Assembly: GCF_007992455.1 (NCBI RefSeq)
Contig: NZ_BKAH01000002.1
Coordinates: 248,001-312,000 of the forward strand
Direction of reading: 5' to 3'
Source: Microbacterium saccharophilum
Lineage (GTDB): Bacteria; Actinomycetota; Actinomycetes; Actinomycetales; Microbacteriaceae
Length of the DNA: 64,000 nucleotides
In this document: positions 1 to 64,000 of the stretch, one piece after another
How the letters are laid out: each line of letters opens with the position of its first letter
Position numbering within the stretch: the stretch's first letter is position 1
The notes under the pieces: generated by a model
The model's database searches: none
What the model was told of the DNA's origin: nothing
The model's input: the letters and a program-made list of their open reading frames with translations, nothing else
Made by a program: the position numbers and the translations under genes

Positions 1-148
1 AGTGCCGGTGGGGGGCTGGGGCAGGGGGCAGTCGTAACGCAAGCAGAGCGCGTCGCGAGGCGCCGGGCTCAGCGGATCCTGCGCATCGCGTTTCGGCGGT
101 GGCGGTTGACTTCGGACCGTTGATGCCCGGATTGGCGCGTCGCCTCAC

Positions 149-1705
149 CTAGTGCGCCGATCCTGAGGGTGCAATGGTAGCTCGCAGGGTGCGTGCGAGT
201 ATCACAAAATCGCCAAGCAGGCTCCAGTTCTCGACATAGGACAGGTCTAGGCGAACGGATTCGTCCCAGGACAGCGTGGAGCGCCCCCCGACCTGCCATG
301 CCCCCGTGATGCCGGGCTTGGCGAGGAATCGACGGTGTACGTGATCGGCGTACACAGCGACTTCGTTCGGGAGTGGGGGGCGCGGACCGACGAGTGACAT
401 CGAGCCCGAAATGACGTTGAAAATCTGCGGCAACTCATCGAGGCTGAAGCGACGCATCACTCGCCCGACCGGCGTCACTCGGGGGTCGTTCTTCATCTTG
501 AAAAGCACCTCATTGCCGGCGTCACGCTGCTGCTGCAGGCCCGGCAGAAGGTCTTCAGCGTTGGTAACCATGGAGCGGAACTTGAGCATGGTGAACTGGC
601 GACCCTGATAGCCGATGCGTGTTTGTCTGAACAGCACTGGACCGGGACTAGAGAACTTCACGAGCAGCGCCAGCGCGAGAAGGACGGGGCTGATGAGGAC
701 GCCGCCGGCGATGGACAACATAAGATCCGTCATTCGCTTTGCGAATGCCTGGCCGCGCGTGAACTTCGGTGTTTCGACATGGATCAATGGCAGGCCTGCG
801 ACCGGCCGAATGTGAATGCGCGGCCCGGCGACATCGACGATGCTCGGCGCCAAAACCAGATGCTGCTGGCCGGCCTCCAGCCCCCACGAGATTTGCTTCA
901 CCTTGAACGGTGGCAGTTCGTCCGTGCTCGTCACCGCGACGGTGTCGGCATTGGTCACCGCGATCGCGCGACTGATGGAGTCGACGTTCCCCATGATGGG
1001 GATATCGGTGCCGTCAATCATGTCGGCTACCTTTCCCGACGGTACGCATGCCCCCACCACGCGATAGCCGCTAGTCGAGGAACGCGCAAGCTCGCGAGCG
1101 ACCTGCGCGACCGACTCGCGTGACCCGACCAGCAGGACTCGTGCCGAGTACTGACCCGCCAATCGTTTGGCCACCAACCACTGCCGCCACAGCCAGCGTT
1201 CGAGAATGAGCACAATGATGCCAAACGGGAGGCTGATCACTAGGAAGCCTCGCGCCACGTCCACGCGAGAGAGGAACGCGATGATGGCGACGGCGCCGAA
1301 CAAGAAGAAGCTGGCCCGGACGATGCTCGTATATTCGGTCGGTCCCGTGCCGATTACGCGGTAGTCGCGGGTATCCGCGAGGCTGAGGGCAGCCATCCAG
1401 GCGGCTATCAGGATGGCGGAAAAGACCCAGTAGGAGACGTCGCTGATCCGGGTGTCCTCGCGGATGGAGACTTCAACGTTGCCGAGTCCGAACCAGGCGA
1501 TCTGCGTTCCATAGACAACCCATACGAGCGCGACTAAGTCGGTCAGCCAGAGGCGCCGAGCGTAGCGGTCTCGCCACCGATCGGGTTTACGGACATCGAT
1601 GGGCCCGGTCGTCGTCGGGACGGCGCCAGCGGAGGTGCGGAGGGTTTCGGGTTCATCGGATTCGGGCGACGTCTGCGTCGCGTCGGCCTGAATTTTCGAC
1701 GTCAC
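149..1705 (-). CDS. Polyprenyl-phosphate glycosyl-1-phosphate transferase (WbaP-like)
   Basis: Initiating enzyme of repeat-unit polysaccharide synthesis: it transfers a sugar-1-phosphate from a nucleotide sugar to undecaprenyl phosphate at the cytoplasmic membrane. The 518-residue product has N-terminal membrane helices, a central Rossmann-like CoA-binding region (LLVGSRESVAQVARELA) and the C-terminal catalytic bacterial sugar transferase domain. That domain shows KRMTDLMLS, the LKFRSM motif, FKMKNDPRVTPVGR, LDELPQ, LVGPRPPLPNE and KPGITGAWQVGGRS. GTG at 1705 was chosen because GAGGAA sits 8 bases upstream; the frame is open further upstream but has no plausible ribosome site there. It is the last gene of a minus-strand run behind a BY-kinase. 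Its GC content and codon use are visibly lower than its neighbours, suggesting recent acquisition. The sugar specificity cannot be read from the sequence. No gene is seen in bases 1-148 beyond its stop. Confidence 0.9.
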   Translation of the reverse strand: MTSKIQADATQTSPESDEPETLRTSAGAVPTTTGPIDVRKPDRWRDRYARRLWLTDLVALVWVVYGTQIAWFGLGNVEVSIREDTRISDVSYWVFSAILIAAWMAALSLADTRDYRVIGTGPTEYTSIVRASFFLFGAVAIIAFLSRVDVARGFLVISLPFGIIVLILERWLWRQWLVAKRLAGQYSARVLLVGSRESVAQVARELARSSTSGYRVVGACVPSGKVADMIDGTDIPIMGNVDSISRAIAVTNADTVAVTSTDELPPFKVKQISWGLEAGQQHLVLAPSIVDVAGPRIHIRPVAGLPLIHVETPKFTRGQAFAKRMTDLMLSIAGGVLISPVLLALALLVKFSSPGPVLFRQTRIGYQGRQFTMLKFRSMVTNAEDLLPGLQQQRDAGNEVLFKMKNDPRVTPVGRVMRRFSLDELPQIFNVISGSMSLVGPRPPLPNEVAVYADHVHRRFLAKPGITGAWQVGGRSTLSWDESVRLDLSYVENWSLLGDFVILARTLRATIAPSGSAH

Positions 1706-1772
1706 AGTTTCGTTCCTCGGCTCCTTCCCCGCCCCAAGTGTAACTTGCGTTTGATTGCGCACTTGTTTCGGG

Positions 1773-2708
1773 CTACCCGAGGGTGACGACAGCGTCTCCA
1801 AACCACAACAGCAGAGCGTCGCCCGCGAAGGCGATAGCCCCAGAAACCCGCGGGTCGACGTCCCCGACGCACTCCGTCTCGTCCGTCGCGCCGTCCTCGT
1901 AACGTGAGATTGCGACCCCGTCACACGATGAAACGGTGTGTGCGATCGCGATCGCGCCGTCTGCGCTCACCGAGAGCCCGGCGGCGCCCGTCTCGACGAG
2001 TGGCGCCCACTCATCGGCATCCCGCACGTAGGCAGAGCCATCACAGATCAGAGCGACTACACCGCCGCGAGCGCGGATGTCCCACGGCTCGGCGCAGGGC
2101 GCCTCGATGGCGCCGTCAGGTGTGATGATCGTCGCGTCATCCGCGGGGTCAACATACGTCGACGACGCCAGCTCGTCAGGATACGGCGCCCAGAACTCCC
2201 CGGCCGTGAACGTGCGGAGTGCCTGCGTCTCGCAGTCCTCGCCGACATCGGCCACAGTCTCGGCGTTCGGGCCGCCGAAGGTCGACAGGGTACGCAGCTG
2301 CGCGATGCCGCGGTAGGTCGGGGTGACGTCGGTCCAGGTCGCACCGGTGTCATACGACACCTCGATCGTCGGGGCGTCACCGCCGCACGCGCCCGCCGTG
2401 CCGCGCCACAGCGCGTCCTCGCCGACAGCGAGAAAGCGCTCGTCGGCGCCGGGGGTCGTCGCATCCGAGCCGGCATCAGCCGTCGGGCTCGGCGTCGGCG
2501 TGCCGGTCGCCGCGTCGCCCGTCGGCAACGGGGCTGGACCGCCGAAGGAGAACGTCGGCTTCGGCGTCGCGCGGGCACCTGTTGCCTCAGCGCCGGTCTG
2601 CTGCAGCGCGTACACCGCCAGCAGTATCACGGCGACGGCGAGCACCGTGACGCCGATGCCCGCGAACACTCCCTGCGCAGGGTTGCCCCCGCGTCGCCAC
2701 CGTGCCAT
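1773..2708 (-). CDS. Membrane-anchored extracytoplasmic protein of unknown function (EPS-linked)
   Basis: A 311-residue protein with a short basic N-terminus (MARWRRG), one membrane helix at about residues 14-36, a Pro/Thr/Ser/Ala-rich stretch to about residue 85, and an extracytoplasmic domain. That domain has repeated beta-strand-like segments with Trp/Asp turns (for example TGATWTDVTP), which recall a sialidase or propeller-like fold. It has several Cys residues (ACGGD, EDCE, PCAEPW, LICDG, SSCDG, ECVGD) that may form disulfides. The ATG at 2708 follows the kinase stop by five bases, so the two are probably co-translated. A role as an accessory to polysaccharide export or chain-length control is inferred from position only; no catalytic motif was recognised. 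Confidence 0.8.
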   Translation of the reverse strand: MARWRRGGNPAQGVFAGIGVTVLAVAVILLAVYALQQTGAEATGARATPKPTFSFGGPAPLPTGDAATGTPTPSPTADAGSDATTPGADERFLAVGEDALWRGTAGACGGDAPTIEVSYDTGATWTDVTPTYRGIAQLRTLSTFGGPNAETVADVGEDCETQALRTFTAGEFWAPYPDELASSTYVDPADDATIITPDGAIEAPCAEPWDIRARGGVVALICDGSAYVRDADEWAPLVETGAAGLSVSADGAIAIAHTVSSCDGVAISRYEDGATDETECVGDVDPRVSGAIAFAGDALLLWFGDAVVTLG

Positions 2709-2713
2709 CCGTG

Positions 2714-4282
2714 TCAGGAGGGGTCGCTGCGGCGCGTCTGCGGCAGAGTCGGCTGCGTTCCGGTGGGCTGGCCGTCGGTCGGCTGCGTGCCGGTGACGGG
2801 CGCGCCACCGGCACGCGGGCCGAAACCGAGGTCGCCGATGCTCGCGGCGCTCGGCACCTGTGCGATGGGGCCCGTGCGCTTGCGGCCCTTCGCGGCCTTC
2901 TTCGCGGTGCCCTTCTCGACGTACCCGCCGTAGCCGCCATAGCCGTAGCCGTAGCCGCCGTAGTACGAGTCGGGTCCGCGGGTCGGCACCATCGACATGA
3001 CGATGCCGGCGACCTTCGCGCCCACCGTCTCGAGGGCGTCGGTCGCGCCCTGCAGCTGGTGGCGGGTGGTGCGGCCCGCGGCGACGATGACGAGCGCGCC
3101 GCTCGTGGCCCGGGCAAGGATCGCGCCGTCGGTGACGGGCAGGAGCGGGGGAGCGTCGCACAGCACGACATCGAAGTCGCGCTCGAGCACGTCGAGGAGG
3201 GTCTTCATCTGCTTCGAGCCGAGCAGCTCGCTCGGGTTCGGCGGGATCTTGCCGGCCGGGAGCACGTAGAGGCTGCGGCCACCCCACGGGAGCATCACGT
3301 CGCCCACGCGGGCGCGACCGATGAGCACGTCGGTGAGACCGGCGCCGCCCTCCATGCCGAGGTACTCGGCGACCTTCGGCTTGCGCAGATCGGTGTCGAG
3401 CAGGGCGACGCGCTTGCCGGCATCCGCCAGCGCGATCGCGAGGTTGATCGTCGTCGTCGACTTGCCTTCGCTCGGCACCGAGCTCGTGACGACGAAGCTC
3501 GAGCGGCCCCCCATGTCGAGGAACTGCAGGTTGGTGCGGAGCGCGCGGAACGACTCGGCGCGGGGGCTGAGCGGGTCGGCGTGCACGATGAGCGGCCGCT
3601 CCTTGGCCTTCGGGTCGAACGCGATCGCGCCGATCATCGGGGCCTTCGTGACCTGCTCGGCGTCGCGCGGCGTGCGCACGCGGGTGTCGAGCACCGACCG
3701 CAGCACGGCGATGCCGATGCCGAGCGCGAGGCCGACGAGCGTGCCGAGCGCGAGGTTCAGGGGCGTGTTGGGGCTCGCCGGGGTGAGGGCGGGCTGCGCG
3801 TCGCGCACCCGGGTGAGGCGCACGGGGCTGACGTCGCTGTCGTTCGGGGTCTCGATGCTCTCCACGGCGCTCGTGAGGCTCGCGGCCAGCGCATTGGCGA
3901 CATCCGCGGCCCGCACCGGGTCGGGGTCTTCCACGAGGATCGTGATGAGGGTGGAGTTGAGCGCCGACGACGCCGTGACCGACTTCGCGAGCTCACCGGC
4001 GGTGATGCCGAGCTCGAGCTCGGCGATGACCGGGTTCATGACGATGGGCGTCGGGACGAGCCCGACATACGTGTTGATGCGCGCCTGCGTGAAGCTCGAG
4101 CCCTGCTGCAGCTCGGCGACGGTGCCGCCGGTCTGCGTGGAGACGAAGACGGTGCTGGAGGACTCGTACGTGGGCGTCCTCGTGAGGGAGTACGCCGCCG
4201 CCGCGCCGAGGCCCAAGAGGCTGGCGACGACGATGATCGCCCAGCTCTTGCGCAGGATGCGGATGTAGTCGCTGAGCTCCAT
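2714..4282 (-). CDS. Wzz-domain bacterial tyrosine kinase (CpsC/CpsD fusion)
   Basis: Polysaccharide co-polymerase with a BY-kinase, controlling chain length and export of EPS. The 522-residue product starts with a Wzz domain; membrane helices are at about residues 14-33 and 172-195. The cytoplasmic kinase follows, with Walker A SSVPSEGKST (267-276), Walker A' LLDTDLRKP (294-302) and Walker B VVLCDAPPLLP (372-382). A Tyr/Gly-rich patch at about 440-455 (YYGGYGYGYGGYGGY) is the likely autophosphorylation cluster, followed by a basic tail. ATG at 4282 has AGAGG upstream; an earlier in-frame codon at 4303 would put that ribosome site inside the gene. The LMW phosphatase upstream is its expected antagonist and the PGT downstream a likely substrate, by analogy with known BY-kinase systems. 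Confidence 0.93.
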   Translation of the reverse strand: MELSDYIRILRKSWAIIVVASLLGLGAAAAYSLTRTPTYESSSTVFVSTQTGGTVAELQQGSSFTQARINTYVGLVPTPIVMNPVIAELELGITAGELAKSVTASSALNSTLITILVEDPDPVRAADVANALAASLTSAVESIETPNDSDVSPVRLTRVRDAQPALTPASPNTPLNLALGTLVGLALGIGIAVLRSVLDTRVRTPRDAEQVTKAPMIGAIAFDPKAKERPLIVHADPLSPRAESFRALRTNLQFLDMGGRSSFVVTSSVPSEGKSTTTINLAIALADAGKRVALLDTDLRKPKVAEYLGMEGGAGLTDVLIGRARVGDVMLPWGGRSLYVLPAGKIPPNPSELLGSKQMKTLLDVLERDFDVVLCDAPPLLPVTDGAILARATSGALVIVAAGRTTRHQLQGATDALETVGAKVAGIVMSMVPTRGPDSYYGGYGYGYGGYGGYVEKGTAKKAAKGRKRTGPIAQVPSAASIGDLGFGPRAGGAPVTGTQPTDGQPTGTQPTLPQTRRSDPS

Positions 4283-4387
4283 GGTGCCTCTCGGATGCGG
4301 CACGCCAGGACGGGCGCCGTGATGGGGGTGTTCTCAGTCTGCCACAGGGCGGTTTCGCGGCCGTTTCCGTGCGGATGCGCTCCGCGG

Positions 4388-4981
4388 TCAGGCCACGGCG
4401 AGACGCACGACGCGGACGACCTGGTCGATCGCCGGATCGAGCTGCGCGCCGGAAAGCTCATACGTCGCCCACGACCGGCGGAACGGGTCGGTCACGTCGT
4501 CGTCCTCCGCGTCTGCGGGGCCGAGCGTGAGGCCGCGCTGCGCGGCGACGACGACGGCGGCCGCCCGCACGCGCGCCGAGGCGTCGGGGCCGGCCGCGGC
4601 GGCGGCATCCGCGATCGCCTCGTCGGGAACGGTGGCGGCCAGGCGGGCGAACTCGCGGAACGTGAACGTGGACCGCAGGCGCGCGGGCGCGAGCTCGGCG
4701 ACGGCGCGGCGGTGGTCGCGCGTCATCGTGAGGATGAGGTCGGGGCTCTCGAGGTGCCGTTCGGTGAGGAACCGCGACCGGTGCGCGCGGGCGTCGTCAT
4801 CGGCGACGCCGCGGAGGGTGGCGAGGCGGATCGCCTCCTCCGTCATCGGGGCGCTCGCGAGCCCGCGCGTGCCGGCGCTGTGCACCTGCACGTCGAGGCC
4901 CGCGAGGCGGGTGCGCAGCAGCAGTTCCGCCAGTGGCGACCGGCAGATGTTGCCGGTGCAGACGGTCAGGATCTCGAACAC
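4388..4981 (-). CDS. Low-molecular-weight protein tyrosine phosphatase
   Basis: Cytoplasmic phosphatase expected to dephosphorylate the BY-kinase encoded next. The P-loop CTGNICRSP lies at the N-terminus, with nucleophile Cys8 and Arg14, and the general-acid segment DVTDPF is near the C-terminus. This is the classic LMW-PTP arrangement. Length is 197 residues, a little longer than the usual 150-160, with an Ala-rich insert in the middle. GTG at 4981 was chosen because the P-loop must lie within about ten residues of the start and GAAGG lies just upstream. It is divergent from the CPBP gene at 5067 and is probably the first gene of the minus-strand EPS operon, with 105 bases before the kinase. 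Confidence 0.9.
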   Translation of the reverse strand: MFEILTVCTGNICRSPLAELLLRTRLAGLDVQVHSAGTRGLASAPMTEEAIRLATLRGVADDDARAHRSRFLTERHLESPDLILTMTRDHRRAVAELAPARLRSTFTFREFARLAATVPDEAIADAAAAAGPDASARVRAAAVVVAAQRGLTLGPADAEDDDVTDPFRRSWATYELSGAQLDPAIDQVVRVVRLAVA

Positions 4982-5066
4982 GATGTCACCTTCGGCTGGG
5001 GGGATGCCGGAGCACAGGGGGCGGGGCGCGGTTCGCGCGCAGGGTGGCGCCGGGTAGCGTGGCCCC

Positions 5067-5900
5067 GTGGACGAACAGCCTATCGACGTGATGGCGCCCG
5101 CCGAGACCGCGCCGGCAGCGACGTCGAGCGTCGCCACGGCCGCCCCCGCCGTCGCCGTGCCGACCTCGCGGGCCCGCACCCGCCGCGCCGGCCGCACCGA
5201 CTGGCGCCTCGGCGGCCGCACCGTGCGGCCGTGGCGCGAGCTGACGCTCGCGTGGGCGTGCTTCAGCCTCGGCGTCGGGGTGCTGCTCGGCTTCGTCATC
5301 TCCACGTCGTGGGCCTCGCCGTGGGCGTCGTTCACCGCGACCGCGGTGCTGTGGCTGTCGATGCTCGTGCCGGTCGTGTGGGCGTTCCGGCGGTCGCGTC
5401 CGGTCGGGCTGCTGAAGTTCCGCCCCATCGACCTGCTGTACGGCCTCATGCTGGGCGTCGCGCTGCGCATCTTCCAGGGCGTCGTGTCGGAGATGTCCGG
5501 CGCCGGCGCCGACTTCCCCACCTTCACGACGTTCGACGGGCAGCTGCCGGCGATGTGGTGGCTGACGGATGCCGCCTCGTCGGTCGTCATCGCCCCCGTC
5601 GTCGAGGAGTTCTTCTTCCGCGCCGTCATCCTCGTCGCGCTGTACTCGGCGCTGCGCCGCCCGTTCGGCAAGCTCACCGCGGGCCTCGGCGCCGGCCTCG
5701 TCTCGACAGCGCTGTTCCTCATCGTGCACACCGTCGCCGGCTCGATCTCGGCCGACGCCGCGGTCTCGCTCGCCGCGGTCGGCGCGACCTGCGCACTGCT
5801 CGTGCTGCTGACCGGCCGCATCTGGGGCGCCGTGCTCGTGCACATCGTCTTCAACGCGACATACTTCGCGCTCGGCCTCGTCGGTACGTTTGTGGGCTGA
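5067..5900 (+). CDS. CPBP family intramembrane glutamic endopeptidase
   Basis: Predicted Abi/CPBP (Rce1-like) membrane protease. The 277-residue protein has an Ala/Pro-rich cytoplasmic N-terminus of about 50 residues, then roughly seven to eight hydrophobic helices. It carries the paired Glu and Arg motif in VVEEFFFRAV, a His in FLIVHTVAG, and the HxxxN motif in HIVFNATYF near the C-terminus, which are the metal and catalytic residues of the family. GTG at 5067 fits the frame and the divergent gene pair. The substrate is unknown; such proteins act in prenyl-protein processing, bacteriocin self-immunity or signalling. Nothing ties it directly to EPS except its position. Confidence 0.85.
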   Translation: MDEQPIDVMAPAETAPAATSSVATAAPAVAVPTSRARTRRAGRTDWRLGGRTVRPWRELTLAWACFSLGVGVLLGFVISTSWASPWASFTATAVLWLSMLVPVVWAFRRSRPVGLLKFRPIDLLYGLMLGVALRIFQGVVSEMSGAGADFPTFTTFDGQLPAMWWLTDAASSVVIAPVVEEFFFRAVILVALYSALRRPFGKLTAGLGAGLVSTALFLIVHTVAGSISADAAVSLAAVGATCALLVLLTGRIWGAVLVHIVFNATYFALGLVGTFVG

Positions 5901-5988
5901 CGCACCGCTAGCATGGGCCGAGGCGGCCCGAACCGCCTGGCAGACGGCCCGAACCGGCTGCGTTTCAGCTTTCGAATCTGGGGATTTG

Positions 5989-6537
5989 ATGAAGAAGACC
6001 CTCGCGGTGCTCGCCGTGTCCGGCGCGCTCCTGCTCGGCGGCGCATCCGCCGCCTCCGCTCACAGCTACACGGCGGACGGATACACGGTGCCACCGCCGA
6101 CGTGCGCGGCCGCGCCCGCCAGCATCCCGGTCGGTGAGACGACCACCATCACGTGCGATTTCGACGACAGCTTCGAGGGCGCCACGGTCACGTTCGGCAT
6201 CACCGGGCCGGGCGTCCGCAGCGGGTCGCTCGCGGCCATCGCCTTCACGGCGCGCGGTGCGGCGACCATCGACAAGGTCGTGCGGTCCGGCCGGGCGGCG
6301 ACGACGCTCACCGGCCCGGCGGCAGGGGCGTACACCGTGACCCTCGCGTACGGCCCGAGTGCCGCGATGGTGCTGCCGATCGACGTCACCGTCACCGCCG
6401 CCGAGGGTGCGGCGCTGCCGATCACGGGCGGCACCGTGCCGACCGAGGGCATCTGGATCGGCGCCGGCGCCGTCGCGCTCGGCGGGATCGCGATCTTCGC
6501 GGCCCGCGCCCGGCGCCGCGCCTACGCGCGCGCCTGA
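5989..6537 (+). CDS. LPxTG-like sortase-anchored surface protein
   Basis: A small exported wall protein of 182 residues. It has a signal peptide (MKKTLAVLAVSGALLLGG, cleavage near ASAHS) and one Ig-like beta domain with a Cys pair (PPTCAAAP, TITCDFDD). The sorting signal is LPITGG, then a hydrophobic helix and an Arg-rich tail (ARARRRAYARA). ATG at 5989 follows GGGGA; the frame is open back to 5890, but upstream residues would precede the signal peptide. Proteins of this layout are common in Microbacteriaceae. Ligand and role are unknown. Confidence 0.85.
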   Translation: MKKTLAVLAVSGALLLGGASAASAHSYTADGYTVPPPTCAAAPASIPVGETTTITCDFDDSFEGATVTFGITGPGVRSGSLAAIAFTARGAATIDKVVRSGRAATTLTGPAAGAYTVTLAYGPSAAMVLPIDVTVTAAEGAALPITGGTVPTEGIWIGAGAVALGGIAIFAARARRRAYARA

Positions 6538-6626
6538 CGGCACCGGGGCGCCCTGCGCCGTCGCCCTACACTGAAAGCGACCGTTCCGGCTGGGAGCGGC
6601 CGCATCCAGATGGTCGGGAGACTGAC

Positions 6627-7241
6627 GTGCCTTCATCCGCCGCTCTTCGCACCTGGCTGATCGCACCGGCTCTTCTCGCCGCGCTCGCGCTCGCCGGGTG
6701 CAGCGCCTCCGCGCCGTGGGCGGCCGACCCGTCGCCGTCGGCGACCCCCACCCCGGTCGCCACCGCGGCGCAGCCCGTGCCGAACGACCTGTCGACCGGC
6801 TCCACCCGCCGCACGCTCCAGGCCGGCCCGCTCGGCCTGTCGATCGACTACTGGTCGGACCTGCTGATGGACAAGTGGACCGCAGGGGCGCTCAAGCCGG
6901 TGAGCATGAACCTGCTCGCCACGGTCACTCCGGATGATGGCAAGTCGGTGTACCTGCAGCGCGCCGCGATGCTCGCGACGCCGATGAACGGCGCCACCGC
7001 GCTGCCGACGCTCGCCGCGCAGGTCGACACGTCGAGCGTCGCGCCGGGCTACCTCGCGCTCGACCCGTACAGCTACTCGCAGACCTTCACGGTGGGCGCG
7101 GTGCCCGAGGAGGCCACGCACGTCGTGCTGCTGTTCACCTACGACATGCTCGTGCAGACCACGCCGACGTCGGACCAGTACGCGAAGCAGACCGCGACCG
7201 ACACGCTCACCGTCGCGATCGCGCCGACGCCCGCGGGCTGA
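6627..7241 (+). CDS. Secreted lipoprotein of unknown function
   Basis: A 204-residue lipoprotein. The signal sequence ends in the lipobox LAGC (ALALAGCSAS), so the mature protein should be lipidated on that Cys and held at the outer face of the membrane. A Thr/Pro/Ala linker follows, then a domain of about 150 residues (TLQAGPLGLSIDYWSDLL onward) that looks beta-rich and is not assigned to a family. GTG at 6627 is preceded by GGGAG. It runs toward the GGDEF-like gene with only six bases between the two stops, and no terminator was seen in that gap. Confidence 0.8.
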   Translation: MPSSAALRTWLIAPALLAALALAGCSASAPWAADPSPSATPTPVATAAQPVPNDLSTGSTRRTLQAGPLGLSIDYWSDLLMDKWTAGALKPVSMNLLATVTPDDGKSVYLQRAAMLATPMNGATALPTLAAQVDTSSVAPGYLALDPYSYSQTFTVGAVPEEATHVVLLFTYDMLVQTTPTSDQYAKQTATDTLTVAIAPTPAG

Positions 7242-7247
7242 CCCGGC

Positions 7248-8405
7248 TCAGACCGCCGCGACCGGGGGATCCACCCGGCGCCACCGGTCGCCGCCGTCGT
7301 CGCGCGCCGCCTCGACGGCGATCGACGCGGCGCGGCGCAGCTGGGGCAGCTCGGCGGCAGCCGGATCGATGGGCACGACGCCCGCGCTCGCGGTGAGGCG
7401 CACCGCGAGCGGGTTGCCGGCGTAGTCGTCGCGGAGGCGGGTGAGCACCGTCCGCACCGACTCGGTCGCCGCCACGGCCGGCAGCGACACGAGCACCAGC
7501 ACCTGGCCCGATTCGCCGCGGCCGAGGTCGGCATCCGCGGGGAAGACGGCGGCGATCGCGCGCTCGAAGTGGCCCGTCACGGTCTCCACGGCGACGTCAC
7601 CCGTGGCGGCCTGGATCTTGCGGAGCTCGTCCATGCGGAAGTCGATGAACGTCCAGGTGCGCTCACCGCGCGTCGCGATGCGGCGGAGGCGCTCGGTGGC
7701 GAGCGCGACGAACTGGGGCGCGGGCAGCACGGGGTCGGACATGCCGGTGGTGGACGGCGCCGCGCGCCAGGTCGCGACGAGGCTCAGCACGGTGACGGTG
7801 ACGGCGACGACGTACACGATCATCGCGATGCTGAGGAGCGCATGCACGGCGTCGAGGGCGGTGGAGCTGCCGGTGGCGATCTCCACGACGATCGCGGCGA
7901 CCACGAGCACCGGGATCAGCGCCGACGTGAGCACGACCGGTGCCGTGAGGCGCGGGTAGGTGCGGGCGAGGAAGACCAGCTCGATGACCAGCAGCACCGC
8001 GAACACCCCGGCGGCGATGAGCTGGAGGAACAGCGCGAGGCGGGCGGTGGACTCGTTCTGCAGCCACCAGAGCATCCCGACGCCGAGCACGGCGATCGCC
8101 GGGCCCACCCAGCCGAAGCTGCGCGCGCCGCGGGACGCCCGGAAGCCGGACCAGATCATGGCGGGCACGCCGGTGAGCGGGGCCAGCGCGATCGTCCGTG
8201 CCGACGGCGGCAGCCCCAGGGCGGTCGCGGTGATCGCGCCCCAGCAGGCGACGAGGGCGAGCGCCAGCGCGGAGGTCCAAAGGGTCGTGGCCGGCACGGG
8301 CAGCGCGAGGAAGCCCAGGGTCGCGACCAGGACGACGCAGGCCGAGACGACGGCGCAGAGGGCGAGCAGGATGCCGGAGGGCTCGGCGGACAGGAAGCTG
8401 GTCAT
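7248..8405 (-). CDS. Membrane protein with degenerate GGDEF-like C-terminal domain
   Basis: A 385-residue protein with about seven membrane helices over residues 1-225 and a cytoplasmic domain of about 150 residues. The domain follows the GGDEF order: TFIDFRMDELRKIQ where a cyclase has its metal Asp, GRGESGQVLVLV where GGDEF should be, and LTASAGVVPI for the usual SxG strand. The active-site signature is lost, so it is probably not a diguanylate cyclase but a regulatory or nucleotide-sensing remnant. Its ATG overlaps the stop of the upstream histidine kinase (ATGA), so the two are translationally coupled. The family assignment rests on motif order only. Confidence 0.75.
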   Translation of the reverse strand: MTSFLSAEPSGILLALCAVVSACVVLVATLGFLALPVPATTLWTSALALALVACWGAITATALGLPPSARTIALAPLTGVPAMIWSGFRASRGARSFGWVGPAIAVLGVGMLWWLQNESTARLALFLQLIAAGVFAVLLVIELVFLARTYPRLTAPVVLTSALIPVLVVAAIVVEIATGSSTALDAVHALLSIAMIVYVVAVTVTVLSLVATWRAAPSTTGMSDPVLPAPQFVALATERLRRIATRGERTWTFIDFRMDELRKIQAATGDVAVETVTGHFERAIAAVFPADADLGRGESGQVLVLVSLPAVAATESVRTVLTRLRDDYAGNPLAVRLTASAGVVPIDPAAAELPQLRRAASIAVEAARDDGGDRWRRVDPPVAAV

Positions 8406-10123
8406 CGCTCCGACACCTCCGCCGCGCCGGCGGTGGCCGGTTCCCCGGCGCCGTCCGCCGGGTCGTGACGCTCGGGGCGCGCCGGCAGGGTGACGGTGAC
8501 CTTCGTGCCGGCGCCCGGCTCGCTCTGCACGGCGATGGTGCCGTTGTGCTCCGCGACGATCGACTTGACGATCCCCATCCCGAGGCCCGTGCCCTGCGTC
8601 GCGCTGGCGCGGGCGCTGTCGCTGCGGAAGTACGGCTCGAAGATCCGCTGCACCTCGCTGTGGCTCATGCCGACCCCGGTGTCGGAGACGACGAGCGTCG
8701 CGGTGTCGCCGTCGTGGGTCGCGGCGATACGCACCCGCCCGCCCTTCAGGGTGTACTTCAGCGCGTTGCTCACGAGGTTGTCGACGACCTGGCGCAGCCG
8801 GAAGGCATCGCCGTCGACGATCACGGCTTCGGCGGTGTCGAGGCGGAGGACGATGCCGGCCAGGCGGGCCGCCGGGTCGAACGCGGTCACCGCGTCGGCG
8901 CAGATCTGGCCGAGGTTGGTCGTCTGCCGGACGGGCTTCGCCGCCTGCGCGGCCGGCGTCTCCAGCAGCTCGCCGATCATCCGCATCATCCGCTCCGCGG
9001 CGGTGTTGATCGCCTCTGCGCGGTCGCGGGTGCGCTCCTCGTCGGTGTCGTCGCTGAGCATCTCGGAGTAGCCGAGCACGGCCGTCAGGGGGTTGCGCAG
9101 CTCGTGCGAGACCCGGGCCGCGAGGCTCTGCCGGTCGGATTCGGCGCGGATGACGTCGGTGATGTCGTGCACGACGAGGAGCGTGCCGGACTCATCGGAG
9201 TCGTCGGTGAGGTCGCGGGCCGAGAAGGAGAGTGCGAACCATTCGCCGTGCTGGTCGAACAGCCAGAGGCGCTCGTCGACGAACCGCTCGCCGGCGACGG
9301 CGCGGGCCAGCGGCTGACGGTCCGGCGGGAGCGGGCGGCCGCGGAAGCCGTCGTACTCCACGGAGCGGGCGCGCGCCGCCGGGTCACCGGGATCGAGCCC
9401 GTACAGCTCGCGGTAGGTCTCGTTGGCGTACACGATGTCGCCGCGCTCGGACAGCCGCACGACGCCGACGTCCACGGCATCCAGCAGGAGCGACACTTCG
9501 CGCTCCTGCCGGCTCGTGCGCTCGACGGTGGCAGCGAGCTTGTCGGCCTGACGGCTGAGCAGCTGCTTGAACGCCCGGTTCTGCGCGGCGCTCGTGCGCA
9601 TGAAGAGGGAGATGAACCCGAACGACAGGAGGGTGACGATGAGGCGCATCGTCGGTCCGGGCTGGCCGAGGATCGCGACGTCGCGGATCACGATGCACAG
9701 GGTGATCAGGCCCAGTCCGCCGACGATCGCGACATGCCCGAAGTACGTGGCGATCCAGACGACCGGGAAGAGCCACAGCGAACCGACGCTGAGCAGCGGA
9801 TCGATCGTGAGGAGCCCGATGGCGGCGATGTCGACGAGCGGCACGACGAGGACGAACGCTTCCGGAAGGCGATCCCACGGTACGGCCAGGGTCGCGGCCG
9901 TCGTCACGATGATGATGGAGATGCCGGCGGTGAACGTCCACGACGTCGTCGCCTGCGGCGCCAGTGCCTGCGCCATCAGCACGAGGATGACGATGATCCC
10001 GGCGAGCAGCAGCTGGGCCAGCCACACCGAGTACGTCCTCGTGCTCACCGCGGGCGTCAACGCACGGGAGCGTGCCAGGGCGCCGTCGGAGGTCACGCGG
10101 CGGCTCGGCGTCGGTGCGACCAT
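8402..10123 (-). CDS. PAS-containing sensor histidine kinase
   Basis: A 573-residue membrane kinase. About six hydrophobic helices occupy residues 30-178. A coiled linker follows (RQADKLAATVERTSRQ), then a PAS domain at about 208-325. The HisKA domain carries phospho-acceptor His340 in RVSHELRNPLTAVLGY. The HATPase domain has the N-box DNLVSNALKY, G1 box VVSDTGVGM, F-box FEPYFRSD and G2 box GTGLGMGIVKS, all intact. It has no response regulator partner immediately adjacent; the nearest is at 12856-13851 on the same strand. It lies between two membrane proteins with GGDEF-like domains, which suggests a single signalling unit. The signal is unknown. Confidence 0.92.
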   Translation of the reverse strand: MVAPTPSRRVTSDGALARSRALTPAVSTRTYSVWLAQLLLAGIIVILVLMAQALAPQATTSWTFTAGISIIIVTTAATLAVPWDRLPEAFVLVVPLVDIAAIGLLTIDPLLSVGSLWLFPVVWIATYFGHVAIVGGLGLITLCIVIRDVAILGQPGPTMRLIVTLLSFGFISLFMRTSAAQNRAFKQLLSRQADKLAATVERTSRQEREVSLLLDAVDVGVVRLSERGDIVYANETYRELYGLDPGDPAARARSVEYDGFRGRPLPPDRQPLARAVAGERFVDERLWLFDQHGEWFALSFSARDLTDDSDESGTLLVVHDITDVIRAESDRQSLAARVSHELRNPLTAVLGYSEMLSDDTDEERTRDRAEAINTAAERMMRMIGELLETPAAQAAKPVRQTTNLGQICADAVTAFDPAARLAGIVLRLDTAEAVIVDGDAFRLRQVVDNLVSNALKYTLKGGRVRIAATHDGDTATLVVSDTGVGMSHSEVQRIFEPYFRSDSARASATQGTGLGMGIVKSIVAEHNGTIAVQSEPGAGTKVTVTLPARPERHDPADGAGEPATAGAAEVSER

Positions 10124-10133
10124 GGTGCCGAGT

Positions 10134-11216
10134 CTACGGTCTCGACGCGGACCGGCTCAGCCGCTCGACCCGGCTCGCGGGGCGCGCCGCGCGCACGATC
10201 TCCGCGACGCTGCGCAGCGTCACCTGCTGCACCGACAGATCGGGCCGGTACTTCACGCCGCGCAAGTCGAGCCCTTCGGCGAACAGCGCCCGGACATCGT
10301 CCTCCACGCCCTCGTCGACCTCGAAGCTCGTCGCCATCGCCGCGAAGATCCCGGGCCGCACCCGGCCGATCACGACGTCGGCCGGGAATGCGGCATCCAC
10401 CGCCTCCAGCAGGGCGGCGAACACCTCCCGCGTCCAGGTGCGACCGTAGGCCGTGCGGTGCAGCGACAGGTCGAGGATGCTGATGAGGACGACCGACCGG
10501 GGCGAGGCCAGGGCGAAGCGGATGGCCGCCGCCGTGCGGAAGGCGCGGATCCCGAGCACGCGCTTCGGGCCCCGCACACGGCTCTCGTCGATGGCGATCC
10601 GGGTGACGCCGTACGCGCACGCGGCCGTCACGACGGCGCCGACGATCCCGCTCGGCGCGGTCGACAGCGCCGCGATGTAGAGCGGGTGGTCGATGCCGAG
10701 CACGGCGGTGCCGACCAGACGTACGAGGCTGTACACCCCGTATGCGCCGACCGCCGCGCCGACGACGGTGCGGCCGACGCTCGGCGGCGCGCTCGGACGG
10801 AAGCACTCCCAGGCAGTCAGGGCGCCCAACACGAAGATCACGCCGAGCTTGGCGTACTGCCCGGCGTCGGGCGAGACCCAGAGGGTGGTCACCCCCACGA
10901 GGGCGGACGGGACGATGACCGCGGGCAGCACCGACCGGACGACGTCGCGCCCGCGCCGCATCGCGGCCCAGAGGAGACCGACGGCCAGCGGCATCGTCGT
11001 GTCCGCGATCACGAGCGGCATGGAGGGGTGCTCGCTGCTGTCCGCAATGACGTAGCCGAGCGTGGACAGCAGGGCGGAGAATGCCCCGATCCCGGCGAGC
11101 ATGGTCATCGGCAGACCGGGCTCCCCGCCACCGCGCTGCCACGGCTGGGCGATCACCATGATGGCGATGCCCATCCCCGACGCGAGGATCAACGCGACCG
11201 CGAACACCTCGACCAC
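10134..11216 (-). CDS. Membrane protein with a possible degenerate GGDEF-like domain
   Basis: A 360-residue protein with about seven membrane helices (residues 5-205) and a cytoplasmic domain of about 150 residues. The segments VVLISILDLSLHR and VVIGRVRPGIFAAMAT sit where the metal Asp and GGDEF loop of a diguanylate cyclase would be, but the signature residues are absent. Its architecture resembles the product of 7248-8405, so the two may be diverged paralogues on either side of the kinase. The gene ends ten bases before the kinase start and is probably the first gene of that operon. The GGDEF link is weaker here than for the other protein. Confidence 0.65.
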   Translation of the reverse strand: MVEVFAVALILASGMGIAIMVIAQPWQRGGGEPGLPMTMLAGIGAFSALLSTLGYVIADSSEHPSMPLVIADTTMPLAVGLLWAAMRRGRDVVRSVLPAVIVPSALVGVTTLWVSPDAGQYAKLGVIFVLGALTAWECFRPSAPPSVGRTVVGAAVGAYGVYSLVRLVGTAVLGIDHPLYIAALSTAPSGIVGAVVTAACAYGVTRIAIDESRVRGPKRVLGIRAFRTAAAIRFALASPRSVVLISILDLSLHRTAYGRTWTREVFAALLEAVDAAFPADVVIGRVRPGIFAAMATSFEVDEGVEDDVRALFAEGLDLRGVKYRPDLSVQQVTLRSVAEIVRAARPASRVERLSRSASRP

Positions 11217-11346
11217 AGCGCTCCCACCGGTTCCGCATCACGGGAGGAGGCGGCGCCTCATCCGTTGCGGAGGTCTTGACCGAGTCTTGAGGTGGCCTCG
11301 ACCGTCTCTCCACGTGACGCGGAGGCAACTCTAGCAAGCTGGACCC

Positions 11347-12822
11347 ATGACGTTCCCGCCGCCCAGCACCGCCCCCTCCTCTGCCCTCGCCACCCGTGGC
11401 GTCCGCCCTGTCGAGCTCGAGGTCACCGGCACGGAGCACGCCGCCTTCCCGTCGGACTTCATCGACGTCTTCGACGACACGCAGCGCGCGACCATCGGGT
11501 GCGTCATCCCCGCGTACAACGAGGAGGAGTCGATCGCGAGCGTCATCGAGAGCCTGCTCTCCCAGACGCGCGTGCCCGACGTCATCCACGTCGTCGTCAA
11601 CAACACGACGGATGCCACCGTCGCGATCGCCTCGCAGTTCGCCGGCGCGCACACCATCACGACCGAGATGGGCGAGCAGTTCACCGAGGTGTTCGTCCAC
11701 GACATCGGCAAGAACCCCGACAAGAAGGTCGGCGCCCTCAACTACGGCTACGCGCTGGTCGAGGGCTACGACTACCTGCTCGGCGTCGACGGCGACACCA
11801 CCGCCGATGCGCGGGCCGTCGAGTACCTCGAGACCGAGATCACGAGCGACAGCCGCATCGGCGGCATCTCGGCGATCTACTCGATTGACAACAAGCCGTT
11901 CAAGGGCCTCGCGTCGTTCCTCATCAGCGGGCAGCGCTCGCAGTTCGCCGCGTTCAACCTGCAGAACCTGCTGCGCGGCCGCAACATGGCCGTCCTCGGC
12001 GGGCAGTTCTCCATCTTCTCCACGCACGCCCTCCGCGAGGTCATGCGCGAGAACCACCAGTCGACCCCGTGGGTGAAGGACAGCGAGGTGGAGGACTCCC
12101 TCCTCTCTCTGCAGATCAAGAGCGCCGGTTACCTCACGAAGATCAGCCCCGTCGCGCGCGCCGACGTGGGCGGCATGACGACACTCCGCGGCCTCGACGC
12201 CCAGCAGGTGAAGTGGACGTACGGGGCCATCGAGCTCATGTGGCCGGGGCAGCGCGGCGACACGAAGGGTCAGCCGTTCCACCCGAACCTGCGCGTCCGG
12301 TGGCTGGAGAACGGCGGCATGGCCGTCAACCTGTTCGTCCGCATCGCCTTCGTGCTGCTGCTGGCCGGGTCGCTGTCGCTCAACGCGTTCGTCTTCTCAC
12401 CGGTGTGGCTCATCCCCATCGCGATGGCCGTCGCCCTGAACGTGCGCATGGCGATGACGATGCAGAACCGCACCCGCAAGGACGTGCTCTTCGCGCTGCT
12501 CATCATCCCGGCGGAGATCTACATGTGGATCAGGCTGTCGCACTTCGCGCGCGCCTGGAGCCGCTTCCTGTCCAAGAAGAAGGTCGACAACTGGGCCGCG
12601 CAGGCGAAGGCGGAGAAGGGCGGCGGCAACGGGCACTGGGTGCCGCTGATCATCGTCGTGGCGATCGTCATCACGCTGGCCGTCATCTGGTCGATGCTCG
12701 GCCCCGTCGTGCAGTCATCCATCCTCTGGGTGGGCTGGCCCATCCTCGGTGTCGTGACGATCCTGCAGACGCTCGGGATGTTCCTCAAGCTCATCCGCCG
12801 TCAGCACGGCTACCGCGTCTGA
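11347..12822 (+). CDS. Processive family 2 glycosyltransferase (cellulose/chitin synthase-like)
   Basis: A membrane beta-glycan synthase candidate of 491 residues. The GT-A domain starts with CVIPAYNEEESIASVI. It has the nucleotide-sugar DGD at residues 148-150, the catalytic acidic motif EVED at 247-250 (position of TED), and QQVKW at 286-290 (position of QxxRW). This set is the signature of BcsA, chitin and hyaluronan synthases. Five to six C-terminal helices (about 320-485) would form the translocation channel. No PilZ domain is visible, so direct c-di-GMP gating as in BcsA is not indicated. It is divergent from the kinase operon, and a GH6 glucanase follows nearby, as in actinobacterial cellulose-like clusters. 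The polymer is not determined. Confidence 0.87.
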   Translation: MTFPPPSTAPSSALATRGVRPVELEVTGTEHAAFPSDFIDVFDDTQRATIGCVIPAYNEEESIASVIESLLSQTRVPDVIHVVVNNTTDATVAIASQFAGAHTITTEMGEQFTEVFVHDIGKNPDKKVGALNYGYALVEGYDYLLGVDGDTTADARAVEYLETEITSDSRIGGISAIYSIDNKPFKGLASFLISGQRSQFAAFNLQNLLRGRNMAVLGGQFSIFSTHALREVMRENHQSTPWVKDSEVEDSLLSLQIKSAGYLTKISPVARADVGGMTTLRGLDAQQVKWTYGAIELMWPGQRGDTKGQPFHPNLRVRWLENGGMAVNLFVRIAFVLLLAGSLSLNAFVFSPVWLIPIAMAVALNVRMAMTMQNRTRKDVLFALLIIPAEIYMWIRLSHFARAWSRFLSKKKVDNWAAQAKAEKGGGNGHWVPLIIVVAIVITLAVIWSMLGPVVQSSILWVGWPILGVVTILQTLGMFLKLIRRQHGYRV

Positions 12823-12855
12823 GCGGCGGGGTCGCGGCGCAGGCCGGGGTCGGGG

Positions 12856-13851
12856 CTAGTACGCGCTGCCGTCGGAGGTGAGCCGGTAGCCGACCCCGCG
12901 CACGGTCTCGATGTACCGCGGGCTCGCGGCGTTGTCGCCGAGCTTGCGACGCAGGTTCGTCATGTGCGCCTCGATGGCCCTCTTGTCGGCGTCGCCGACG
13001 AAATAGGTCGTGACGTACGACTCGCCGCGGAGCAGCAGCGTCAGGTCGGCCTTGCTCCGCACGCGCCGGCGTGACTCCATGAGCGCGGCCAGCAGGTCGA
13101 ACTCGGTGCGGGTCAGCTCGAGCTCCTCGTCACCGACGAGCACGACGCGGCTGTCCGGGTCGAGACGCAGGTCGCGGTGCGTCATCCAGTGCGCTCCGTC
13201 CGGCGCGGCCGCGACGGCGGCCGGCTGCTCGACGATGCGCGCGACGTCACCGGATCCGGCCGGGGTCGGCGGCACGGGCGCGGCCGGCGCGACCGGCATG
13301 CTGCTGGTCGCCGGCTGCCGTCCGGCGGGGAAGGACGGGCCGGCGCTCTCCTGCGCACGCGGCGCCGGGGCGAGCGGGGCGCGCGGGCGGCGCAGCAGCG
13401 CTTCGATGCGGGCGCGGAACTCGCGCGGCCGGAACGGCTTGTGGATGAAGTCGTCCGCGCCGGCGGACAGCCCGAGGACCACGTCGGCCTCGTCGTGCAG
13501 CGCCGTGATCATGATGAGGTAGGTCTCGGGGTTCTGCGCGCGGATGCGGCGCGCGGCCTCGAAGCCGTCCATCCCCGGCATGTTGACGTCGAGCGTCGTG
13601 ATGAGCGGCGCGTACTGCGCCACGGCGCGGACGCCGTCGATGCCGTTGCCCACCGAGACGGTGGAGAACCCGGCCGATTCGAGCACGTCGATCAGGAGGT
13701 GGCGTACCTCGGGATCGTCCTCGACGATCACCGCGGTCTTGATCGGTTCTTCTGATTCGGCCAACTGATCCCTGGTCATCCTCTGAGCCGTCTGCGACGT
13801 GCGCCGTCGCTGCCCGCGCGGGGGCGCGGAGTAGTCGTCATCCTCCCACAT
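12856..13851 (-). CDS. OmpR-type response regulator with long linker
   Basis: A DNA-binding response regulator of up to 331 residues. The receiver domain has acidic pocket residues VEDD, phospho-acceptor Asp88 in LDVNMPGMDG, the Thr of MITALHD and Lys of HKPFRPREF. A Pro/Ala-rich linker of about 60 residues follows, unusually long for the family. The winged-helix domain is at the C-terminus (LELTRTEFDLLAALM, IEAHMTNLRRKLG, ETVRGVGYRLT). Neither start is strongly supported: ATG at 13851 lacks a clear ribosome site and ATG at 13779 has AGAGG placed too close. No kinase is adjacent; the PAS kinase at 8402-10123 is the nearest candidate partner. Confidence 0.9.
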   Translation of the reverse strand: MWEDDDYSAPPRGQRRRTSQTAQRMTRDQLAESEEPIKTAVIVEDDPEVRHLLIDVLESAGFSTVSVGNGIDGVRAVAQYAPLITTLDVNMPGMDGFEAARRIRAQNPETYLIMITALHDEADVVLGLSAGADDFIHKPFRPREFRARIEALLRRPRAPLAPAPRAQESAGPSFPAGRQPATSSMPVAPAAPVPPTPAGSGDVARIVEQPAAVAAAPDGAHWMTHRDLRLDPDSRVVLVGDEELELTRTEFDLLAALMESRRRVRSKADLTLLLRGESYVTTYFVGDADKRAIEAHMTNLRRKLGDNAASPRYIETVRGVGYRLTSDGSAY

Positions 13852-13884
13852 GCGTGTGGCGGGAGGGACTATTGGGGCGGAGCG

Positions 13885-14913
13885 TCAGCCGACCGAGCGG
13901 GTCAGCTCGGTCACCGCATCCGGCCACCACTGACCGGCCGGCGGGCCGCCGTTGCAGGCGCCGTCGCTCTCGCCGGGCGGCTTGATCCACAGGTTGGCGT
14001 CGACGATGTCGTCGCCGAACGATCCGCTCCGCTGACCGACCTGCCGCCCGCCGGGGTTGCACCACTCGCCGGTCGCGCCGGCGCCGTTGCGGCTCGTGTC
14101 GATGACGGCGTGCAGCCCGCCGAGGTGGGCCGACAGGCTCCGCGCGTACATGACCTCGGCGGCGTCGGCGTTGTAGTTCGACACGTTCGTCGCGAAGCCG
14201 CGGATCATGTGGGTGACCCCGATCTGCGAGATGAGCCGCGCCATCTCGGATGCCGGACGCCAGTTCGAGTGGCCGCCGTCGAGGTAGAGCCACGCGGTGC
14301 GCGCCTGCAGGTTCGTCACGGCGGTCGCGATGTGCGCGAAGCGCTCCGTCATCCCGTCGCACTCGGGGGCGAGGGCCACCGCATCCGGCTCCACGATCAC
14401 CACCGTCGGCGTCTCCGCCGCGCGCAGGGCGTCGCCGATCGCGAGGGTCCAGTCGTCGTACGCGGCCGGGTCGAGCCCGCCCGCGGACTGGTTGCCGCAG
14501 TCCCGGTCGGGGAGGCCGTAGACGACGAGGACGAGGGTCGCATCCTGCTCGCGGGCCTCCGCAGCCAGCGCGGTCACCTCGGCGCCGACCGTCTCGATCG
14601 GCATCGCCTCGGGCGTCAGCCACACCGCCTCGGGCTGGGACGCGAGATACGCCGCGGCGCGCGTGGCCGGGTCACCCGCCGTGCCGGAGGCCGCGGCATC
14701 CACCGCCTTCGAGGCGGAGGGCACGTGGAACGCCATCCCGGGCGCGGCGGCGGTGAAGGGGAGGAGGCGCACGTACGCCGTGGTCAGCAGCGGCACCGAC
14801 AGCACGAGCATCACCGCAGCGGCGCCGGCGATGACCGTCAGGGCCGTGGAGGCGGTGGAGGCGGTGCCCCGTCGGGGGCTGCGTGGACGCACGCGTCCGA
14901 ATATATAGCGCAT
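13885..14913 (-). CDS. Glycoside hydrolase family 6 beta-1,4-glucanase, membrane-anchored
   Basis: A 342-residue GH6 enzyme expected to cut beta-1,4-glucan outside the membrane. After a basic N-terminus and one helix (about 24-46), the family blocks appear in order: VVYGLPDRDCGNQSAGG (conserved Asp and Cys), VIVEPDAVAL, WLYLDGGHSNW, FATNVSNYN, VIDTSRNG, GEWCNPGGRQVG and LWIKPPGESDGAC. The key Asp, Trp and disulfide Cys positions look intact. ATG at 14913 has GGAG about nine bases upstream. Small membrane-tethered GH6 enzymes accompany cellulose-like synthases in actinobacteria (CslA-GlxA-CslZ in Streptomyces), so a role in trimming or releasing the glycan made by the GT2 at 11347 is inferred. 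Confidence 0.92.
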   Translation of the reverse strand: MRYIFGRVRPRSPRRGTASTASTALTVIAGAAAVMLVLSVPLLTTAYVRLLPFTAAAPGMAFHVPSASKAVDAAASGTAGDPATRAAAYLASQPEAVWLTPEAMPIETVGAEVTALAAEAREQDATLVLVVYGLPDRDCGNQSAGGLDPAAYDDWTLAIGDALRAAETPTVVIVEPDAVALAPECDGMTERFAHIATAVTNLQARTAWLYLDGGHSNWRPASEMARLISQIGVTHMIRGFATNVSNYNADAAEVMYARSLSAHLGGLHAVIDTSRNGAGATGEWCNPGGRQVGQRSGSFGDDIVDANLWIKPPGESDGACNGGPPAGQWWPDAVTELTRSVG

Positions 14914-14938
14914 GCGAGGCCACTCCGCGCGCGCAGGT

Positions 14939-14967
14939 TTGGCCGCGGCATCCCCATGGCGTAGACT
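14939..14967 (+). promoter_or_regulatory. Candidate promoter of rplM-rpsI-glmM
   Basis: TTGGCC at 14939-14944 and TAGACT at 14962-14967 are separated by 17 bases, which fits a housekeeping sigma factor. Transcription would begin near 14975 and leave a 5' leader of about 135 bases before the GTG of rplM. This is read from consensus similarity only. Confidence 0.5.
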
Positions 14968-15028
14968 GACTCTTTGGTTCTTGTGCCCTGCTGGCCAAGT
15001 ACCGCGAACGTGAGCCCTCCACTGGCGT

Positions 15029-15055
15029 GTTTCACGGGACGTCGTCTCGGGAAAC
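15029..15055 (+). promoter_or_regulatory. Hairpin in the rplM leader
   Basis: In the long untranslated leader of rplM, GTTTC (15029-15033) can pair with GAAAC (15051-15055), and inside it GGGAC pairs with GTCTC around a three-base GTC loop. Such a stem could serve ribosomal-protein feedback control or transcript stability. Autoregulation through L13 leaders is known in other bacteria, but no specific actinobacterial match is claimed. Confidence 0.4.
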
Positions 15056-15110
15056 CACCCCGGAGTGGGATTCACGAACCTCTCCGTTCGATCAAGAAAG
15101 CAGCACTACA

Positions 15111-15557
15111 GTGACGCGCACCTACACCCCCAAGGCTGGCGAGATCCAGCGCTCGTGGCTGGTCATCGACGCGACCGACGTCGTCCTCGGCCGACTCGCC
15201 TCGCACGCCGCCACCATCCTGCGTGGCAAGCACAAGCCCACCTTCGCCAACCACGTCGACACCGGTGACTTCGTCATCGTCATCAACGCGGAGAAGGTCG
15301 CGCTGACGGGCCAGAAGCTCGAGAAGAAGAAGGCCTACCGCCACTCCGGCTACCCGGGTGGCCTCAAGTCGGTCACCTACTCCGAGCTCCTCGAGAAGAA
15401 CCCGACGCGCGCCATCGAGAAGGCCGTCCGCGGCATGCTCCCCAAGAACAGCCTGGGTCGCCAGCAGCTGACGAAGCTCAAGGTCTACGCCGGTGCCGAG
15501 CACCCGCACGCGGCCCAGCAGCCCACCACGTACACCTTCGACCAGGTCGCCCAGTAA
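15111..15557 (+). CDS. rplM: 50S ribosomal protein L13
   Basis: Large-subunit ribosomal protein of 148 residues, normal length for L13. Family signatures are [50 protein letters not shown] and the C-terminal [16 protein letters not shown]. The GTG at 15111 encodes the expected start of the mature protein ([15 protein letters not shown]); the frame is open back to 15027, but the extra residues do not belong to L13. An AAGAAAG-type ribosome site lies upstream. It is followed after 29 bases by rpsI, the standard bacterial gene pair. Confidence 0.98.
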
Positions 15558-15586
15558 GCGCCGCCGAAAAGACTAAGGACATACTG

Positions 15587-16072
15587 ATGGCGAAGATCGC
15601 TGACTCCATCGACCAGACCCCGGAGAACTACACCACCGAGACCCCTGCCACCGAGGCCGCTGCGGCGCCCCGTCCGGTGCTGTCGGTCCCCGGTGCTGCA
15701 GTCGGCCGCCGCAAGCAGGCCATCGCCCGCGTGCGCCTGGTCCCCGGCTCGGGCACCATCACGGTCAACGGCCGTACGCTCGAGGACTACTTCCCGAACA
15801 AGCTGCACCAGCAGCTGATCAACGACCCGTTCACGGTGCTGAACCTCACCGACGCGTACGACGTCATCGCCCGCATCTCGGGTGGTGGCCCGTCGGGCCA
15901 GGCCGGCGCGCTGCGCCTCGGCATCGCCCGGTCGCTGAACCAGATCGACGAAGAGAACAACCGCCCGACGCTGAAGAAGGCCGGCTTCCTCTCCCGTGAC
16001 GCTCGCGTCAAGGAGCGCAAGAAGGCTGGTCTCAAGAAGGCCCGCAAGGCTCCTCAGTACTCGAAGCGCTAA
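15587..16072 (+). CDS. rpsI: 30S ribosomal protein S9
   Basis: Small-subunit ribosomal protein of 161 residues. The first 45 residues are an acidic, Ala/Thr-rich extension seen in many actinobacterial S9 proteins. The conserved core begins at [13 protein letters not shown] and continues through [31 protein letters not shown] and [11 protein letters not shown], ending in KAPQYSKR. The C-terminal KR is the usual end that reaches the P-site tRNA. The ATG has AAGGAC seven bases upstream. It is co-transcribed with rplM and probably with glmM, eight bases downstream. Confidence 0.98.
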
Positions 16073-16080
16073 ATCGCTCG

Positions 16081-17430
16081 ATGGCGCTGTTCGGTACGGA
16101 CGGTGTGCGGGGCCTCGCAAACGGCCCCCTCACCGCAGACCTCGCGCTCACCCTGGCCCAGGCGACTGCTGTCGTCCTGGGCCAGGGGCGTATTGCGGAG
16201 GCGCGCAAGGCCGCCGGCAAGCGGCTGACCGCCGTGGTCGCCCGCGACCCCCGCGTCTCGGGTGAGTTCCTGGCGGCCGCCGTGGCGGCCGGCCTCGCCT
16301 CGTCGGGGGTGGATGTGCTGGATGCCGGCGTCGTACCGACACCGGCCGCCGCCTACCTGATCGCCGACATCGACGCCGACTTCGGCGTCATGGTCTCCGC
16401 CTCGCACAACCCCGCGCCCGACAACGGCATCAAGATCTTCGCGCGCGGCGGCGTCAAGCTCCCCGATGAGGTCGAGCAGCGCATCGAAGAGGCCATGACC
16501 GGGCCGAAGCTGCAGCCCACCGGCGGCGACGTCGGCCGCATCCGCCGATTCGCGGACGCCGAGGACCGGTACGTCGTGCACCTCCTGGCATCCCTGCCCA
16601 ACCGGCTCACGGGCCTGCACATCGTGCTGGACTGCGCGCACGGCGCGGCATCCGGCGTCTCCCCGGAGACGTTCCGCGACGCGGGCGCCCGTGTCACCGT
16701 CATCGGCGCCGACCCGGACGGCGTCAACATCAACGACGGCGTCGGTTCGACGCACCTGGACAAGCTCGCGGCCGAGGTCGTGCGCACCGGCGCCCACCTC
16801 GGCATCGCGCACGACGGCGACGCCGACCGCTGCCTCGCGGTGGACGCCGACGGCAAGGTGGTCGACGGCGACCAGATCATGGCGATCCTCGCCGTCGCGA
16901 TGAAGCGCCGCGGGCGCCTGACCGACGACACGCTCGTCACGACCGTCATGAGCAACCTCGGCCTGCACCGCGCGATGGCCGCACAGGGGATCAACGTCGT
17001 CACCGCGGCCGTCGGCGACCGGTATGTCCTGGAAGCCATGAACGAGGGCGGCTACGCGCTCGGCGGCGAGCAGAGCGGTCACGTCATCATGAGCGAGTTC
17101 GCCACCACGGGCGACGGGCTGCTCACCGGCCTGCACCTGTGCGCCGAGATGGCCCGGACCCGCAAGAGCCTCGCCGAACTGGCATCCGTCATGACGATCT
17201 TCCCGCAGGTGCTCATCAACGTCCGCGGCGTGGAGCGCTCGCGCGCGACCGACCCGGACGTCGTCGCCGCCGTGCGGCGGGTCGAGGCGGAGCTCGGCGA
17301 CACCGGCCGCGTGCTGCTGCGCCCCTCCGGCACGGAGCTCATGGTGCGCGTCATGGTCGAGGCCGCCGACGCCGAGACGGCCCAGCGCTACGCCGACGAG
17401 CTCGCGGAGGTCGTCCGCGGCGAGGGCTGA
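16081..17430 (+). CDS. glmM: Phosphoglucosamine mutase
   Basis: Converts glucosamine-6-phosphate to glucosamine-1-phosphate on the way to UDP-GlcNAc for peptidoglycan and surface glycans. The 449-residue length is normal. It starts with [13 protein letters not shown], has the catalytic phosphoserine loop [13 protein letters not shown], the metal-binding loop DGDADRC, the sugar-binding GGEQSGHVI and the phosphate-binding [12 protein letters not shown]. It lies directly behind rpsI, as in most actinobacteria, and no separate promoter is evident in the eight-base gap. glmS, the previous step of the pathway, is also in the window at 58184-60034. Confidence 0.98.
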
Positions 17431-17513
17431 GCGGCGGCGGGGTCAGTCGAGGAATGCGCGCGGCGCGCGCCGCGATGCCCCGGGTGCTCCCGCCTGGCCG
17501 CGCGGTGACGCCC

Positions 17514-17580
17514 GGGAGGAGATGACGCCTCGGGAGGTCGAATCCCCGGCATCCATCCTCCCGGGGTGACATCTCCTCCC
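17514..17580. repeat. 67-bp palindromic repeat, copy 1
   Basis: Left arm begins GGGAGGAGATGACGCC and ends CGGGAGG; right arm begins CCTCCCGGGG and ends ATCTCCTCCC. The arms pair over about 24 bases, with a 19-base centre (TCGAATCCCCGGCATCCAT). Three other copies of the same length and orientation occur at 17699, 18618 and 22272. Its intergenic location and size fit a REP-like element; no associated transposase is in the window. Confidence 0.85.
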
Positions 17581-17698
17581 GACGGATGCGGGATGCCGCG
17601 ACGCGCGCGACGCCGCGGCGGGCCACGGAGCGACGGCCCCGGCACGGAGCGACGGCCCCACGGCGCGGCGCGACGGCCCCGGCGCGGCGCGACGCCCC

Positions 17699-17765
17699 GG
17701 GAGGAGATGGCGCCTCGGGAGGTCGAATCCCCGGCATCCATCCTCCCGGGGTGACATCTCCTCCC
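17699..17765. repeat. 67-bp palindromic repeat, copy 2
   Basis: Almost identical to copy 1, including the whole 19-base centre. The visible difference is in the left arm, GATGGCGCC in place of GATGACGCC. It lies 118 bases after copy 1 in the same orientation, so the pair forms a composite of two palindromes upstream of the broken wall-protein gene. Confidence 0.85.
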
Positions 17766-17907
17766 GACGCACCAGCGGGTCCTTGCGGCGCGGACCGATA
17801 TATACGTCGCTGCGCATGAGGGCGTGGTGCGCGCTCTGCCAGGATCGGAGGTGCGCATCGTGCTGTGTGCTCCTGGGGAGCCGGCGATGCGCGGGGAAAG
17901 GTGTTCA

Positions 17908-18506
17908 GTGACGACCCGATTCAAGGGCGCTCTGGCAGCCATGACGGCTGCCGTATGCGTCGCAGCGACAGTATTCGTGGCGACGCCCGCAATCGCGGTA
18001 GTGGTGCAGACCGTCACGCCGGCTTCACCGTCTCGGACGGTCGGTTCACGTCGCGCACCGCGACCGTGACGATCGACGTCGCCGCCAACGACGCTCCCAC
18101 CGCGTCGGATGCGACGATATCGGCGCCGTTCGCCGGCTCGGCGCCCGTCGACCTGGTCGCCGCGGACCCGGACGGGGCCGCGCTCATCTGGCGCATCGGG
18201 ATGCCCGCGCCGGTCGTCCTCGGCACCGTGCCGGTCGGCGTCAACGGCTCGTTCGCACTCACGGTGACCGTGCCGACCCTCACCGTCGCCGGTGTCCACA
18301 CCGTGCGGGCCTTCGTGGGTACGGTCGAGGCCGCCCGTGCGACCCTGACCGTCGACGCGGCGGCCGCCCCGGTCCCGCCGGTAGCACCGGCGCGCGTGCT
18401 CAGCGCCACGGGCGGCGAGGTGCCGGTCGACCTCGTGGTCATGGCATCCCTGCTGCTGATGGCGGGCCTGCTGCTCGTCGTCCGGCGCCGGCGCCGGCAG
18501 GCGTAA
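17908..18506 (+). pseudogene. Broken sortase-anchored Ig-like wall protein gene
   Basis: A GTG at 17908, preceded by GGGGAAAGG, opens a good signal peptide (TTRFKGALAAMTAAVCVAA, cleavage near TPAIA). That frame then reads nonsense and stops at 18069. From about 18024 a different frame encodes the end of an Ig/cadherin-like repeat (FTVSDGRFTSRTATVTI, VAANDAPTAS). A second Ig-like domain, a LSATGG sorting-signal variant, a membrane helix and the tail RRRRRQA follow. The two halves belong to one type of protein but are out of frame by one base. The likely history is an internal deletion that removed most repeats; a sequencing error would restore only a very short protein. It lies between palindromic repeats. 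Confidence 0.65.
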
Positions 18507-18617
18507 CCGCCCCGGCGGCGCGCCCGGCTCGGTCGGGGCGCCGCCGGTCGCGCGTGGCGGGGCTCCGGGTTCGGCGCGGCGCACCCCGCGACGCTCCGTC
18601 GACCCGCGCGACGCCCC

Positions 18618-18684
18618 GGGAGGAGATGACGCTTCGGGAGGTCGAATCCCGGGAACCCGTCCTCCCGGGTTGCCATCTCCTCCC
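18618..18684. repeat. 67-bp palindromic repeat, copy 3
   Basis: Same length and orientation as the other copies. The left arm reads GATGACGCTTCGGGAGG and the right arm CCTCCCGGGTTGCCATCTCC. The centre differs (TCGAATCCCGGGAACCCGT) and itself holds CCCGGG. It lies between the 3' ends of the broken wall-protein gene and the membrane-protein gene at 18771, a typical place for a REP-like or terminator-like element. Confidence 0.85.
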
Positions 18685-18697
18685 GAAGCGCGGGGGC

Positions 18698-18784
18698 GGG
18701 GGCTCACGCCGGTCGCGCGGGGGGCGGGGGCGGGGGCGGGGGCTCACGCCGGTCGCGGCGGGGCGGGGGCTCACGCCGGTCGCG
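18698..18784. repeat. Three tandem-like copies of a 20-bp GC-rich unit
   Basis: The unit GGGGGCTCACGCCGGTCGCG occurs at 18698-18717, 18738-18757 and 18765-18784, separated by G-rich spacers. The third copy contains the stop codon and the last codons of the membrane-protein gene on the minus strand. The other two therefore look like duplications of that gene's 3' end into the intergenic region. Confidence 0.8.
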
Positions 18785-19610
18785 TGGGGGCCGCGGAGGC
18801 GCCGGGATGCCGCGCGCGGCGGCGCAGCCGCTCGTACCGCCAGGCGACCGAGCCGTACAGCACGAGTGCCACGCCGACCAGCGCGACGAAGCCCGCCGCG
18901 GCGGGCCGCTCCCACGCCAGCGCGCCGCCGCCGAGCACGAGCGAGATGGCGATCGCGATCAGGCTGATCAGTTGGGCCTGGAACAGCACGCGGAACGCGC
19001 CCCACCGGGCATCCCGAGCCAGCGCGCCGTTCACGACCCCCGTCAGGGTCAGCACGGCGCCGGTCACCCGCGCCGTCAGCGGCGTGAGTTCCCACGCCCA
19101 CACCGGGATGACGGCATCCGGGAACAGGAACAGCGCGAGGCCGGTGACCGCGGCCGCGCCGCCGACGAGCACGAGGATCGTCCGCACCGGTCGGGACACC
19201 AGAACCTCGCCCTCCGTGGATGCCGGGGGTCCGGCCCGCCGCGACTCGCGGAGCCACAGCGCCGCGACGACGACGGGCGTCGTGGCGTACAGGGTCATCC
19301 ACACCGCGAAGGAGAGGTTCTGCGAGAACCGGTCGAGGTGCAGCAGCGTCGCCACGAGCAGGAGGAACGCGAACACCACGACGGCGGGGAACCCGTGCTT
19401 CACGTCATCCCACCGCCGCGCGCGTGTGGTGCTGACGAAGAACCACACTCCGCCGGCATACGCGGATGCCAGGAGGTAGGCCGACAGCGGCGGGGCGATC
19501 GCCCAGGCGAACAGCTCACCGGTGCGGTCGGGGAATCCGAACAGCAGCACTGCCGCGATCACGAGGAACGGGGTGATCGCGACGGCGGTCCACCGGGTCG
19601 CCCGCGTCAC
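18771..19610 (-). CDS. Polytopic membrane protein of unknown function
   Basis: A 279-residue protein that is mostly hydrophobic, with about eight membrane helices, two Arg-rich inner loops (TTRARRWDDVKHG, YERLRRRARH) and an Ala/Pro tail. No enzyme motif was found. GTG at 19610 was chosen because it follows the stop of the DUF4062-STAND gene by four bases; the ribosome site is weak, consistent with translational coupling. The pairing with a STAND ATPase suggests a shared function, possibly a membrane-located effector or partner, but this is inference from position alone. Confidence 0.75.
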   Translation of the reverse strand: MTRATRWTAVAITPFLVIAAVLLFGFPDRTGELFAWAIAPPLSAYLLASAYAGGVWFFVSTTRARRWDDVKHGFPAVVVFAFLLLVATLLHLDRFSQNLSFAVWMTLYATTPVVVAALWLRESRRAGPPASTEGEVLVSRPVRTILVLVGGAAAVTGLALFLFPDAVIPVWAWELTPLTARVTGAVLTLTGVVNGALARDARWGAFRVLFQAQLISLIAIAISLVLGGGALAWERPAAAGFVALVGVALVLYGSVAWRYERLRRRARHPGASAAPTRPA

Positions 19611-19614
19611 GCCG

Positions 19615-22176
19615 TCATCGCCGGACAAGGGCGATCGCCTCGTTGACGGACAGGTCACGCCCCTGCGCGATCGCCTCGTCGAGCTCTGCCGTCCGCCCGT
19701 CGGCGCGCAGCCGCTCCAGCGGGCCGGCGAAGAAGTCGAACGCGCCCGGGTTCATGACGCCCTTCCGCAGGCGCAGCGCCTGCGCGGCGCCCAGCAGCAG
19801 CCCCGCGCCGCGCGCGTCGGACTCCGCGGCGCGGAGGCCGACGAAGCCTTCGAGTCCGTAGGCGATGCCCTCGTCGTGGCCCAGGGCCAGGGAGAGATCG
19901 AGTCCCGCGCCGAACTCCTGGCGTGCCCCCTCGAGATCGCCGAGGAAGAGCCGGGCCCAGCCGAGGTGGTTGTGCGCGATGACGATGCCCAGTCGCTCGC
20001 CCTGCGCGGTGGCCATGCCGAGGCTGTCCTCGAACCGGCTGCGCGCCCCGGCGGGGTCGCCGACGGCGAGCGCGATGCGGCCGAGCATGACGAGCGACAT
20101 CGCCTGGCCCCAGGTGTCGTCCCCCGCCCGGAAGCCGCTCAAGCTGCGTTCGAGTTCAGCGGCTGCGGCGGGGACGTCCGGCCCCGTGGGCCGCGCGAGC
20201 TGCGCCAGCCCGATCGAGACCCCGGCCAGGGCTGCACCCGCCGGATCGCCGGTGGCGTCGAAGAGGTCGCGGCTCTCGGTCAGGTCGTGCCGCGGGTCGT
20301 ACGCGGCATCCTGCCAGAACCGGATCGCGGCGGTGTAATACAGCGCGATCGCGCGACTGTGCGGAGCCAGGTCGCCGCCCGCCGCGGCGAGCAGCTGGGT
20401 CATGAGAGCGCGCACGACACCCAGGTACCCGCCGATCCACAGGTACAGGTACAGCGACCACGCATACTCCGCGGCCTCGTCGAACCGGCCGCGTTCGACG
20501 AGCTCCCGCCCCACGGCGGCGATGTTCTCCGACTCGAGTTCGAGCGCCGCCAGCTGCTCGAGCTGATCGGGGCCGCGCAGCCGCGGCGCCGCGCGGGCCA
20601 CCACGGTGCAGTAGTGCTCGATCCAGGCCGTCACCGACCGCTCCCGTTCATCGTCTGCGGCGAGCTCTGCCGCGTATGTCCGCACCGTCGTGAGAAGGCG
20701 GTAGACCCTCGTGTCACCCTCGACGCCGTGGCCGACGAGGCTCGCGTCGATGAGACCGGCCAGCGCATCCAGGGGAGCAGCGACGCCGGCGGCCGCCAGC
20801 ACACGCTCCGCCGACGTGACGGTGAACGCCCCTCGGAAGGCGGCGAGGGCGGCGAGGGCCCTCCGCTCCGAGGTGCCGAGCAGCTGCACGCTCCACGCCA
20901 TCGTCGCGCGCAGCGTGCGCTGCCGCTCCGGAAGGTCGCGCGGCCCCTCCCACTCGCCGAGCGCCGTGTCGAGGCGGGCGAGCAGGTCGGCGGGGGCGAG
21001 CGTGCGCAGCCGCGCCGCGGCGAGCTCGATGGCCAGCGGGACTCCTTCGAGGGCGCGGCAGATCTTCACGACATCGCCGACGTTGGCCGGTGTCAGCGTG
21101 AACCCGGGCTGCACCGCGGCACCGCGCTGGACGAAGAGGGCGAGGGCCGCGGAGCCCTGTGCGGCGGTGACGTCGCGCGTGCCGTCCGCCGGGACGGCGA
21201 GCGGACCGACCTCCACGACCCGCTCGGGCCGCACCCGCAGCGGCGCGCGGCTCGTCACCAGCACCTGGAGGCGCGGCGTCCCGGTGATCAGCTCCATCAC
21301 GGTGGCGGTCGCCCCGAGCAGGTGCTCCATGTTGTCGATCACGAGCAGGGTGTCGCGCTCGCCGATCGCCGAGATCACCCGCTCGGTGAGGGATCCCGCG
21401 CTCGCCGCGTCGCGCACGCCGAGCGAGCGGGCCAGCGCATCGATCACCCGCTCCGGGGAAGACACCGCCTCCAGCAGCGTGAACGCGACATCGCGGCCCG
21501 CGCGGGCGACCTCGAGGGCGACCTCGATGGCCAGCCGCGACTTGCCGATGCCGCCCGCGCCGGTCAGGGTCACCAGGCGGGTGCTCTCCTGGGCGAGCAG
21601 AGCCAGGGTGGCGTCCCGCTCCGCCTCCCGGCCGACCAGCGGCGAGTAGGGAGCGGGGATGCCGGGACGCGGCATCTGCTCGGCGGGGCGCTGGGCCCGC
21701 GCCTGATCGAACTGCTCCGTCAGGAGCACGGCGAGATCGTCCTGCAGCAGCCGGCCGAGCTCCTCGGCATCCCGGAACGACTTGTACGACACGCGGTCGT
21801 CATCGCGGATCCGCTGCAGAAGCTCCTCCAGGCGCGGCTCACGCGCGCCGGCGGGCTCGCGGACGTAGATGAGGCTCGGCATCCCCGCCGAGAGGCGGTA
21901 CTCGTCCTCCAGGCCGGAGACGTCCTCGCCCGGCGCGACCCACCCGTACTGCTGGCCGTACACCCCGACGAACACGTCGCTCTGGGCGAGGTAGGAGCGG
22001 TACAGCTCGCGCGGTGGATGCGGGCGGGCGCCCAGCTCGAACATCACCGGCGCGAGACGGAGCCGCTCGATCGCGGCGCGCGCCGCCCGGCGCTCCGGCT
22101 CGAGCTCACGCAGTGTGGAACTGACGAAGATCCGGAGGCGCTGGTCGGGAGTGCGGATGGCGCGTGGCGCGGCCAT
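19615..22176 (-). CDS. DUF4062-STAND ATPase with TPR-like C-terminus
   Basis: An 853-residue signal-transduction ATPase. Residues about 14-110 match the DUF4062 pattern (RLRIFVSSTLRELEPER, SDVFVGVYGQQYGW, SLIYVRE). A STAND NTPase follows, with Walker A GAGGIGKS (206-213), Walker B LLVIDN (277-282), VLVTSR and GVPLAIELAAARL. The rest, from about 490, is helical and repeat-like, consistent with TPRs that sense a ligand. No helix-turn-helix is visible, so it is not an ordinary LuxR/AfsR-type regulator. Members of this class include regulators and, in other STAND families, defence proteins; which applies here is unknown. ATG at 22176 is preferred over a TTG at 22194. It is followed by a membrane protein and bracketed by palindromic repeats. 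Confidence 0.82.
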   Translation of the reverse strand: MAAPRAIRTPDQRLRIFVSSTLRELEPERRAARAAIERLRLAPVMFELGARPHPPRELYRSYLAQSDVFVGVYGQQYGWVAPGEDVSGLEDEYRLSAGMPSLIYVREPAGAREPRLEELLQRIRDDDRVSYKSFRDAEELGRLLQDDLAVLLTEQFDQARAQRPAEQMPRPGIPAPYSPLVGREAERDATLALLAQESTRLVTLTGAGGIGKSRLAIEVALEVARAGRDVAFTLLEAVSSPERVIDALARSLGVRDAASAGSLTERVISAIGERDTLLVIDNMEHLLGATATVMELITGTPRLQVLVTSRAPLRVRPERVVEVGPLAVPADGTRDVTAAQGSAALALFVQRGAAVQPGFTLTPANVGDVVKICRALEGVPLAIELAAARLRTLAPADLLARLDTALGEWEGPRDLPERQRTLRATMAWSVQLLGTSERRALAALAAFRGAFTVTSAERVLAAAGVAAPLDALAGLIDASLVGHGVEGDTRVYRLLTTVRTYAAELAADDERERSVTAWIEHYCTVVARAAPRLRGPDQLEQLAALELESENIAAVGRELVERGRFDEAAEYAWSLYLYLWIGGYLGVVRALMTQLLAAAGGDLAPHSRAIALYYTAAIRFWQDAAYDPRHDLTESRDLFDATGDPAGAALAGVSIGLAQLARPTGPDVPAAAAELERSLSGFRAGDDTWGQAMSLVMLGRIALAVGDPAGARSRFEDSLGMATAQGERLGIVIAHNHLGWARLFLGDLEGARQEFGAGLDLSLALGHDEGIAYGLEGFVGLRAAESDARGAGLLLGAAQALRLRKGVMNPGAFDFFAGPLERLRADGRTAELDEAIAQGRDLSVNEAIALVRR

Positions 22177-22271
22177 GACGGCATCATGGCCCAACCGCGC
22201 CCGCGCGTCCAGGGGAGGGGCGCGTCGTCAGGTGCCGGAGAGGCTGCGGGATGCGGGATGGCGTACCCCTC

Positions 22272-22338
22272 GGGAGGACTTGACGCCGCGGGAGGTCGGA
22301 ATCCGGGATTCCATCCTCCCGGGGCGCGATCTCCTCCC
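22272..22338. repeat. 67-bp palindromic repeat, copy 4
   Basis: The most diverged copy, still 67 bp and in the same orientation: it starts GGGAGGACTTGACGCCGC and ends GATCTCCTCCC. The centre TCGGAATCCGGGATTCCAT contains a near-perfect inner palindrome (GGAATC/GATTCC). It lies between the ppx stop and the start of the DUF4062-STAND gene. Confidence 0.8.
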
Positions 22339-22383
22339 GAGCGTCGCGCCGAGCGGCGGGCTCCGACGGCCGCGCGCTTCGGC

Positions 22384-23325
22384 TCAGCTCGGCTCGTTCC
22401 AGGACAGCGATTCGATGTAGCGGAGCAGCACGCCCTCCCGCAGTGCCCAGGGCGACACCTCGAGCTCGTCGACGTCGAGCACGGTCATGGCCGTGTGTAG
22501 CACGACCGCCCCGGCGACGATCTGCATCGTGCGGTCGGCGGTGATGCCCGGCAGCTCCTGCCGCGCCGCGGCGGGGATGCGGGCGAGCCGGGGGATCCAT
22601 GAGCCGAGCGCGGCGCGCGGCATCCGCATCCGCTCACTGCCCGACCAGCCCGGCACGGGGTAGCCGGCGAGCTTCGCGAGCGAGCGGATCGCCTTCGACG
22701 ACCCCACGACGTGGTCGGGGCGCGGCTGTCCCGCCATGAGCTCGGCGACGGGGGCGAGCGTTTCGCGGGCGTGCGCGCGCAGCACCTCGACGGCGTCTTC
22801 GCCGGGCGGGTCCTGCGGGAGGAACTCCACCGTCATGCGCCCGGCGCCGAGGGGGACGGATGCCGCGAGCTCCGGGAGTTCGTCGGGTCCGGCGGCCAGT
22901 TCCAGCGAGCCGCCGCCGATGTCGAAGAGGAGGATCTGCCCGGCCGACCACCCGAACCAGCGCCGCACCGCAAGGAACGTGAACCGGGCCTCGGACTCGC
23001 CGCCGAGCACCTGCAGCTCCTGGCCGAGGGCTTCCTCGATGCGGGCGATGACCTCCGCCCCGTTCGCCGCCTCGCGGACGGCGCTCGTGGCCGTCGCGAG
23101 CAGCTCGACGACGTTCTCGCCGTCGGCGATCCGCCGCGCCTCGGTGACGGCATCCACGAGAGCCGTCACGCCGACCTCGCTGATCGAGCCGTCGGGCTCG
23201 AGGTAGCGCATGAGGCGCAGCACCGTGCGCTGACTGGTCTTCGCGAGCGGCCGTCCGCCCGGGCGGACATCCGCGACGAGCAGGTGGACGGTGTTGGATC
23301 CGATGTCGAGGACTCCCAGGCGCAC
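22384..23325 (-). CDS. Ppx/GppA family exopolyphosphatase-like phosphatase
   Basis: A 313-residue member of the Ppx/GppA family, which removes terminal phosphate from polyphosphate or pppGpp. The ASKHA-fold motifs are present: LGVLDIGSNTVHLLV at the N-terminus, TATSAVREAANG, LLFDIGGGSLEL for the second phosphate-binding loop, VPLGAGRMT, and GSSKAIRSLAKLAG. The length matches the short actinobacterial form without the C-terminal HD domain of E. coli Ppx. GTG at 23325 places DIGSNT within ten residues of the start. It is divergent from coaA. Which substrate it prefers cannot be read from sequence. Confidence 0.9.
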   Translation of the reverse strand: MRLGVLDIGSNTVHLLVADVRPGGRPLAKTSQRTVLRLMRYLEPDGSISEVGVTALVDAVTEARRIADGENVVELLATATSAVREAANGAEVIARIEEALGQELQVLGGESEARFTFLAVRRWFGWSAGQILLFDIGGGSLELAAGPDELPELAASVPLGAGRMTVEFLPQDPPGEDAVEVLRAHARETLAPVAELMAGQPRPDHVVGSSKAIRSLAKLAGYPVPGWSGSERMRMPRAALGSWIPRLARIPAAARQELPGITADRTMQIVAGAVVLHTAMTVLDVDELEVSPWALREGVLLRYIESLSWNEPS

Positions 23326-23409
23326 GGGCCCAGCGTAGTCGTCGGCGTAACCGGGATGTGACCTCCGGTGGGCGGCACGGTGGTCCCGGCGCGGATACGA
23401 TGGGGCGCG

Positions 23410-24378
23410 ATGTCCGAGAGCACTGTCGCGAGCGAAGACGCCGCACCCGAGACGACCGCGCGCGGGCTGTACCGCGAGATCCCTCGCGACGAGTGGGCGC
23501 GGATGGCCGCCGGCATCCCGCAGCCGTTGAGCGAGACCGAAGTCGTGCAGCTGCGGGGCCTCGGCGACCGGCTCGACATGGCCGAGGTGCGCGAGGTGTA
23601 CCTGCCGCTCAGCCGTCTGCTGTCGCTCTACGCGAGCGCGACCAAGCGGCTCGGCGCCGATACCGCCGACTTCCTGGGCGAGACCGACTCCACGACGCCG
23701 TTCATCGTCGCCGTGGCGGGCTCGGTCGCGGTCGGAAAATCGACGGTCGCCCGACTGCTGCGCGAGCTCATGAGCCGGTGGCCGGGCACGCCGCGGGTCG
23801 AGCTCGTGACGACCGACGGCTTCCTCTACCCGAACGCCGAGCTCGAGCGCCGCGGCATCATGCACCGCAAGGGCTTCCCGGAGTCGTACGACCGCCGGGC
23901 GATGGTCGAGTTCCTCACCCAGGTGAAGTCCGGCGCCGCGGAAGTGCGCGCGCCCTTCTACTCGCACATGCGGTACGACATCATCTCCGACGCGCACGTC
24001 ACGGTGCGGCGACCCGACGTCGTCATCGTCGAGGGGCTCAACGTGCTCGCTCCGCCCGCGACGCCCAACGGGGTGGCGGTGAGCGACCTGTTCGACTTCT
24101 CCGTCTACGTGGACGCGGACGTCGCGCACATCGAGTCGTGGTTCGTCGACCGGTTCCTCGCGCTCCGGCAGGGCGCCTTCAGCAACCCGAACTCGTTCTT
24201 CAAGGTCTTCGCCGACCTCCCGGACGAGGAGGCGGTGCGTCAGGCCCTCGGGTTCTGGAACGACATCAACCTGCCGAACCTGCGGGAGAACGTGGAGCCG
24301 ACGCGCCACCGCGCCCGCCTCATCCTGCAGAAGGGCGCCGACCACACCGTGTCGAGCGTCCTGCTGCGCAAGCTCTGA
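23410..24378 (+). CDS. coaA: Type I pantothenate kinase
   Basis: First committed step of coenzyme A synthesis: ATP-dependent phosphorylation of pantothenate. The 322-residue length is normal. The P-loop VAGSVAVGKSTVARLL lies near residue 105, followed by TTDGFLYPNAELERRGIMHRKGFPESYD, EVRAPFYSHMRYDI and VVIVEGLNVL. The C-terminal NPNSFFKVFADL and LRENVEPTRHRARLIL are typical. ATG at 23410 is preferred to the open frame upstream. Its stop lies one base from that of the convergent acyltransferase, which marks the edge of the EPS locus. Confidence 0.97.
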   Translation: MSESTVASEDAAPETTARGLYREIPRDEWARMAAGIPQPLSETEVVQLRGLGDRLDMAEVREVYLPLSRLLSLYASATKRLGADTADFLGETDSTTPFIVAVAGSVAVGKSTVARLLRELMSRWPGTPRVELVTTDGFLYPNAELERRGIMHRKGFPESYDRRAMVEFLTQVKSGAAEVRAPFYSHMRYDIISDAHVTVRRPDVVIVEGLNVLAPPATPNGVAVSDLFDFSVYVDADVAHIESWFVDRFLALRQGAFSNPNSFFKVFADLPDEEAVRQALGFWNDINLPNLRENVEPTRHRARLILQKGADHTVSSVLLRKL

Positions 24379-24379
24379 G

Positions 24380-24976
24380 TCACTCGGCCAGGCGGATGCC
24401 CGCGCCGTCCGCGACGTAGCGCTCGCCGCTGTCGGGGCAGGTCCAGCCGTCGCCGTCGGCTGTCAGCGGATGGCCGGTGCGACCGACCCACCCGATGCGG
24501 CGGGCCGGGACTCCGGCTACGAGCGCGTGCGGAAGCACATCCTTCGTGACGACGGCGCCCGCCGCCACGAGCGCCCACGCGCCGATGGTCACGGGGGCGA
24601 TGCACACCGACCGGGCCCCGATCGACGCGCCCCGCTCGACCGTGACCCCGACCGCGTGCCAGTCGTCGCCGCCCTTCAGGGAGCCGTCCGGGTTCGCGGC
24701 ACGCGGGAACTCGTCGTTCGTGAACACGACCGCCGGTCCGATGAACACCCCGTCGCCGACGACCGCCGGCTCGTAGACGAGCGCATAGTTCTGCACCTTG
24801 CAGGCATCGCCGAGCACGACGCCGGGTCCGATGTACGCGCCCCGCCCGATATTGCAGTCGGCGCCGAGGACGGCATCCTCCCGCACCTGCGCCAGGTGCC
24901 ACACCCGCGTGCGCGGGCCGAGCGTGGCGCGCGCGTCGACGTCGGCGGACGATTGGACGACGGGATCATCGGTCAT
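24380..24976 (-). CDS. Left-handed beta-helix N-acyltransferase (WbpD-like)
   Basis: A hexapeptide-repeat acyltransferase of 198 residues, expected to N-acetylate a UDP-3-amino sugar. The pattern VWHLAQVREDAVLGADCNIG, RGAYIGPGVVLGDACKVQNY, GVFIGPAVVFTNDEFPRA and IGAWALVAAGAVVTKDV matches WbpD/WlbB-type enzymes, including the VFTND loop. The C-terminal tail (WTCPDSGERYVADGAGIRLAE) is a short extension seen in actinobacterial members. ATG at 24976 has GGAGG seven bases upstream. It is divergent from the giant DUF4082 gene. With the dehydrogenase at 30871 and an aminotransferase at 34749 it would complete a WbpB-WbpE-WbpD-like set. Confidence 0.87.
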   Translation of the reverse strand: MTDDPVVQSSADVDARATLGPRTRVWHLAQVREDAVLGADCNIGRGAYIGPGVVLGDACKVQNYALVYEPAVVGDGVFIGPAVVFTNDEFPRAANPDGSLKGGDDWHAVGVTVERGASIGARSVCIAPVTIGAWALVAAGAVVTKDVLPHALVAGVPARRIGWVGRTGHPLTADGDGWTCPDSGERYVADGAGIRLAE

Positions 24977-25188
24977 GCGGGCCTCCACGGGTGGCTCCGG
25001 CTCAGATGAGAGCCGCCTCATGTGAAGTATTGTGCCCGCCGCGCTTGTATGGATACACTCCCGAACGGGGAGTCCGGTCAGGACCGTGCCACTGGGAGGC
25101 ACGCATCTTCAGCGCTCAGGCGCCGTCGCGACCGGCTTATTGCGCGTCTCGGGTCATCGACGGGGCGGGCGTTTTTGGGGATATGGGT

Positions 25189-28100
25189 ATGGGGACACCT
25201 GCGGGACTCGGCGTTTCATCGTTCGTCCGGTCGCGAGCACTCGCGATCATCGCTGCCATCACACTGGTCCTGGCCACGCTCGTGGCGATCGGGGGAGCGC
25301 AGCGGGCGGATGCAGCGAGTCCCTGCGGGCCCGGCGTCAACGCGATCGCGTGCGAGAACCTGGAGCTCGGGACCGACCCTGATGTGTGGGACATCGACGG
25401 GGCGGGCGACCCCACCATCCAGGGCTTCGCGACCGACATCTCGGTCAACGCGGGCTCGAGCATCGACTTCAAGATCGACACGGATGCCGCGGACTACACG
25501 ATCGACATCTATCGCACCGGCTGGTATCAGGGCCTCGGGGCGCGGTACATCGACTCGGTCGACCCGCTGCCTTCACCGCCGGAGGGTCAGCCCGAGTGCC
25601 GGACGGATGAGACCACCGACCTCTACGACTGCGGCACCTGGCAGGTGTCCGGGTCGTGGAACGTGCCGCAGACCGCGGTGTCCGGCGTCTACCTCGCCGT
25701 TCTCCAGCGCGGCGACAACGGCGGCCAGAGTCACATCATCTTCATCGTCCGCAACGACGGCAACACGTCGGACATCGTCTTCCAGACGGCGGACACCACA
25801 TGGCACGCCTACAACACCTATGGTGGGGCGAGCTTCTACCAGGGCGGGAGCCACGGCCGCGCCTACCAGCTGAGCTACAACCGGCCGTTCGCGACCCGCG
25901 GGTGGGAGCAGGGCCGCGACTTCTACTTCAGCTCCGAGTTCGCCACCGTCCGCTTCCTCGAGCGCAACGGCTATGACGTCAGCTACATCTCGGGGGTCGA
26001 CGCCGACCGCTACGGCGGCGAGCTGCTCAACCACGACGTGTACCTCTCGGTCGGTCACGACGAGTACTGGTCGGGCCGGCAGCGCGCGAACGTCGAGGCG
26101 GCCCGCGACGCCGGAGTGAACCTGCAGTTCCTCTCCGGCAACGAGGCCTATTGGCGTGTCCGGTACGAGCCGTCGATCGACGGCTCCGCGACGGCGTACC
26201 GCACGCTCACCTCGTACAAGGAGACCTGGGCCAACGCGAAGATCGACCCCGCGTCCGAATGGACCGGTACCTGGCGGGACCCGCGGTTCGCCGGCGCCGC
26301 GCAAGGCGGCCACCTGCCGGAGAACGCTCTCAGCGGCACGATGTACGTCGCCAACTACGACGACCTTCCCGTGACGGTGAACGCTGCCGAAGGCAAGACG
26401 CGACTGTGGCGTCACACGCCGCTGGCGTCGCTCGCCGCCGGGACATCGGCCGCGCTTGCGCCGCACACGATCGGCTACGAGTCCAACGAGGACATCGACA
26501 ACGGTTTCCGGCCGGCGGGACTGATCCGGCTGTCCACCACCGTGGGGCCCACCCCGGAGTACCTCATCGACCACGGCAACGTCGTGGTCCAGGGAACCAC
26601 CGAGCATCACCTGACGCTGTACCGCGCCGCGAGCGGCGCGCTCGTCTTCTCGGCGGCGAGCATCCAGTGGGCGTGGGGCCTCGACCAGACCCACGACGGC
26701 AACGGAGCACCCGCCGACCCGCGCATGCAGCAGGCGCAGGTCAACCTCCTCGCCGACATGGACGCCCAGCCGACCACGCTCATGGCCGGGCTCACCGCCG
26801 CGACGAAGAGCGCCGACACGACCGCCCCGACGACGACGATCACCAGTCCCGCCTCGGGCGCGACCGTCGCCAACGGCACGCGGGTGACGGTGACGGGGAC
26901 CGCCTCCGATGTCGGCGGCGTCGTCGCCGGGGTCGAAGTCTCCCTCGACGGGGGAGCCACCTGGCATCCGGCGATGGGCACCACATCGTGGACCTACACC
27001 GGCATCCAGCAGGGGTCCGGCGCCGTGACCGTCAAAGCCCGCGCGATCGACGACAGCGCCAACTTCAGCGCCGCGGGCGTCGGGCGGTCCATCACCGTCA
27101 CCGGTCCCTTCTCCGCACTGGGCGCGATCGAGCCGGTGCTGGCATCGGCCGATGACACCCAGGCGGTCGAACTCGGCATGCGCTTCACCCCGGATGTCGA
27201 CGGCTTCGTCGCGGGGGTGCGCTTCTTCAAGGGTGCCGCCAACACCGGGGTGCACACCGGGTCGCTGTGGGACGCAGCCGGCACCCGGCTCGGCACCGTC
27301 ACCTTCGGCAACGAGTCGGCCGAGGGGTGGCAGAGCGCACAGTTCACCGTCCCGATCCAGGTGATCGCCGGCCAGGACTACACCGTCTCCTACACCGCTC
27401 CCAACGGCGGCTACGCGATGAAGGCCCAGTACTGGCCGTATCACGCGACACCCTCGACGCCCGTCACGGTTCCGTCGGCGGTGGGCGCGTCCGCGGCCGG
27501 GGTCTTCGGAATCGCCGGCCAGTTCCCGGCCGGCACCTGGCACGAGTCGAACTACTACGTCGACGTGCTCTTCACCAAGTCCGACACGTCGCCCCTGCGG
27601 ATCCTCAGCAGGACGCCGCAGGCCGGAGCGGCGAGCGTCGACGTCGCGACCACGATCTCCGCGACCTTCACCCGCCCGGCCGACCCCGCGACGGTGTCGA
27701 TGACGGTCACCGGGCCGGACGACCAGCCCGTCGCCGGTTCGACCGTCTACGACGCGCAAACCCGCACGGTGCGCTATCTGCCCGATGCGCCGCTGGCTGC
27801 CAGCACCACGTACACCGTCACACCCGCGGCCACCGATGCCGCCGGCGTGGCGCTGGAGGACGGTGCCGCCTGGAGCTTCACGACCCGCGCGGAGGAGCGT
27901 CCCGAAGGAGTGTGCCCCTGCTCGCTGTTCCTGGAGAGCTGGGTGCCCGACGTGGCATCCGCCGCCGACCGGGATGCGGTCACGCTCGGTGTGAAGTTCA
28001 GCAGCTCGCTGCCTGGCCAGGTCACCGGCATCCGGTTCTTCAAGGGACCGCAGAACGGCGGCACGCACGCCGCGTCGCTGTGGACCGCGGGGGGCACACT

Positions 28101-30819
28101 GCTGTCGACGGCGACGTTCGCGAACGAGTCGGCGCTCGGCTGGCAGGTCGCCACGCTCGACACGCCCGTCACGATCCAGCCGGGTGTGACCTATGTCGCG
28201 TCCTACACGGCACCGGCCGGCGGCTACGCCGTGACCGCCGGGCTGTTCGGCAGCGCGTACTCGCGCGGACCGCTGTCGGTCGCGGCCGGCGGGTCGGTGT
28301 TCAGCTACTCGGGCGGCTTCCCGACCCAGACGTCGACGACGGGATACGGCGTGGACGTCGTCGTGGAGACGGCCCCGGCGACGCCGACGATCGTGTCGCG
28401 CACGCCCGCGGCAGGAGCCACGGATGTGGCGGCCGATGCGAGCATCTCGGCGACCTTCGACGTGCCGATCCAGGCCGGCTACACCGGTTCGGTCAGTGCA
28501 GGGGGACAGGCGATCGCCGGAAGCTGGGCGCTGAACGCGGCCGGCACCACTGCCACCTTCACTCCCGCGACGGATCTGCCGCCGGCTGCCCAGATCGACG
28601 TCACGCTCTCCGGCGTGGTCGGCGCGGAGGGGGGCGCGGCCGCGACGTTCTCGTGGGCGTTCTCGACCCTCGATCCGGACGCCCCGATCAGCTTCTTCGC
28701 CTCGGCCACGCCGGCCGCGAAGGACCCCGACTCCTCGTCGGTCGAACTCGGGCTGGCATTCACCACCTCGGTCGCCGGCGAGGTCCGGGCGGTTCGCTTC
28801 CACAAGGCCGCCGGCAACGGGGGGACCCACGTCGGCAGCCTGTGGGGGCCCAACGGCCAGCGTCTGGCCCAGGTCACGTTCACGAACGAGACGGCGACCG
28901 GCTGGCAGCGTGCCGTGCTCAGCGTCCCGGTCGCCCTGACCCCGGGCGTCGTCTACACGGTGTCGTACCTGGCGCCGCAGGGGAACTACTCCTACACGGC
29001 GGGCGCGCTCACATCCCCCGTCACCAGCGGCCCGCTGACCACGGTGAGCGGAGCCAACGGGCGGTACCGGTACGGCAGCGGCGGCGTCATGCCGAACAGC
29101 TCGTGGAACTCGGCCAACTACTTCGTCGACGTCGAATTCGTTCCGGACGCCGCGGCACCGCTCTCGGTGGCGTCCATGAGCCCGGGTCGCGACGCCGTGG
29201 GGGTGTCCCACGCGGCCGACATCTCGGCCGTGATCGACGGAGACATCGGCAGCCGATCGCTGACCATGTCGGTCACCGGCCCCGAGGGTGTGGTCGCCGG
29301 CGCGTCGGCCTTCGACAGCAGCACGCGAACGCTCTCGTTCACGCCCACGACGCCGCTCGCGTTCGAGACGACCTACGCCGTCACGGTTCGGGTGCAGTCG
29401 TCCACACTCGAGACGTGGCGCTTCACCACCGGCAAGCTCACCCAGACGCTGTTCGGGGACGACCTGCCCCAGGTGGACGCGGTGTCCGATACGGATCCCG
29501 TCGAGGTCGGCACGCGCTTCACGGTCAGTGAGGTCGGCGTGGTGACGGCGATCCGGTTCTACAAAGGTGCGGCCAATACGGGCAGCCACCGCGGCACCCT
29601 CTGGGGTCCGGGCGGCGAGGTGCTCGCCCAGGTGCAGTTCACGGCGGAGACGGCGTCGGGCTGGCAGCGGGCCGAACTCGCCCAGCCGGTGACGGTCAAC
29701 CCCGGTACGACGTACACGGCCTCGTACTTCTCCGCCACCGGACGGTACGCGCACACGAGCGAGTACTTCCTTCAGCCACTCGTCTCCGGCAGTATCACCG
29801 CCCCGGCGGGGGACAACGGCCGGTTCTTCTACGGCCCGAACGGCGGGTTCCCGCTGTCGTCGTGGAAGTCGGGATCGTACTTCGTCGACGCCGAGATCAT
29901 GTTCGACCCGGCGCTCGCACCCACCCCGACACCGACGCCGACCCCGACACCCACGCCGACACCGACACCGACGCCGACCCCGACACCGACGCCGACCCCG
30001 ACGCCGACTCCTGCGCCGACGCCGGAGGCGACCCCTGAGCCGACGCCCGAACCTGCGGCCACTGTGGCCGTCACGAGCACGACCCCCGCGCCGGCCGCGA
30101 CCGGTGTCGCGCCCAACGCGGCGGTCTCCGCGACCTTCGCGTCCGGCGTGACGGGTGCGTCGCTGGCGGTCAGCGGACCGACCGGCCCCGTGGCCGGTGC
30201 GGTCGCGTACGACGAGACCGGTCGCACGGTCACGTTCACGCCGACCCACCCGTTGGCCTGGTCCACCGGCTACACCGCGACCGCGACCGCGGCGGGCGTC
30301 GTGGTCACCGACGCGACCTGGACCTTCACGACCGTGGACGAGCCGCCCGTGATCGCCGCGGCCACGATCTTCGGCGATGCCACACCACAGAACGCCGCGT
30401 GGAACGACCCGGACAGCGTGCAGGTGGCGACGCGGTTCACCGTCAACGTCGCCGGCGACGCCACCGGCGTGCGGTTCTACAAGGGGGCGGCCAACACCGG
30501 CATCCACACCGGATTCCTGTGGCGGGCGGACGGCCAGCTCATGGGCCAGGTCACCGTCGGGAACGAGACCGCCGACGGCTGGCAGGAGGCGGCCTTCGCC
30601 TCGCCCATCCGGCTCGAGCCCGGCGTGGAGTACCGGGTCGGTCTTCACAGCACCACGGGACGCTACGCGGTCGATCTGAACGCGCTGGCCGCCCAGACGG
30701 CGACCGGCGTGTTCACCATCCCGGCGCAGGGCAGCGCCTACACCTACTCGACCGGATTCCCGGCGAACCTGTCCGCGCACAACTACTGGGTGGACGTGAC
30801 ATTCGTCCCGGTCGAATGA
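25189..30819 (+). CDS. Giant secreted protein: DMFase-beta-like domain plus five DUF4082 repeats
   Basis: An exported protein of 1876 residues. After a signal peptide (cleavage near ADAA), the first 500 residues resemble the C-terminal domain of the N,N-dimethylformamidase beta subunit: [37 protein letters not shown] and [12 protein letters not shown]. An Ig-like domain follows. Five DUF4082 modules are recognised by repeats such as [18 protein letters not shown] and ESAEGWQ, alternating with four SbsA-like Ig domains ([19 protein letters not shown]). A Pro-Thr linker precedes the last pair. No LPxTG or membrane tail is present, so it is released or held by binding. ATG at 25189 was chosen over 25183 by spacing from GGGG. 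Its place at the head of an EPS operon suggests polymer binding or modification; this is not proven. Confidence 0.88.
29920..30024 (+). repeat. Hexanucleotide (Pro-Thr)n repeat inside the giant DUF4082 gene
   Basis: A run of CCGAC(A/G/C) hexamers encodes about 15 Pro-Thr units and then degenerates to [17 protein letters not shown]. It acts as an extended linker between the fourth DUF4082 module and the last Ig-DUF4082 pair. Every unit is six bases, so slippage would change length without breaking the frame. Confidence 0.95.
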
Positions 30820-30870
30820 CCGCGACGTATCAAGAAGGCCGGTGACGGCCACATGCAACTGGGGAGAAGC

Positions 30871-31938
30871 ATGACAGACAAGAAAAGGGCAGTCGTGGTG
30901 GGGGCCGGGTATTGGGGACCCAACCTCGCACGCAACTTCCGGGCGAGCACGGACTGGGAACTCGCAGGCATCTGCGACCTCGACCTCGATCGCGCGCGCA
31001 AGGTGTCGGACGGTGTGGGCGGCGTGCCGATCACGTCGAGCCTCGACGAGGTGCTGGCCGACCCGCACGTCGACGCGATCGCGATCGCGACGCCGGCACG
31101 CACACACCACCCGATCGTGATGGCAGCGCTCGACGCCGGCAAGCACGTCATGGTCGAGAAGCCGCTCGCCGACGACCGCGTGCGCGGGCGGCAGATGGTG
31201 GACCGGGCGAACGAACGCGGACTCGTGCTCATGGCCGACCACACCTACTGCTACACGCCCGCCGTGCTGAAGATCCGCGAGCTCATCGCCGACGGGGCGC
31301 TCGGCGACATCCTGTTCGTCGACAGCGTCCGCATCAACCTCGGTCTCATCCAGCCGGACGTCGACGTCTTCTGGGACCTCGCGCCGCACGACCTGTCGAT
31401 CATGGACTTCGTCCTGCCGGGCGGCCTGGCCGCGGCATCCGTCTCGGCGCACGGATCGGATCCGCTCGGGACCGGGAAGTCCTGCGTCGGCTACCTCGCC
31501 ATGCCGCTCGAATGCGGCGCGATGGCGCACGTGCACGTCAACTGGCTGAGCCCGACGAAGATCCGCCAGATGGTCATCGGCGGCACGAAGCGCACCCTCG
31601 TGTGGGACGACCTCAACCCGCAGCAGCGGCTCAGCGTCTACGACCGCGGCGTCGACATCGCCGCGGTGTCGAAGTCCACCACCGCAGACACGCGCGACGC
31701 GAACATCTCCTACCGGCTCGGCGACACGTGGTCGCCGGCGCTGCCCGAGCGGGAGGCACTCGGCGGCGTCGTCGGCGAGTTCGCCGCCGCGATCCGCGAG
31801 GGTCGCCCGGCCCGCACCGACGGCGAATCCGGCCTGCGCGTGCTCTCCGTACTCGACGCCGCGCAGCGCAGCCTCGGTGCCGGCGGCGCGCCGGCACCCC
31901 TCACCCTCGACATCCAGCCCCGGAGGGCGGCAGCATGA
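30871..31938 (+). CDS. Gfo/Idh/MocA sugar-nucleotide dehydrogenase (WbpB-like)
   Basis: NAD(P)-dependent oxidoreductase of 355 residues, probably oxidising a hydroxyl of a nucleotide sugar, such as C3 of a UDP-GlcNAc derivative, before transamination. The Rossmann motif VVVGAGYWGPNLARNF is at the N-terminus, Lys97 lies in EKPLADD, and DLAPHDLSIMDFVL supplies the catalytic His region. ATG at 30871 follows GGGGAG; the frame is open to 30853. It begins a tightly overlapping operon that runs to 41191. WbpB-type function is inferred from the GYWGPNL-type N-terminus and the aminotransferase and acyltransferase genes nearby. Confidence 0.85.
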   Translation: MTDKKRAVVVGAGYWGPNLARNFRASTDWELAGICDLDLDRARKVSDGVGGVPITSSLDEVLADPHVDAIAIATPARTHHPIVMAALDAGKHVMVEKPLADDRVRGRQMVDRANERGLVLMADHTYCYTPAVLKIRELIADGALGDILFVDSVRINLGLIQPDVDVFWDLAPHDLSIMDFVLPGGLAAASVSAHGSDPLGTGKSCVGYLAMPLECGAMAHVHVNWLSPTKIRQMVIGGTKRTLVWDDLNPQQRLSVYDRGVDIAAVSKSTTADTRDANISYRLGDTWSPALPEREALGGVVGEFAAAIREGRPARTDGESGLRVLSVLDAAQRSLGAGGAPAPLTLDIQPRRAAA

Positions 31939-32933
31939 CCCAGCTCGAAGGAGCCCGCATCCTCGTCACCGGCGGCGCCGGGACGATCGGCTCGACACTC
32001 GTCGACCAGCTTCTGGAGGCCGGCGCCGAGCGCGTGATCGTGCTCGACAACCTCGTCCGGGGCCGGGTCGCCAACCTCGACGCCGCGCTGGAGACCGGGC
32101 GAGCAGTCCTCGTCGAGGGCGACATCCGCGACGCGCGTCTCGTCGACGACCTGGTCGCCGGCACCGATGTCGTCTTCCACCAGGCCGCCATCCGCATCAC
32201 GCAGTGCGCGGAGGACCCCCGCCTCGCCCTCGAGGTGCTCGTCGACGGCACGTTCAACGTCGTCGAGGCCGCCGCCCGCCACCGGGTCTCGAAGCTGATC
32301 GCCGCGTCGAGCGCATCGGTGTACGGCATGGCCGAGACCTTCCCGACGGACGAACGCCACCACCACGAGAACAATGACACCATCTACGGCGCCGCCAAGA
32401 CGTTCAACGAGGGGCTGGTGCGCAGCTTCCGCGCGATGCAGGGCCTCGACTACGTGCTGCTGCGCTACTTCAACGTGTACGGCCCCCGGATGGACGTCCA
32501 CGGCGTCTACACGGAAGTGCTCGTGCGCTGGATGGAGCGCATCGCCGACGGCCGCCCGCCGCTCATCTTCGGCGACGGGCAGCAGACGATGGACTTCGTC
32601 TGCGTTCCCGACATCGCACGCGCCAACGTCCTCGCCGCCCGCAGCGGCGTCGTCGACGGCACCTACAACATCGCGAGCGGCACGGAGACGAGCCTGCTCG
32701 ACCTGGCCGAGGCCCTGCTGCGGGTGATGGGCGCCGAGCACCTCGGCGTCGAGCACGGTCCCGATCGCCCGGTCAACGGCGTGGTGCGCCGGCTGGCCGA
32801 CACCCGCGCCGCGAAGCGTGACCTCGGGTTCGAGGCGACCATCGGGCTCGAGGAGGGCCTGCGTCAGCTCGTGGAGTGGTGGCGGCCGTTGCGTGAGGAG
32901 ATCGCGGCCGGCCGCGTGGCGGTGACCGCGTGA
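31935..32933 (+). CDS. NAD-dependent epimerase/dehydratase (extended SDR)
   Basis: Sugar-nucleotide epimerase or dehydratase of 332 residues. The NAD-binding motif is ILVTGGAGTIGSTLVDQLL. The acidic residue after strand 2 is in VLDNLVRG, the Ser of the catalytic triad is in ASSASVYG, and Tyr151/Lys155 form YGAAK. RYFNVYGPRMD and the substrate segment FGDGQQTMDFVCVPDIA are typical of UDP-GlcNAc 4-epimerase-like enzymes. Its ATG overlaps the stop of the dehydrogenase (ATGA). It probably supplies a sugar for the repeat unit; the substrate is not fixed by the sequence. Confidence 0.9.
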   Translation: MTQLEGARILVTGGAGTIGSTLVDQLLEAGAERVIVLDNLVRGRVANLDAALETGRAVLVEGDIRDARLVDDLVAGTDVVFHQAAIRITQCAEDPRLALEVLVDGTFNVVEAAARHRVSKLIAASSASVYGMAETFPTDERHHHENNDTIYGAAKTFNEGLVRSFRAMQGLDYVLLRYFNVYGPRMDVHGVYTEVLVRWMERIADGRPPLIFGDGQQTMDFVCVPDIARANVLAARSGVVDGTYNIASGTETSLLDLAEALLRVMGAEHLGVEHGPDRPVNGVVRRLADTRAAKRDLGFEATIGLEEGLRQLVEWWRPLREEIAAGRVAVTA

Positions 32934-34078
32934 GCGAGCGCATCAACGTCATGGTCCCCTGGCTCGGCCGAGAAGAGGCCGAGGCCGTCGCGGAGGTCAT
33001 CGCGAGCGGGTGGGTGGCGCAGGGGCCGCGCGTCGCGCAGTTCGAGCAGGAGTTCGCCGCGGCGATGCAGGCGCCGTACGCGGTCGCGACCTCGAGCTGC
33101 ACCACGGCCCTGCACCTCGCGCTCATCGTCGCGGGGGTCGGGCCGGGCGATGACGTCGTCGTGCCGTCGCTGTCGTTCATCGCCACGACCAACGCGGTCC
33201 GCTACGTCGGTGCGCGCCCGGTCTTCGCCGACGTCGACCCCATCACGGGGAACCTCACGGGCGAGACCGTGCGGGTGGCGATCACGTCGGCGACGAAGGC
33301 CGTCATCGCGGTCGATCAGGGCGGCGTGCCCGTCGACATCGACGATGTCCGCACCGCCACCGACACCTACGGCATCGTCGTCATCGAAGACGCCGCCTGC
33401 GGCGCCGGATCGACCTACAAGGGGCGACCCGTGGGCGCCGGCGCGACGATCGCGGCCTGGTCGTTCCATCCGCGCAAGCTCCTCACCACGGGTGAGGGCG
33501 GGATGCTGACGACGACCCGAGGGGACTGGGCGCAGCGCGCCCGCCGGCTGCGCGAGCACGCGATGACGGTGTCGGCGGCCGACCGCCACGGCTCCGTCCT
33601 CCCGCCGGCCGAGGAGTACTCGGAAGTCGGATACAACTTCCGCATGACCGACATGCAGGCTGCCGTCGGGCTCGTGCAGCTGGGGCGCCTTCCCGAGATC
33701 GTGCGCCGGCGTCGCGAGATCGCGGCGCGGTACCGCGCCGCGATCCGCGGGATCCCCGGGCTGCGGCCGGTCGCCGATCCGGAGTACGGCACCGGCAACG
33801 TGCAGTCCTTCTGGGTCGAGGTGGAGGATGACTACCCCACGGACCGGGACGGCCTGCTGGAGGCGCTCGCGCGGGCGGACATCTCCGCGCGGCGCGGCAT
33901 CATGGCCGCGCATCGCCAGGCGCCGTACCGCGATCTCGCGGTTGACGGGTCGCTGCCGGCCACCGAGCGGATCACCGACGGCACGCTGATCCTGCCGGTC
34001 TACCATGCCCTCACCGAGGCCGATCAGGACCGCGTCATCGACGTGCTGCGAGATCCCGTGACCGAGGCGCTCGGATGA
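32930..34078 (+). CDS. DegT/DnrJ/EryC1 aminotransferase (first copy)
   Basis: PLP-dependent sugar aminotransferase of 382 residues that would convert a keto-sugar nucleotide to an amino sugar using glutamate or glutamine. Seen are VPWLGREEAEAVAEVIASGW, TSSCTTALHLAL, VVPSLSFIATTNAV, VVIEDAACGAGSTYKG and the PLP lysine, Lys183, in WSFHPRKLLTTGEGG. The GTG overlaps the epimerase stop (GTGA). A second DegT gene lies at 34749, so two different amino sugars or two positions may be aminated. The NeuD-like acyltransferase overlapping its 3' end suggests that its product is acylated next. Confidence 0.9.
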   Translation: MSERINVMVPWLGREEAEAVAEVIASGWVAQGPRVAQFEQEFAAAMQAPYAVATSSCTTALHLALIVAGVGPGDDVVVPSLSFIATTNAVRYVGARPVFADVDPITGNLTGETVRVAITSATKAVIAVDQGGVPVDIDDVRTATDTYGIVVIEDAACGAGSTYKGRPVGAGATIAAWSFHPRKLLTTGEGGMLTTTRGDWAQRARRLREHAMTVSAADRHGSVLPPAEEYSEVGYNFRMTDMQAAVGLVQLGRLPEIVRRRREIAARYRAAIRGIPGLRPVADPEYGTGNVQSFWVEVEDDYPTDRDGLLEALARADISARRGIMAAHRQAPYRDLAVDGSLPATERITDGTLILPVYHALTEADQDRVIDVLRDPVTEALG

Positions 34079-34701
34079 GCGCCGGGCTGCTGCTTGTGGG
34101 GGCAAGCGGCCTGGCGAGAGAAGTACTGGCGGCCGGCATCACCGGTGTCGTCGGGATCCTGGACGACGACGCGGCGCTGCACGGCACCGAGATCGGCGGC
34201 GTCCCGGTCGTCGGCGGGATCGACGACGCCGCGGCGCGGGACGAGCAGCTGCTCGTGTGCGTCGGAAGGGGCGCGGCGCGACGCGCCGTCGTTCAGCGAC
34301 TCCGGGATCAGGACGTCACCGCGGAACGCTACGCGCGGTATGTCGCCCGCTCGGCGCGGGTCGGTGACACGAGCAGCATCGGGCCCGGCAGCATCCTGCT
34401 GGACGGGGTCGTCGTCACGGCGGATGCCGCGATCGGCGCCCACGCGGTCGTCATGCCGAACTGCACGATCACGCACGACGACGTCCTCGAGGACTATGCC
34501 ACCCTGGCGGCGGGGGTCGCGCTCGGCGGTGGGGTCCGGGTCGGCGAAGCCGCCTACCTGGGGATGAACGCGGCGGTCCGGCAGGGCGTCGGGATCGGCG
34601 CCGGCGCCACCATCGGCATGGGAGCAGCAGTGCTCGACGACGTGCCGGCGGGGGACACCTGGGCAGGTGTGCCGGCCCGGCCCTTGAGGAGTCACAGGTG
34701 A
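34075..34701 (+). CDS. NeuD/PglD-like sugar O/N-acyltransferase
   Basis: A 208-residue protein with the PglD/NeuD layout: an N-terminal Rossmann-like half (LLVGASGLAREVL, GILDDDAALHGTEIGGVPVV) followed by a left-handed beta-helix (IGPGSILLDGVVVTADAAIG, VMPNCTITHDDVLEDYATL, VRVGEAAYLGMNAAVRQ). These enzymes acetylate sugar nucleotides or sialic-acid-type precursors. The catalytic His is likely the one in TITHDDVLEDYA. Its ATG overlaps the aminotransferase stop. It probably acylates the amino sugar made by one of the neighbouring DegT enzymes. Confidence 0.87.
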   Translation: MSAGLLLVGASGLAREVLAAGITGVVGILDDDAALHGTEIGGVPVVGGIDDAAARDEQLLVCVGRGAARRAVVQRLRDQDVTAERYARYVARSARVGDTSSIGPGSILLDGVVVTADAAIGAHAVVMPNCTITHDDVLEDYATLAAGVALGGGVRVGEAAYLGMNAAVRQGVGIGAGATIGMGAAVLDDVPAGDTWAGVPARPLRSHR

Positions 34702-34748
34702 AGACAGCAACGGGCATCCATGTCCGCACGAGTGCCGGGGGAGCACAC

Positions 34749-35852
34749 ATGACCGTACCTTTTCTCGATCTCGCCGCACAGCAGGCCGAGATCGTCGACG
34801 ACGTCCTGCCGGTCTGGCGGCGTCAGCTGGCATCCGCCGCCTTCATCGGCGGGCCGGAAGTGGATGCCTTCGAGCAGGAGTACGCCGACTACATCGGCGT
34901 CCAGCACGTGGTGGGCGTCTCCAACGGCACCGACGCGCTCGAACTCGCGTATCGGGCGATCGGCGTCGAGCCGGGCGACGAGATCATCATGCCCGCCAAC
35001 ACGTTCATCGCGACCGCGGAGGCGGCCTCGCGGGTCGGCGCGGTGCCGGTGTTCGTCGACGTGGATGACGACTTCCTGCTGATCGACCCGGATGCCGTGG
35101 CCGCGGCCGTCACCCCGCGCACGCGGGCGATCGCCCCGGTGCACCTGTTCGGGCAGACCGCCCCCATGGAGCCGATCATCGCGCTCGCCGAACGTCACGG
35201 CCTGGTCGTCGTCGAGGATGCGGCCCAGTCGCAGGGCGCCGTGAGCGCCGCGGGGCGCGCCGGCGCGCTGGGCACGGTCGCGGCCACCAGCTTCTACCCG
35301 GGGAAGAACCTCGGGGCCGCCGGCGACGCCGGCGCCGTCATGACCGACGACGCGGGGATCGCCGCGATCGTGCGGAACCTCGGCGCCCACGGCAGCTCGG
35401 TCAAGTACGTGCACGACCGGATCGGCGTGAACGCCCGGCTCGATGCCGTGCAGGCCACGGTGCTGCGGGCCAAGCTGCGCCGACTCGACGGCTGGAACGC
35501 GGCGCGGCGCGGGGCCGCCGACCGCTACGCGGACCTCCTCCTCGACATCCCCGGGGTCCGGCTCCCGGCCGTGCGCCCCGGCAACGAGGACGTCTGGCAC
35601 GTGTATGTCGTCCGGGTGGACGACCGCGACCGCGTCATGGCCGAGCTCGGCGCGGCCGGGATCGGCGTCGGCATCCACTACCCCACGCCCGTCCCGTTCA
35701 CCGAGGCGTATGCGGGACTCGGGGCCGCGCGGGGCGCCTTCCCCGTCGCGGAGGCCGCTGCGGGCGCGATCCTGTCACTACCGATGTTCCCGCACCTCAC
35801 CGAGTCGCAGCAGGGTCGCGTCGCCGCGGCGCTGCGGGCGGCGCTGACCTGA
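34749..35852 (+). CDS. DegT/DnrJ/EryC1 aminotransferase (second copy, WbpE/FdtB-like)
   Basis: PLP-dependent sugar aminotransferase of 367 residues from this start. It has VPFLDLAAQQAEI, SNGTDALELAYRAIG, IMPANTFIATAEAASRVGA, PVHLFGQTAPMEPI, VVEDAAQSQGA and PLP Lys186 in SFYPGKNLGAAGDAG, which resembles WbpE, FdtB and DesV-type enzymes more than the first copy does. Two starts are possible. GTG at 34698 overlaps the previous stop and has GAGGAG upstream; ATG at 34749 has GGGGGAG and begins at the conserved family N-terminus. The second is preferred, and the first would add 17 unconserved residues. Confidence 0.9.
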   Translation: MTVPFLDLAAQQAEIVDDVLPVWRRQLASAAFIGGPEVDAFEQEYADYIGVQHVVGVSNGTDALELAYRAIGVEPGDEIIMPANTFIATAEAASRVGAVPVFVDVDDDFLLIDPDAVAAAVTPRTRAIAPVHLFGQTAPMEPIIALAERHGLVVVEDAAQSQGAVSAAGRAGALGTVAATSFYPGKNLGAAGDAGAVMTDDAGIAAIVRNLGAHGSSVKYVHDRIGVNARLDAVQATVLRAKLRRLDGWNAARRGAADRYADLLLDIPGVRLPAVRPGNEDVWHVYVVRVDDRDRVMAELGAAGIGVGIHYPTPVPFTEAYAGLGAARGAFPVAEAAAGAILSLPMFPHLTESQQGRVAAALRAALT

Positions 35853-35860
35853 GGCCGGCC

Positions 35861-37057
35861 ATGCGCGTCCTCGTCCACCTGAACAGCCTCGAGCTCGGCG
35901 GCACTCAGCTCAACGCCGTCGACTTCGCCGTCGCCGCGCGCGCCCACGGCGTCGAGTCGATCCTGGTGGGCGCGCAGGACACGCTGGCGTCCTCGCCGAA
36001 CCTGCTGGATTACGCCGCGCCGGCCGGGGTGGAGGTCGAGGTGTACGAGCCCGCCGTGGGCATGCGGGGGCACGCGGCCCAGTTGGCGGCCCTGGCCGAG
36101 CGACTTCGCGTCGATCTCATCCACGTGTACGGCATGTGGGGTGCAGCGCGTGCCGTCTTCTGGGGACCGGCCCGCTTCGGCCGGATCCCGTGGGTGCAAA
36201 CCGTCTACGAGATGAGCGTGACGCCCGTCGTCCTCAGGCACATGCCCTTGATGGTCGGCACCGGCTACCTCCTCGACGAGCAGGCGGACCGCCCCGGCGG
36301 AACGGTGCTGATCTCGCCGCCCGTCGACCTCGACCGGGATTCTCCCGCGGCGGCCGGCCTGACCGACCTGCGGCAGGAGGCGCGCCTCGGTGCCGGCCCG
36401 CTCATCGGGATCGTCAGCCGGCTGGACAGCAACATGAAGGCGTTCTCGATCGGTGTCGCCATCGATGCGATGGCCGGCCTCGGCGAGACCGGCGCCACGC
36501 TGTTCATCGTCGGGGGAGGCGACGCGGCGGAAGAGCTCCAGGCACGCGCTCGCCGCGTCAACGACATCCTCGGCCGGGACGGTGTCCGCCTGCTGGGTCC
36601 GATGTCGGACCCGCGTCCCGCCTACGCCGCTGCGGACATCATGCTCGGAATGGGGGGATCCGCGGCGCGCTCGCTCGCCTTCGGCAAGCCCCTCGTCGTG
36701 CAGGGCGAGGCCGGATGGTCGCAGAGGTTCGAGCCTGCCTCGGCCGACGCCCTCGCCCGGTCGAGCTACTGGAGCCCCGACCGTGTCGCAGATCCTGTGG
36801 GAGACCTCGAGGCGGCGATCCGCGTACTTCTCGCCGACCCGGCGCGCAGAGCCGAACTCGGGACCTTCGGTCGCCAGTTCGCATCCTCCCGGTTCGGCCT
36901 TCCGGCGATGACCGAGCGGCTCTGCACCTTCTATCGGGCAGCCCTGCAGTCATACGGGCCGGCGGAGTGGCTGGCCGATGTCCCGCGGGAAGGCCGACGA
37001 CTCGTGGAGAAGATCGCGCGCGTCGCCGCGCGCCCGCGGCTGGAGGAGGCGGCATGA
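35861..37057 (+). CDS. Glycosyltransferase, GT-B fold (GT4-like)
   Basis: A cytoplasmic glycosyltransferase of 398 residues for EPS repeat-unit assembly. The N-terminal half starts VLVHLNSLELGGTQLNAVDF, typical of GT4 (glycine-rich GG loop). The C-terminal half has IGIVSRLDSNMKAFSIGVAI, LFIVGGGDAAEELQ and AYAAADIMLGMGGSAARSLAFGKPLVV. The usual EX7E of GT4 is not clear: the expected first Glu is replaced in the GMGGSAARSLAFG stretch, so the donor site may be atypical. It starts nine bases after the aminotransferase and overlaps the flippase gene. Confidence 0.85.
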   Translation: MRVLVHLNSLELGGTQLNAVDFAVAARAHGVESILVGAQDTLASSPNLLDYAAPAGVEVEVYEPAVGMRGHAAQLAALAERLRVDLIHVYGMWGAARAVFWGPARFGRIPWVQTVYEMSVTPVVLRHMPLMVGTGYLLDEQADRPGGTVLISPPVDLDRDSPAAAGLTDLRQEARLGAGPLIGIVSRLDSNMKAFSIGVAIDAMAGLGETGATLFIVGGGDAAEELQARARRVNDILGRDGVRLLGPMSDPRPAYAAADIMLGMGGSAARSLAFGKPLVVQGEAGWSQRFEPASADALARSSYWSPDRVADPVGDLEAAIRVLLADPARRAELGTFGRQFASSRFGLPAMTERLCTFYRAALQSYGPAEWLADVPREGRRLVEKIARVAARPRLEEAA

Positions 37058-38559
37058 CCACGCGGGTTCGCCCGGCCGCCGCCGCGGCGTCCGTCGGCGA
37101 CCGGGCGACATCCGGAGTGTTCTGGCTGACTGCGCAGAAGTGGACGACCCGCCTGCTCGGGTTCGTGACGATCGCGATCCTGACCCGCCTCCTCAGCCCG
37201 GAGGACTTCGGCACCGTCGCGGCCGCCTCGACCGTGCTGCCGTTCTTCTTCCTGCTCGCCGACCTCGGCTTCTCCGCATACATCGTGCAGGTGAAGACGG
37301 CGGATCAGCGCATGCTGAGCACCGCCTTCTGGTTCTCGATGGGTGCCGGCGTCATGCTCTGCGCGGCGATGATGGCCCTCGCGCCGGCGCTGGGTCTCCT
37401 CTTCCACGATGACGGCGTCGTCCCGATCATCCAGGCACTCTCGCTGTGGGTGATCCTGACCGCGTTCGGATCGGTGCCGATGGCGATCCTCCGGCGCGAC
37501 ATGCGCTTCTCGGTGATCGCCACGCAGGGAGCGAGCGCGGCGATCGTCGCGCAGATCGTCGCGATGATCGTCGCCTTCTCCGGCGGAGGAGCGTGGGCGC
37601 TCGTCGCTCAGGGCCTGGTCGCCCCGGCGATCACGTCGGTCCTCGCCTGGGCGACGACGAGGTGGCACCCATCACGGACCTTCGTGCGCCGGGAGTTCGG
37701 GATCATGGCCCGGTTCGGCAGTCAAGTGCTCGGCGTCGAGTTCGTCGCCATGTTCCGCGCGCTGGGAGAGGCCGCGATCATCAGCGCGGCCTTCGGCGTC
37801 GCAGGTCTCGGATTCATGACGATCGCGCAGCGGCTGGTGCAGGTGGTGCAGGACCTCACGGGCAGCGCCATCGTCCCCGTCGCGCAGGTGGCGTTCGCCA
37901 AGATCCGCGACGACCCGGACCGGCTGCGCGGCGCCTACCTGCGCGCACTCCGACTGACCTACTTCGCGTTGGCGCTTCCGCTCACGTTCGTGGCGGTGGC
38001 GGCGCCGCTCATCGTGCCCACGGTGTTCGGCAGCGGCTGGGAGCAGAGCTATCCGATCACGCAGATCCTGGCGATCGCCGGCACGCTCACGGTCGGCGCG
38101 TGGCTCGACTACGGCCTCTTCTACGGGGTGGGCAAGCCGGGCGTGTGGTTCTGGTACGCCCTCGCGATCGACGGCCTCACGCTCGGGGCGACCGCGGTCC
38201 TGTCCCACGTCGGCCTCGTCGCGATCGCCTGGGGGTTCCTGGGGGTCTGCGTCCTGGCCACCGTGGTTCGCTGGTTCCTCACCTCCCGCGTGCTGCGCGC
38301 GCGGGTGCGGACCGTGGCCGGGCCGTTCCTGTTCCTGGTCGTCGCAGTCCTCACCTCCGGAGCCGCCGGGTGGGCGGTGATGACCGTCACGGCCCCGCTG
38401 CCGGACCTGGTCGCCCTGGCGCTCATCGGGCTCGCCGTGCTGGTGGTCCATCTGGTCATCACGCGGCTGATGGTTCCGCAGGTGCTCCCGGAGACACTGT
38501 CGATGCTCGCCCGATCGCGGTTCGGTGCACGCCTGCGCGTGCTCAGGAGGTTCGGATGA
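37054..38559 (+). CDS. Wzx-type polysaccharide flippase
   Basis: Lipid-linked oligosaccharide flippase of the MOP/polysaccharide synthase superfamily, moving undecaprenyl-PP repeat units to the outer face of the membrane. The 501-residue protein has about 12-14 helices; the N-terminal segment GVFWLTAQKWTTRLLGFVTI and LLSPEDFGTVAAAS are characteristic. IMARFGSQVLGVEFVAMF and GLGFMTIAQRLVQVVQDL lie in the second half, as in Wzx/TuaB-like proteins. Its ATG overlaps the previous stop by four bases. Together with the Wzy-like and Wzz-like genes at 46730-49641 it defines a Wzx/Wzy-dependent pathway. Confidence 0.92.
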   Translation: MTTRVRPAAAAASVGDRATSGVFWLTAQKWTTRLLGFVTIAILTRLLSPEDFGTVAAASTVLPFFFLLADLGFSAYIVQVKTADQRMLSTAFWFSMGAGVMLCAAMMALAPALGLLFHDDGVVPIIQALSLWVILTAFGSVPMAILRRDMRFSVIATQGASAAIVAQIVAMIVAFSGGGAWALVAQGLVAPAITSVLAWATTRWHPSRTFVRREFGIMARFGSQVLGVEFVAMFRALGEAAIISAAFGVAGLGFMTIAQRLVQVVQDLTGSAIVPVAQVAFAKIRDDPDRLRGAYLRALRLTYFALALPLTFVAVAAPLIVPTVFGSGWEQSYPITQILAIAGTLTVGAWLDYGLFYGVGKPGVWFWYALAIDGLTLGATAVLSHVGLVAIAWGFLGVCVLATVVRWFLTSRVLRARVRTVAGPFLFLVVAVLTSGAAGWAVMTVTAPLPDLVALALIGLAVLVVHLVITRLMVPQVLPETLSMLARSRFGARLRVLRRFG

Positions 38560-39734
38560 CGGAATCAGCGGCGCCGCGCACACCGGTGTCCATCGTGTGC
38601 GTCTACAACGACCCCGAGGTGCTGGGGTCGTGTCTGGGTCGGTCGGTGACGGACGGTCGTGCGGCGGCACCCGCCACGGAGCTCATCGCGGTCGACAACC
38701 GCGAGGGGTCGTTCGCGACCGCCGCGGCGGCCCTCAACCACGGCGCCTCGCAGGCCCGGCACAGCGTCGTCGTGTTCGCCCACCAGGATGTCTACCTCCA
38801 TTCGCTCGTCCGCCTCGAAGAGGTCGCGCATGTGCTGATGGCGTCGCCGGACATCGGGGTGATCGGCGCGGTCGGAATCGATGACCGCAGTCGGATCGTG
38901 GGCCGGATCCGGGACCGCATCATGGCTCTGGGGGAGCCCGCGCCCGAGCCCCGCGACGTCGAGTCGATGGATGAGGTGCTCTTCGCGCTCCGGCGCACCG
39001 ACGCCATCGCGGAGCCGCTCGCCGACGTGGCAGACCTCGGCTGGCACGCGTACGCGGTGGAGTACTCGGCGCGGGTGCGCCGGCGCGGTCTGCGCGCGAC
39101 GGTCGCCGACATCCCTCTCACCCACAACAGCCTGACCACGAACCTGCAGCACCTCGACCGGGCGCACGCGTGGATCGGAGCGTCCTATCCGGAGCTCCTC
39201 CCCCTGCAGACGACCTGCGGCACCATCCGTCGGCCGGGGATCCATCCATCCGTGGATGTCGTGCGGAGGCGGGTGTCCGGGGTGCGGACGTGGACGCGCG
39301 AGTCCCTCGTCGTGCGCTCTCTGGCGGTGGATGCCGTGATCGCGGACATCCGGTTCCTCATCGACGATGTCGTCCGCCTCACGGGAGCGCGGTCGCTGCG
39401 GGCGCTGGATGTCATCCAGGACGCGGCCGCCCCGACCAGCCTCCAGGGGATCGTCCGTCACGAGGTCCCGTACTCCGCCGCCTCGGTCACCGCGGATCAG
39501 GCTCGCCGGGAGATCGCCGGACGGCACCACGACCAGGCGATCGTCGTCACGAATCTGCGGGAGGCGGATCTCATGACCCTCGTCGAGGGAGCACGCCCGG
39601 ATGTCGTCGGGGTGTCCGAGGGCGCCGGCATGTGGGCGCTGTTCGGCGTGGACGCCGAGCGGGTCGCACCGCTCTGGTCGGGAAGACGTCAGCGCCCGTT
39701 CGCGGGTCTCGTCCCTCCGCGGAGGCCCCGGTGA
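38556..39734 (+). CDS. GT2-like glycosyltransferase with C-terminal extension
   Basis: A 392-residue protein whose first 200 residues resemble the PF13712-type GT-A fold: VSIVCVYNDPEVLGSCLGRS, LIAVDNREGSFATAAAALN, VVFAHQDVYLHS and IGVIGAVGIDD. The HQD motif replaces the usual DxD. Residues about 230-392 form an extension with no recognised family, including HEVPYSAASVTADQARREIA and GVSEGAGMWALFGVDAERV. It overlaps both neighbours by four bases, so it belongs to the EPS operon. The sugar and linkage are unknown. Confidence 0.75.
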   Translation: MTESAAPRTPVSIVCVYNDPEVLGSCLGRSVTDGRAAAPATELIAVDNREGSFATAAAALNHGASQARHSVVVFAHQDVYLHSLVRLEEVAHVLMASPDIGVIGAVGIDDRSRIVGRIRDRIMALGEPAPEPRDVESMDEVLFALRRTDAIAEPLADVADLGWHAYAVEYSARVRRRGLRATVADIPLTHNSLTTNLQHLDRAHAWIGASYPELLPLQTTCGTIRRPGIHPSVDVVRRRVSGVRTWTRESLVVRSLAVDAVIADIRFLIDDVVRLTGARSLRALDVIQDAAAPTSLQGIVRHEVPYSAASVTADQARREIAGRHHDQAIVVTNLREADLMTLVEGARPDVVGVSEGAGMWALFGVDAERVAPLWSGRRQRPFAGLVPPRRPR

Positions 39735-41191
39735 CAGGGGCGCCGCGCCGATTCCCGCGGGGCGCAGGCGTGGTGCGGGCCACCCTGTTCGGCCTGGTCG
39801 TCGACGCGACGAGCCTCCTGCCGCCGCGCCTGCGCTATGCGTACGTGCACCGGATCACCGCCCGGCTGTTCCGCAGGCCGCTGCCCGCACTCCTCGCTCG
39901 GGACACGCCGGCCGCTCCCGGGCCTGCCGCCGTCACGTCACGGCGGCCCGCCGACCTCCGGTGCGTCCTGGCCGCCGACCGGCTCGACATCGGAGGCGTG
40001 GGCGCCGTCGTAGAGATGCTCGCGACCGGATTGGAGGCCCAGGGGGTGCATCCGATCGTGGTCTGCCTCGGCGACGGCACACGTGCCCGTCGGCTGCGCG
40101 CCCGCGGCGTCGAGGTGTTCTCCGTCGAGGACGAACGCACCGCCCTGGCAGCGCTCCGGGCAGCCGACCCCGACGTGATCCAATTGCACAGCGCCGCACC
40201 CGCACTGGAGCGCTTGGCCATCGCGGGGGAGACCCCGCTGATCCCGGTGCTGCACAACACGGAGATCCACTTCACCCGCGCGCGCTGGCGGACCTTCGAG
40301 ACCCTCATGCACCGGTCGTACGCCGCGATCGCGGTCAGCGGCGTCGTCCGGGACTTCCACCGTCGGCACGTCTCCCCGGCGCTCGGCGAGCGGTTCCGGG
40401 TCGTCCCCAACGAGGCGCCGGGGCGCAACGCCACGGGTCATCCGCAGCGCACAGCGGCGAGGGCGGAGCTCGGAGACGTGCTGGGAGTGGACCTGGCAGC
40501 CGATGTCGTCTTCCTGTGCTTGGCCCGCTATGACGCGCAGAAGAACATCGCAGGCACGGTCGCATCCTTCCTCCGGGCGATCGATGCGACAGGCGTGCCG
40601 ATCCGCCTCGTGATGGCGGGTGAGCCCTCGGACTGGGCTGAACTGGGGCGCGCCGACGGCATCCGCCGGTCGAGTCCGCACGGCGACCGCGTGCACCTGC
40701 TCGCCAACTCGGATGCGGCGACCCTGCTCGCAGCCGCGGACGCGTTCTTGCTGAACTCCTTCTTCGAGGGCTGGCCGGTCGCCGCCACGGAAGCGCTGTC
40801 CGCGGGCCTTCCCCTCGTGCTCAGCGATGTCGGCGGGGCGCGCGAGCTCGTCGCCCGGCATCCCGACCGATCCGTCCTCATCCCGAACGCGACCGGGGAA
40901 GCCGGATCCGTGACGGACGCCCGCGTCGCCCGGGCGCGTCGCCGTTCCGCGCGACAGGACAACGCGGCGGATCTGATCGCGGCGGTGACGCGTGTCGCTC
41001 AGCTCGCGCGCAGCGATGGGGCCTCCCGCGCCGATCCCGCTCCGGCAGCAGGGAGCGGGGCCGGCCCGTCAGGGATTGCGGCGATGATGGCCGGGCATGC
41101 GCAGATCATCCGGGAAGCCCACGCGCATGCGCGAGGCCGCCGCAACCTCATCGGTCACGACGGCCTCACGATTCCAGTCGCCCGGTCCTAG
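39731..41191 (+). CDS. Glycosyltransferase family 4
   Basis: A 486-residue GT-B glycosyltransferase. The N-terminus has a basic, partly hydrophobic extension of about 70 residues; the core begins [21 protein letters not shown]. The donor half shows [18 protein letters not shown] and [23 protein letters not shown], whose EX7E ([10 protein letters not shown]) is intact. An Ala/Arg-rich insert and tail follow. GTG at 39731 overlaps the previous stop (GTGA). The gene ends in a CTAG tetramer shared with the stop of the convergent beta-helix gene. It is the last gene of the run from 30871. Confidence 0.9.
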
Positions 41192-42864
41192 GCGGAGGGC
41201 CAGGGCTTGCTGACGAGACGTCCCTTGCCGTCCGTCGCGTTCTTGTCGTAGATGTAGTTGTCCTCCCACTGCGCCCAGCCCGGACCGCGCTGCGCGTAGG
41301 TGGCTCCGAATCCGGTGCCGCTGAAGCGGTTGTTCGTGGCGCGGAGGTTGCTGTACGGGGAGTTCAGCTCATTCAGGCCCAGCTGGTAGCCGGCGCCCTC
41401 GAGGTAGTTGCCCTCGATCACGACGTTGTCGATGCGCCCCGAGTAGGACTGGATGAACAGGGCTCCCGTGTCGTTGCCGGAGTCGGAGTTGAACCGGTTG
41501 TTCCGGATCGTCAGCTGGCGATCCGGACGCTGGGACGCCGAGAAGTCGCGGACCGTGAACGCGTCGGTGTGGTTACCGGTCGTCGCGGCGTTTCCCCATG
41601 CGATCAGGTCGGTCACGTAGTTGCGCTCGACCAGGCCGTTCAGGGTGTCTCCCGACTTCATGATGGCGATACCGCTGCCCATGTGGTGGAAGTAGTTGCC
41701 GGAGAGATTCGCGATGCCCATGAAGCCGGTGGCCCACGCGGCGGACTCGGTGCTCAGCTGGGAGCCCGTGATCTCACTGTTGCGGATCGTCACGGTGTCG
41801 GGCGTGATCTTGAAGGTGTTGTAGTTCTGCGTGTGCAGAATCGGCATCCCGCGACCGATCGACGTGGGCTGGATGCAGCTCTTGTCGATGGTGATCGCGC
41901 CTGCGGACAGGTCCAGCGGAGTCGTCACGCGCATGCCCGAGATGACCGTCCCGCGCGGGACTTCGCTGCTGCCGGTGTACAGGGGCAGCGACTCGCACGA
42001 CAGGCCCTGCGGTGCGAGGCCCACGGTGGACGGGCTCACCGTCCAGCCCACACCCGAGGTGGCCTGCGGCGTGGTCGGTGCCGGGGTGGGGGTCGGCGTG
42101 GGCGTCGGTGTCGGCGTCGGGGTGGGAGTCGGTGTGGGGGTCGGCGTCGGCGTCGGTGTGGGCGTCGGTGTGGGCGTCGGGGTGGGGGTCGGCGTCGGTG
42201 TGGGGGTCGGCGTCGGGGTGGGCGTCGGCTTCGCGGGGCTCGTCGCCCCGGCGCGGAACACCACGTCGACCAGGTAGTTGGACCCGCGGTAGGTCTGTCG
42301 GGGGAACGCGCTCTGCCCGTACGTGTACACGCCGGCGCCGCTGTCGAGGCGGAAGCCGTTCTGCGTGCGCGCGCTCGTGAGGTCGTTCTCCGTGACCGGG
42401 TAGCGGCCCGTCGGCGCGTGGTAGGAGGCCACGTACGTCTCGCCGGCGGTGACGGCGACCGGGGCCGGCAGGGAGACGGTGCGCCAGCCCTCCGTGCCGG
42501 ATGCCGGGAAGCGGACACGCGCGAGCGCGTCGCCCTTCGAGGACCACAGGGTGGCGGTCGTCACGCCGGACGCGCGCTCGCCCTGGTAGTACTGGAGCGC
42601 GGTGACCGCGCCGTCCTTCTGCGGGGCGAACTTCACGCCGAGTTCGACCGCGTCCCGGTCGGAGTCGGCCGCGACGGCCGGCCTCAGGTCATCGGCGAAG
42701 ATGCCGGGGGTCGACGCGACCCCTGCCGTCGCGGGCGCGGCCGCGAGGGCACCGGCGCCCATCACGACGGCGGCGAGGATCGCCGTGAACCCGAGGCGGC
42801 GGGAGATGGGGGAGCGGTGTCGGTGGGGGGCGGGGGGACGGGGGGTTGCAGAATGCAACGTCAT
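41188..42864 (-). CDS. Secreted DUF4082 plus right-handed beta-helix protein
   Basis: An exported 558-residue protein. After a signal peptide (cleavage near PATAG) comes one DUF4082 module ([46 protein letters not shown]), then a long Pro-Thr linker. The C-terminal domain of about 290 residues is Asn-rich and repetitive ([63 protein letters not shown]), the pattern of a parallel beta-helix as in polysaccharide lyases and epimerases. No catalytic residues were identified. GGAGAG precedes the ATG. It shares DUF4082 with the giant protein of the same locus and probably acts on, or binds, the exported polymer. Confidence 0.87.
42083..42232 (-). repeat. Hexanucleotide (Pro-Thr)n repeat inside the beta-helix gene
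   Basis: On the plus strand it reads as GGCGTCGGTGTGGGGGTC-like six-base units. On the coding strand it encodes about 25 Pro-Thr pairs between the DUF4082 module and the beta-helix. It is longer and more regular than the matching linker at 29920. It could vary in length by slippage in steps of two residues. Confidence 0.95.
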
Positions 42865-42912
42865 GAACTCTCCGATAACGGCGGGGACGGGATATCAGTA
42901 TGCTAACGACGC

Positions 42913-42941
42913 TTGACATCGGCTCAGGGGCACATTATTGG
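42913..42941 (+). promoter_or_regulatory. Candidate promoter of the asparagine synthetase-like gene
   Basis: A consensus TTGACA at 42913-42918 is followed after 17 bases by TATTGG (42936-42941). It lies in the 159-base divergent region between the beta-helix gene and the amidotransferase gene, leaving a leader of about 75 bases. The -35 is perfect but the -10 is weak. Confidence 0.45.
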
Positions 42942-43023
42942 ACTCTCATCCCCGGCTGGCCGGCGCCCGCGGGGCCCGCAGATTCCCTCTCATTCCGGGG
43001 CCCTCGGCCGATAGCATCAGCGT

Positions 43024-44886
43024 GTGTGCGGAATCGTCGGCATGACCAGATTCGATGGAACCGCCGTCTCGCGCGACGTGCTGGCGGCGATGACGACCAC
43101 GCTGCGCCACCGGGGTCCGGATGACGAAGGCACCTGGTTCGGCGGCGACATCGCCTTCGGTCACCGCCGGCTCTCCATCATCGACGTCGCCGGCTCGCAT
43201 CAGCCGATGCAGAGTGTCGACGACCGCTGGGTGATCGCATTCAACGGTGAGATCTTCAACTACCGCGAGCTGCGGGCCCATCTGGACTATCCCTTCCACA
43301 CAGATGGAGATACGGAGACGATCCTGGCGGGTCTCACGGTGCACGGGATCGCCTTCGTCTCCCAGCTGGTCGGCCAGTTCGCGTTCGCCGCCTTCGACCG
43401 GCGAGACGGCACCCTGCACCTCGTTCGCGACCGCCTCGGCGTTCTGCCGCTGTACTACTGGCGTGCCGGCGCCGAGCTGCTCTTCGCGTCCGAGATCAAG
43501 GCCATCCTGGCAGGGATGCCGCACCGGCCGTCGGTCGATCATCAGAGCCTGGACGCGTACCTCTACGGCCGATCGGTCCCCGCACCGTTCACCCTCTTCG
43601 AGGGGGTCCGAAAGCTCGAGGCCGGACACCGGGTCGAGATCGATCGGAGCGGGGCCGAGCGGTCCGTCCGCTACTGGACGCCACCGGACGAGCAACCCTG
43701 GGAAGGCGGTGCGCCGGCTGCGGTCGACGCCGTCGATGCGGCGGTGACCGAAGCCGTCCGCTCCGCACTCGTCGCGGACGTCCCGGTCGGGGCCTATCTG
43801 AGCGGCGGTGTGGACAGCAGTCTCATCGTGGCGAAGGCATCCGCCCTTCACACGGGAGGGCCCCTGAAGACCTTCTCCGCAGGATTCGGCGACCCGCGGC
43901 ATGACGAACTGCCGTGGGCGCGCATGATGAGCGAGCACGTGGGCTCCGATCATCACGAGATCCGTGTGGATGCGGCCGACTTCGAGGCGCTCTGGCCGAT
44001 GCTGACCTGGCACCGTGACGCGCCCATGTCGGAACCGGCGGATTTCGCGGTCTACCGACTCGCGCAGGCCGCGCGCGAGCATGTCACGGTCGTGCTCTCC
44101 GGCGAGGGGGGAGACGAACTCTTCGCCGGCTACCCCAAGTACAAGGTGGCCAGGGCGATGGCCGCGGCGTCGATCCTTCCGGGCCGGTTCCGGCAGGGCG
44201 TCGGTGAACGCCTCGACGCGCATCTGCCGTCCAGCCTGGCCCGCCTCCGGATCGCCATGCGCGCATGGGCCGCCCCGAATCGCGAGGACCAGTACCGCAC
44301 GTGGTTCGCGCCGTTCTCGGCGCGCGAGCGACGCGAGCTGCTCGCCGGCCTGCCCAGCCGGACGACCTCCACCGAGGTGGGCGCACGCGATGACGCAATC
44401 CGCGCCATGCTCCTCGCGGACCTCCGGAGCTGGCTGCCCGACAACCTCCTGGAACGCGGCGACCGGATGTCGATGGCCGCCTCGCTCGAGCTGCGTCCGC
44501 CCTTGCTGGACCATCGCCTGGCCGAACTGGCGTTCCGGCTTCCCTCCAACGTCAAGGTGCGCTCCGGCCAGACGAAGTGGGTGCTGAAGGAAGTCGCCCG
44601 CCGCCATGTCCCCGCCCAGATCGTGGATCGGCCGAAGGTCGGCTTCCGGGTGCCGCTGGATGCCTGGTTCCGCACGTCGCTCCGTGACACCGTGCGTGAT
44701 CGCCTCACCGGCTCGGGGTCCTTCGTCGCCCAGACGTTCGACAAGGGCGCGATCGAGCGGATGCTGGATCGGCACTCCAGCGGCCGGTTCAACGAGGAGA
44801 TCCGGATCTGGACCCTCATGTCCCTCGAGGTGTGGCACGAGACGTTCTTCAGCGCGGTCCCCGAGGGGGCCTGCGAGTCAGCCTGA
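43024..44886 (+). CDS. asnB: Glutamine-dependent asparagine synthetase-like amidotransferase
   Basis: A 620-residue class II amidotransferase. The Ntn glutaminase domain starts with Cys2 (CGIVGMTRF) and has LRHRGPDDEG, HRRLSIID and FNGEIFNYRELR. The synthetase domain has the PP-loop YLSGGVDSSLI near residue 260, SGEGGDELFAGYPKY and ELRPPLLDHRLAELAF. GTG at 43024 is needed so that Cys is residue 2. Within EPS or O-antigen loci, AsnB-like enzymes may amidate uronic acids (WbpS-like) rather than make asparagine. That role is inferred from its position among glycosyltransferases. Its 3' end overlaps the convergent GT2 gene by nine bases. Confidence 0.88.
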   Translation: MCGIVGMTRFDGTAVSRDVLAAMTTTLRHRGPDDEGTWFGGDIAFGHRRLSIIDVAGSHQPMQSVDDRWVIAFNGEIFNYRELRAHLDYPFHTDGDTETILAGLTVHGIAFVSQLVGQFAFAAFDRRDGTLHLVRDRLGVLPLYYWRAGAELLFASEIKAILAGMPHRPSVDHQSLDAYLYGRSVPAPFTLFEGVRKLEAGHRVEIDRSGAERSVRYWTPPDEQPWEGGAPAAVDAVDAAVTEAVRSALVADVPVGAYLSGGVDSSLIVAKASALHTGGPLKTFSAGFGDPRHDELPWARMMSEHVGSDHHEIRVDAADFEALWPMLTWHRDAPMSEPADFAVYRLAQAAREHVTVVLSGEGGDELFAGYPKYKVARAMAAASILPGRFRQGVGERLDAHLPSSLARLRIAMRAWAAPNREDQYRTWFAPFSARERRELLAGLPSRTTSTEVGARDDAIRAMLLADLRSWLPDNLLERGDRMSMAASLELRPPLLDHRLAELAFRLPSNVKVRSGQTKWVLKEVARRHVPAQIVDRPKVGFRVPLDAWFRTSLRDTVRDRLTGSGSFVAQTFDKGAIERMLDRHSSGRFNEEIRIWTLMSLEVWHETFFSAVPEGACESA

Positions 44887-45714
44887 CTCCCGTGAGCTGT
44901 CGTCCCGTTCCCAGCGCACCCCGCGGCGTCCCAGACGTGCCCGGGCCCGCGCCAGCGCGATGAGGGAGACGTAGACCACGGCATCGGCGAGTCGCCGCGG
45001 CTTGCGGGCGAGCATCGCCGCGAGATCACGCAGTTGGGCGCGCTGACCGGGGTACCGGCCCTCGCCCCCGGCCGTGACCTCCGATTGCGTGCGGTAGGTG
45101 CGACGCAGGATGCGCAGGAGGTCGGCGGTGCGCCGGGGCGTTGTGACGATGAGTGGGTCCGTCGCGATGATCGACACTTCGGCCCGCGCGAACAGGCTGT
45201 CGATGAACAGGTCGTCCGAGACGACATCGGGGAACTCGTCGAAGCGGGCCCGTCCCGCCTCGGAGAGCGCGTAGCACCCGGCTCCCCAGAGTGCGGTGGA
45301 GATCGACGGAAGGTCTTCTCGCACGCGATACCAGCTCCGGACCAGCCGCGAGGCGCGCGACGTGTCGAACGTGTGCGGCGGGCGGCCCGCGATCGCACCG
45401 CGGCGGAGCGCGTCGACGACGTCGCGAGCGGCCCGTGACGTCATCACGACGTCCGCGTCGAGGTAGATCCGCGGGCCAGGGCCGGCGAGCCCATCGCCCC
45501 GCCGAAGGGCGGCCGCCTTCGACGGGGCGTCGAGTTCGGCGACGACGACGCCGGGAAAGCTCCGGGCGATCTCCGCCGTGCGGTCGCTGCACCCGTTCGG
45601 GACGACGATCACAGCGAGATCTCCCTCGCGCGCGGCGCTGCCCACAGCCTCCAGGGTGCGCCCGATCACCCGCTCTTCATTGTGCGCGGCGATGATGATC
45701 GTGCCGAGGGTCAT
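44878..45714 (-). CDS. Family 2 glycosyltransferase
   Basis: A cytoplasmic GT-A glycosyltransferase of 278 residues. It starts GTIIIAAHNEERVIGRTL, has VIVVPNGCSDRTAEIA, the DxD-type motif IYLDADVVM and the acceptor-side VVSDDLFIDSLFARA. The C-terminal region (LARKPRRLADAVVYVSLIAL) has one weak hydrophobic stretch that may touch the membrane. Its ATG overlaps the stop of the next GT2 gene upstream (ATGA). Linkage and sugar are unknown. A longer open frame continues upstream to 46173, but that part is the shadow of the neighbouring gene. Confidence 0.88.
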   Translation of the reverse strand: MTLGTIIIAAHNEERVIGRTLEAVGSAAREGDLAVIVVPNGCSDRTAEIARSFPGVVVAELDAPSKAAALRRGDGLAGPGPRIYLDADVVMTSRAARDVVDALRRGAIAGRPPHTFDTSRASRLVRSWYRVREDLPSISTALWGAGCYALSEAGRARFDEFPDVVSDDLFIDSLFARAEVSIIATDPLIVTTPRRTADLLRILRRTYRTQSEVTAGGEGRYPGQRAQLRDLAAMLARKPRRLADAVVYVSLIALARARARLGRRGVRWERDDSSRESG

Positions 45715-46604
45715 CGTGGCCCGCCCGGCAGCCCTGCACGCGCTCGTGAGGAGAGCAGCGCACGGACGGCCGCCCGAGCTCCGGGACGGTGCGGGCGGAT
45801 CGCATTGCGGAGGAGCAGGGCCGTACCGAAGGCGCCCGCGGCCCACGGCCCGTGCCACTTCTGGAAGTAGCGCAGCTTGTTGACCTCGAGCAGCGCATCC
45901 AGGTGGGGAGAGGTGCCGGATCCGCCACCCCGATGCTGGACGACGGAATCGGGAACGTAGGCGATGGAGCCGCCGCGCGAACGAATCCGGCGGCAGTAGT
46001 CCGTCTCCTCCGAGTAGAGGAAGAACCGGTCGGCGTCCCACGCCCCGACCGCCGCCACGACGTCCGCCCGCACGGCGAGCGTCGCCCCGGTGGCCCACTC
46101 GATCGCATGCTCGCTGCGGTACACACGGTCGCGCCGAACGGTTTCGGCGAGCAGTTGCGGCCGACGTGCCCACGCATCTCCGAAGACCGCCTCGCCGAAG
46201 GCCGACAGCACCGTCGGCTCGCGGCGGAGCGAATCCTGCCGGACGCCGGTGGCATCGAGGATCCGGGGCACCGCCGCATCCGAGCCGCCATCGACGGCAG
46301 CCACGAGCGCGGTGAGCGCCCCGGTGCGCAGCACGAGGTCGGGATTGAGGAAGACGGTCACCCGCGCCTCGGGGGCCATCGTCAGGCCGAGGTTCAGCCC
46401 GCCGGAGTAGCCGAGGTTCGCTCCGGCCTCCACCACCGTGACCCGGTCGTCCTCCGACAGATGGGCGAGGGACTCATCGGTCGTGTTGTTGACCACCGTC
46501 GCGTGCCAGGACAGCGCTCCGGCCGCGTCGTCGATCGACCTGATCAGCGGCGGCAGATCCCGACCGCTGTAATAGGACACGATGACGATCGAAACGTCGA
46601 GCAC
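45711..46604 (-). CDS. Family 2 glycosyltransferase (rhamnosyltransferase-like)
   Basis: A 297-residue GT-A enzyme resembling WbbL/RfbF-type rhamnosyltransferases: VSIVIVSYYSGRDLPPLI, ATVVNNTTDES, VEAGANLGYSGGLNLGL, FLNPDLVLR (DxD position NPD), EWATGATLAVRADVV and FFLYSEETDYCRRIRSRG. The GTG at 46604 has GGGGGGAG upstream. It is divergent from the first Wzz-like gene, with 125 bases between, and heads a two-gene minus-strand operon. It would add a sugar to the lipid-linked repeat unit; rhamnose is only a guess from family resemblance. Confidence 0.88.
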   Translation of the reverse strand: MLDVSIVIVSYYSGRDLPPLIRSIDDAAGALSWHATVVNNTTDESLAHLSEDDRVTVVEAGANLGYSGGLNLGLTMAPEARVTVFLNPDLVLRTGALTALVAAVDGGSDAAVPRILDATGVRQDSLRREPTVLSAFGEAVFGDAWARRPQLLAETVRRDRVYRSEHAIEWATGATLAVRADVVAAVGAWDADRFFLYSEETDYCRRIRSRGGSIAYVPDSVVQHRGGGSGTSPHLDALLEVNKLRYFQKWHGPWAAGAFGTALLLRNAIRPHRPGARAAVRALLSSRARAGLPGGPR

Positions 46605-46729
46605 AACGACTCCCCCCAGCCGCGCGTCGCATGGCGCAACCCGCCCTCAGATACCGTACCGGCGCACCCACGGAGGCGCATAGAGGCGCGACGCTACACT
46701 GGCGAGGGGCGTTGCGGGGAGGGGTACGG

Positions 46730-47431
46730 GTGACCGTTCGTGACATGATCGCGGCGATCGGCAGGCGCTGGTACGTCGTGCTGGTCGTGATCGTGTGCGC
46801 GGGCGCCCTCACCCTCGTCTTCGCCGAAGACGGCGGGACGTACTGGACCCGCACCGCCGTGTCGTTCACCCTCCCTCAGCGGTCCACGCTCGACGCGGAG
46901 AGCGGGCTCCAGGATGCCAGCCTCATCGCCTTCGCGGGTACCGTCGCGACCGAGATCAACGAGGGCGAACGGCCGCCCCGCTACTCGACCCTCGACGCGC
47001 CGTACTACGGTGCGGGCGTCCGTGAAGGGGTGCTCGTCGCACTGCGGGACGTCGGAAACCAGTGGGGGTCGGTGTTCCCGACCGCGACCCTCGAGATACA
47101 GATCGTCGGCCGCACGCACGAATGGGTGCAGGAGCGGCAGGACGCGATCCTCTCCGATGTCCTCGAGGCGGCCAGACTGCAGCAGGAGATCGCCGGGACC
47201 ACCGCGGCGGACCGGATCGAGGTGAAGGTCGAGCCGCTCAGCACGGAGATCGCTTTCGTCGCGGCGTCGCGGACGAGCCAGATCGCCGCCGTCCTGGCCA
47301 TGTCGCTGGCCGCCCTGCTCGTCAGCGGCGGCGCGGCCGTCACCGTCGACCGCCTCGTCGCCGCGTACCGTGCACGCTCCGCACGGCCGATGCCGATTCT
47401 CGTCCCACGCTCGGAAGGCCTCACCGAATGA
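46730..47431 (+). CDS. Wzz-like chain-length/transport membrane protein 1
   Basis: A 233-residue protein with two helices, one at the N-terminus (WYVVLVVIVCAGALTLVF) and one near the C-terminus (IAAVLAMSLAALLVSGGAAV), around an extracytoplasmic domain of about 150 residues. This is the topology of Wzz/CpsC chain-length proteins, but the usual Pro-rich segment and kinase are missing and the protein is short. GTG at 46730 follows GGGGAGGGG. Its stop overlaps the start of a second similar gene, and a Wzy-like polymerase follows, so a role in EPS length control is likely. Confidence 0.75.
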   Translation: MTVRDMIAAIGRRWYVVLVVIVCAGALTLVFAEDGGTYWTRTAVSFTLPQRSTLDAESGLQDASLIAFAGTVATEINEGERPPRYSTLDAPYYGAGVREGVLVALRDVGNQWGSVFPTATLEIQIVGRTHEWVQERQDAILSDVLEAARLQQEIAGTTAADRIEVKVEPLSTEIAFVAASRTSQIAAVLAMSLAALLVSGGAAVTVDRLVAAYRARSARPMPILVPRSEGLTE

Positions 47432-48249
47432 ACGTCGCCGACACTCTTCGTGCACTGATCCGACGCTGGTACATCGTCGTCCCGGGGCTGCTGCTGGCCG
47501 TGGCGGTGGCCGTGGGGGCGTGGGTGGCGGTCAAGCCGGCCTACGAACGCTCGGCGACCCAGCTGCTGCTCCCCGGCGAGGGGGTCATGCCCGAGGGTGC
47601 GACGAACCCCTTCCTCTTCCTGGGTGGACTGAGCCAGGCCACGGACGTCCTCGTCCGCACGCTGTCCTCCGGTGAAACCGTGGAAGAGGTGGTGGGTCGC
47701 TACCCGGGCACCGAGGTGGAGGTCCGACGCGACCCGACGACGTCGGGGCCCGTGGTCTGGACGACGGTGACGGCGCAGAGCGACGCGGATGCGGCCGGTG
47801 CGCTCGAAGCGATGCTCGCGCAGGCCGAGTCCGCTCTGGCGCGGCTGCAGACCGAGCAGAACGTCCGTGCTCGTGATGAGATCACGATCACGACCCTCAC
47901 GCAGGACACCGAGAGCACACCCCAGCAGCGCACGCGCATGGTGCTGGCCGCCGGCGCCGGTGCCGCCGCGGTGGCCGTGACGCTGGTGGTGGCGAGCCTC
48001 GTCGACGGGCTCGCCCGCAGACGAGGCGGGCGCGGTGGGAATCGACGCAAGATGTCCGCACACGAGGCGTCAGATGCCGAGCCGGGCTCCGCCTCCGAAC
48101 AGGACGAGGCCCCGGAGGCCGATCTCACCGAGCCCACGGACCCCGCCGAGCCCACGGATCCCGCCGATCCCGCCGATCCCGGCGGGGCGAGCCGTCCGCG
48201 CGCCGCGTCGGATGATCAGACACGGGCGCCGTCCGCCGTCGACGTCTGA
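47428..48249 (+). CDS. Wzz-like chain-length/transport membrane protein 2
   Basis: A 273-residue protein with the same two-helix topology as its neighbour: RRWYIVVPGLLLAVAVAVGA at the N-terminus and MVLAAGAGAAAVAVTLVVAS near residue 175. The cytoplasmic tail is long and acidic, made of repeats such as EPTDPAEPTDPADPADPGG. The tail has no kinase and might dock a partner protein. The ATG overlaps the first Wzz-like gene by four bases; the polymerase gene starts ten bases after its stop. Confidence 0.75.
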   Translation: MNVADTLRALIRRWYIVVPGLLLAVAVAVGAWVAVKPAYERSATQLLLPGEGVMPEGATNPFLFLGGLSQATDVLVRTLSSGETVEEVVGRYPGTEVEVRRDPTTSGPVVWTTVTAQSDADAAGALEAMLAQAESALARLQTEQNVRARDEITITTLTQDTESTPQQRTRMVLAAGAGAAAVAVTLVVASLVDGLARRRGGRGGNRRKMSAHEASDAEPGSASEQDEAPEADLTEPTDPAEPTDPADPADPGGASRPRAASDDQTRAPSAVDV

Positions 48250-48258
48250 ATCCGGGCC

Positions 48259-49641
48259 ATGTCGCTCACCGATCGCGAGTCACAGCCGGTACCGGCACGA
48301 CGTCACCGGACCGCCGGCGGCGGGCGCGCGCTCACCGCCGGAACCATGCTCGCGGTCTACCTGGTGCTGCTGGTGGCCATCCCCTCGAACCTCACCATCA
48401 CGGCGCTCGGCGGGTTCGGCAGACCGTCGGTGCTGTGGGGGCTGCTGCTGCTGTTCTGGTGGCTCCTCACCCGTCTGCAGATGCGCGCCGTCGACGCGGT
48501 TCCGGTGACCCAGCCGGTTCGGATCGCTCTCATCGCCCTCGTCGTCATCGTGCTCGTCTGCTTCGCCTCGCTGATGCTGCGCGGGCAACCGGCGGATCAG
48601 ATCAGCCCGGCGATCACGGCTCTCCTGCGCCTCGCGTCCTGGTCCGGCGTCCTCCTCGTGGCGATGGACGGCATCCGCACCCACGACGACGCCGCGAGGA
48701 TCGTCCGTGCCCTCGCGATCGCCGGTGGCGGTGTCGCCGCGCTCGGGCTGGCGCAGTTCATCACGGGACAGAGCCTGCTCGACTGGGTGTCGAGCATTCC
48801 CGGCATCTCGGTGGATGGAGCCAGCGTCGCCACGCGCAGCGCCTTCACCCGCGCATCCGCCACCGCAGCGCATCCGCTCGAGTACGGCACCGCCCTGGTG
48901 GGCCTGCTGCCGATCGCGATCGGGACGGCGGTGGCCCGCGGGTTCCCGGAACGCCGCCAGACGCGCCCATGGATCTGGTGGACCATCGTCGGGCTGATCA
49001 TGGCGGCGGCGCTGCTCTCCGTCTCGCGCTCGGCCATCCTCGGCTTGGCCGTCGCCCTCGTGGCCTCCCTGCCGGCCATTCCCCAGGCGTACCGATGGCT
49101 GATCGGCGTGGGCGGGGCGATCGTCACGGCCGTGGTGATCGTCGTCGTACCGGGCATGCTGGGGACGGTCGTCTCGCTGTTCGCCGGCGCATCCGATGAC
49201 CCCAGCACGCAGTCTCGTTCGGATGCCGTAGCCCGGGTGCCGGAGTTCATCGCCACCTCCCCGTGGATCGGCCAGGGCTTCGGCACCTTCCTGCCCCGGT
49301 ACTACATCTTCGACAACCAGTGGGTGCTGCTCACGGTCGAGATCGGCATCCTCGGAGTGCTCGCGTTCGCCGCCGTCGTGGCATCCGCGTTCGGCAGCGC
49401 GGCGTGGGCAGCGCGCGTCTCCCCGTTCGAGGACACGAAGGCCATGGGGCGTTCGCTCGCCGCGTCGGTGCTCACGATCGCGGTCCTGTTCGTCTTCTTC
49501 GACGGACTGTCGTTCCCGATCTCGGGCGGGTTGCTGTTCCTCATCGTCGGTCTCACCGCGGCCATGCGCACGATCGCGGCGGCGGACATCGGCATCCGCG
49601 CCTCTGCCGAGCGCCTCTCGACGTTCGCCGAGTCCGACTAG
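48259..49641 (+). CDS. O-antigen ligase/Wzy-like polymerase
   Basis: A 460-residue polytopic protein with about 11-12 helices. The Wzy_C signature region is present: LLSVSRSAILGLAVAL, then a large loop with RSDAVARVPEFIATSPWIGQ, GFGTFLPRYYIFDNQWV and the helix LTVEIGILGVLAFA. These enzymes polymerise or ligate lipid-linked repeat units on the outer face of the membrane. Its position after two Wzz-like genes supports a polymerase role. The gene overlaps the convergent fucosyltransferase-like gene by four bases at the stops. Confidence 0.9.
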   Translation: MSLTDRESQPVPARRHRTAGGGRALTAGTMLAVYLVLLVAIPSNLTITALGGFGRPSVLWGLLLLFWWLLTRLQMRAVDAVPVTQPVRIALIALVVIVLVCFASLMLRGQPADQISPAITALLRLASWSGVLLVAMDGIRTHDDAARIVRALAIAGGGVAALGLAQFITGQSLLDWVSSIPGISVDGASVATRSAFTRASATAAHPLEYGTALVGLLPIAIGTAVARGFPERRQTRPWIWWTIVGLIMAAALLSVSRSAILGLAVALVASLPAIPQAYRWLIGVGGAIVTAVVIVVVPGMLGTVVSLFAGASDDPSTQSRSDAVARVPEFIATSPWIGQGFGTFLPRYYIFDNQWVLLTVEIGILGVLAFAAVVASAFGSAAWAARVSPFEDTKAMGRSLAASVLTIAVLFVFFDGLSFPISGGLLFLIVGLTAAMRTIAAADIGIRASAERLSTFAESD

Positions 49642-50609
49642 GCCCAGGTCTGGACCCAGCGCTTCAGCACGACGCGGACGTTCCGCCGGTCGATGTCGCG
49701 CTGGCGCGATGTCGGGATGCCTCCGATCAGCGCGGCCGCCACCGAGAACGTGGAGTGACGGGAGTGCACGAGCCAATCGCACGAGGCGAGCGCCCACATG
49801 TCGATGAGGGCGTTCTCGGCCTCGCGGAGCGGATCATCCAGCTCGACGTGCTCGTGAAGGGAGTTGTCGTCGTCCCCGAGCACTTTGTCGATGACGAAGA
49901 CGTCACGGAAACGGGCTCGGAACTGCTCCTGGACGCCCTGGTTGTCGGTGGCGAGGAAGATCTGCGCGGACGGCACCCTCGCCTGGACCCGCTGAACCTC
50001 CTGCATGATCCGGTCGAGGGAGACCTTGCGATCGGTGTACCGGATGTGCACGCCGATGATCGGGCGGGCGCGATCGGCGAAGAGGGCATCGACTTCCGCA
50101 CGGACCCGGGCGTTCGGCCGGAAGTACTCACGCAACGCCCACCGCGTCAACGCGTCCCGGGACATGCCCCGAAACGGGCTCACCTTCGCCGCGGCGCGCC
50201 GGATGCGGGCCATCTTCGGCAGGTACGACCAGAACACGGCGAGCGGCTCCCGCACGTCGGGGTGCGCCAGGTCGATCGAGAGCTTCCGATAGATGAACGG
50301 GTTGCTGTGGTCGTTCGGAAAGAGGTCGGAAATGAGGTGGGTGGGGTGCTCGCTCAACCGGCCGCGCCACAGGGCGGGTGTCACATCGCTGCGCGCATCG
50401 AAGTCGGCCGCCCGGTGGGGCGTCGGGCTTTCGAAGAGGAGGGGATAGGCATCCTCGCCGTGCGGCAGGTACTCCCCGTCCCGCCAGTCCACGACCGCGG
50501 TCCGCCCGGTCAGCCGGGCGATGACGACCCCGGTCGCGGCGGAGAGGATGCGGTTGCCGAATCCGCCCTTCGCCTTGATCAGCAGGAAGCGATCGGGCGC
50601 CGCAGTCAT
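49638..50609 (-). CDS. Fucosyltransferase-like protein (NodZ/GT23-like fold)
   Basis: A 323-residue GT-B protein with three conserved fucosyltransferase segments: LLIKAKGGFGNRILSAATG at the N-terminus, IIGVHIRYTDRKVS (the HxRxxD donor motif) and IFLATDNQGVQEQF, plus IDMWALASCDWLVHSRHSTFS near the end. The first two match alpha-1,6-fucosyltransferase and NodZ-type enzymes. GGGGGG lies upstream of the ATG at 50609. It probably decorates the EPS with a deoxyhexose from a GDP- or similar donor; the sugar is not established, and no GDP-fucose synthesis genes are in the window. Confidence 0.75.
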   Translation of the reverse strand: MTAAPDRFLLIKAKGGFGNRILSAATGVVIARLTGRTAVVDWRDGEYLPHGEDAYPLLFESPTPHRAADFDARSDVTPALWRGRLSEHPTHLISDLFPNDHSNPFIYRKLSIDLAHPDVREPLAVFWSYLPKMARIRRAAAKVSPFRGMSRDALTRWALREYFRPNARVRAEVDALFADRARPIIGVHIRYTDRKVSLDRIMQEVQRVQARVPSAQIFLATDNQGVQEQFRARFRDVFVIDKVLGDDDNSLHEHVELDDPLREAENALIDMWALASCDWLVHSRHSTFSVAAALIGGIPTSRQRDIDRRNVRVVLKRWVQTWA

Positions 50610-50825
50610 GCGTCCCCCCGCAGCCCTGCGGCTCCCGCCCGGCCGGTGCTCCGCAACACAGATCTGCTCCGTCTCATGGCGTGCCCCTCGTCCCCCGTGT
50701 TCCCCAGCGTTCCGCGCCCGAACGGCAGCACGCGGAACCCGGACGTCACTCTATCGTCGGGGGTCTGCGCGGGGCCACTATCATGAGGCGCACCGCACCG
50801 ACGGTGCGGCGATCGGGGTGCGGGG

Positions 50826-51293
50826 GTGGGCGTGCGTACGAACCGGCCGATGGCGGAGCGCACCGGACGCTCCGGGGTCATCGGCGGCCTCATCGTCTAC
50901 GGCCTCGCGGTGGGGATCGTGCTGCTGCTGCCCGTCACATACAGCGGGATCGTCGACGCGATCGGCGGATGGCTCCGCACGGGCCTCGGGCTCTCGTTCT
51001 TCGGCTTCGGCTGGGTCGAGTTCTTCGCCAATGTCCTGATGTTCCTGCCGCTCGGGTTCCTGCTGACACTGCTGCTCAAGCGGCGGCGGTACGGAGTGGG
51101 GCTGGCACTGCTCATCTCGGTGGGCGCCGAAGTGGCGCAGATCGTCATCCCCTCACGGCAGCCGAGTCTCCGTGACATACTCGCGAATGCGATCGGTGCG
51201 GCGGTCGGGGCCCTGCTCGCCTGGCTCCTCGTCGTGCGTCGGCAGCGGCGGGCCGCGAAGGACCACACGGTGTCGCGGGAGCACGCGGCGTGA
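50826..51293 (+). CDS. VanZ-like membrane protein
   Basis: A small membrane protein of 155 residues with four helices. The conserved VanZ block NVLMFLPLGFLLTLLLKRR and AEVAQIVIPSRQPSLRDILANAIGAAVG is complete. VanZ-like proteins affect glycopeptide (teicoplanin) resistance in some Gram-positives and are frequent in actinobacterial EPS clusters; the biochemical role is unknown. GTG at 50826 and ATG at 50850 are both possible starts. It is divergent from the fucosyltransferase-like gene (216-base gap) and convergent with the propeller protein, with one base between the stops. Confidence 0.85.
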   Translation: MGVRTNRPMAERTGRSGVIGGLIVYGLAVGIVLLLPVTYSGIVDAIGGWLRTGLGLSFFGFGWVEFFANVLMFLPLGFLLTLLLKRRRYGVGLALLISVGAEVAQIVIPSRQPSLRDILANAIGAAVGALLAWLLVVRRQRRAAKDHTVSREHAA

Positions 51294-51294
51294 T

Positions 51295-52311
51295 TCACTC
51301 CCGCACGACCGACGGCGACCAGGCGTGCTCGAGGAATACCGACGGCTCGCCCGACCCGTCCGCCGCGAGAGCCCACACATCGGTGTCTCCCGCGACCCCC
51401 TGCCGCGGCATCCCGTAGAGAATGGTGTCGTCGTCGAGCCACTCGATCTGGTCGTCGATGCTGCGTGATTCGGGCAGCAGGGTCACCTCGCCCGAGCCGA
51501 TGTCGTAGATCGCCGGGGTCCAGTGCACGGTCGGCCCGGAACCGGCCGTCACCCGTTTGAACGCGATGCGCGTCCCGTCCGGCGACAGCGACGGGCACTC
51601 GACGTTCTCGTCGAGCACCTGCATCGAGCGCCCCGAGATCGACCCTCGCACGAGGTCGGTTGTCCCGTCCCTCGTCAGCCCCACGGTCGCGTAGAAGGTG
51701 TCGCCGTCGGCGAAGGTCACCCCCCAGAAGTTGCGGTCCACCGGCGCGCTCGGCGCGCCGTCCACGAGGAGCGTCCACTCCTCCAGGTTGCCGAGGCCCT
51801 CCCCGTCGGGCGTGTGGATGGTCGTCTCGGTGGAGAAGCCGATCGTCGCGTACGTGTGGCCGGTCACGAACGCCGTGGTGGAGATGAGCGAGCCGTCGCC
51901 GGCGATGCGGGTGCGACTCGGGATGCCGGAGAGCGGCCATTGCGCGATCTCCGCGCCGTCGCCCGTGTACAGCGTCGCGGTGTAGGAGGGTGCGATCCCG
52001 CGCACGCTGCGCAGGCACGACACCAGGTCCGCCGTCGCGTCCACCCGGTCGCAGGCGATGGCGCTGATCGTGCGGGCGCCGCTCGGGTCGCCGAGCGGGA
52101 CGGAGGCCACATGGCCGTAGCCCGCGCCGGATGCCGTGTTGCGGAACACGACGCGGTCGCCGGTCGGGACGACCTCGGAGGTGTCGACCGCGCTCGGCGC
52201 CGCCTGGCGCTGCTGATACTGCGCCCACGCGACCGCACCGACGACGGCCGTGGCGCCGAGCGCGAGCGCGGAGAGGACCGCGATGAGGATCCATCGCGCG
52301 CGGAGCGTCAT
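51295..52311 (-). CDS. Membrane-anchored TolB-like beta-propeller protein
   Basis: A 338-residue protein with one N-terminal helix (ILIAVLSALALGATAVVGAV) and an extracytoplasmic domain of propeller repeats. The best is CPSLSPDGTRIAFKRV, the TolB/WD40-like SPDGxxIAF motif, with IYDIGSGEVTLLP and IEWLDDDTILYGMP after it. Its ATG overlaps the stop of the MFS gene (ATGA). It is the last of three co-oriented genes beginning at 54255. A binding or scaffold function for the surface polymer is plausible but unproven. Confidence 0.78.
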   Translation of the reverse strand: MTLRARWILIAVLSALALGATAVVGAVAWAQYQQRQAAPSAVDTSEVVPTGDRVVFRNTASGAGYGHVASVPLGDPSGARTISAIACDRVDATADLVSCLRSVRGIAPSYTATLYTGDGAEIAQWPLSGIPSRTRIAGDGSLISTTAFVTGHTYATIGFSTETTIHTPDGEGLGNLEEWTLLVDGAPSAPVDRNFWGVTFADGDTFYATVGLTRDGTTDLVRGSISGRSMQVLDENVECPSLSPDGTRIAFKRVTAGSGPTVHWTPAIYDIGSGEVTLLPESRSIDDQIEWLDDDTILYGMPRQGVAGDTDVWALAADGSGEPSVFLEHAWSPSVVRE

Positions 52312-53600
52312 CCGGCCGCCTGCCCGGAGCGGGACTCGGCGCGCAGGAGCGGCCGCAGCAGGATCGCCACGAGCGGGATCGCGACCGCGAGCACGACGGC
52401 GGCGATGATCATGGCGGGCTCCCTGCCGGCTGCGTACCAGAGCAGCCCGAACCCCGCCGCGGACGCGAAGCGGGTGACGGCGACCACCGTCTGCGCCGAC
52501 GCGATGGCCGTGCCGCGCGTCTCGGGTGTGGCGAGCTGCGCCGTGAGCGCCGCCAGCACCCCGTCGGTCGCGGCGTAGAACGCGCCGAGGAACACCAGGC
52601 ACAGCAGCGTGGCCGCGAGGTCGGCCATCGGCAGCACCGCGACCACGTACGCGGCGAGCAGTCCGGCATGGCCCCACACGAAGACCCGCGCCCGCCCGAC
52701 CCGGTCGGCCAGCCGCCCCAGCGGAACAGCGAACGCCAGGAACGCCAGGTTCGTGCCCACGTAGAGCAGCGGGAACCACTGCGCGGCGAAGTCGCTGCGC
52801 GCCTGCAGCACCAGGTAGACGAAGCCGTCACCGATCGTGACGAGGCCGAGGACGCCCGCCGCAGCCAGCACCCGGCGCATCCGCCCGCGCACCACGCTGC
52901 GCCAGTCGACCCGCCGCCGCGGCTCCCCGGCATCCGCCTGCGCCCGGCGGGTGCGCACGTTCGGCACGATCAGCCCGAGGACGAGGACGCCGATCGTCGC
53001 GAAGGCCAGCGACGCGATGAAGACGATGTGGAACCCGTCCGGCACGATCAGCAGGATCAGGAACGCGAGGAGGGGTCCGACTGCCGCGCCGATGTTGTCG
53101 AGCATCCGGTGCACGCCGAACGACGCCGCGAGCCGCGCGGGATCGGAGGTCGCGGTGATCAGCGCATCCCGCGGCGCCGTGCGGATGCCCTTGCCGAGCC
53201 GGTCGGCCGTGATGACGGCGGTCAGGGCGGCGAAGCCGGTCCAGAACAGCAGACCCACCCGGGCGACCGCGGCCAGGGTGTACCCCACGAAGGCGACCCA
53301 CTTCGGCTGGTCGATCCTGTCGGAGGCATAGCCGCCCGCGATCCGCACGACGGCGCTCACCCCCTGATACATCCCGTCGAGCACGCCGAACGCGATCGTC
53401 GACAGCCCGAGGAACCCCGTTATATAGAGGGGCAGGATCGCCGACACCGACTCGGACGAGATGTCGGTCAGCATCGAGACGATCCCGAGGGTGATCACGG
53501 TCGACGAGACGGTGCGGATGCCGCGCGGCGGCCGGCCGGCCGGCCGGGGGTCCACGGGGTCGTCCTTGCTCACCGGCGAGTTGGTGAAGGAGATGTACAC
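52308..53600 (-). CDS. Major facilitator superfamily transporter
   Basis: A 430-residue transporter with 12 predicted helices. The cytoplasmic loop after helix 2 has GGYASDRIDQPKW, an MFS A-like motif; DRLGKGIRTAPRDALITATS and LGRLADRVGRARVFVWGH lie in the two halves. The central loop (RTRRAQADAGEPRRRVDW) is hydrophilic, as expected between the halves. It resembles Ygj/MDR-type exporters; the substrate is unknown. The GTG at 53600 has no strong ribosome site, and GTG at 53570 (VSKDDP) is another possibility. It lies four bases from the upstream gene, so the three genes form one operon. Confidence 0.87.
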   Translation of the reverse strand: MYISFTNSPVSKDDPVDPRPAGRPPRGIRTVSSTVITLGIVSMLTDISSESVSAILPLYITGFLGLSTIAFGVLDGMYQGVSAVVRIAGGYASDRIDQPKWVAFVGYTLAAVARVGLLFWTGFAALTAVITADRLGKGIRTAPRDALITATSDPARLAASFGVHRMLDNIGAAVGPLLAFLILLIVPDGFHIVFIASLAFATIGVLVLGLIVPNVRTRRAQADAGEPRRRVDWRSVVRGRMRRVLAAAGVLGLVTIGDGFVYLVLQARSDFAAQWFPLLYVGTNLAFLAFAVPLGRLADRVGRARVFVWGHAGLLAAYVVAVLPMADLAATLLCLVFLGAFYAATDGVLAALTAQLATPETRGTAIASAQTVVAVTRFASAAGFGLLWYAAGREPAMIIAAVVLAVAIPLVAILLRPLLRAESRSGQAAG

Positions 53601-53604
53601 CCGG

Positions 53605-54255
53605 TCACTCCGTCCGCAGCGTCGCGTAGACGGTGTAGATCGTGCCGGTGCCGGACTCCGTGAAGGCCAGGGTGACCGTCGTGAAGGGATCGCTTGCCGA
53701 GACCTGCTCGCCGCCGGTCGGCGTCAAGCCCAGCGCGGACCAGGAGGCGCGGAAGCGGTCCGTCACGGTCGCCGGCGTCGCGTCGGTGCGTGCCTTGAGC
53801 GCCGCCTGCATCGTGCGGCCGTCTGAGGTGACCGAGCTCTCGAGCACCTCGTCGTCGCCCGCGGCGCTCGCGATCGACGAGGGGAAGCCGGCGACCAGCT
53901 CACCGGTCGCCGATGCGTTCTCCGGGAGCGGCGCCGCGATGAGCGGCGTGGGCTGCGGGAGGGCGGGCAGCCGGTCCGACGGCGCCGTCCCCTCCTCCGG
54001 CGCCGGCACTTCGCTGCCGTCGACGGGGGTGGCCTCCGGCGACGGACCCGCCAGCGGCGTGGCTGTGCCGGTCGCGCGGGTGCCCGGCACCGGCGACTCG
54101 GACGCGCCTGCCGGCCCTCTCGGTGTCAGCAGCATCCAGGCGGCGATGCCCAGCCCGAGGAGGACGATCACCGTGACGCCGATGATCACCCCGCGCATCG
54201 CAGCGGTCAGCCGGCCGTCGTCGGTACGCGTTCGCGTACGAGTTCGTGTCCCCAT
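53605..54255 (-). CDS. Single-pass membrane protein with Pro/Thr linker, unknown function
   Basis: A 216-residue protein: an unusual basic RTRTRTRT run at the N-terminus, one helix at about 21-42 (VIIGVTVIVLLGLGIAAWML), a Pro/Thr/Ala/Glu-rich stretch of about 70 residues, and an extracytoplasmic domain (VTSDGRTMQAALKARTDATP, FTTVTLAFTESGTGTIYTVY). No family is recognised. The start codon is part of one of two TGGGGACAC repeats 15 bases apart. It begins an operon with the MFS and propeller genes and probably works with them at the cell surface. Confidence 0.75.
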   Translation of the reverse strand: MGTRTRTRTRTDDGRLTAAMRGVIIGVTVIVLLGLGIAAWMLLTPRGPAGASESPVPGTRATGTATPLAGPSPEATPVDGSEVPAPEEGTAPSDRLPALPQPTPLIAAPLPENASATGELVAGFPSSIASAAGDDEVLESSVTSDGRTMQAALKARTDATPATVTDRFRASWSALGLTPTGGEQVSASDPFTTVTLAFTESGTGTIYTVYATLRTE

Positions 54256-54656
54256 TGCACGTGTCCCCACACATCTGCGGTCCCGGACGATGCCGGGCCC
54301 TTGCCCTGACTCCCACACGATGCACGTCGTCGGTCACTCCCCAGTGACGATCCGCAGGTGCGGGACTCTTGCCCCGACTTTACGCGGCGGCGCCGGGGTT
54401 GGGAAGTGTTCCGCCGACGATCGGCGTGCCCGCCCCGTGTGGGTGTGGGGCGGGCACGCCGGCCCGTGGACGGCTCATGCCTTTTGGGGGAGGAGCGCGA
54501 CATCCCGCCGGTCGGGCGAACCGGGAGCCCGCGACCATAGGTCACGGCCGTTACGCAGACTCAGGCATGAGCCGCCACATCTGTTACGACCTGCACCGCG
54601 GGCGGCGGCGGGGGCAGGCCGGTTCGTCGAGTCGGGAGCCGAGGCGACGTTCCGCC
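54256..54656. other. Intergenic region holding a strong hairpin and upstream sequences
   Basis: About 400 bases without a credible gene. It holds a perfect 14-bp hairpin (54423-54460), two TGGGGACAC direct repeats at 54246-54269 on the minus strand, and a smaller stem (54641-54658) overlapping the stop of the GT4 gene. The promoter of the minus-strand operon at 54255 should lie between the hairpin and 54290; no clear -35/-10 pair was seen. Confidence 0.6.
54423..54460 (-). terminator. GC-rich hairpin, probable terminator of the GT4-PGT operon
   Basis: GGCGTGCCCGCCCC (54423-54436) and GGGGCGGGCACGCC (54447-54460) are perfect inverted repeats of 14 bases with a ten-base loop. It is placed about 200 bases after the stop of the minus-strand glycosyltransferase. 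There is no U-tract, as is common for actinobacterial terminators. Confidence 0.55.
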
Positions 54657-56123
54657 TCATGCGGATGCCAGCGGTGTGCGATCTTCCACGGGCGCCGGGT
54701 CGATCATCTGACGGATCTCGCCCGTCGTGACCGTGAGCGACGTCGCACCGCGATCGAGGAGGTAGTGCTCCAGTGCGTCGTCGTCGTGCAGGTCGACGTA
54801 CCGCCGGCCACGAGCGTCGAACTCCGGTGCCGAGCCGGTGACCGGCACCGCCGGGCAGTCCCGGTGATGACCGGTGAGGGCGTCGTAGACGTCGACGTAC
54901 GCCTCGGCCTGCGGGCGCCAATCCAGCGTGCTCGCGACCCGCTCGCGCGCCGCGCGTCCCATCCTGCTGCGCAGGCCGGGGTCGTCGATGAGCCGCTCGA
55001 TGTGATCGGCGAAGCCGGAGATGTCCCCCGATGGCGCGTACAGCACCGCATCCGCCCCCGAGACGCGCGTCTCGATCAGGTCGAAGGCGACGGAGGGAAG
55101 TGCGTAGGCCATGTACTCCATCGTCTTGTTCATCGTCGAGACGTCGTTGAGGGGCGTCTTCAGATCCGGGCAGACCCCGATGTCGCCGCGGCTGAGGTAC
55201 TCCGCCATCTGCGCGCGATCGACGCGGCCCGTGAAGGTGACGTGGTCGTGCAGCCGCAAGGCGAGCGTCTCGGCCTTCAGCGCCTCGAGACAGTCGCCGA
55301 AGCCGAGCAGCGTCGCGGTGACGTTGCGGCGACCACGGCGGTGCACCAGCTCGTCGACGACGTGCAGGAGCTGATCCACGCCGTCCTGCGGGCCCATGAT
55401 GCCGACGTAGACGAGGTTGATGGTGCCGAGCGGGCGCGGGTTCTCGGGATGGATCGGGCGCATCTGCATCGTGTCGGGACCGCTGCGCACCACGGTGACC
55501 TCATCCGGCCTCCGGTCACCGCGTTCCACGGCCTTCGCCTTGTACGACTCGTTCGTCGAGATGACGTGCGCGGCGGTGCGGAACGACCGGCGCTCCAGCC
55601 ACAGCAGCATCCGGTATTCGAGCTTCTTGAGGAATCCCTCCGGCTCGCCGAATCGCGAACGGAACAGCTCGGGGTTCAGGTCGTGGTGGTCGTAGACGAA
55701 GGAGACCCCCGCGACGCGCCACAGCAGCGCGAGGAGCCAGAACGTGTCCGGCGGGTTGCAGGCCTGGATCACATCGAACCGGCCCGCGCGGCGCACCTTC
55801 AGCGAGAGCCACGCGGTGCGGATCCAGCTGTATGCGAACTCCCACGCGAACCCCAGGAGGCCTTCGGCCTCCGGTGCCGGAGCGTACTTGTAGATGTCGA
55901 CGCCGTCGAGGCGCTCGAAGGCCGGGTCGCCCGGACCCTTCGGGCAGATGACGCTGACGCGGTATCCGCGCGTGATGAGCGCCTGGCACTCGAGCCACAC
56001 GCGCCGGTCGAGCGGCACGGGCAGATTCTGCACGATGATCAGGATGTGCGGGCCCGGCGTGCCGGCGGCTGCGGTCATCGTGCGCCGCGGGGCGCGGCTG
56101 CGGTCCTGGGCGGTCCGGAACAT
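54657..56123 (-). CDS. Glycosyltransferase family 4
   Basis: A 488-residue GT-B glycosyltransferase of the EPS locus. It has ILIIVQNLPVPLDRRVWLEC at the N-terminus, FVYDHHDLNPELF, VYVGIMGPQDGVDQLL, TLLGFGDCLEALKAE and NKTMEYMAYALPSVAFDLIE, whose EX7E-like site is at MEYMAYALPSVAF. The last 70 residues, Asp- and Arg-rich, form an unassigned extension. The ATG shares one base with the stop of the PGT gene (TGATG), so the pair is coupled. It probably adds the second sugar onto the lipid-linked sugar made by the PGT. Confidence 0.9.
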   Translation of the reverse strand: MFRTAQDRSRAPRRTMTAAAGTPGPHILIIVQNLPVPLDRRVWLECQALITRGYRVSVICPKGPGDPAFERLDGVDIYKYAPAPEAEGLLGFAWEFAYSWIRTAWLSLKVRRAGRFDVIQACNPPDTFWLLALLWRVAGVSFVYDHHDLNPELFRSRFGEPEGFLKKLEYRMLLWLERRSFRTAAHVISTNESYKAKAVERGDRRPDEVTVVRSGPDTMQMRPIHPENPRPLGTINLVYVGIMGPQDGVDQLLHVVDELVHRRGRRNVTATLLGFGDCLEALKAETLALRLHDHVTFTGRVDRAQMAEYLSRGDIGVCPDLKTPLNDVSTMNKTMEYMAYALPSVAFDLIETRVSGADAVLYAPSGDISGFADHIERLIDDPGLRSRMGRAARERVASTLDWRPQAEAYVDVYDALTGHHRDCPAVPVTGSAPEFDARGRRYVDLHDDDALEHYLLDRGATSLTVTTGEIRQMIDPAPVEDRTPLASA

Positions 56124-57622
56124 CAGTACGCCCCCTTCGGACGGACCATCACCTGTGCGGTGCGGAGGATGATTCGCAGGTCGGTCGCCACCGACCAGTT
56201 CTCGACGTAGTGCAGATCCAGTCGCACGCTCTGCTCCCAGGACAGGTCGCTGCGGCCGCTGATCTGCCAGAGACCGGTGATCCCCGGCTGGACGTACAGG
56301 CGACGCAGCACCTGCTCGTCGTAGTCGCGCACCTCGCTGGGCAGCGGCGGGCGCGGGCCCACGACGCTCATGTCGCCCCGCAGCACATTCCAGAACTGCG
56401 GCAGCTCGTCGAGCGAGAACCGCCGGAGCACCGCCCCCACCCGGGTCACGCGCGGGTCGTTCTTCATCTTGAACAGCGGACCGGCGCCCTCGTTCTGCGC
56501 CTCGAGTGCCGCCCGGTCCCGCTCCGCGGTCGTCGTCATCGTCCGGAACTTCAGGATGCTGAATTCGCGCCCGTCGCGCCCGATCCTCCGCTGCCTGAAG
56601 AACACGCCCCCCGGAGTGTCCATGCGGATCAGCAGCGCGATGATCGGAGTGATCACCGCGATCGGAACGAGCGCGACGAGCGCGACGACCACGTCCAGCA
56701 CGCGCTTGGCGCTCAGGGTGGACTGGTCGAACCTGGGGATGCTCACGTGTGTGAGGGCCAGCCCGTCGGTGCGCTCGAAGGCGATCCGGGAGCGGGCGAC
56801 ATCCGCCAGGCGGGTCGCGAGGATGAGATCGGTGGCGGCGCCCTCGAGGCTCCAGCTGAGCTTGCGCACGTAGTCGGGGTCGTCGGAGCCGCCGGCGACG
56901 ATGACCGTCTCGATGCAGAGCTCACGAGCCCGCTCCGCGACGGTGTCGGGCGACCCGACGACGCGGTAGCCGGTGCCGTCGACGCGGATGGTGTCCTCCC
57001 CGCCGTTGACCGCGACGCCCACGACGTGGTGGGCGAACCGCGGGTCGGCCGTCAGGGAACGGACCACCTGCTCCACGCAGCCGCGGTCGCCGACGACGAG
57101 GGTCCGCGGCGCGAGGGCGTGCGTCGTGCGGTGGCTGGTGAGCCGGCTGCGCCGCCCCAGCCGCGTGCCGACCAGCACGGCGACGCCCGCCGGCAGGGTG
57201 AGCGACAGGTGCGCCGGCAGCACCGTCCACCCGGCCGTGCCCTCGATGATCGCGAGCGCGGCGATCGCGATGGTCGCCGAGTGCAGGATCGGCAGGAGCT
57301 CGTAGCGCTCGCCGCTGCCGTGCCGGTGGGACGCGCCGCGCAACAGCGCGAGCGAGGCCCCCCACGCGGTGGTCACGGCCGCGACCGTGACCACCGCGAC
57401 GAGCAGGGGATCGGCCACGCCGACCACCGAGGCCGCCTCCGTGGTGACCAGATGCACGGTGGCCGTCACGGCCGCGCAGACGGCGATGACGAGCGTGTCG
57501 AGCACGGTCGTGCCGGCCCGGTGCCGCCGCACCTGCGTGAGCCGCTTCTCGAGCACCGGCATGAGCCGCGGAGCCGCAGCACCGCCGATGCTTCCATCCA
57601 GCTGCAGCGTCGCGGAGCTCAT
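56123..57622 (-). CDS. Polyprenyl-phosphate glycosyl-1-phosphate transferase (WbaP/CpsE-like), second copy
   Basis: A 499-residue initiating transferase. It has five N-terminal helices (about residues 40-165), a Rossmann-like central domain (RTLVVGDRGCVEQVVRSL, TVIVAGGSDDPDYVRKL) and the C-terminal catalytic domain with SAKRVLDVVVALVALVPI, FRQRRIGRDGREF, LKFRTMTTTAERD, FKMKNDPRVTRVG, LDELPQFWNVLRGDM and QPGITGLWQISGRS. ATG at 57622 follows AGGGG at about eight bases. It is high in GC like its neighbours, unlike the copy at 149-1705. It is the likely initiator for the 24-57 kb EPS locus, coupled to the GT4 gene. Confidence 0.93.
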   Translation of the reverse strand: MSSATLQLDGSIGGAAAPRLMPVLEKRLTQVRRHRAGTTVLDTLVIAVCAAVTATVHLVTTEAASVVGVADPLLVAVVTVAAVTTAWGASLALLRGASHRHGSGERYELLPILHSATIAIAALAIIEGTAGWTVLPAHLSLTLPAGVAVLVGTRLGRRSRLTSHRTTHALAPRTLVVGDRGCVEQVVRSLTADPRFAHHVVGVAVNGGEDTIRVDGTGYRVVGSPDTVAERARELCIETVIVAGGSDDPDYVRKLSWSLEGAATDLILATRLADVARSRIAFERTDGLALTHVSIPRFDQSTLSAKRVLDVVVALVALVPIAVITPIIALLIRMDTPGGVFFRQRRIGRDGREFSILKFRTMTTTAERDRAALEAQNEGAGPLFKMKNDPRVTRVGAVLRRFSLDELPQFWNVLRGDMSVVGPRPPLPSEVRDYDEQVLRRLYVQPGITGLWQISGRSDLSWEQSVRLDLHYVENWSVATDLRIILRTAQVMVRPKGAY

Positions 57623-57705
57623 CGCGACGCCCCTGCGCTCGGCGATGCGTGACCCGGATCGACCACGGCGCGCGAGCGCGCAGCCGCAATGATGCGTCCC
57701 CCCAT
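57619..57705 (-). CDS. Possible 28-residue leader peptide overlapping the PGT start
   Basis: An ATG at 57705, with GGGGAA five bases upstream, opens a short frame (MGGRIIAAARSRAVVDPGH...) whose stop overlaps the PGT ATG as ATGA. It is too short for comparison with a family. It could couple translation or act as a control leader, or be chance. Codon use is not informative over 28 residues. Confidence 0.3.
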   Translation of the reverse strand: MGGRIIAAARSRAVVDPGHASPSAGASR

Positions 57706-58183
57706 GAACGTTCCCCAATGTCCCCAAAATGGCGAGCCTGAACTCGCGTTCCCCCAAGCGGACGATGCCGCTCCCCAATGGGTCAGAGCCTCCAGCCCGA
57801 TTCCCACATCGGACGGAGCGTTGTTCGGGAGCTCCGACCCCTCGGCGCTCCCGCCACCTCACGGCGGCTGACTTGGGCATGAGTATTGCATAGGCCTCGG
57901 GGGAACGGAAGAGGTTGTCGCCCGCGTCCGGCGGGACCGCGGAAGAAGGCTGCGCGGCCCGGATGAGGGTAAAATCGACGGCATCCGCGCGTGAACCAAC
58001 TGCCCCCCAACACAGCGGCGTATCGGAGCCCCGCCGTCCCCAACGGCCCTCCGATGGTGCGCGGACAGGGCCCTCTCGAGTCGACCGTCCCCAACGGCTC
58101 CTCTGGAGGGCCCGCCTCATCTTCCGGTCCGGCGCGGCCCGTGTTCGTCCAGGGATCCCCGGCGCCCGCTTACCATTGAGCCC
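57623..58183. promoter_or_regulatory. Divergent upstream region of PGT and glmS with repeated CCCCAA motifs
   Basis: About 560 bases between divergent genes, with no convincing gene except the short leader at 57619. CCCCAA (TTGGGG on the PGT strand) occurs at 57713, 57722, 57752, 57773, 58005, 58038 and 58089. The first four begin 9, 30 and 21 bases apart, close to whole helical turns, and the last two are parts of longer matches (GTCCCCAACGG). This looks like an operator array for a regulator of the EPS promoter, or clustered 5' ends. No single -35/-10 pair stands out. Confidence 0.5.
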
Positions 58184-60034
<1,851 letters not shown>

Positions 60035-60107
60035 GCCCGGCACCTGCCCGGCTCAGGACGAAAGGTAGGCTGGCGGAGGCCGCGCTGCGGCGCGAGAGGA
60101 GGACGCC

Positions 60108-60491
60108 GTGATCATCGGAATCGGCGTCGACCTCGTCGACATCCCCCGCTTCGAGCGCTCGCTCGAGCGCACCCCGGCCCTCCTGCAGCGCCTCTTCTCC
60201 CCGAACGAGCGGAGCCTCAAGCCGCACTCGCTCGCGGCGCGCTACGCCGCGAAGGAAGCGCTCATCAAGGCGCTCGGCGGTTCGGACGGCGTGCACTGGA
60301 CCGACATCGAGATCGCCTCCGAGCCCTCCGGCCGCCCGGTCTTCGCGCTGTCGGGCTCGACGGCATCCGCTGTCGCGGAGCGCGGGATCACCGCCGTGCA
60401 CCTCTCCCTCTCGCACGACGCGGGCCTGGCGGCCGCCTACGTCGTCGCGGAGCGCGTCGAGGGCGGCGCCGACACGAAGGGTGGACGATGA
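60108..60491 (+). CDS. acpS: Holo-[acyl-carrier-protein] synthase
   Basis: Transfers the 4'-phosphopantetheine arm from coenzyme A to ACP. The 127-residue length is normal. IIGIGVDLVDIPRFE contains the metal-binding Asp (residue 8), and ARYAAKEALIKALG the metal-binding Glu. SLSHDAGLAAAYVVAE is near the C-terminus. The GTG at 60108 has a strong AGAGGAGGA ribosome site. Its stop overlaps the start of alr (ATGA), as is common in related genomes. Confidence 0.95.
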   Translation: MIIGIGVDLVDIPRFERSLERTPALLQRLFSPNERSLKPHSLAARYAAKEALIKALGGSDGVHWTDIEIASEPSGRPVFALSGSTASAVAERGITAVHLSLSHDAGLAAAYVVAERVEGGADTKGGR

Positions 60492-61612
60492 GCCGGATGC
60501 CGGACGGGATCATGCGCGAGGCGGTCATCGACGTCGGCGCGATCACCGCGAACGTGCGGCACCTGCGGCGGCTCACCGAGTCCGAGGTCATCGCCGTCGT
60601 CAAAGCGGACGGGTACGGGCACGGCGCGGTGCGCTCCGCGCTCGCCGCGCTCGAGGGCGGGGCGGCGCGACTCGGCGTCGCCGACGTCGGCGAGGCGCTC
60701 GCCCTGCGCCGGGCCGGCATCGACGCGCCGATCGTCGCGTGGCTGCACGCCCCCGGCGCCTCGTTCGCCGAGCCGGCCGCGCAGAACATCGAGCTCGGGA
60801 TCTCGAGCCTCGACCAGCTCCAGGCGGCCGCCGCGGCGGCATCCCGCGATCGTCCCGTCGTCGTGCACCTCAAGGTGGAGACCGGGCTCGGCCGCAACGG
60901 GATCGCCGCGGCCGATTACGGCGTCGTGCTCGCCGAGGCTGCGCGGCTCGAACGGCTCGGCAAGATCCGCATCCTCGGCATCTTCAGCCACCTGTCCAAC
61001 ACGAGCGAGGCGGATGACCGCGTCGCGCTGTCGCGGTTCCAGGTGGCGCTGGCCGCCGCCGCCGCGCACGGCATCGCCCCGCCGCTGCGCCACATCGCCG
61101 CCTCGCACGCCGCGATCGCGCTGCCCGAGGCGCGGCTGGGCTGCGTGCGGCTCGGGATCTCGATGTACGGGCTCTCGCCGTTCGACGACCGGACGTCGGC
61201 CGACCTGGGGCTGCGGCCCGCCATGACCCTCCGCGGCGCCGTCGCCGCGGTGCGGCGCGTGCCCGCGGGCCAGGGGGTCTCCTACGGCTACGCGCACCGC
61301 ACCGTCACCGAGTCGACCCTCGCCCTCGTGCCCCTCGGCTACGCCGACGGCGTGCCGCGCAGCGCCTCCGGCGCCGGCCCCGTCACGATCGGCGGCCGGC
61401 GCTTCTCCGTCGCCGGGCGCATCGCGATGGACCAGTTCGTGGTGGATGTCGGCGACGCCGACGTCTCGGTCGGCGACGAGGTCGTGCTGTTCGGCGACCC
61501 GACCCTCGGGGTGCCGTCGGCGTCGGAGTGGGGCGCGGCATCCGGCACGATCAACTACGAGATCGTGACGCGCATCGGCCCGCGCGTGCCGCGCCGGCAG
61601 GTGTCGCAGTGA
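60488..61612 (+). CDS. alr: Alanine racemase
   Basis: PLP-dependent racemase supplying D-alanine for peptidoglycan. The 374-residue protein has the PLP lysine in VVKADGYGHGAV, and TGLGRNGI, HIAASHAAIALPEA and GISMYGLSPF in the barrel. The catalytic Tyr of the second domain lies in GVSYGYAHRT, with PLGYADGVPR and GRIAMDQFVVDVGD after it. It overlaps acpS upstream and tsaE downstream (GTGA), giving a tight operon. No second alr is in the window. Confidence 0.97.
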   Translation: MSRMPDGIMREAVIDVGAITANVRHLRRLTESEVIAVVKADGYGHGAVRSALAALEGGAARLGVADVGEALALRRAGIDAPIVAWLHAPGASFAEPAAQNIELGISSLDQLQAAAAAASRDRPVVVHLKVETGLGRNGIAAADYGVVLAEAARLERLGKIRILGIFSHLSNTSEADDRVALSRFQVALAAAAAHGIAPPLRHIAASHAAIALPEARLGCVRLGISMYGLSPFDDRTSADLGLRPAMTLRGAVAAVRRVPAGQGVSYGYAHRTVTESTLALVPLGYADGVPRSASGAGPVTIGGRRFSVAGRIAMDQFVVDVGDADVSVGDEVVLFGDPTLGVPSASEWGAASGTINYEIVTRIGPRVPRRQVSQ

Positions 61613-62109
61613 GCGGTCTGGCATCCGTCGAGGGAACGCGCGAGATCTCCTCGCCCGCCGACATGGAGGCCTTCGGCCGTGCGATCGGCGCCGAGCTGCG
61701 GGCCGGCGACCTCGTCGTGCTCACCGGCCCGCTCGGGGCCGGCAAGACGACCCTGACCCGCGGGATCGCGGCCGGGCTCGGCGTGCGCGGCCCCGTCCAG
61801 AGCCCGACGTTCGTGATCGCCCGGACGCACCCGTCGCTCGTCGACGGTCCGCCGCTCGTGCACGTCGACGCGTACCGGCTCGGCTCCCCGGCGGAGCTCG
61901 ACGATCTGGGCCTGGACTACGACAACTCCGTGACGATCGTCGAGTGGGGGCGGGGCATGGTGGAGGGGCTCGTCGACTCCTGGTGGGAGGTCGAGCTCGA
62001 CCGCCAGTGGCACGGCCACGGCGTCGACAGCGCGTGCGGGACGACGGCGCACGACGCCGAGCTCGACGCCGACGCGCCCCGGCTCGTCACGGTGACCCGG
62101 CGACCCTGA
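61609..62109 (+). CDS. tsaE: tRNA threonylcarbamoyladenosine biosynthesis ATPase TsaE
   Basis: ATPase of the t6A tRNA modification complex with TsaB and TsaD. The 166-residue protein has the P-loop LTGPLGAGKTTLTRGI, VQSPTFVIARTH (switch-like Thr), HVDAYRLGSPAEL and TIVEWGRGM, all typical. It carries a longer, Asp/His-rich C-terminus than E. coli TsaE. GTG at 61609 overlaps alr. In many actinobacteria tsaB and tsaD follow; here a two-component pair comes next, so the t6A genes are split or elsewhere. Confidence 0.94.
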   Translation: MSGLASVEGTREISSPADMEAFGRAIGAELRAGDLVVLTGPLGAGKTTLTRGIAAGLGVRGPVQSPTFVIARTHPSLVDGPPLVHVDAYRLGSPAELDDLGLDYDNSVTIVEWGRGMVEGLVDSWWEVELDRQWHGHGVDSACGTTAHDAELDADAPRLVTVTRRP

Positions 62110-62156
62110 GCCCCCGGTTCAGGGTCCCGTCAGCACGGGCAGGGCAGACTCTGAGC

Positions 62157-62834
62157 ATGCGCGTACTGCTCGTGGACGATGAGGTGCGCCTCGCCGACGG
62201 CGTGCGGCGCGGCCTGGAGGCCGAGGGGATGACGGTCGACCTCGCACACAACGGTGTCGACGGTCTCTGGCGCGCGCGCGAGCAGGACTACGACGTCATC
62301 GTCCTCGACGTCATGATGCCGGGCATGAGCGGCTACCGCGTCTGCGCGACGCTGCGCGCCGAGCAGATCTGGACGCCCGTGCTCTTCCTCACCGCGAAGG
62401 ACGGCGAGTGGGACGAGGTCGAGGGCCTCGACACCGGCGGCGACGACTGGCTCACGAAGCCGTTCTCCTTCCCCGTGCTCGTCGCGCGACTGCGCGCCCT
62501 CGTCCGACGCGGTGCCCGCGAGCGTCCGGCGGTGCTGGAGGCCGGTGACCTGCGCCTCGACCCCGCCGCCCGCACGGTGCACCGCGGCGAGGTCGAGATC
62601 GACCTGACGGCGCGCGAGATCGCGGTGCTCGACTTCCTCCTGCGCCGGCGCGGCGAGGTCGTCACGAAGCTCGAGGTGCTCGACAACGTCTGGGCCGATG
62701 GCTTCGACGGCGACCCGAACATCGTCGAGGTGTACGTCGGGCGGCTGCGCCGGAAGGTCGACCGCCCCTTCGGGCGTGACGGCATCCAGACCGTGCGGGG
62801 GTCGGGATACCGGCTGGCGGCCGACGGTGGCTGA
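62157..62834 (+). CDS. OmpR-family response regulator
   Basis: A DNA-binding response regulator of 225 residues. The receiver starts MRVLLVDDEVRLADGV, with phospho-acceptor Asp51 in VIVLDVMMPGMSG, Thr in FLTAKDG and Lys in TKPFSFPVLV. The winged helix has IDLTAREIAVLDFLLRR, VEVYVGRLRRKVD and TVRGSGYRLAADGG. Its stop overlaps the GTG of the kinase gene, so the two form a two-component pair. The target genes are not apparent from the window. Confidence 0.94.
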   Translation: MRVLLVDDEVRLADGVRRGLEAEGMTVDLAHNGVDGLWRAREQDYDVIVLDVMMPGMSGYRVCATLRAEQIWTPVLFLTAKDGEWDEVEGLDTGGDDWLTKPFSFPVLVARLRALVRRGARERPAVLEAGDLRLDPAARTVHRGEVEIDLTAREIAVLDFLLRRRGEVVTKLEVLDNVWADGFDGDPNIVEVYVGRLRRKVDRPFGRDGIQTVRGSGYRLAADGG

Positions 62835-64000
62835 CGCGTCGCGCCCGTCGCGCCCGTCGCGCCCGGCGCGCCGAGCGGATGCCGGCACGCCGCGGCGCTC
62901 CGCATCCCTTCGGACCCGCATCGTCGCGATCGCGGCCGCCGTCGTCGCCGTCGCGCTCGCCCTCGGCGCCGTCGGCGTCGTCGTGACACTGGACCGCATG
63001 CTCACGACGCAGGTCGCCGAGCAGCTGCGCGGCGATCTGGAGGCCACGGCCGACGGCCTGCACGACGGCACGCTGGACCGCGCCTGGGTGGAAGGACGAG
63101 ACGATGACGTCCTCGTGGCTTGGCACACCGGCGGAGACGTGGCCGTGAACGACGACGACGCGCGTGCGCTCCCGACCCCGGGGGAGGAGGCCGTCGCGGA
63201 CGCGACCGTCGACGGCGAGCGGATGCTGGTGGTCGCCGAGCGTGTCGACGACGGGGTGCTCGTGTTCGCCCGCTCCATCGACGAGGCGACCGAGGCCGTC
63301 CGCACCACCGCCGCGCTCCTCGCAGTCGCCGTGCCGGTCGCCGTCGTGCTCATCGCGGTGGTCCTCTGGGTCGTCGTCACGCGTGCCCTGGCGCCCGTCG
63401 AGCGCATCCGGACGCAGGTGGACGGCATCGACGCGAGTGCCCTCGACCGGCGCGTACCCGCGAGCGGCCGCGGGGACGAGATCGACCGCCTCGCCGGCAC
63501 GATGAACCGCATGCTCGACCGGGTGGAGGACGGATATCGCGCCCGGCAGCGATTCGTCGGGGATGCCTCGCACGAACTTCGCTCGCCGCTCGCGACGATC
63601 CGCCAGTTCGCCGAGCTTTCCCGGGCGCACCCCGAGGCTACGTCGCCCGGCGAACTCGCCGACGTCGTGCTGGCGGAGGGCGGCCGGATGCAGGACATCG
63701 TCGAGGGTCTGCTGCTGCTGGCGCGACTCGACGAGAACGCCGTGGCAACGGCATCCGTCGTCGATCTCGACGATCTCGCACTCGCCGAAGTGCAGCGCCT
63801 GCGCGGGCTCGGGTCGGTCCCCGTCGACGGGCGCGCGATCTCGGCGGCCGCCGTGCGCGGCGATGAGCGGCTGCTCGCACGGGTCGTGCGGAACCTCGTC
63901 GACAACGCGGCGCGCCACGCGCGGACGACGGTCGCGCTCGGTTGCCGGGTCGCCGACGGCCGCGCGATGCTGTGGGTCGACGACGACGGTTCGGGGGTCG
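62827..64000 (+). CDS. Sensor histidine kinase (EnvZ-like), cut by the window end
   Basis: Partner kinase of the preceding response regulator; 391 residues are inside the window. An Arg/Ser/Pro-rich tail (SRPSRPSRPARR) is followed by a helix (about 35-55), an extracytoplasmic sensor region, a second helix (about 165-185) and a HAMP segment with VERIRTQVDGIDASALDR. His249 in FVGDASHELRSPLATIR is the phospho-acceptor. The N-box RVVRNLVDNAARHA and the start of the G1 box (WVDDDGSGV) are present; the rest lies beyond base 64000. GTG at 62827 overlaps the regulator gene. Confidence 0.93.
   Translation, partial: MADASRPSRPSRPARRADAGTPRRSASLRTRIVAIAAAVVAVALALGAVGVVVTLDRMLTTQVAEQLRGDLEATADGLHDGTLDRAWVEGRDDDVLVAWHTGGDVAVNDDDARALPTPGEEAVADATVDGERMLVVAERVDDGVLVFARSIDEATEAVRTTAALLAVAVPVAVVLIAVVLWVVVTRALAPVERIRTQVDGIDASALDRRVPASGRGDEIDRLAGTMNRMLDRVEDGYRARQRFVGDASHELRSPLATIRQFAELSRAHPEATSPGELADVVLAEGGRMQDIVEGLLLLARLDENAVATASVVDLDDLALAEVQRLRGLGSVPVDGRAISAAAVRGDERLLARVVRNLVDNAARHARTTVALGCRVADGRAMLWVDDDGSGV

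Follow-up and report, generated by a model that had tools for sequence, protein, structure and literature searches.

The locus lies within a 64,000-nt stretch of the Microbacterium saccharophilum genome (hereafter the window) and carries genes putatively encoding a glycosyltransferase, a glycoside hydrolase, a two-component system, two degenerate GGDEF proteins and a lipoprotein:

6627-7241, plus strand: LP1, exported lipoprotein with a LAGC lipobox and a predicted 8-stranded beta-sandwich; conserved core member
7248-8405, minus strand: G1, about 7 TM segments followed by a degenerate GGDEF domain at residues ~240-373
8402-10123, minus strand: HK, histidine kinase with about 5 TM segments and PAS, HisKA and HATPase_c domains (Pfam)
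10134-11216, minus strand: G2, paralog of G1 with 7-8 TM segments and a strongly eroded GGDEF-fold domain; optional member
11264-11307, plus strand: predicted operator of 4 tandem 11-bp units between the divergent G2 and GT2
11347-12822, plus strand: GT2, GT-A glycosyltransferase (PF00535) with a C-terminal membrane part
12856-13779, minus strand: RR, OmpR/PhoB-type response regulator with a linker of ~80 residues; an alternative start gives 12856-13851
13885-14913, minus strand: GH6, membrane-anchored family-6 beta-1,4-glycanase (PF01341)

According to the ORF calls and the Pfam searches all six genes of the original prediction are present where it had placed them. Its limits of the block hold for these six, but left out the conserved lipoprotein gene at 6627-7241, which also belongs to it. 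The stop of HK and the start of G1 overlap by 4 bp.

Conservation and gene products of the module

Loci for comparison were chosen by GT2. The 80 named loci represent the best 80 of 310 matches, and after dropping 15 that were shorter than 19 kb the tally was based on 65 long loci. RR and GH6 were detected in all 65, LP1 in 64, HK in 54 and G1 in 53, while within ~9 kb of the synthase in both directions HK was missing in 11/65 and G1 in 12/65; HK was also seen in some loci that lack a called G1. Thus, the genes are conserved together in other Microbacteriaceae and, by these counts, the block is a recurrent module of this family that includes LP1, rather than a local peculiarity. Of its two proposed GGDEF-like proteins, G1 is a regular member, whereas G2 (22/65) is merely optional.

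The glycosyltransferase shows the motifs DGD148, VED248 and QQVKW286, the columns of which are invariant in an alignment of 11 sequences, and no N-terminal TM segment (motif and hydrophobic-segment scan). Its best NCBIfam match was PgaC/IcaA (E 1.3e-14, 54 bits vs a cut-off of 422), and only weak, generic glycosyltransferase matches were obtained in the PDB. The lack of a PilZ domain, already proposed, was confirmed with no match in GT2 (Pfam) or in the whole host genome. Since the NCBIfam score is far below the cut-off, the PDB matches are weak and the QxxRW position reads QQVKW, the earlier designation “BcsA/chitin-synthase-like” appears too specific: GT2 has neither the PilZ domain nor the QxxRW motif of BcsA-type cellulose synthases, is not demonstrably BcsA-like, and a function as cellulose synthase is unproven.

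The assignment of GH6 as a family-6 glycoside hydrolase is supported by its match to PF01341 (3.3e-54) and by the motifs YGLPDRDC, IVEPDA and WIKPPGESDG, which are conserved in the alignment to mycobacterial Cel6 (1uoz) and whose residues we take to have active-site roles. The protein has one hydrophobic segment. LP1 has 25 relatives that are 43-62% identical, with an invariant Cys25, and matches no Pfam family above the cut-off. Its AF2 model (pLDDT 86.7) has a generic beta-sandwich fold with matches to the arrestin C-domain, ApaG and transglutaminase-like structures (Z 9-11). The block probably serves to synthesise and trim a sugar polymer of the cell surface, and may represent a candidate matrix-polysaccharide pathway for the soil- and plant-associated family Microbacteriaceae.

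Degenerate GGDEF proteins and the c-di-GMP background

The copy of G1 in the window matched PF00990 with 3.5e-4 and 20.8 bits, below the Pfam cut-off of 23.8. However, 20 of 24 G1 homologs matched this profile at E<=1 (best 2.9e-19), which places G1 in the GGDEF domain family. With a G1 profile a PDB cyclase was matched at 1e-16, and all 52 distinct sequences matched at E<=0.01 were of cyclase/GGDEF type by name or domain content, the GGDEF content of a few generally named ones being presumed. No Pfam match at E<=10 was found for the window copy of G2, nor any GGDEF match in a Pfam search of 7 members of its family, and the best PDB match of its profile was weak (E only 0.042). Its relation to G1 was recognised by hhalign (99.5% over 270 columns), and in a Foldseek search with its AF2 model 45 of the 50 listed rows were GGDEF or cyclase structures. 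The proposed profile search of both C-terminal domains therefore succeeded for G1 and failed for G2 in its plain form, where paralogy and fold provide the support.

A VIA search with the G2 model listed 7TM bundles, near the tool's warning range for helical folds. GGDEF chains were absent among the matches listed, probably because the helical part takes up the list. With PADLOC no match was obtained that would suggest an anti-phage role of G1 or G2.

The A-site signature GG[DE]EF was found at the aligned columns in none of the distinct sequences of G1 (79) and G2 (30), so that neither protein qualifies as an active diguanylate cyclase; GGDDF-like strings in 11 G1 sequences lie off these columns (near residue 182 in 10 of them and at residue 241 in the remaining one). 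Both C-terminal domains thus appear GGDEF-like and lack the signature, as the original prediction had stated: by profile the G1 domain is a GGDEF homolog, and the G2 domain is probably one, judging from its paralogy to G1 and its predicted fold. As three full-length relatives from two other families are canonical cyclases, G1 and G2 look like retired diguanylate cyclases.

In bacteria, many polysaccharide synthases are under the control of c-di-GMP. Searches of the host genome detected neither a GGDEF protein above the cut-off nor an EAL or PilZ domain, while the positive controls gave matches, and PilZ was likewise missing from all 35 Microbacterium genomes searched. Family-wide, strong GGDEF proteins were present in 23/42 module genomes, one of them Microbacterium G271, so that an input of c-di-GMP is conceivable in these genomes. 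This count covers 42 of 48 GT2 genomes (GT2 E<=1e-100); of their 28 GGDEF matches at E<=1e-15, five were weak, perhaps G1 itself, and were dropped.

An exclusion of c-di-GMP genes by the module was rejected: strong GGDEF proteins occurred in 1/14 Microbacterium genomes with the module vs 6/21 others (Fisher p 0.20; G271 is one further module genome with such a protein), and the family-wide difference (23/42 vs 98/257, p 0.06) runs in the opposite direction. Genomes with a shrunken GT2 had strong GGDEF proteins in 3/3 cases vs 4/32 of the others (p 0.005). This association was not counted as evidence because by their identities the three genomes look like one clade, in which selection is inseparable from shared ancestry.

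G1 and G2 might nevertheless still be receptors of c-di-GMP or another guanine nucleotide, bound at a remodelled site, and tune the synthase or the kinase. Degenerate GGDEF domains of polysaccharide and matrix systems can bind c-di-GMP, as exemplified by PelD (PMC7112168), SgmT (PMC3509222) and BcsE. The frequency of cyclases in module genomes family-wide is compatible with this scenario, as are the RxxD strings found elsewhere within residues 220-300 (51/79 G1 and 3/30 G2 sequences). At the aligned I-site columns, however, RxxD is missing in 79/79 G1 and 30/30 G2 sequences (the G2 anchor having been set by eye), and hence the motif of I-site receptors of the PelD/PopA/SgmT type. Taking furthermore into account that the host is devoid of recognised GGDEF, EAL and PilZ proteins and the 35 Microbacterium genomes of PilZ, a nucleotide-binding role seems unlikely. 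The earlier view that a direct c-di-GMP switch is not indicated agrees with these findings, and we prefer a role of G1 and G2 in the control of the kinase that is free of c-di-GMP.

Two-component system and the tandem repeat upstream of the synthase

The H, N and G boxes of the kinase were identified by pattern search. The regulator combines PF00072 (Response_reg), with receiver motifs read by eye, and PF00486 (Trans_reg_C), as is characteristic of OmpR/PhoB response regulators. All 61 called G1 genes in the named loci are accompanied by a same-strand HK within 47 bp, with a 4-bp overlap in 50; this gene-call count supersedes an earlier figure of 25/53 derived from stop-to-stop frames. In L067 a G1 missed by the gene caller was found by tblastn at 83%. 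The host genome harbours two further G1-HK-RR sets and three G1-HK pairs in all.

The repeat at 11264-11307 reads GTTGCGGAGGT CTTGACCGAGT CTTGAGGTGGC CTCGACCGTCT and has a tandem 11-bp CTTG-N7-CTTG structure. Its PWM score of 22.7 bits at 11272 was the sole match of at least 13 bits within the window. The exact repeat was detected upstream of 48/79 GT2 genes vs 1/800 non-cluster genes. In 74/80 loci GT2, LP2 or LP1 is preceded by a PWM box at a distance of up to 350 bp; as 51 of the sites that it recovers had served to train the PWM, the exact-repeat count with its 800 non-cluster genes provides the cleaner control. Shuffle controls used 2-mer blocks and not strict dinucleotide shuffles. Where LP2 directly precedes GT2, the repeat sits in front of LP2. 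The exact repeat was found upstream of none of 79 RR and none of 71 GH6 genes, and GH6 may therefore escape co-regulation.

Whole-genome counts of the repeat pattern in 14 module-bearing Microbacterium genomes were close to a reversed-pattern control (22 vs 20), with zero matches in two of them (G025 and G031), whereas in 17 genomes without the module the pattern was below the control (8 vs 34; Fisher p 0.003); G006 and the three shrunken-GT2 genomes were left out. A genome-wide regulon was accordingly rejected, and it is the position of the repeat, not its number, that carries evidence. A second site in the host (G000:C2:219311-219344) is situated in a gap poor in genes, where no convincing remnant of cluster genes was seen. 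The repeat at the synthase looks like an OmpR/PhoB-type operator. The original proposal of control through phosphorylation has thereby gained a predicted target at the synthase promoter.

The repeat could in principle be read by one or several paralogous regulators instead of the RR at 12856-13779. The second host RR has a DNA-binding domain 60% identical to that of this RR, and in G002, where the best match to RR reaches 62% identity, a similar box lies near an operon labelled transporter-like by eye. Against this, G006, G009, G015 and G020, which were searched for RR because boxes were already known there, encode RR binding domains 84-88% identical and contain at least 3 pattern matches each. 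In G006, moreover, RR and G2 are present and the module GT2 is absent, and the box is still located between G2 and RR, adjoining the latter. Recognition by a paralog is thus considered improbable. It appears even harder to accept that the two-component set and GT2-GH6 are separate systems that are mere neighbours in a ribosomal-protein/EPS region, the regulator acting elsewhere. Several loci do have GT2-RR-GH6 and G1-HK kilobases apart with other genes between them, G1-HK sets without GT2 exist, and the three shrunken-GT2 genomes retain G1-HK-RR. RR, however, accompanies GT2 in 65/65 long loci, and the repeat stays at the promoter of the synthase or of a directly preceding LP2. The idea of a single system, which was to stand or fall with the GGDEF ancestry of the C-terminal domains and the co-conservation of the genes, has outlived both tests.

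Proposed circuit and comparison with known systems

We therefore favour, as on balance somewhat probable, a conserved glycan module of Microbacteriaceae in which a kinase and its pseudo-GGDEF co-sensor control the synthase through the regulator, free of c-di-GMP, with trimming by GH6. G1, and G2 where present, would act in the membrane on the neighbouring PAS kinase, as its co-sensor or brake, by protein contact rather than via c-di-GMP. HK would phosphorylate the OmpR-type RR, and RR would bind the tandem CTTG repeats in the region separating the divergent promoters, thereby switching on GT2 together with genes that are divergent or co-directional and vary by clade (G2, HK-G1, LP1 or LP2). 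The presumably processive GT2 would then extrude a beta-linked polymer to be trimmed or released by the membrane-anchored GH6, with LP1 as a putative extracellular partner. Owing to the predicted operator, the whole circuit should be testable in Microbacterium.

More tentatively, a membrane diguanylate cyclase lineage may have given rise to c-di-GMP-free contact partners of kinases, forming a three-component family with three copies in the host, one of which would command a beta-glycan synthase via a dedicated operator. This reading, to which we give slightly less than even chances, also takes in related genera that add a second retired domain, an HPt-like phosphotransfer protein (His to Leu). 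A GGDEF family would seemingly have been kept, stripped of its chemistry and re-used beside a kinase, although recognised cyclases have disappeared from the genome, which would offer a natural test of the abilities of the GGDEF fold without nucleotide.

No literature on this module was found in open-licence PMC among the matches listed, mostly titles and abstract openings. A close counterpart in gene content is the Streptomyces cslA-glxA-cslZ cluster, in which an actinobacterial GT2 synthase also lies beside a membrane-associated GH6, CslZ, with the active-site residue Asp120 (PMC11022532, PMC9040799); here the GH6 gene is at 13885-14913 and conserved in all long loci. CslA has a partial PilZ domain, is raised to full activity by c-di-GMP and requires the copper oxidase GlxA. 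The present module has no PilZ; in its place are a kinase, a regulator, pseudo-GGDEF proteins and a lipoprotein, and no GlxA-like domain was detected among the module genes scanned with Pfam. Processive GT2 enzymes of the PgaC/IcaA type, the nearest NCBIfam family, likewise have a GT-A domain followed by membrane helices; GT2 differs in its low score, in QQVKW replacing QxxRW and in the lack of N-terminal membrane helices.

In its regulation the module resembles SgmT/DigR of Myxococcus, where a histidine kinase, a degenerate GGDEF domain and a response regulator act over extracellular matrix genes (PMC3509222). In SgmT, however, the GGDEF domain is part of the kinase, has an intact I-site and binds c-di-GMP (PMC3509222), whereas here it belongs to a separate 7TM protein without the I-site motif, and the genome has no recognised cyclase. 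A polysaccharide locus also encodes PelD, the membrane protein of the Pel system in Pseudomonas and Bacillus cereus, whose GGDEF domain is likewise degenerate; PelD has kept RxxD, which G1 and G2 lack at the I-site columns, and binds c-di-GMP (PMC7112168). According to the same source, PelD of streptococci, from species for which no use of c-di-GMP is known, lacks the GGDEF domain entirely, whereas G1 and G2 appear to have kept the fold.

Gene content and conservation of the synthase block

Gene calls on the window confirmed the six genes of the original prediction at their stated place; the host genome, G000, spans 3.0 Mb in 31 contigs. They are listed with a neighbouring lipoprotein gene (LP1).

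6627-7241, plus strand: LP1, exported lipoprotein
7248-8405, minus strand: G1, degenerate GGDEF protein with about seven transmembrane segments
8402-10123, minus strand: HK, PAS histidine kinase
10134-11216, minus strand: G2, paralog of G1 and optional member
11347-12822, plus strand: GT2, synthase
12856-13779 or 13851, minus strand: RR, OmpR/PhoB-type regulator
13885-14913, minus strand: GH6, membrane-anchored glycanase

The Pfam scan assigned a PAS-HisKA-HATPase_c architecture to HK, the OmpR type to RR and families GT2 and GH6 to the two enzymes. The synthase contains the motifs DGD, VED and QQVKW, its C-terminal part is membrane-bound, and it is distant from solved synthases in the PDB. 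Among the best 80 of its 310 hits the closest named match was an uncultured Microbacterium isolate (L067, 90%), and most named matches belonged to Microbacterium; we accordingly assign the host to that genus. GH6 has a single N-terminal hydrophobic segment and can be aligned to mycobacterial Cel6, with the conserved motifs intact. According to excerpts of the published work, the Streptomyces GH6 protein CslZ aids the deposition of the CslA glycan (PMC9040799); by analogy, a CslZ-like role in trimming or release appears most likely here.

Full-length GT2 was detected in 14 of 35 Microbacterium genomes, host included. Across Microbacteriaceae, 48 of 299 genomes, from 20 of 85 genera, had matches at E<=1e-20. 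Among the 65 named loci that span 19 kb or more, taken from the best 80 of 310 hits and chosen by GT2, RR and GH6 were present in all, LP1 in 64, HK in 54 and G1 in 53; a second exported lipoprotein (LP2; 44), G2 (22) and an HPt-like gene (4) were less constant. The order in many Microbacterium loci is LP1, G1-HK, (LP2), (G2), GT2, RR, GH6, and in other genera HK-G1, LP1, GT2, (HPt-like), RR, GH6, in varying genomic settings. Since the same set is kept in differing surroundings, the block argues for one system, and the joint conservation in Microbacteriaceae that the original prediction presupposed is borne out in these GT2-chosen loci. One named locus (L135) is titled Sanguibacter, outside the family. 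The set is absent from L062-L065, the four loci with the most divergent GT2 out of 20 taken from further genomes with the module. LP2, distantly related to LP1 (hhalign 96%), immediately precedes GT2 or G2 in many Microbacterium. The variable members are located as follows.

L077:6907-7710 and 51 other loci: LP2, directly 5' of GT2 or G2
L044:8360-9082, L045:7162-7866, L046:8837-9322: shrunken GT2, three Microbacterium relatives
L048:10169-10519, L049:10060-10434, L053:10435-10818 and six more loci: HPt-like protein of about 120 aa, between GT2 and RR

The shrunken synthases were reduced in frame, with no stop, to 240, 234 and 161 aa and have lost most of the membrane part. G1-HK, RR and the predicted operator are retained around them, but no GH6, G2 or LP1 was detected in the three loci; an exapted GT-A domain or slow decay may be represented. 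The HPt-like gene occurs in genera other than Microbacterium. Eight of nine such proteins matched Pfam Hpt weakly (E<=1, best 1.2e-4), and all nine carry Leu at the position that aligns, weakly (E 0.2), with what we take to be the phospho-histidine.

A short contig titled Stenotrophomonas maltophilia (L121:1-6031) bears the actinobacterial module described here (74% identity), probably a contamination of that assembly. Gene calls also revealed a presumably chain-length-determinant-like protein at window 2714-4282 and, at ~30900-57560, a long run of genes which we take to be sugar-nucleotide and glycosyltransferase-like; the module probably adjoins an EPS region. The start of an 853-aa protein (19615-22176) presumably resembles a DUF4062-type large regulator.

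Degenerate GGDEF proteins and the adjoining kinase

In the named loci a same-strand HK lies within 47 bp of all 61 called G1 genes, overlapping by 4 bp in 50. The host encodes two further sets:

G000:C2 ~230930-234528: G1-HK-RR
G000:C8 ~79322-82585: HK-G1 with a single-domain RR

G1 and HK thus recur as a pair independently of the synthase, and chiefly for this reason we read G1 as a partner of the kinase rather than as a synthase subunit. HK occurs without a called G1 in a few loci (L103, L113), and genome G006 carries G2 and RR but lacks an HK within the 3.3 kb inspected.

The GGDEF match of G1 itself fell below the Pfam cut-off; 20 of 24 G1 homologs matched GGDEF at E<=1 (best 2.9e-19), and the G1 profile retrieved 52 distinct PDB sequences at E<=0.01, all of the cyclase/GGDEF kind. 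G2 gave no Pfam match in the scan of the window protein, and its sequence profile alone matched the PDB weakly (best 0.042). An hhalign comparison (99.5%, 270 columns, 16% identity) makes it a paralog of G1 in both the membrane part and the C-terminal domain. Of the 50 Foldseek matches listed for its AF2 model (pLDDT 81.7), 45 are GGDEF structures, at modest E-values (1.4e-4 to 2.8e-2). The GGDEF-like C-termini originally proposed for both proteins thus hold for G1 by homolog profiles and appear likely for G2, invisible to Pfam, from its paralogy and predicted fold.

Neither GG[DE]EF (nearest GGGRF) nor RxxD occupied the aligned signature and I-site columns in any of 79 distinct full-length G1; GGDDF-like strings in 11 lay away from the signature columns, and RxxD strings occurred near the I-site columns in 51. 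The signature string was likewise missing from 30 distinct G2, as was RxxD at I-site columns chosen by eye. Two other families of the order contributed three full-length relatives with GGEEF or GGDEF, all of them canonical cyclases. Judged from these sequences, G1 and G2 therefore look like retired cyclases.

Profile searches of the host genome, in which built-in control genomes gave signals, retrieved G1 as sole PF00990 match, below cut-off, and no EAL or PilZ, in line with the lack of PilZ noted originally for the synthase; a search of 35 Microbacterium genomes gave no PilZ either. As the host has no recognised cyclase, the module can exist without one. Likewise, all five module genomes from genus g72 were free of GGDEF matches at E<=1e-15. 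The host's missing GGDEF/EAL/PilZ machinery is not general to the module: strong GGDEF proteins occur in 23 of 42 module genomes of the family sample.

A predicted operator upstream of the synthase

A spaced 4-mer search detected CTTG-N7-CTTG upstream of GT2 in 52 of 88 non-redundant regions, whereas the highest dyad counts in five shuffles were 14-16. The sites align as two 11-bp units, about AATCTTGAGGAAATCTTGCGG; OmpR/PhoB regulators typically bind tandem repeats spaced by one helical turn. Across 1.44 Mb, a matrix built on 51 sites yielded 111 matches scoring 13 bits or more (shuffled DNA: 4); 105 preceded module genes, 4 preceded other genes and 2 fell inside genes. The cleanest control, the exact repeat within 250 bp upstream, gave 48/79 for GT2 and 1/800 for other genes, with none for RR (0/79) or GH6 (0/71); the counts for G2 (24/28), HK (13/67), LP2 (17/51) and LP1 (4/72) overlap partly through common divergent regions. 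A box precedes GT2, LP2 or LP1 in 74 of 80 loci.

Window 11264-11307: predicted operator, the window's sole match scoring 13 bits or more
L158:5836-9936 (genome G009): double box upstream of both a 744-aa GT2 and a GH18-like/CBM5_12 protein

Genome G006 lacks the module GT2 and yet has a box between G2 and an RR with an 86% identical binding domain. Boxes in G009, G006 and G020 also precede operons in which another GT2 is accompanied by a hydrolase-like gene, GH18-like/CBM5_12 or, presumably from its motif, GH16-like with no Pfam match to GH16. The double box in G009 suggests a regulon of synthase-hydrolase pairs. Other findings speak against this: genome-wide, the pattern occurs 22 times in 14 module genomes (in two of them not at all) and its reversal 20 times, compared with 8 and 34 times in 17 genomes lacking the module (Fisher p 0.003), and G002 has a similar box with its closest RR binding domain 62% identical. 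The module RR is therefore likely, rather than proven, as the regulator. A triple repeat box (L150:8312-8345 = G000:C2:219311-219344) occupies a gap with few genes upstream of truA in the host genome, ~29 kb to the left of the window.

Proposed mechanism and known systems

The computation supports the gene linkage, the intact kinase and regulator motifs, the degenerate GGDEF domains and the operator; all contacts, as well as phosphotransfer, the polymer and the direction in which control runs, are inferred. A membrane signal would reach G1/HK, which would lead to phosphorylation of RR; phosphorylated RR would bind the tandem repeat and control GT2 expression, and GT2 would extrude a polymer trimmed by GH6, with LP1 as a putative exported partner.

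No description of the module was found among the literature matches listed. In logic, SgmT/DigR appears nearest, although the SgmT GGDEF domain, in the portion of the source consulted, has an I-site and binds c-di-GMP (PMC3509222), whereas G1 and G2 lack the I-site motif at the aligned columns. The PelD GGDEF domain differs similarly, having an I-site and binding c-di-GMP, and streptococcal PelD, as excerpted, lacks a GGDEF domain where c-di-GMP use is not known (PMC7112168). In enzymes, CslA-CslZ is nearest, but differs in that, according to excerpts of the published work, it is helped by c-di-GMP and requires GlxA (PMC11022532).
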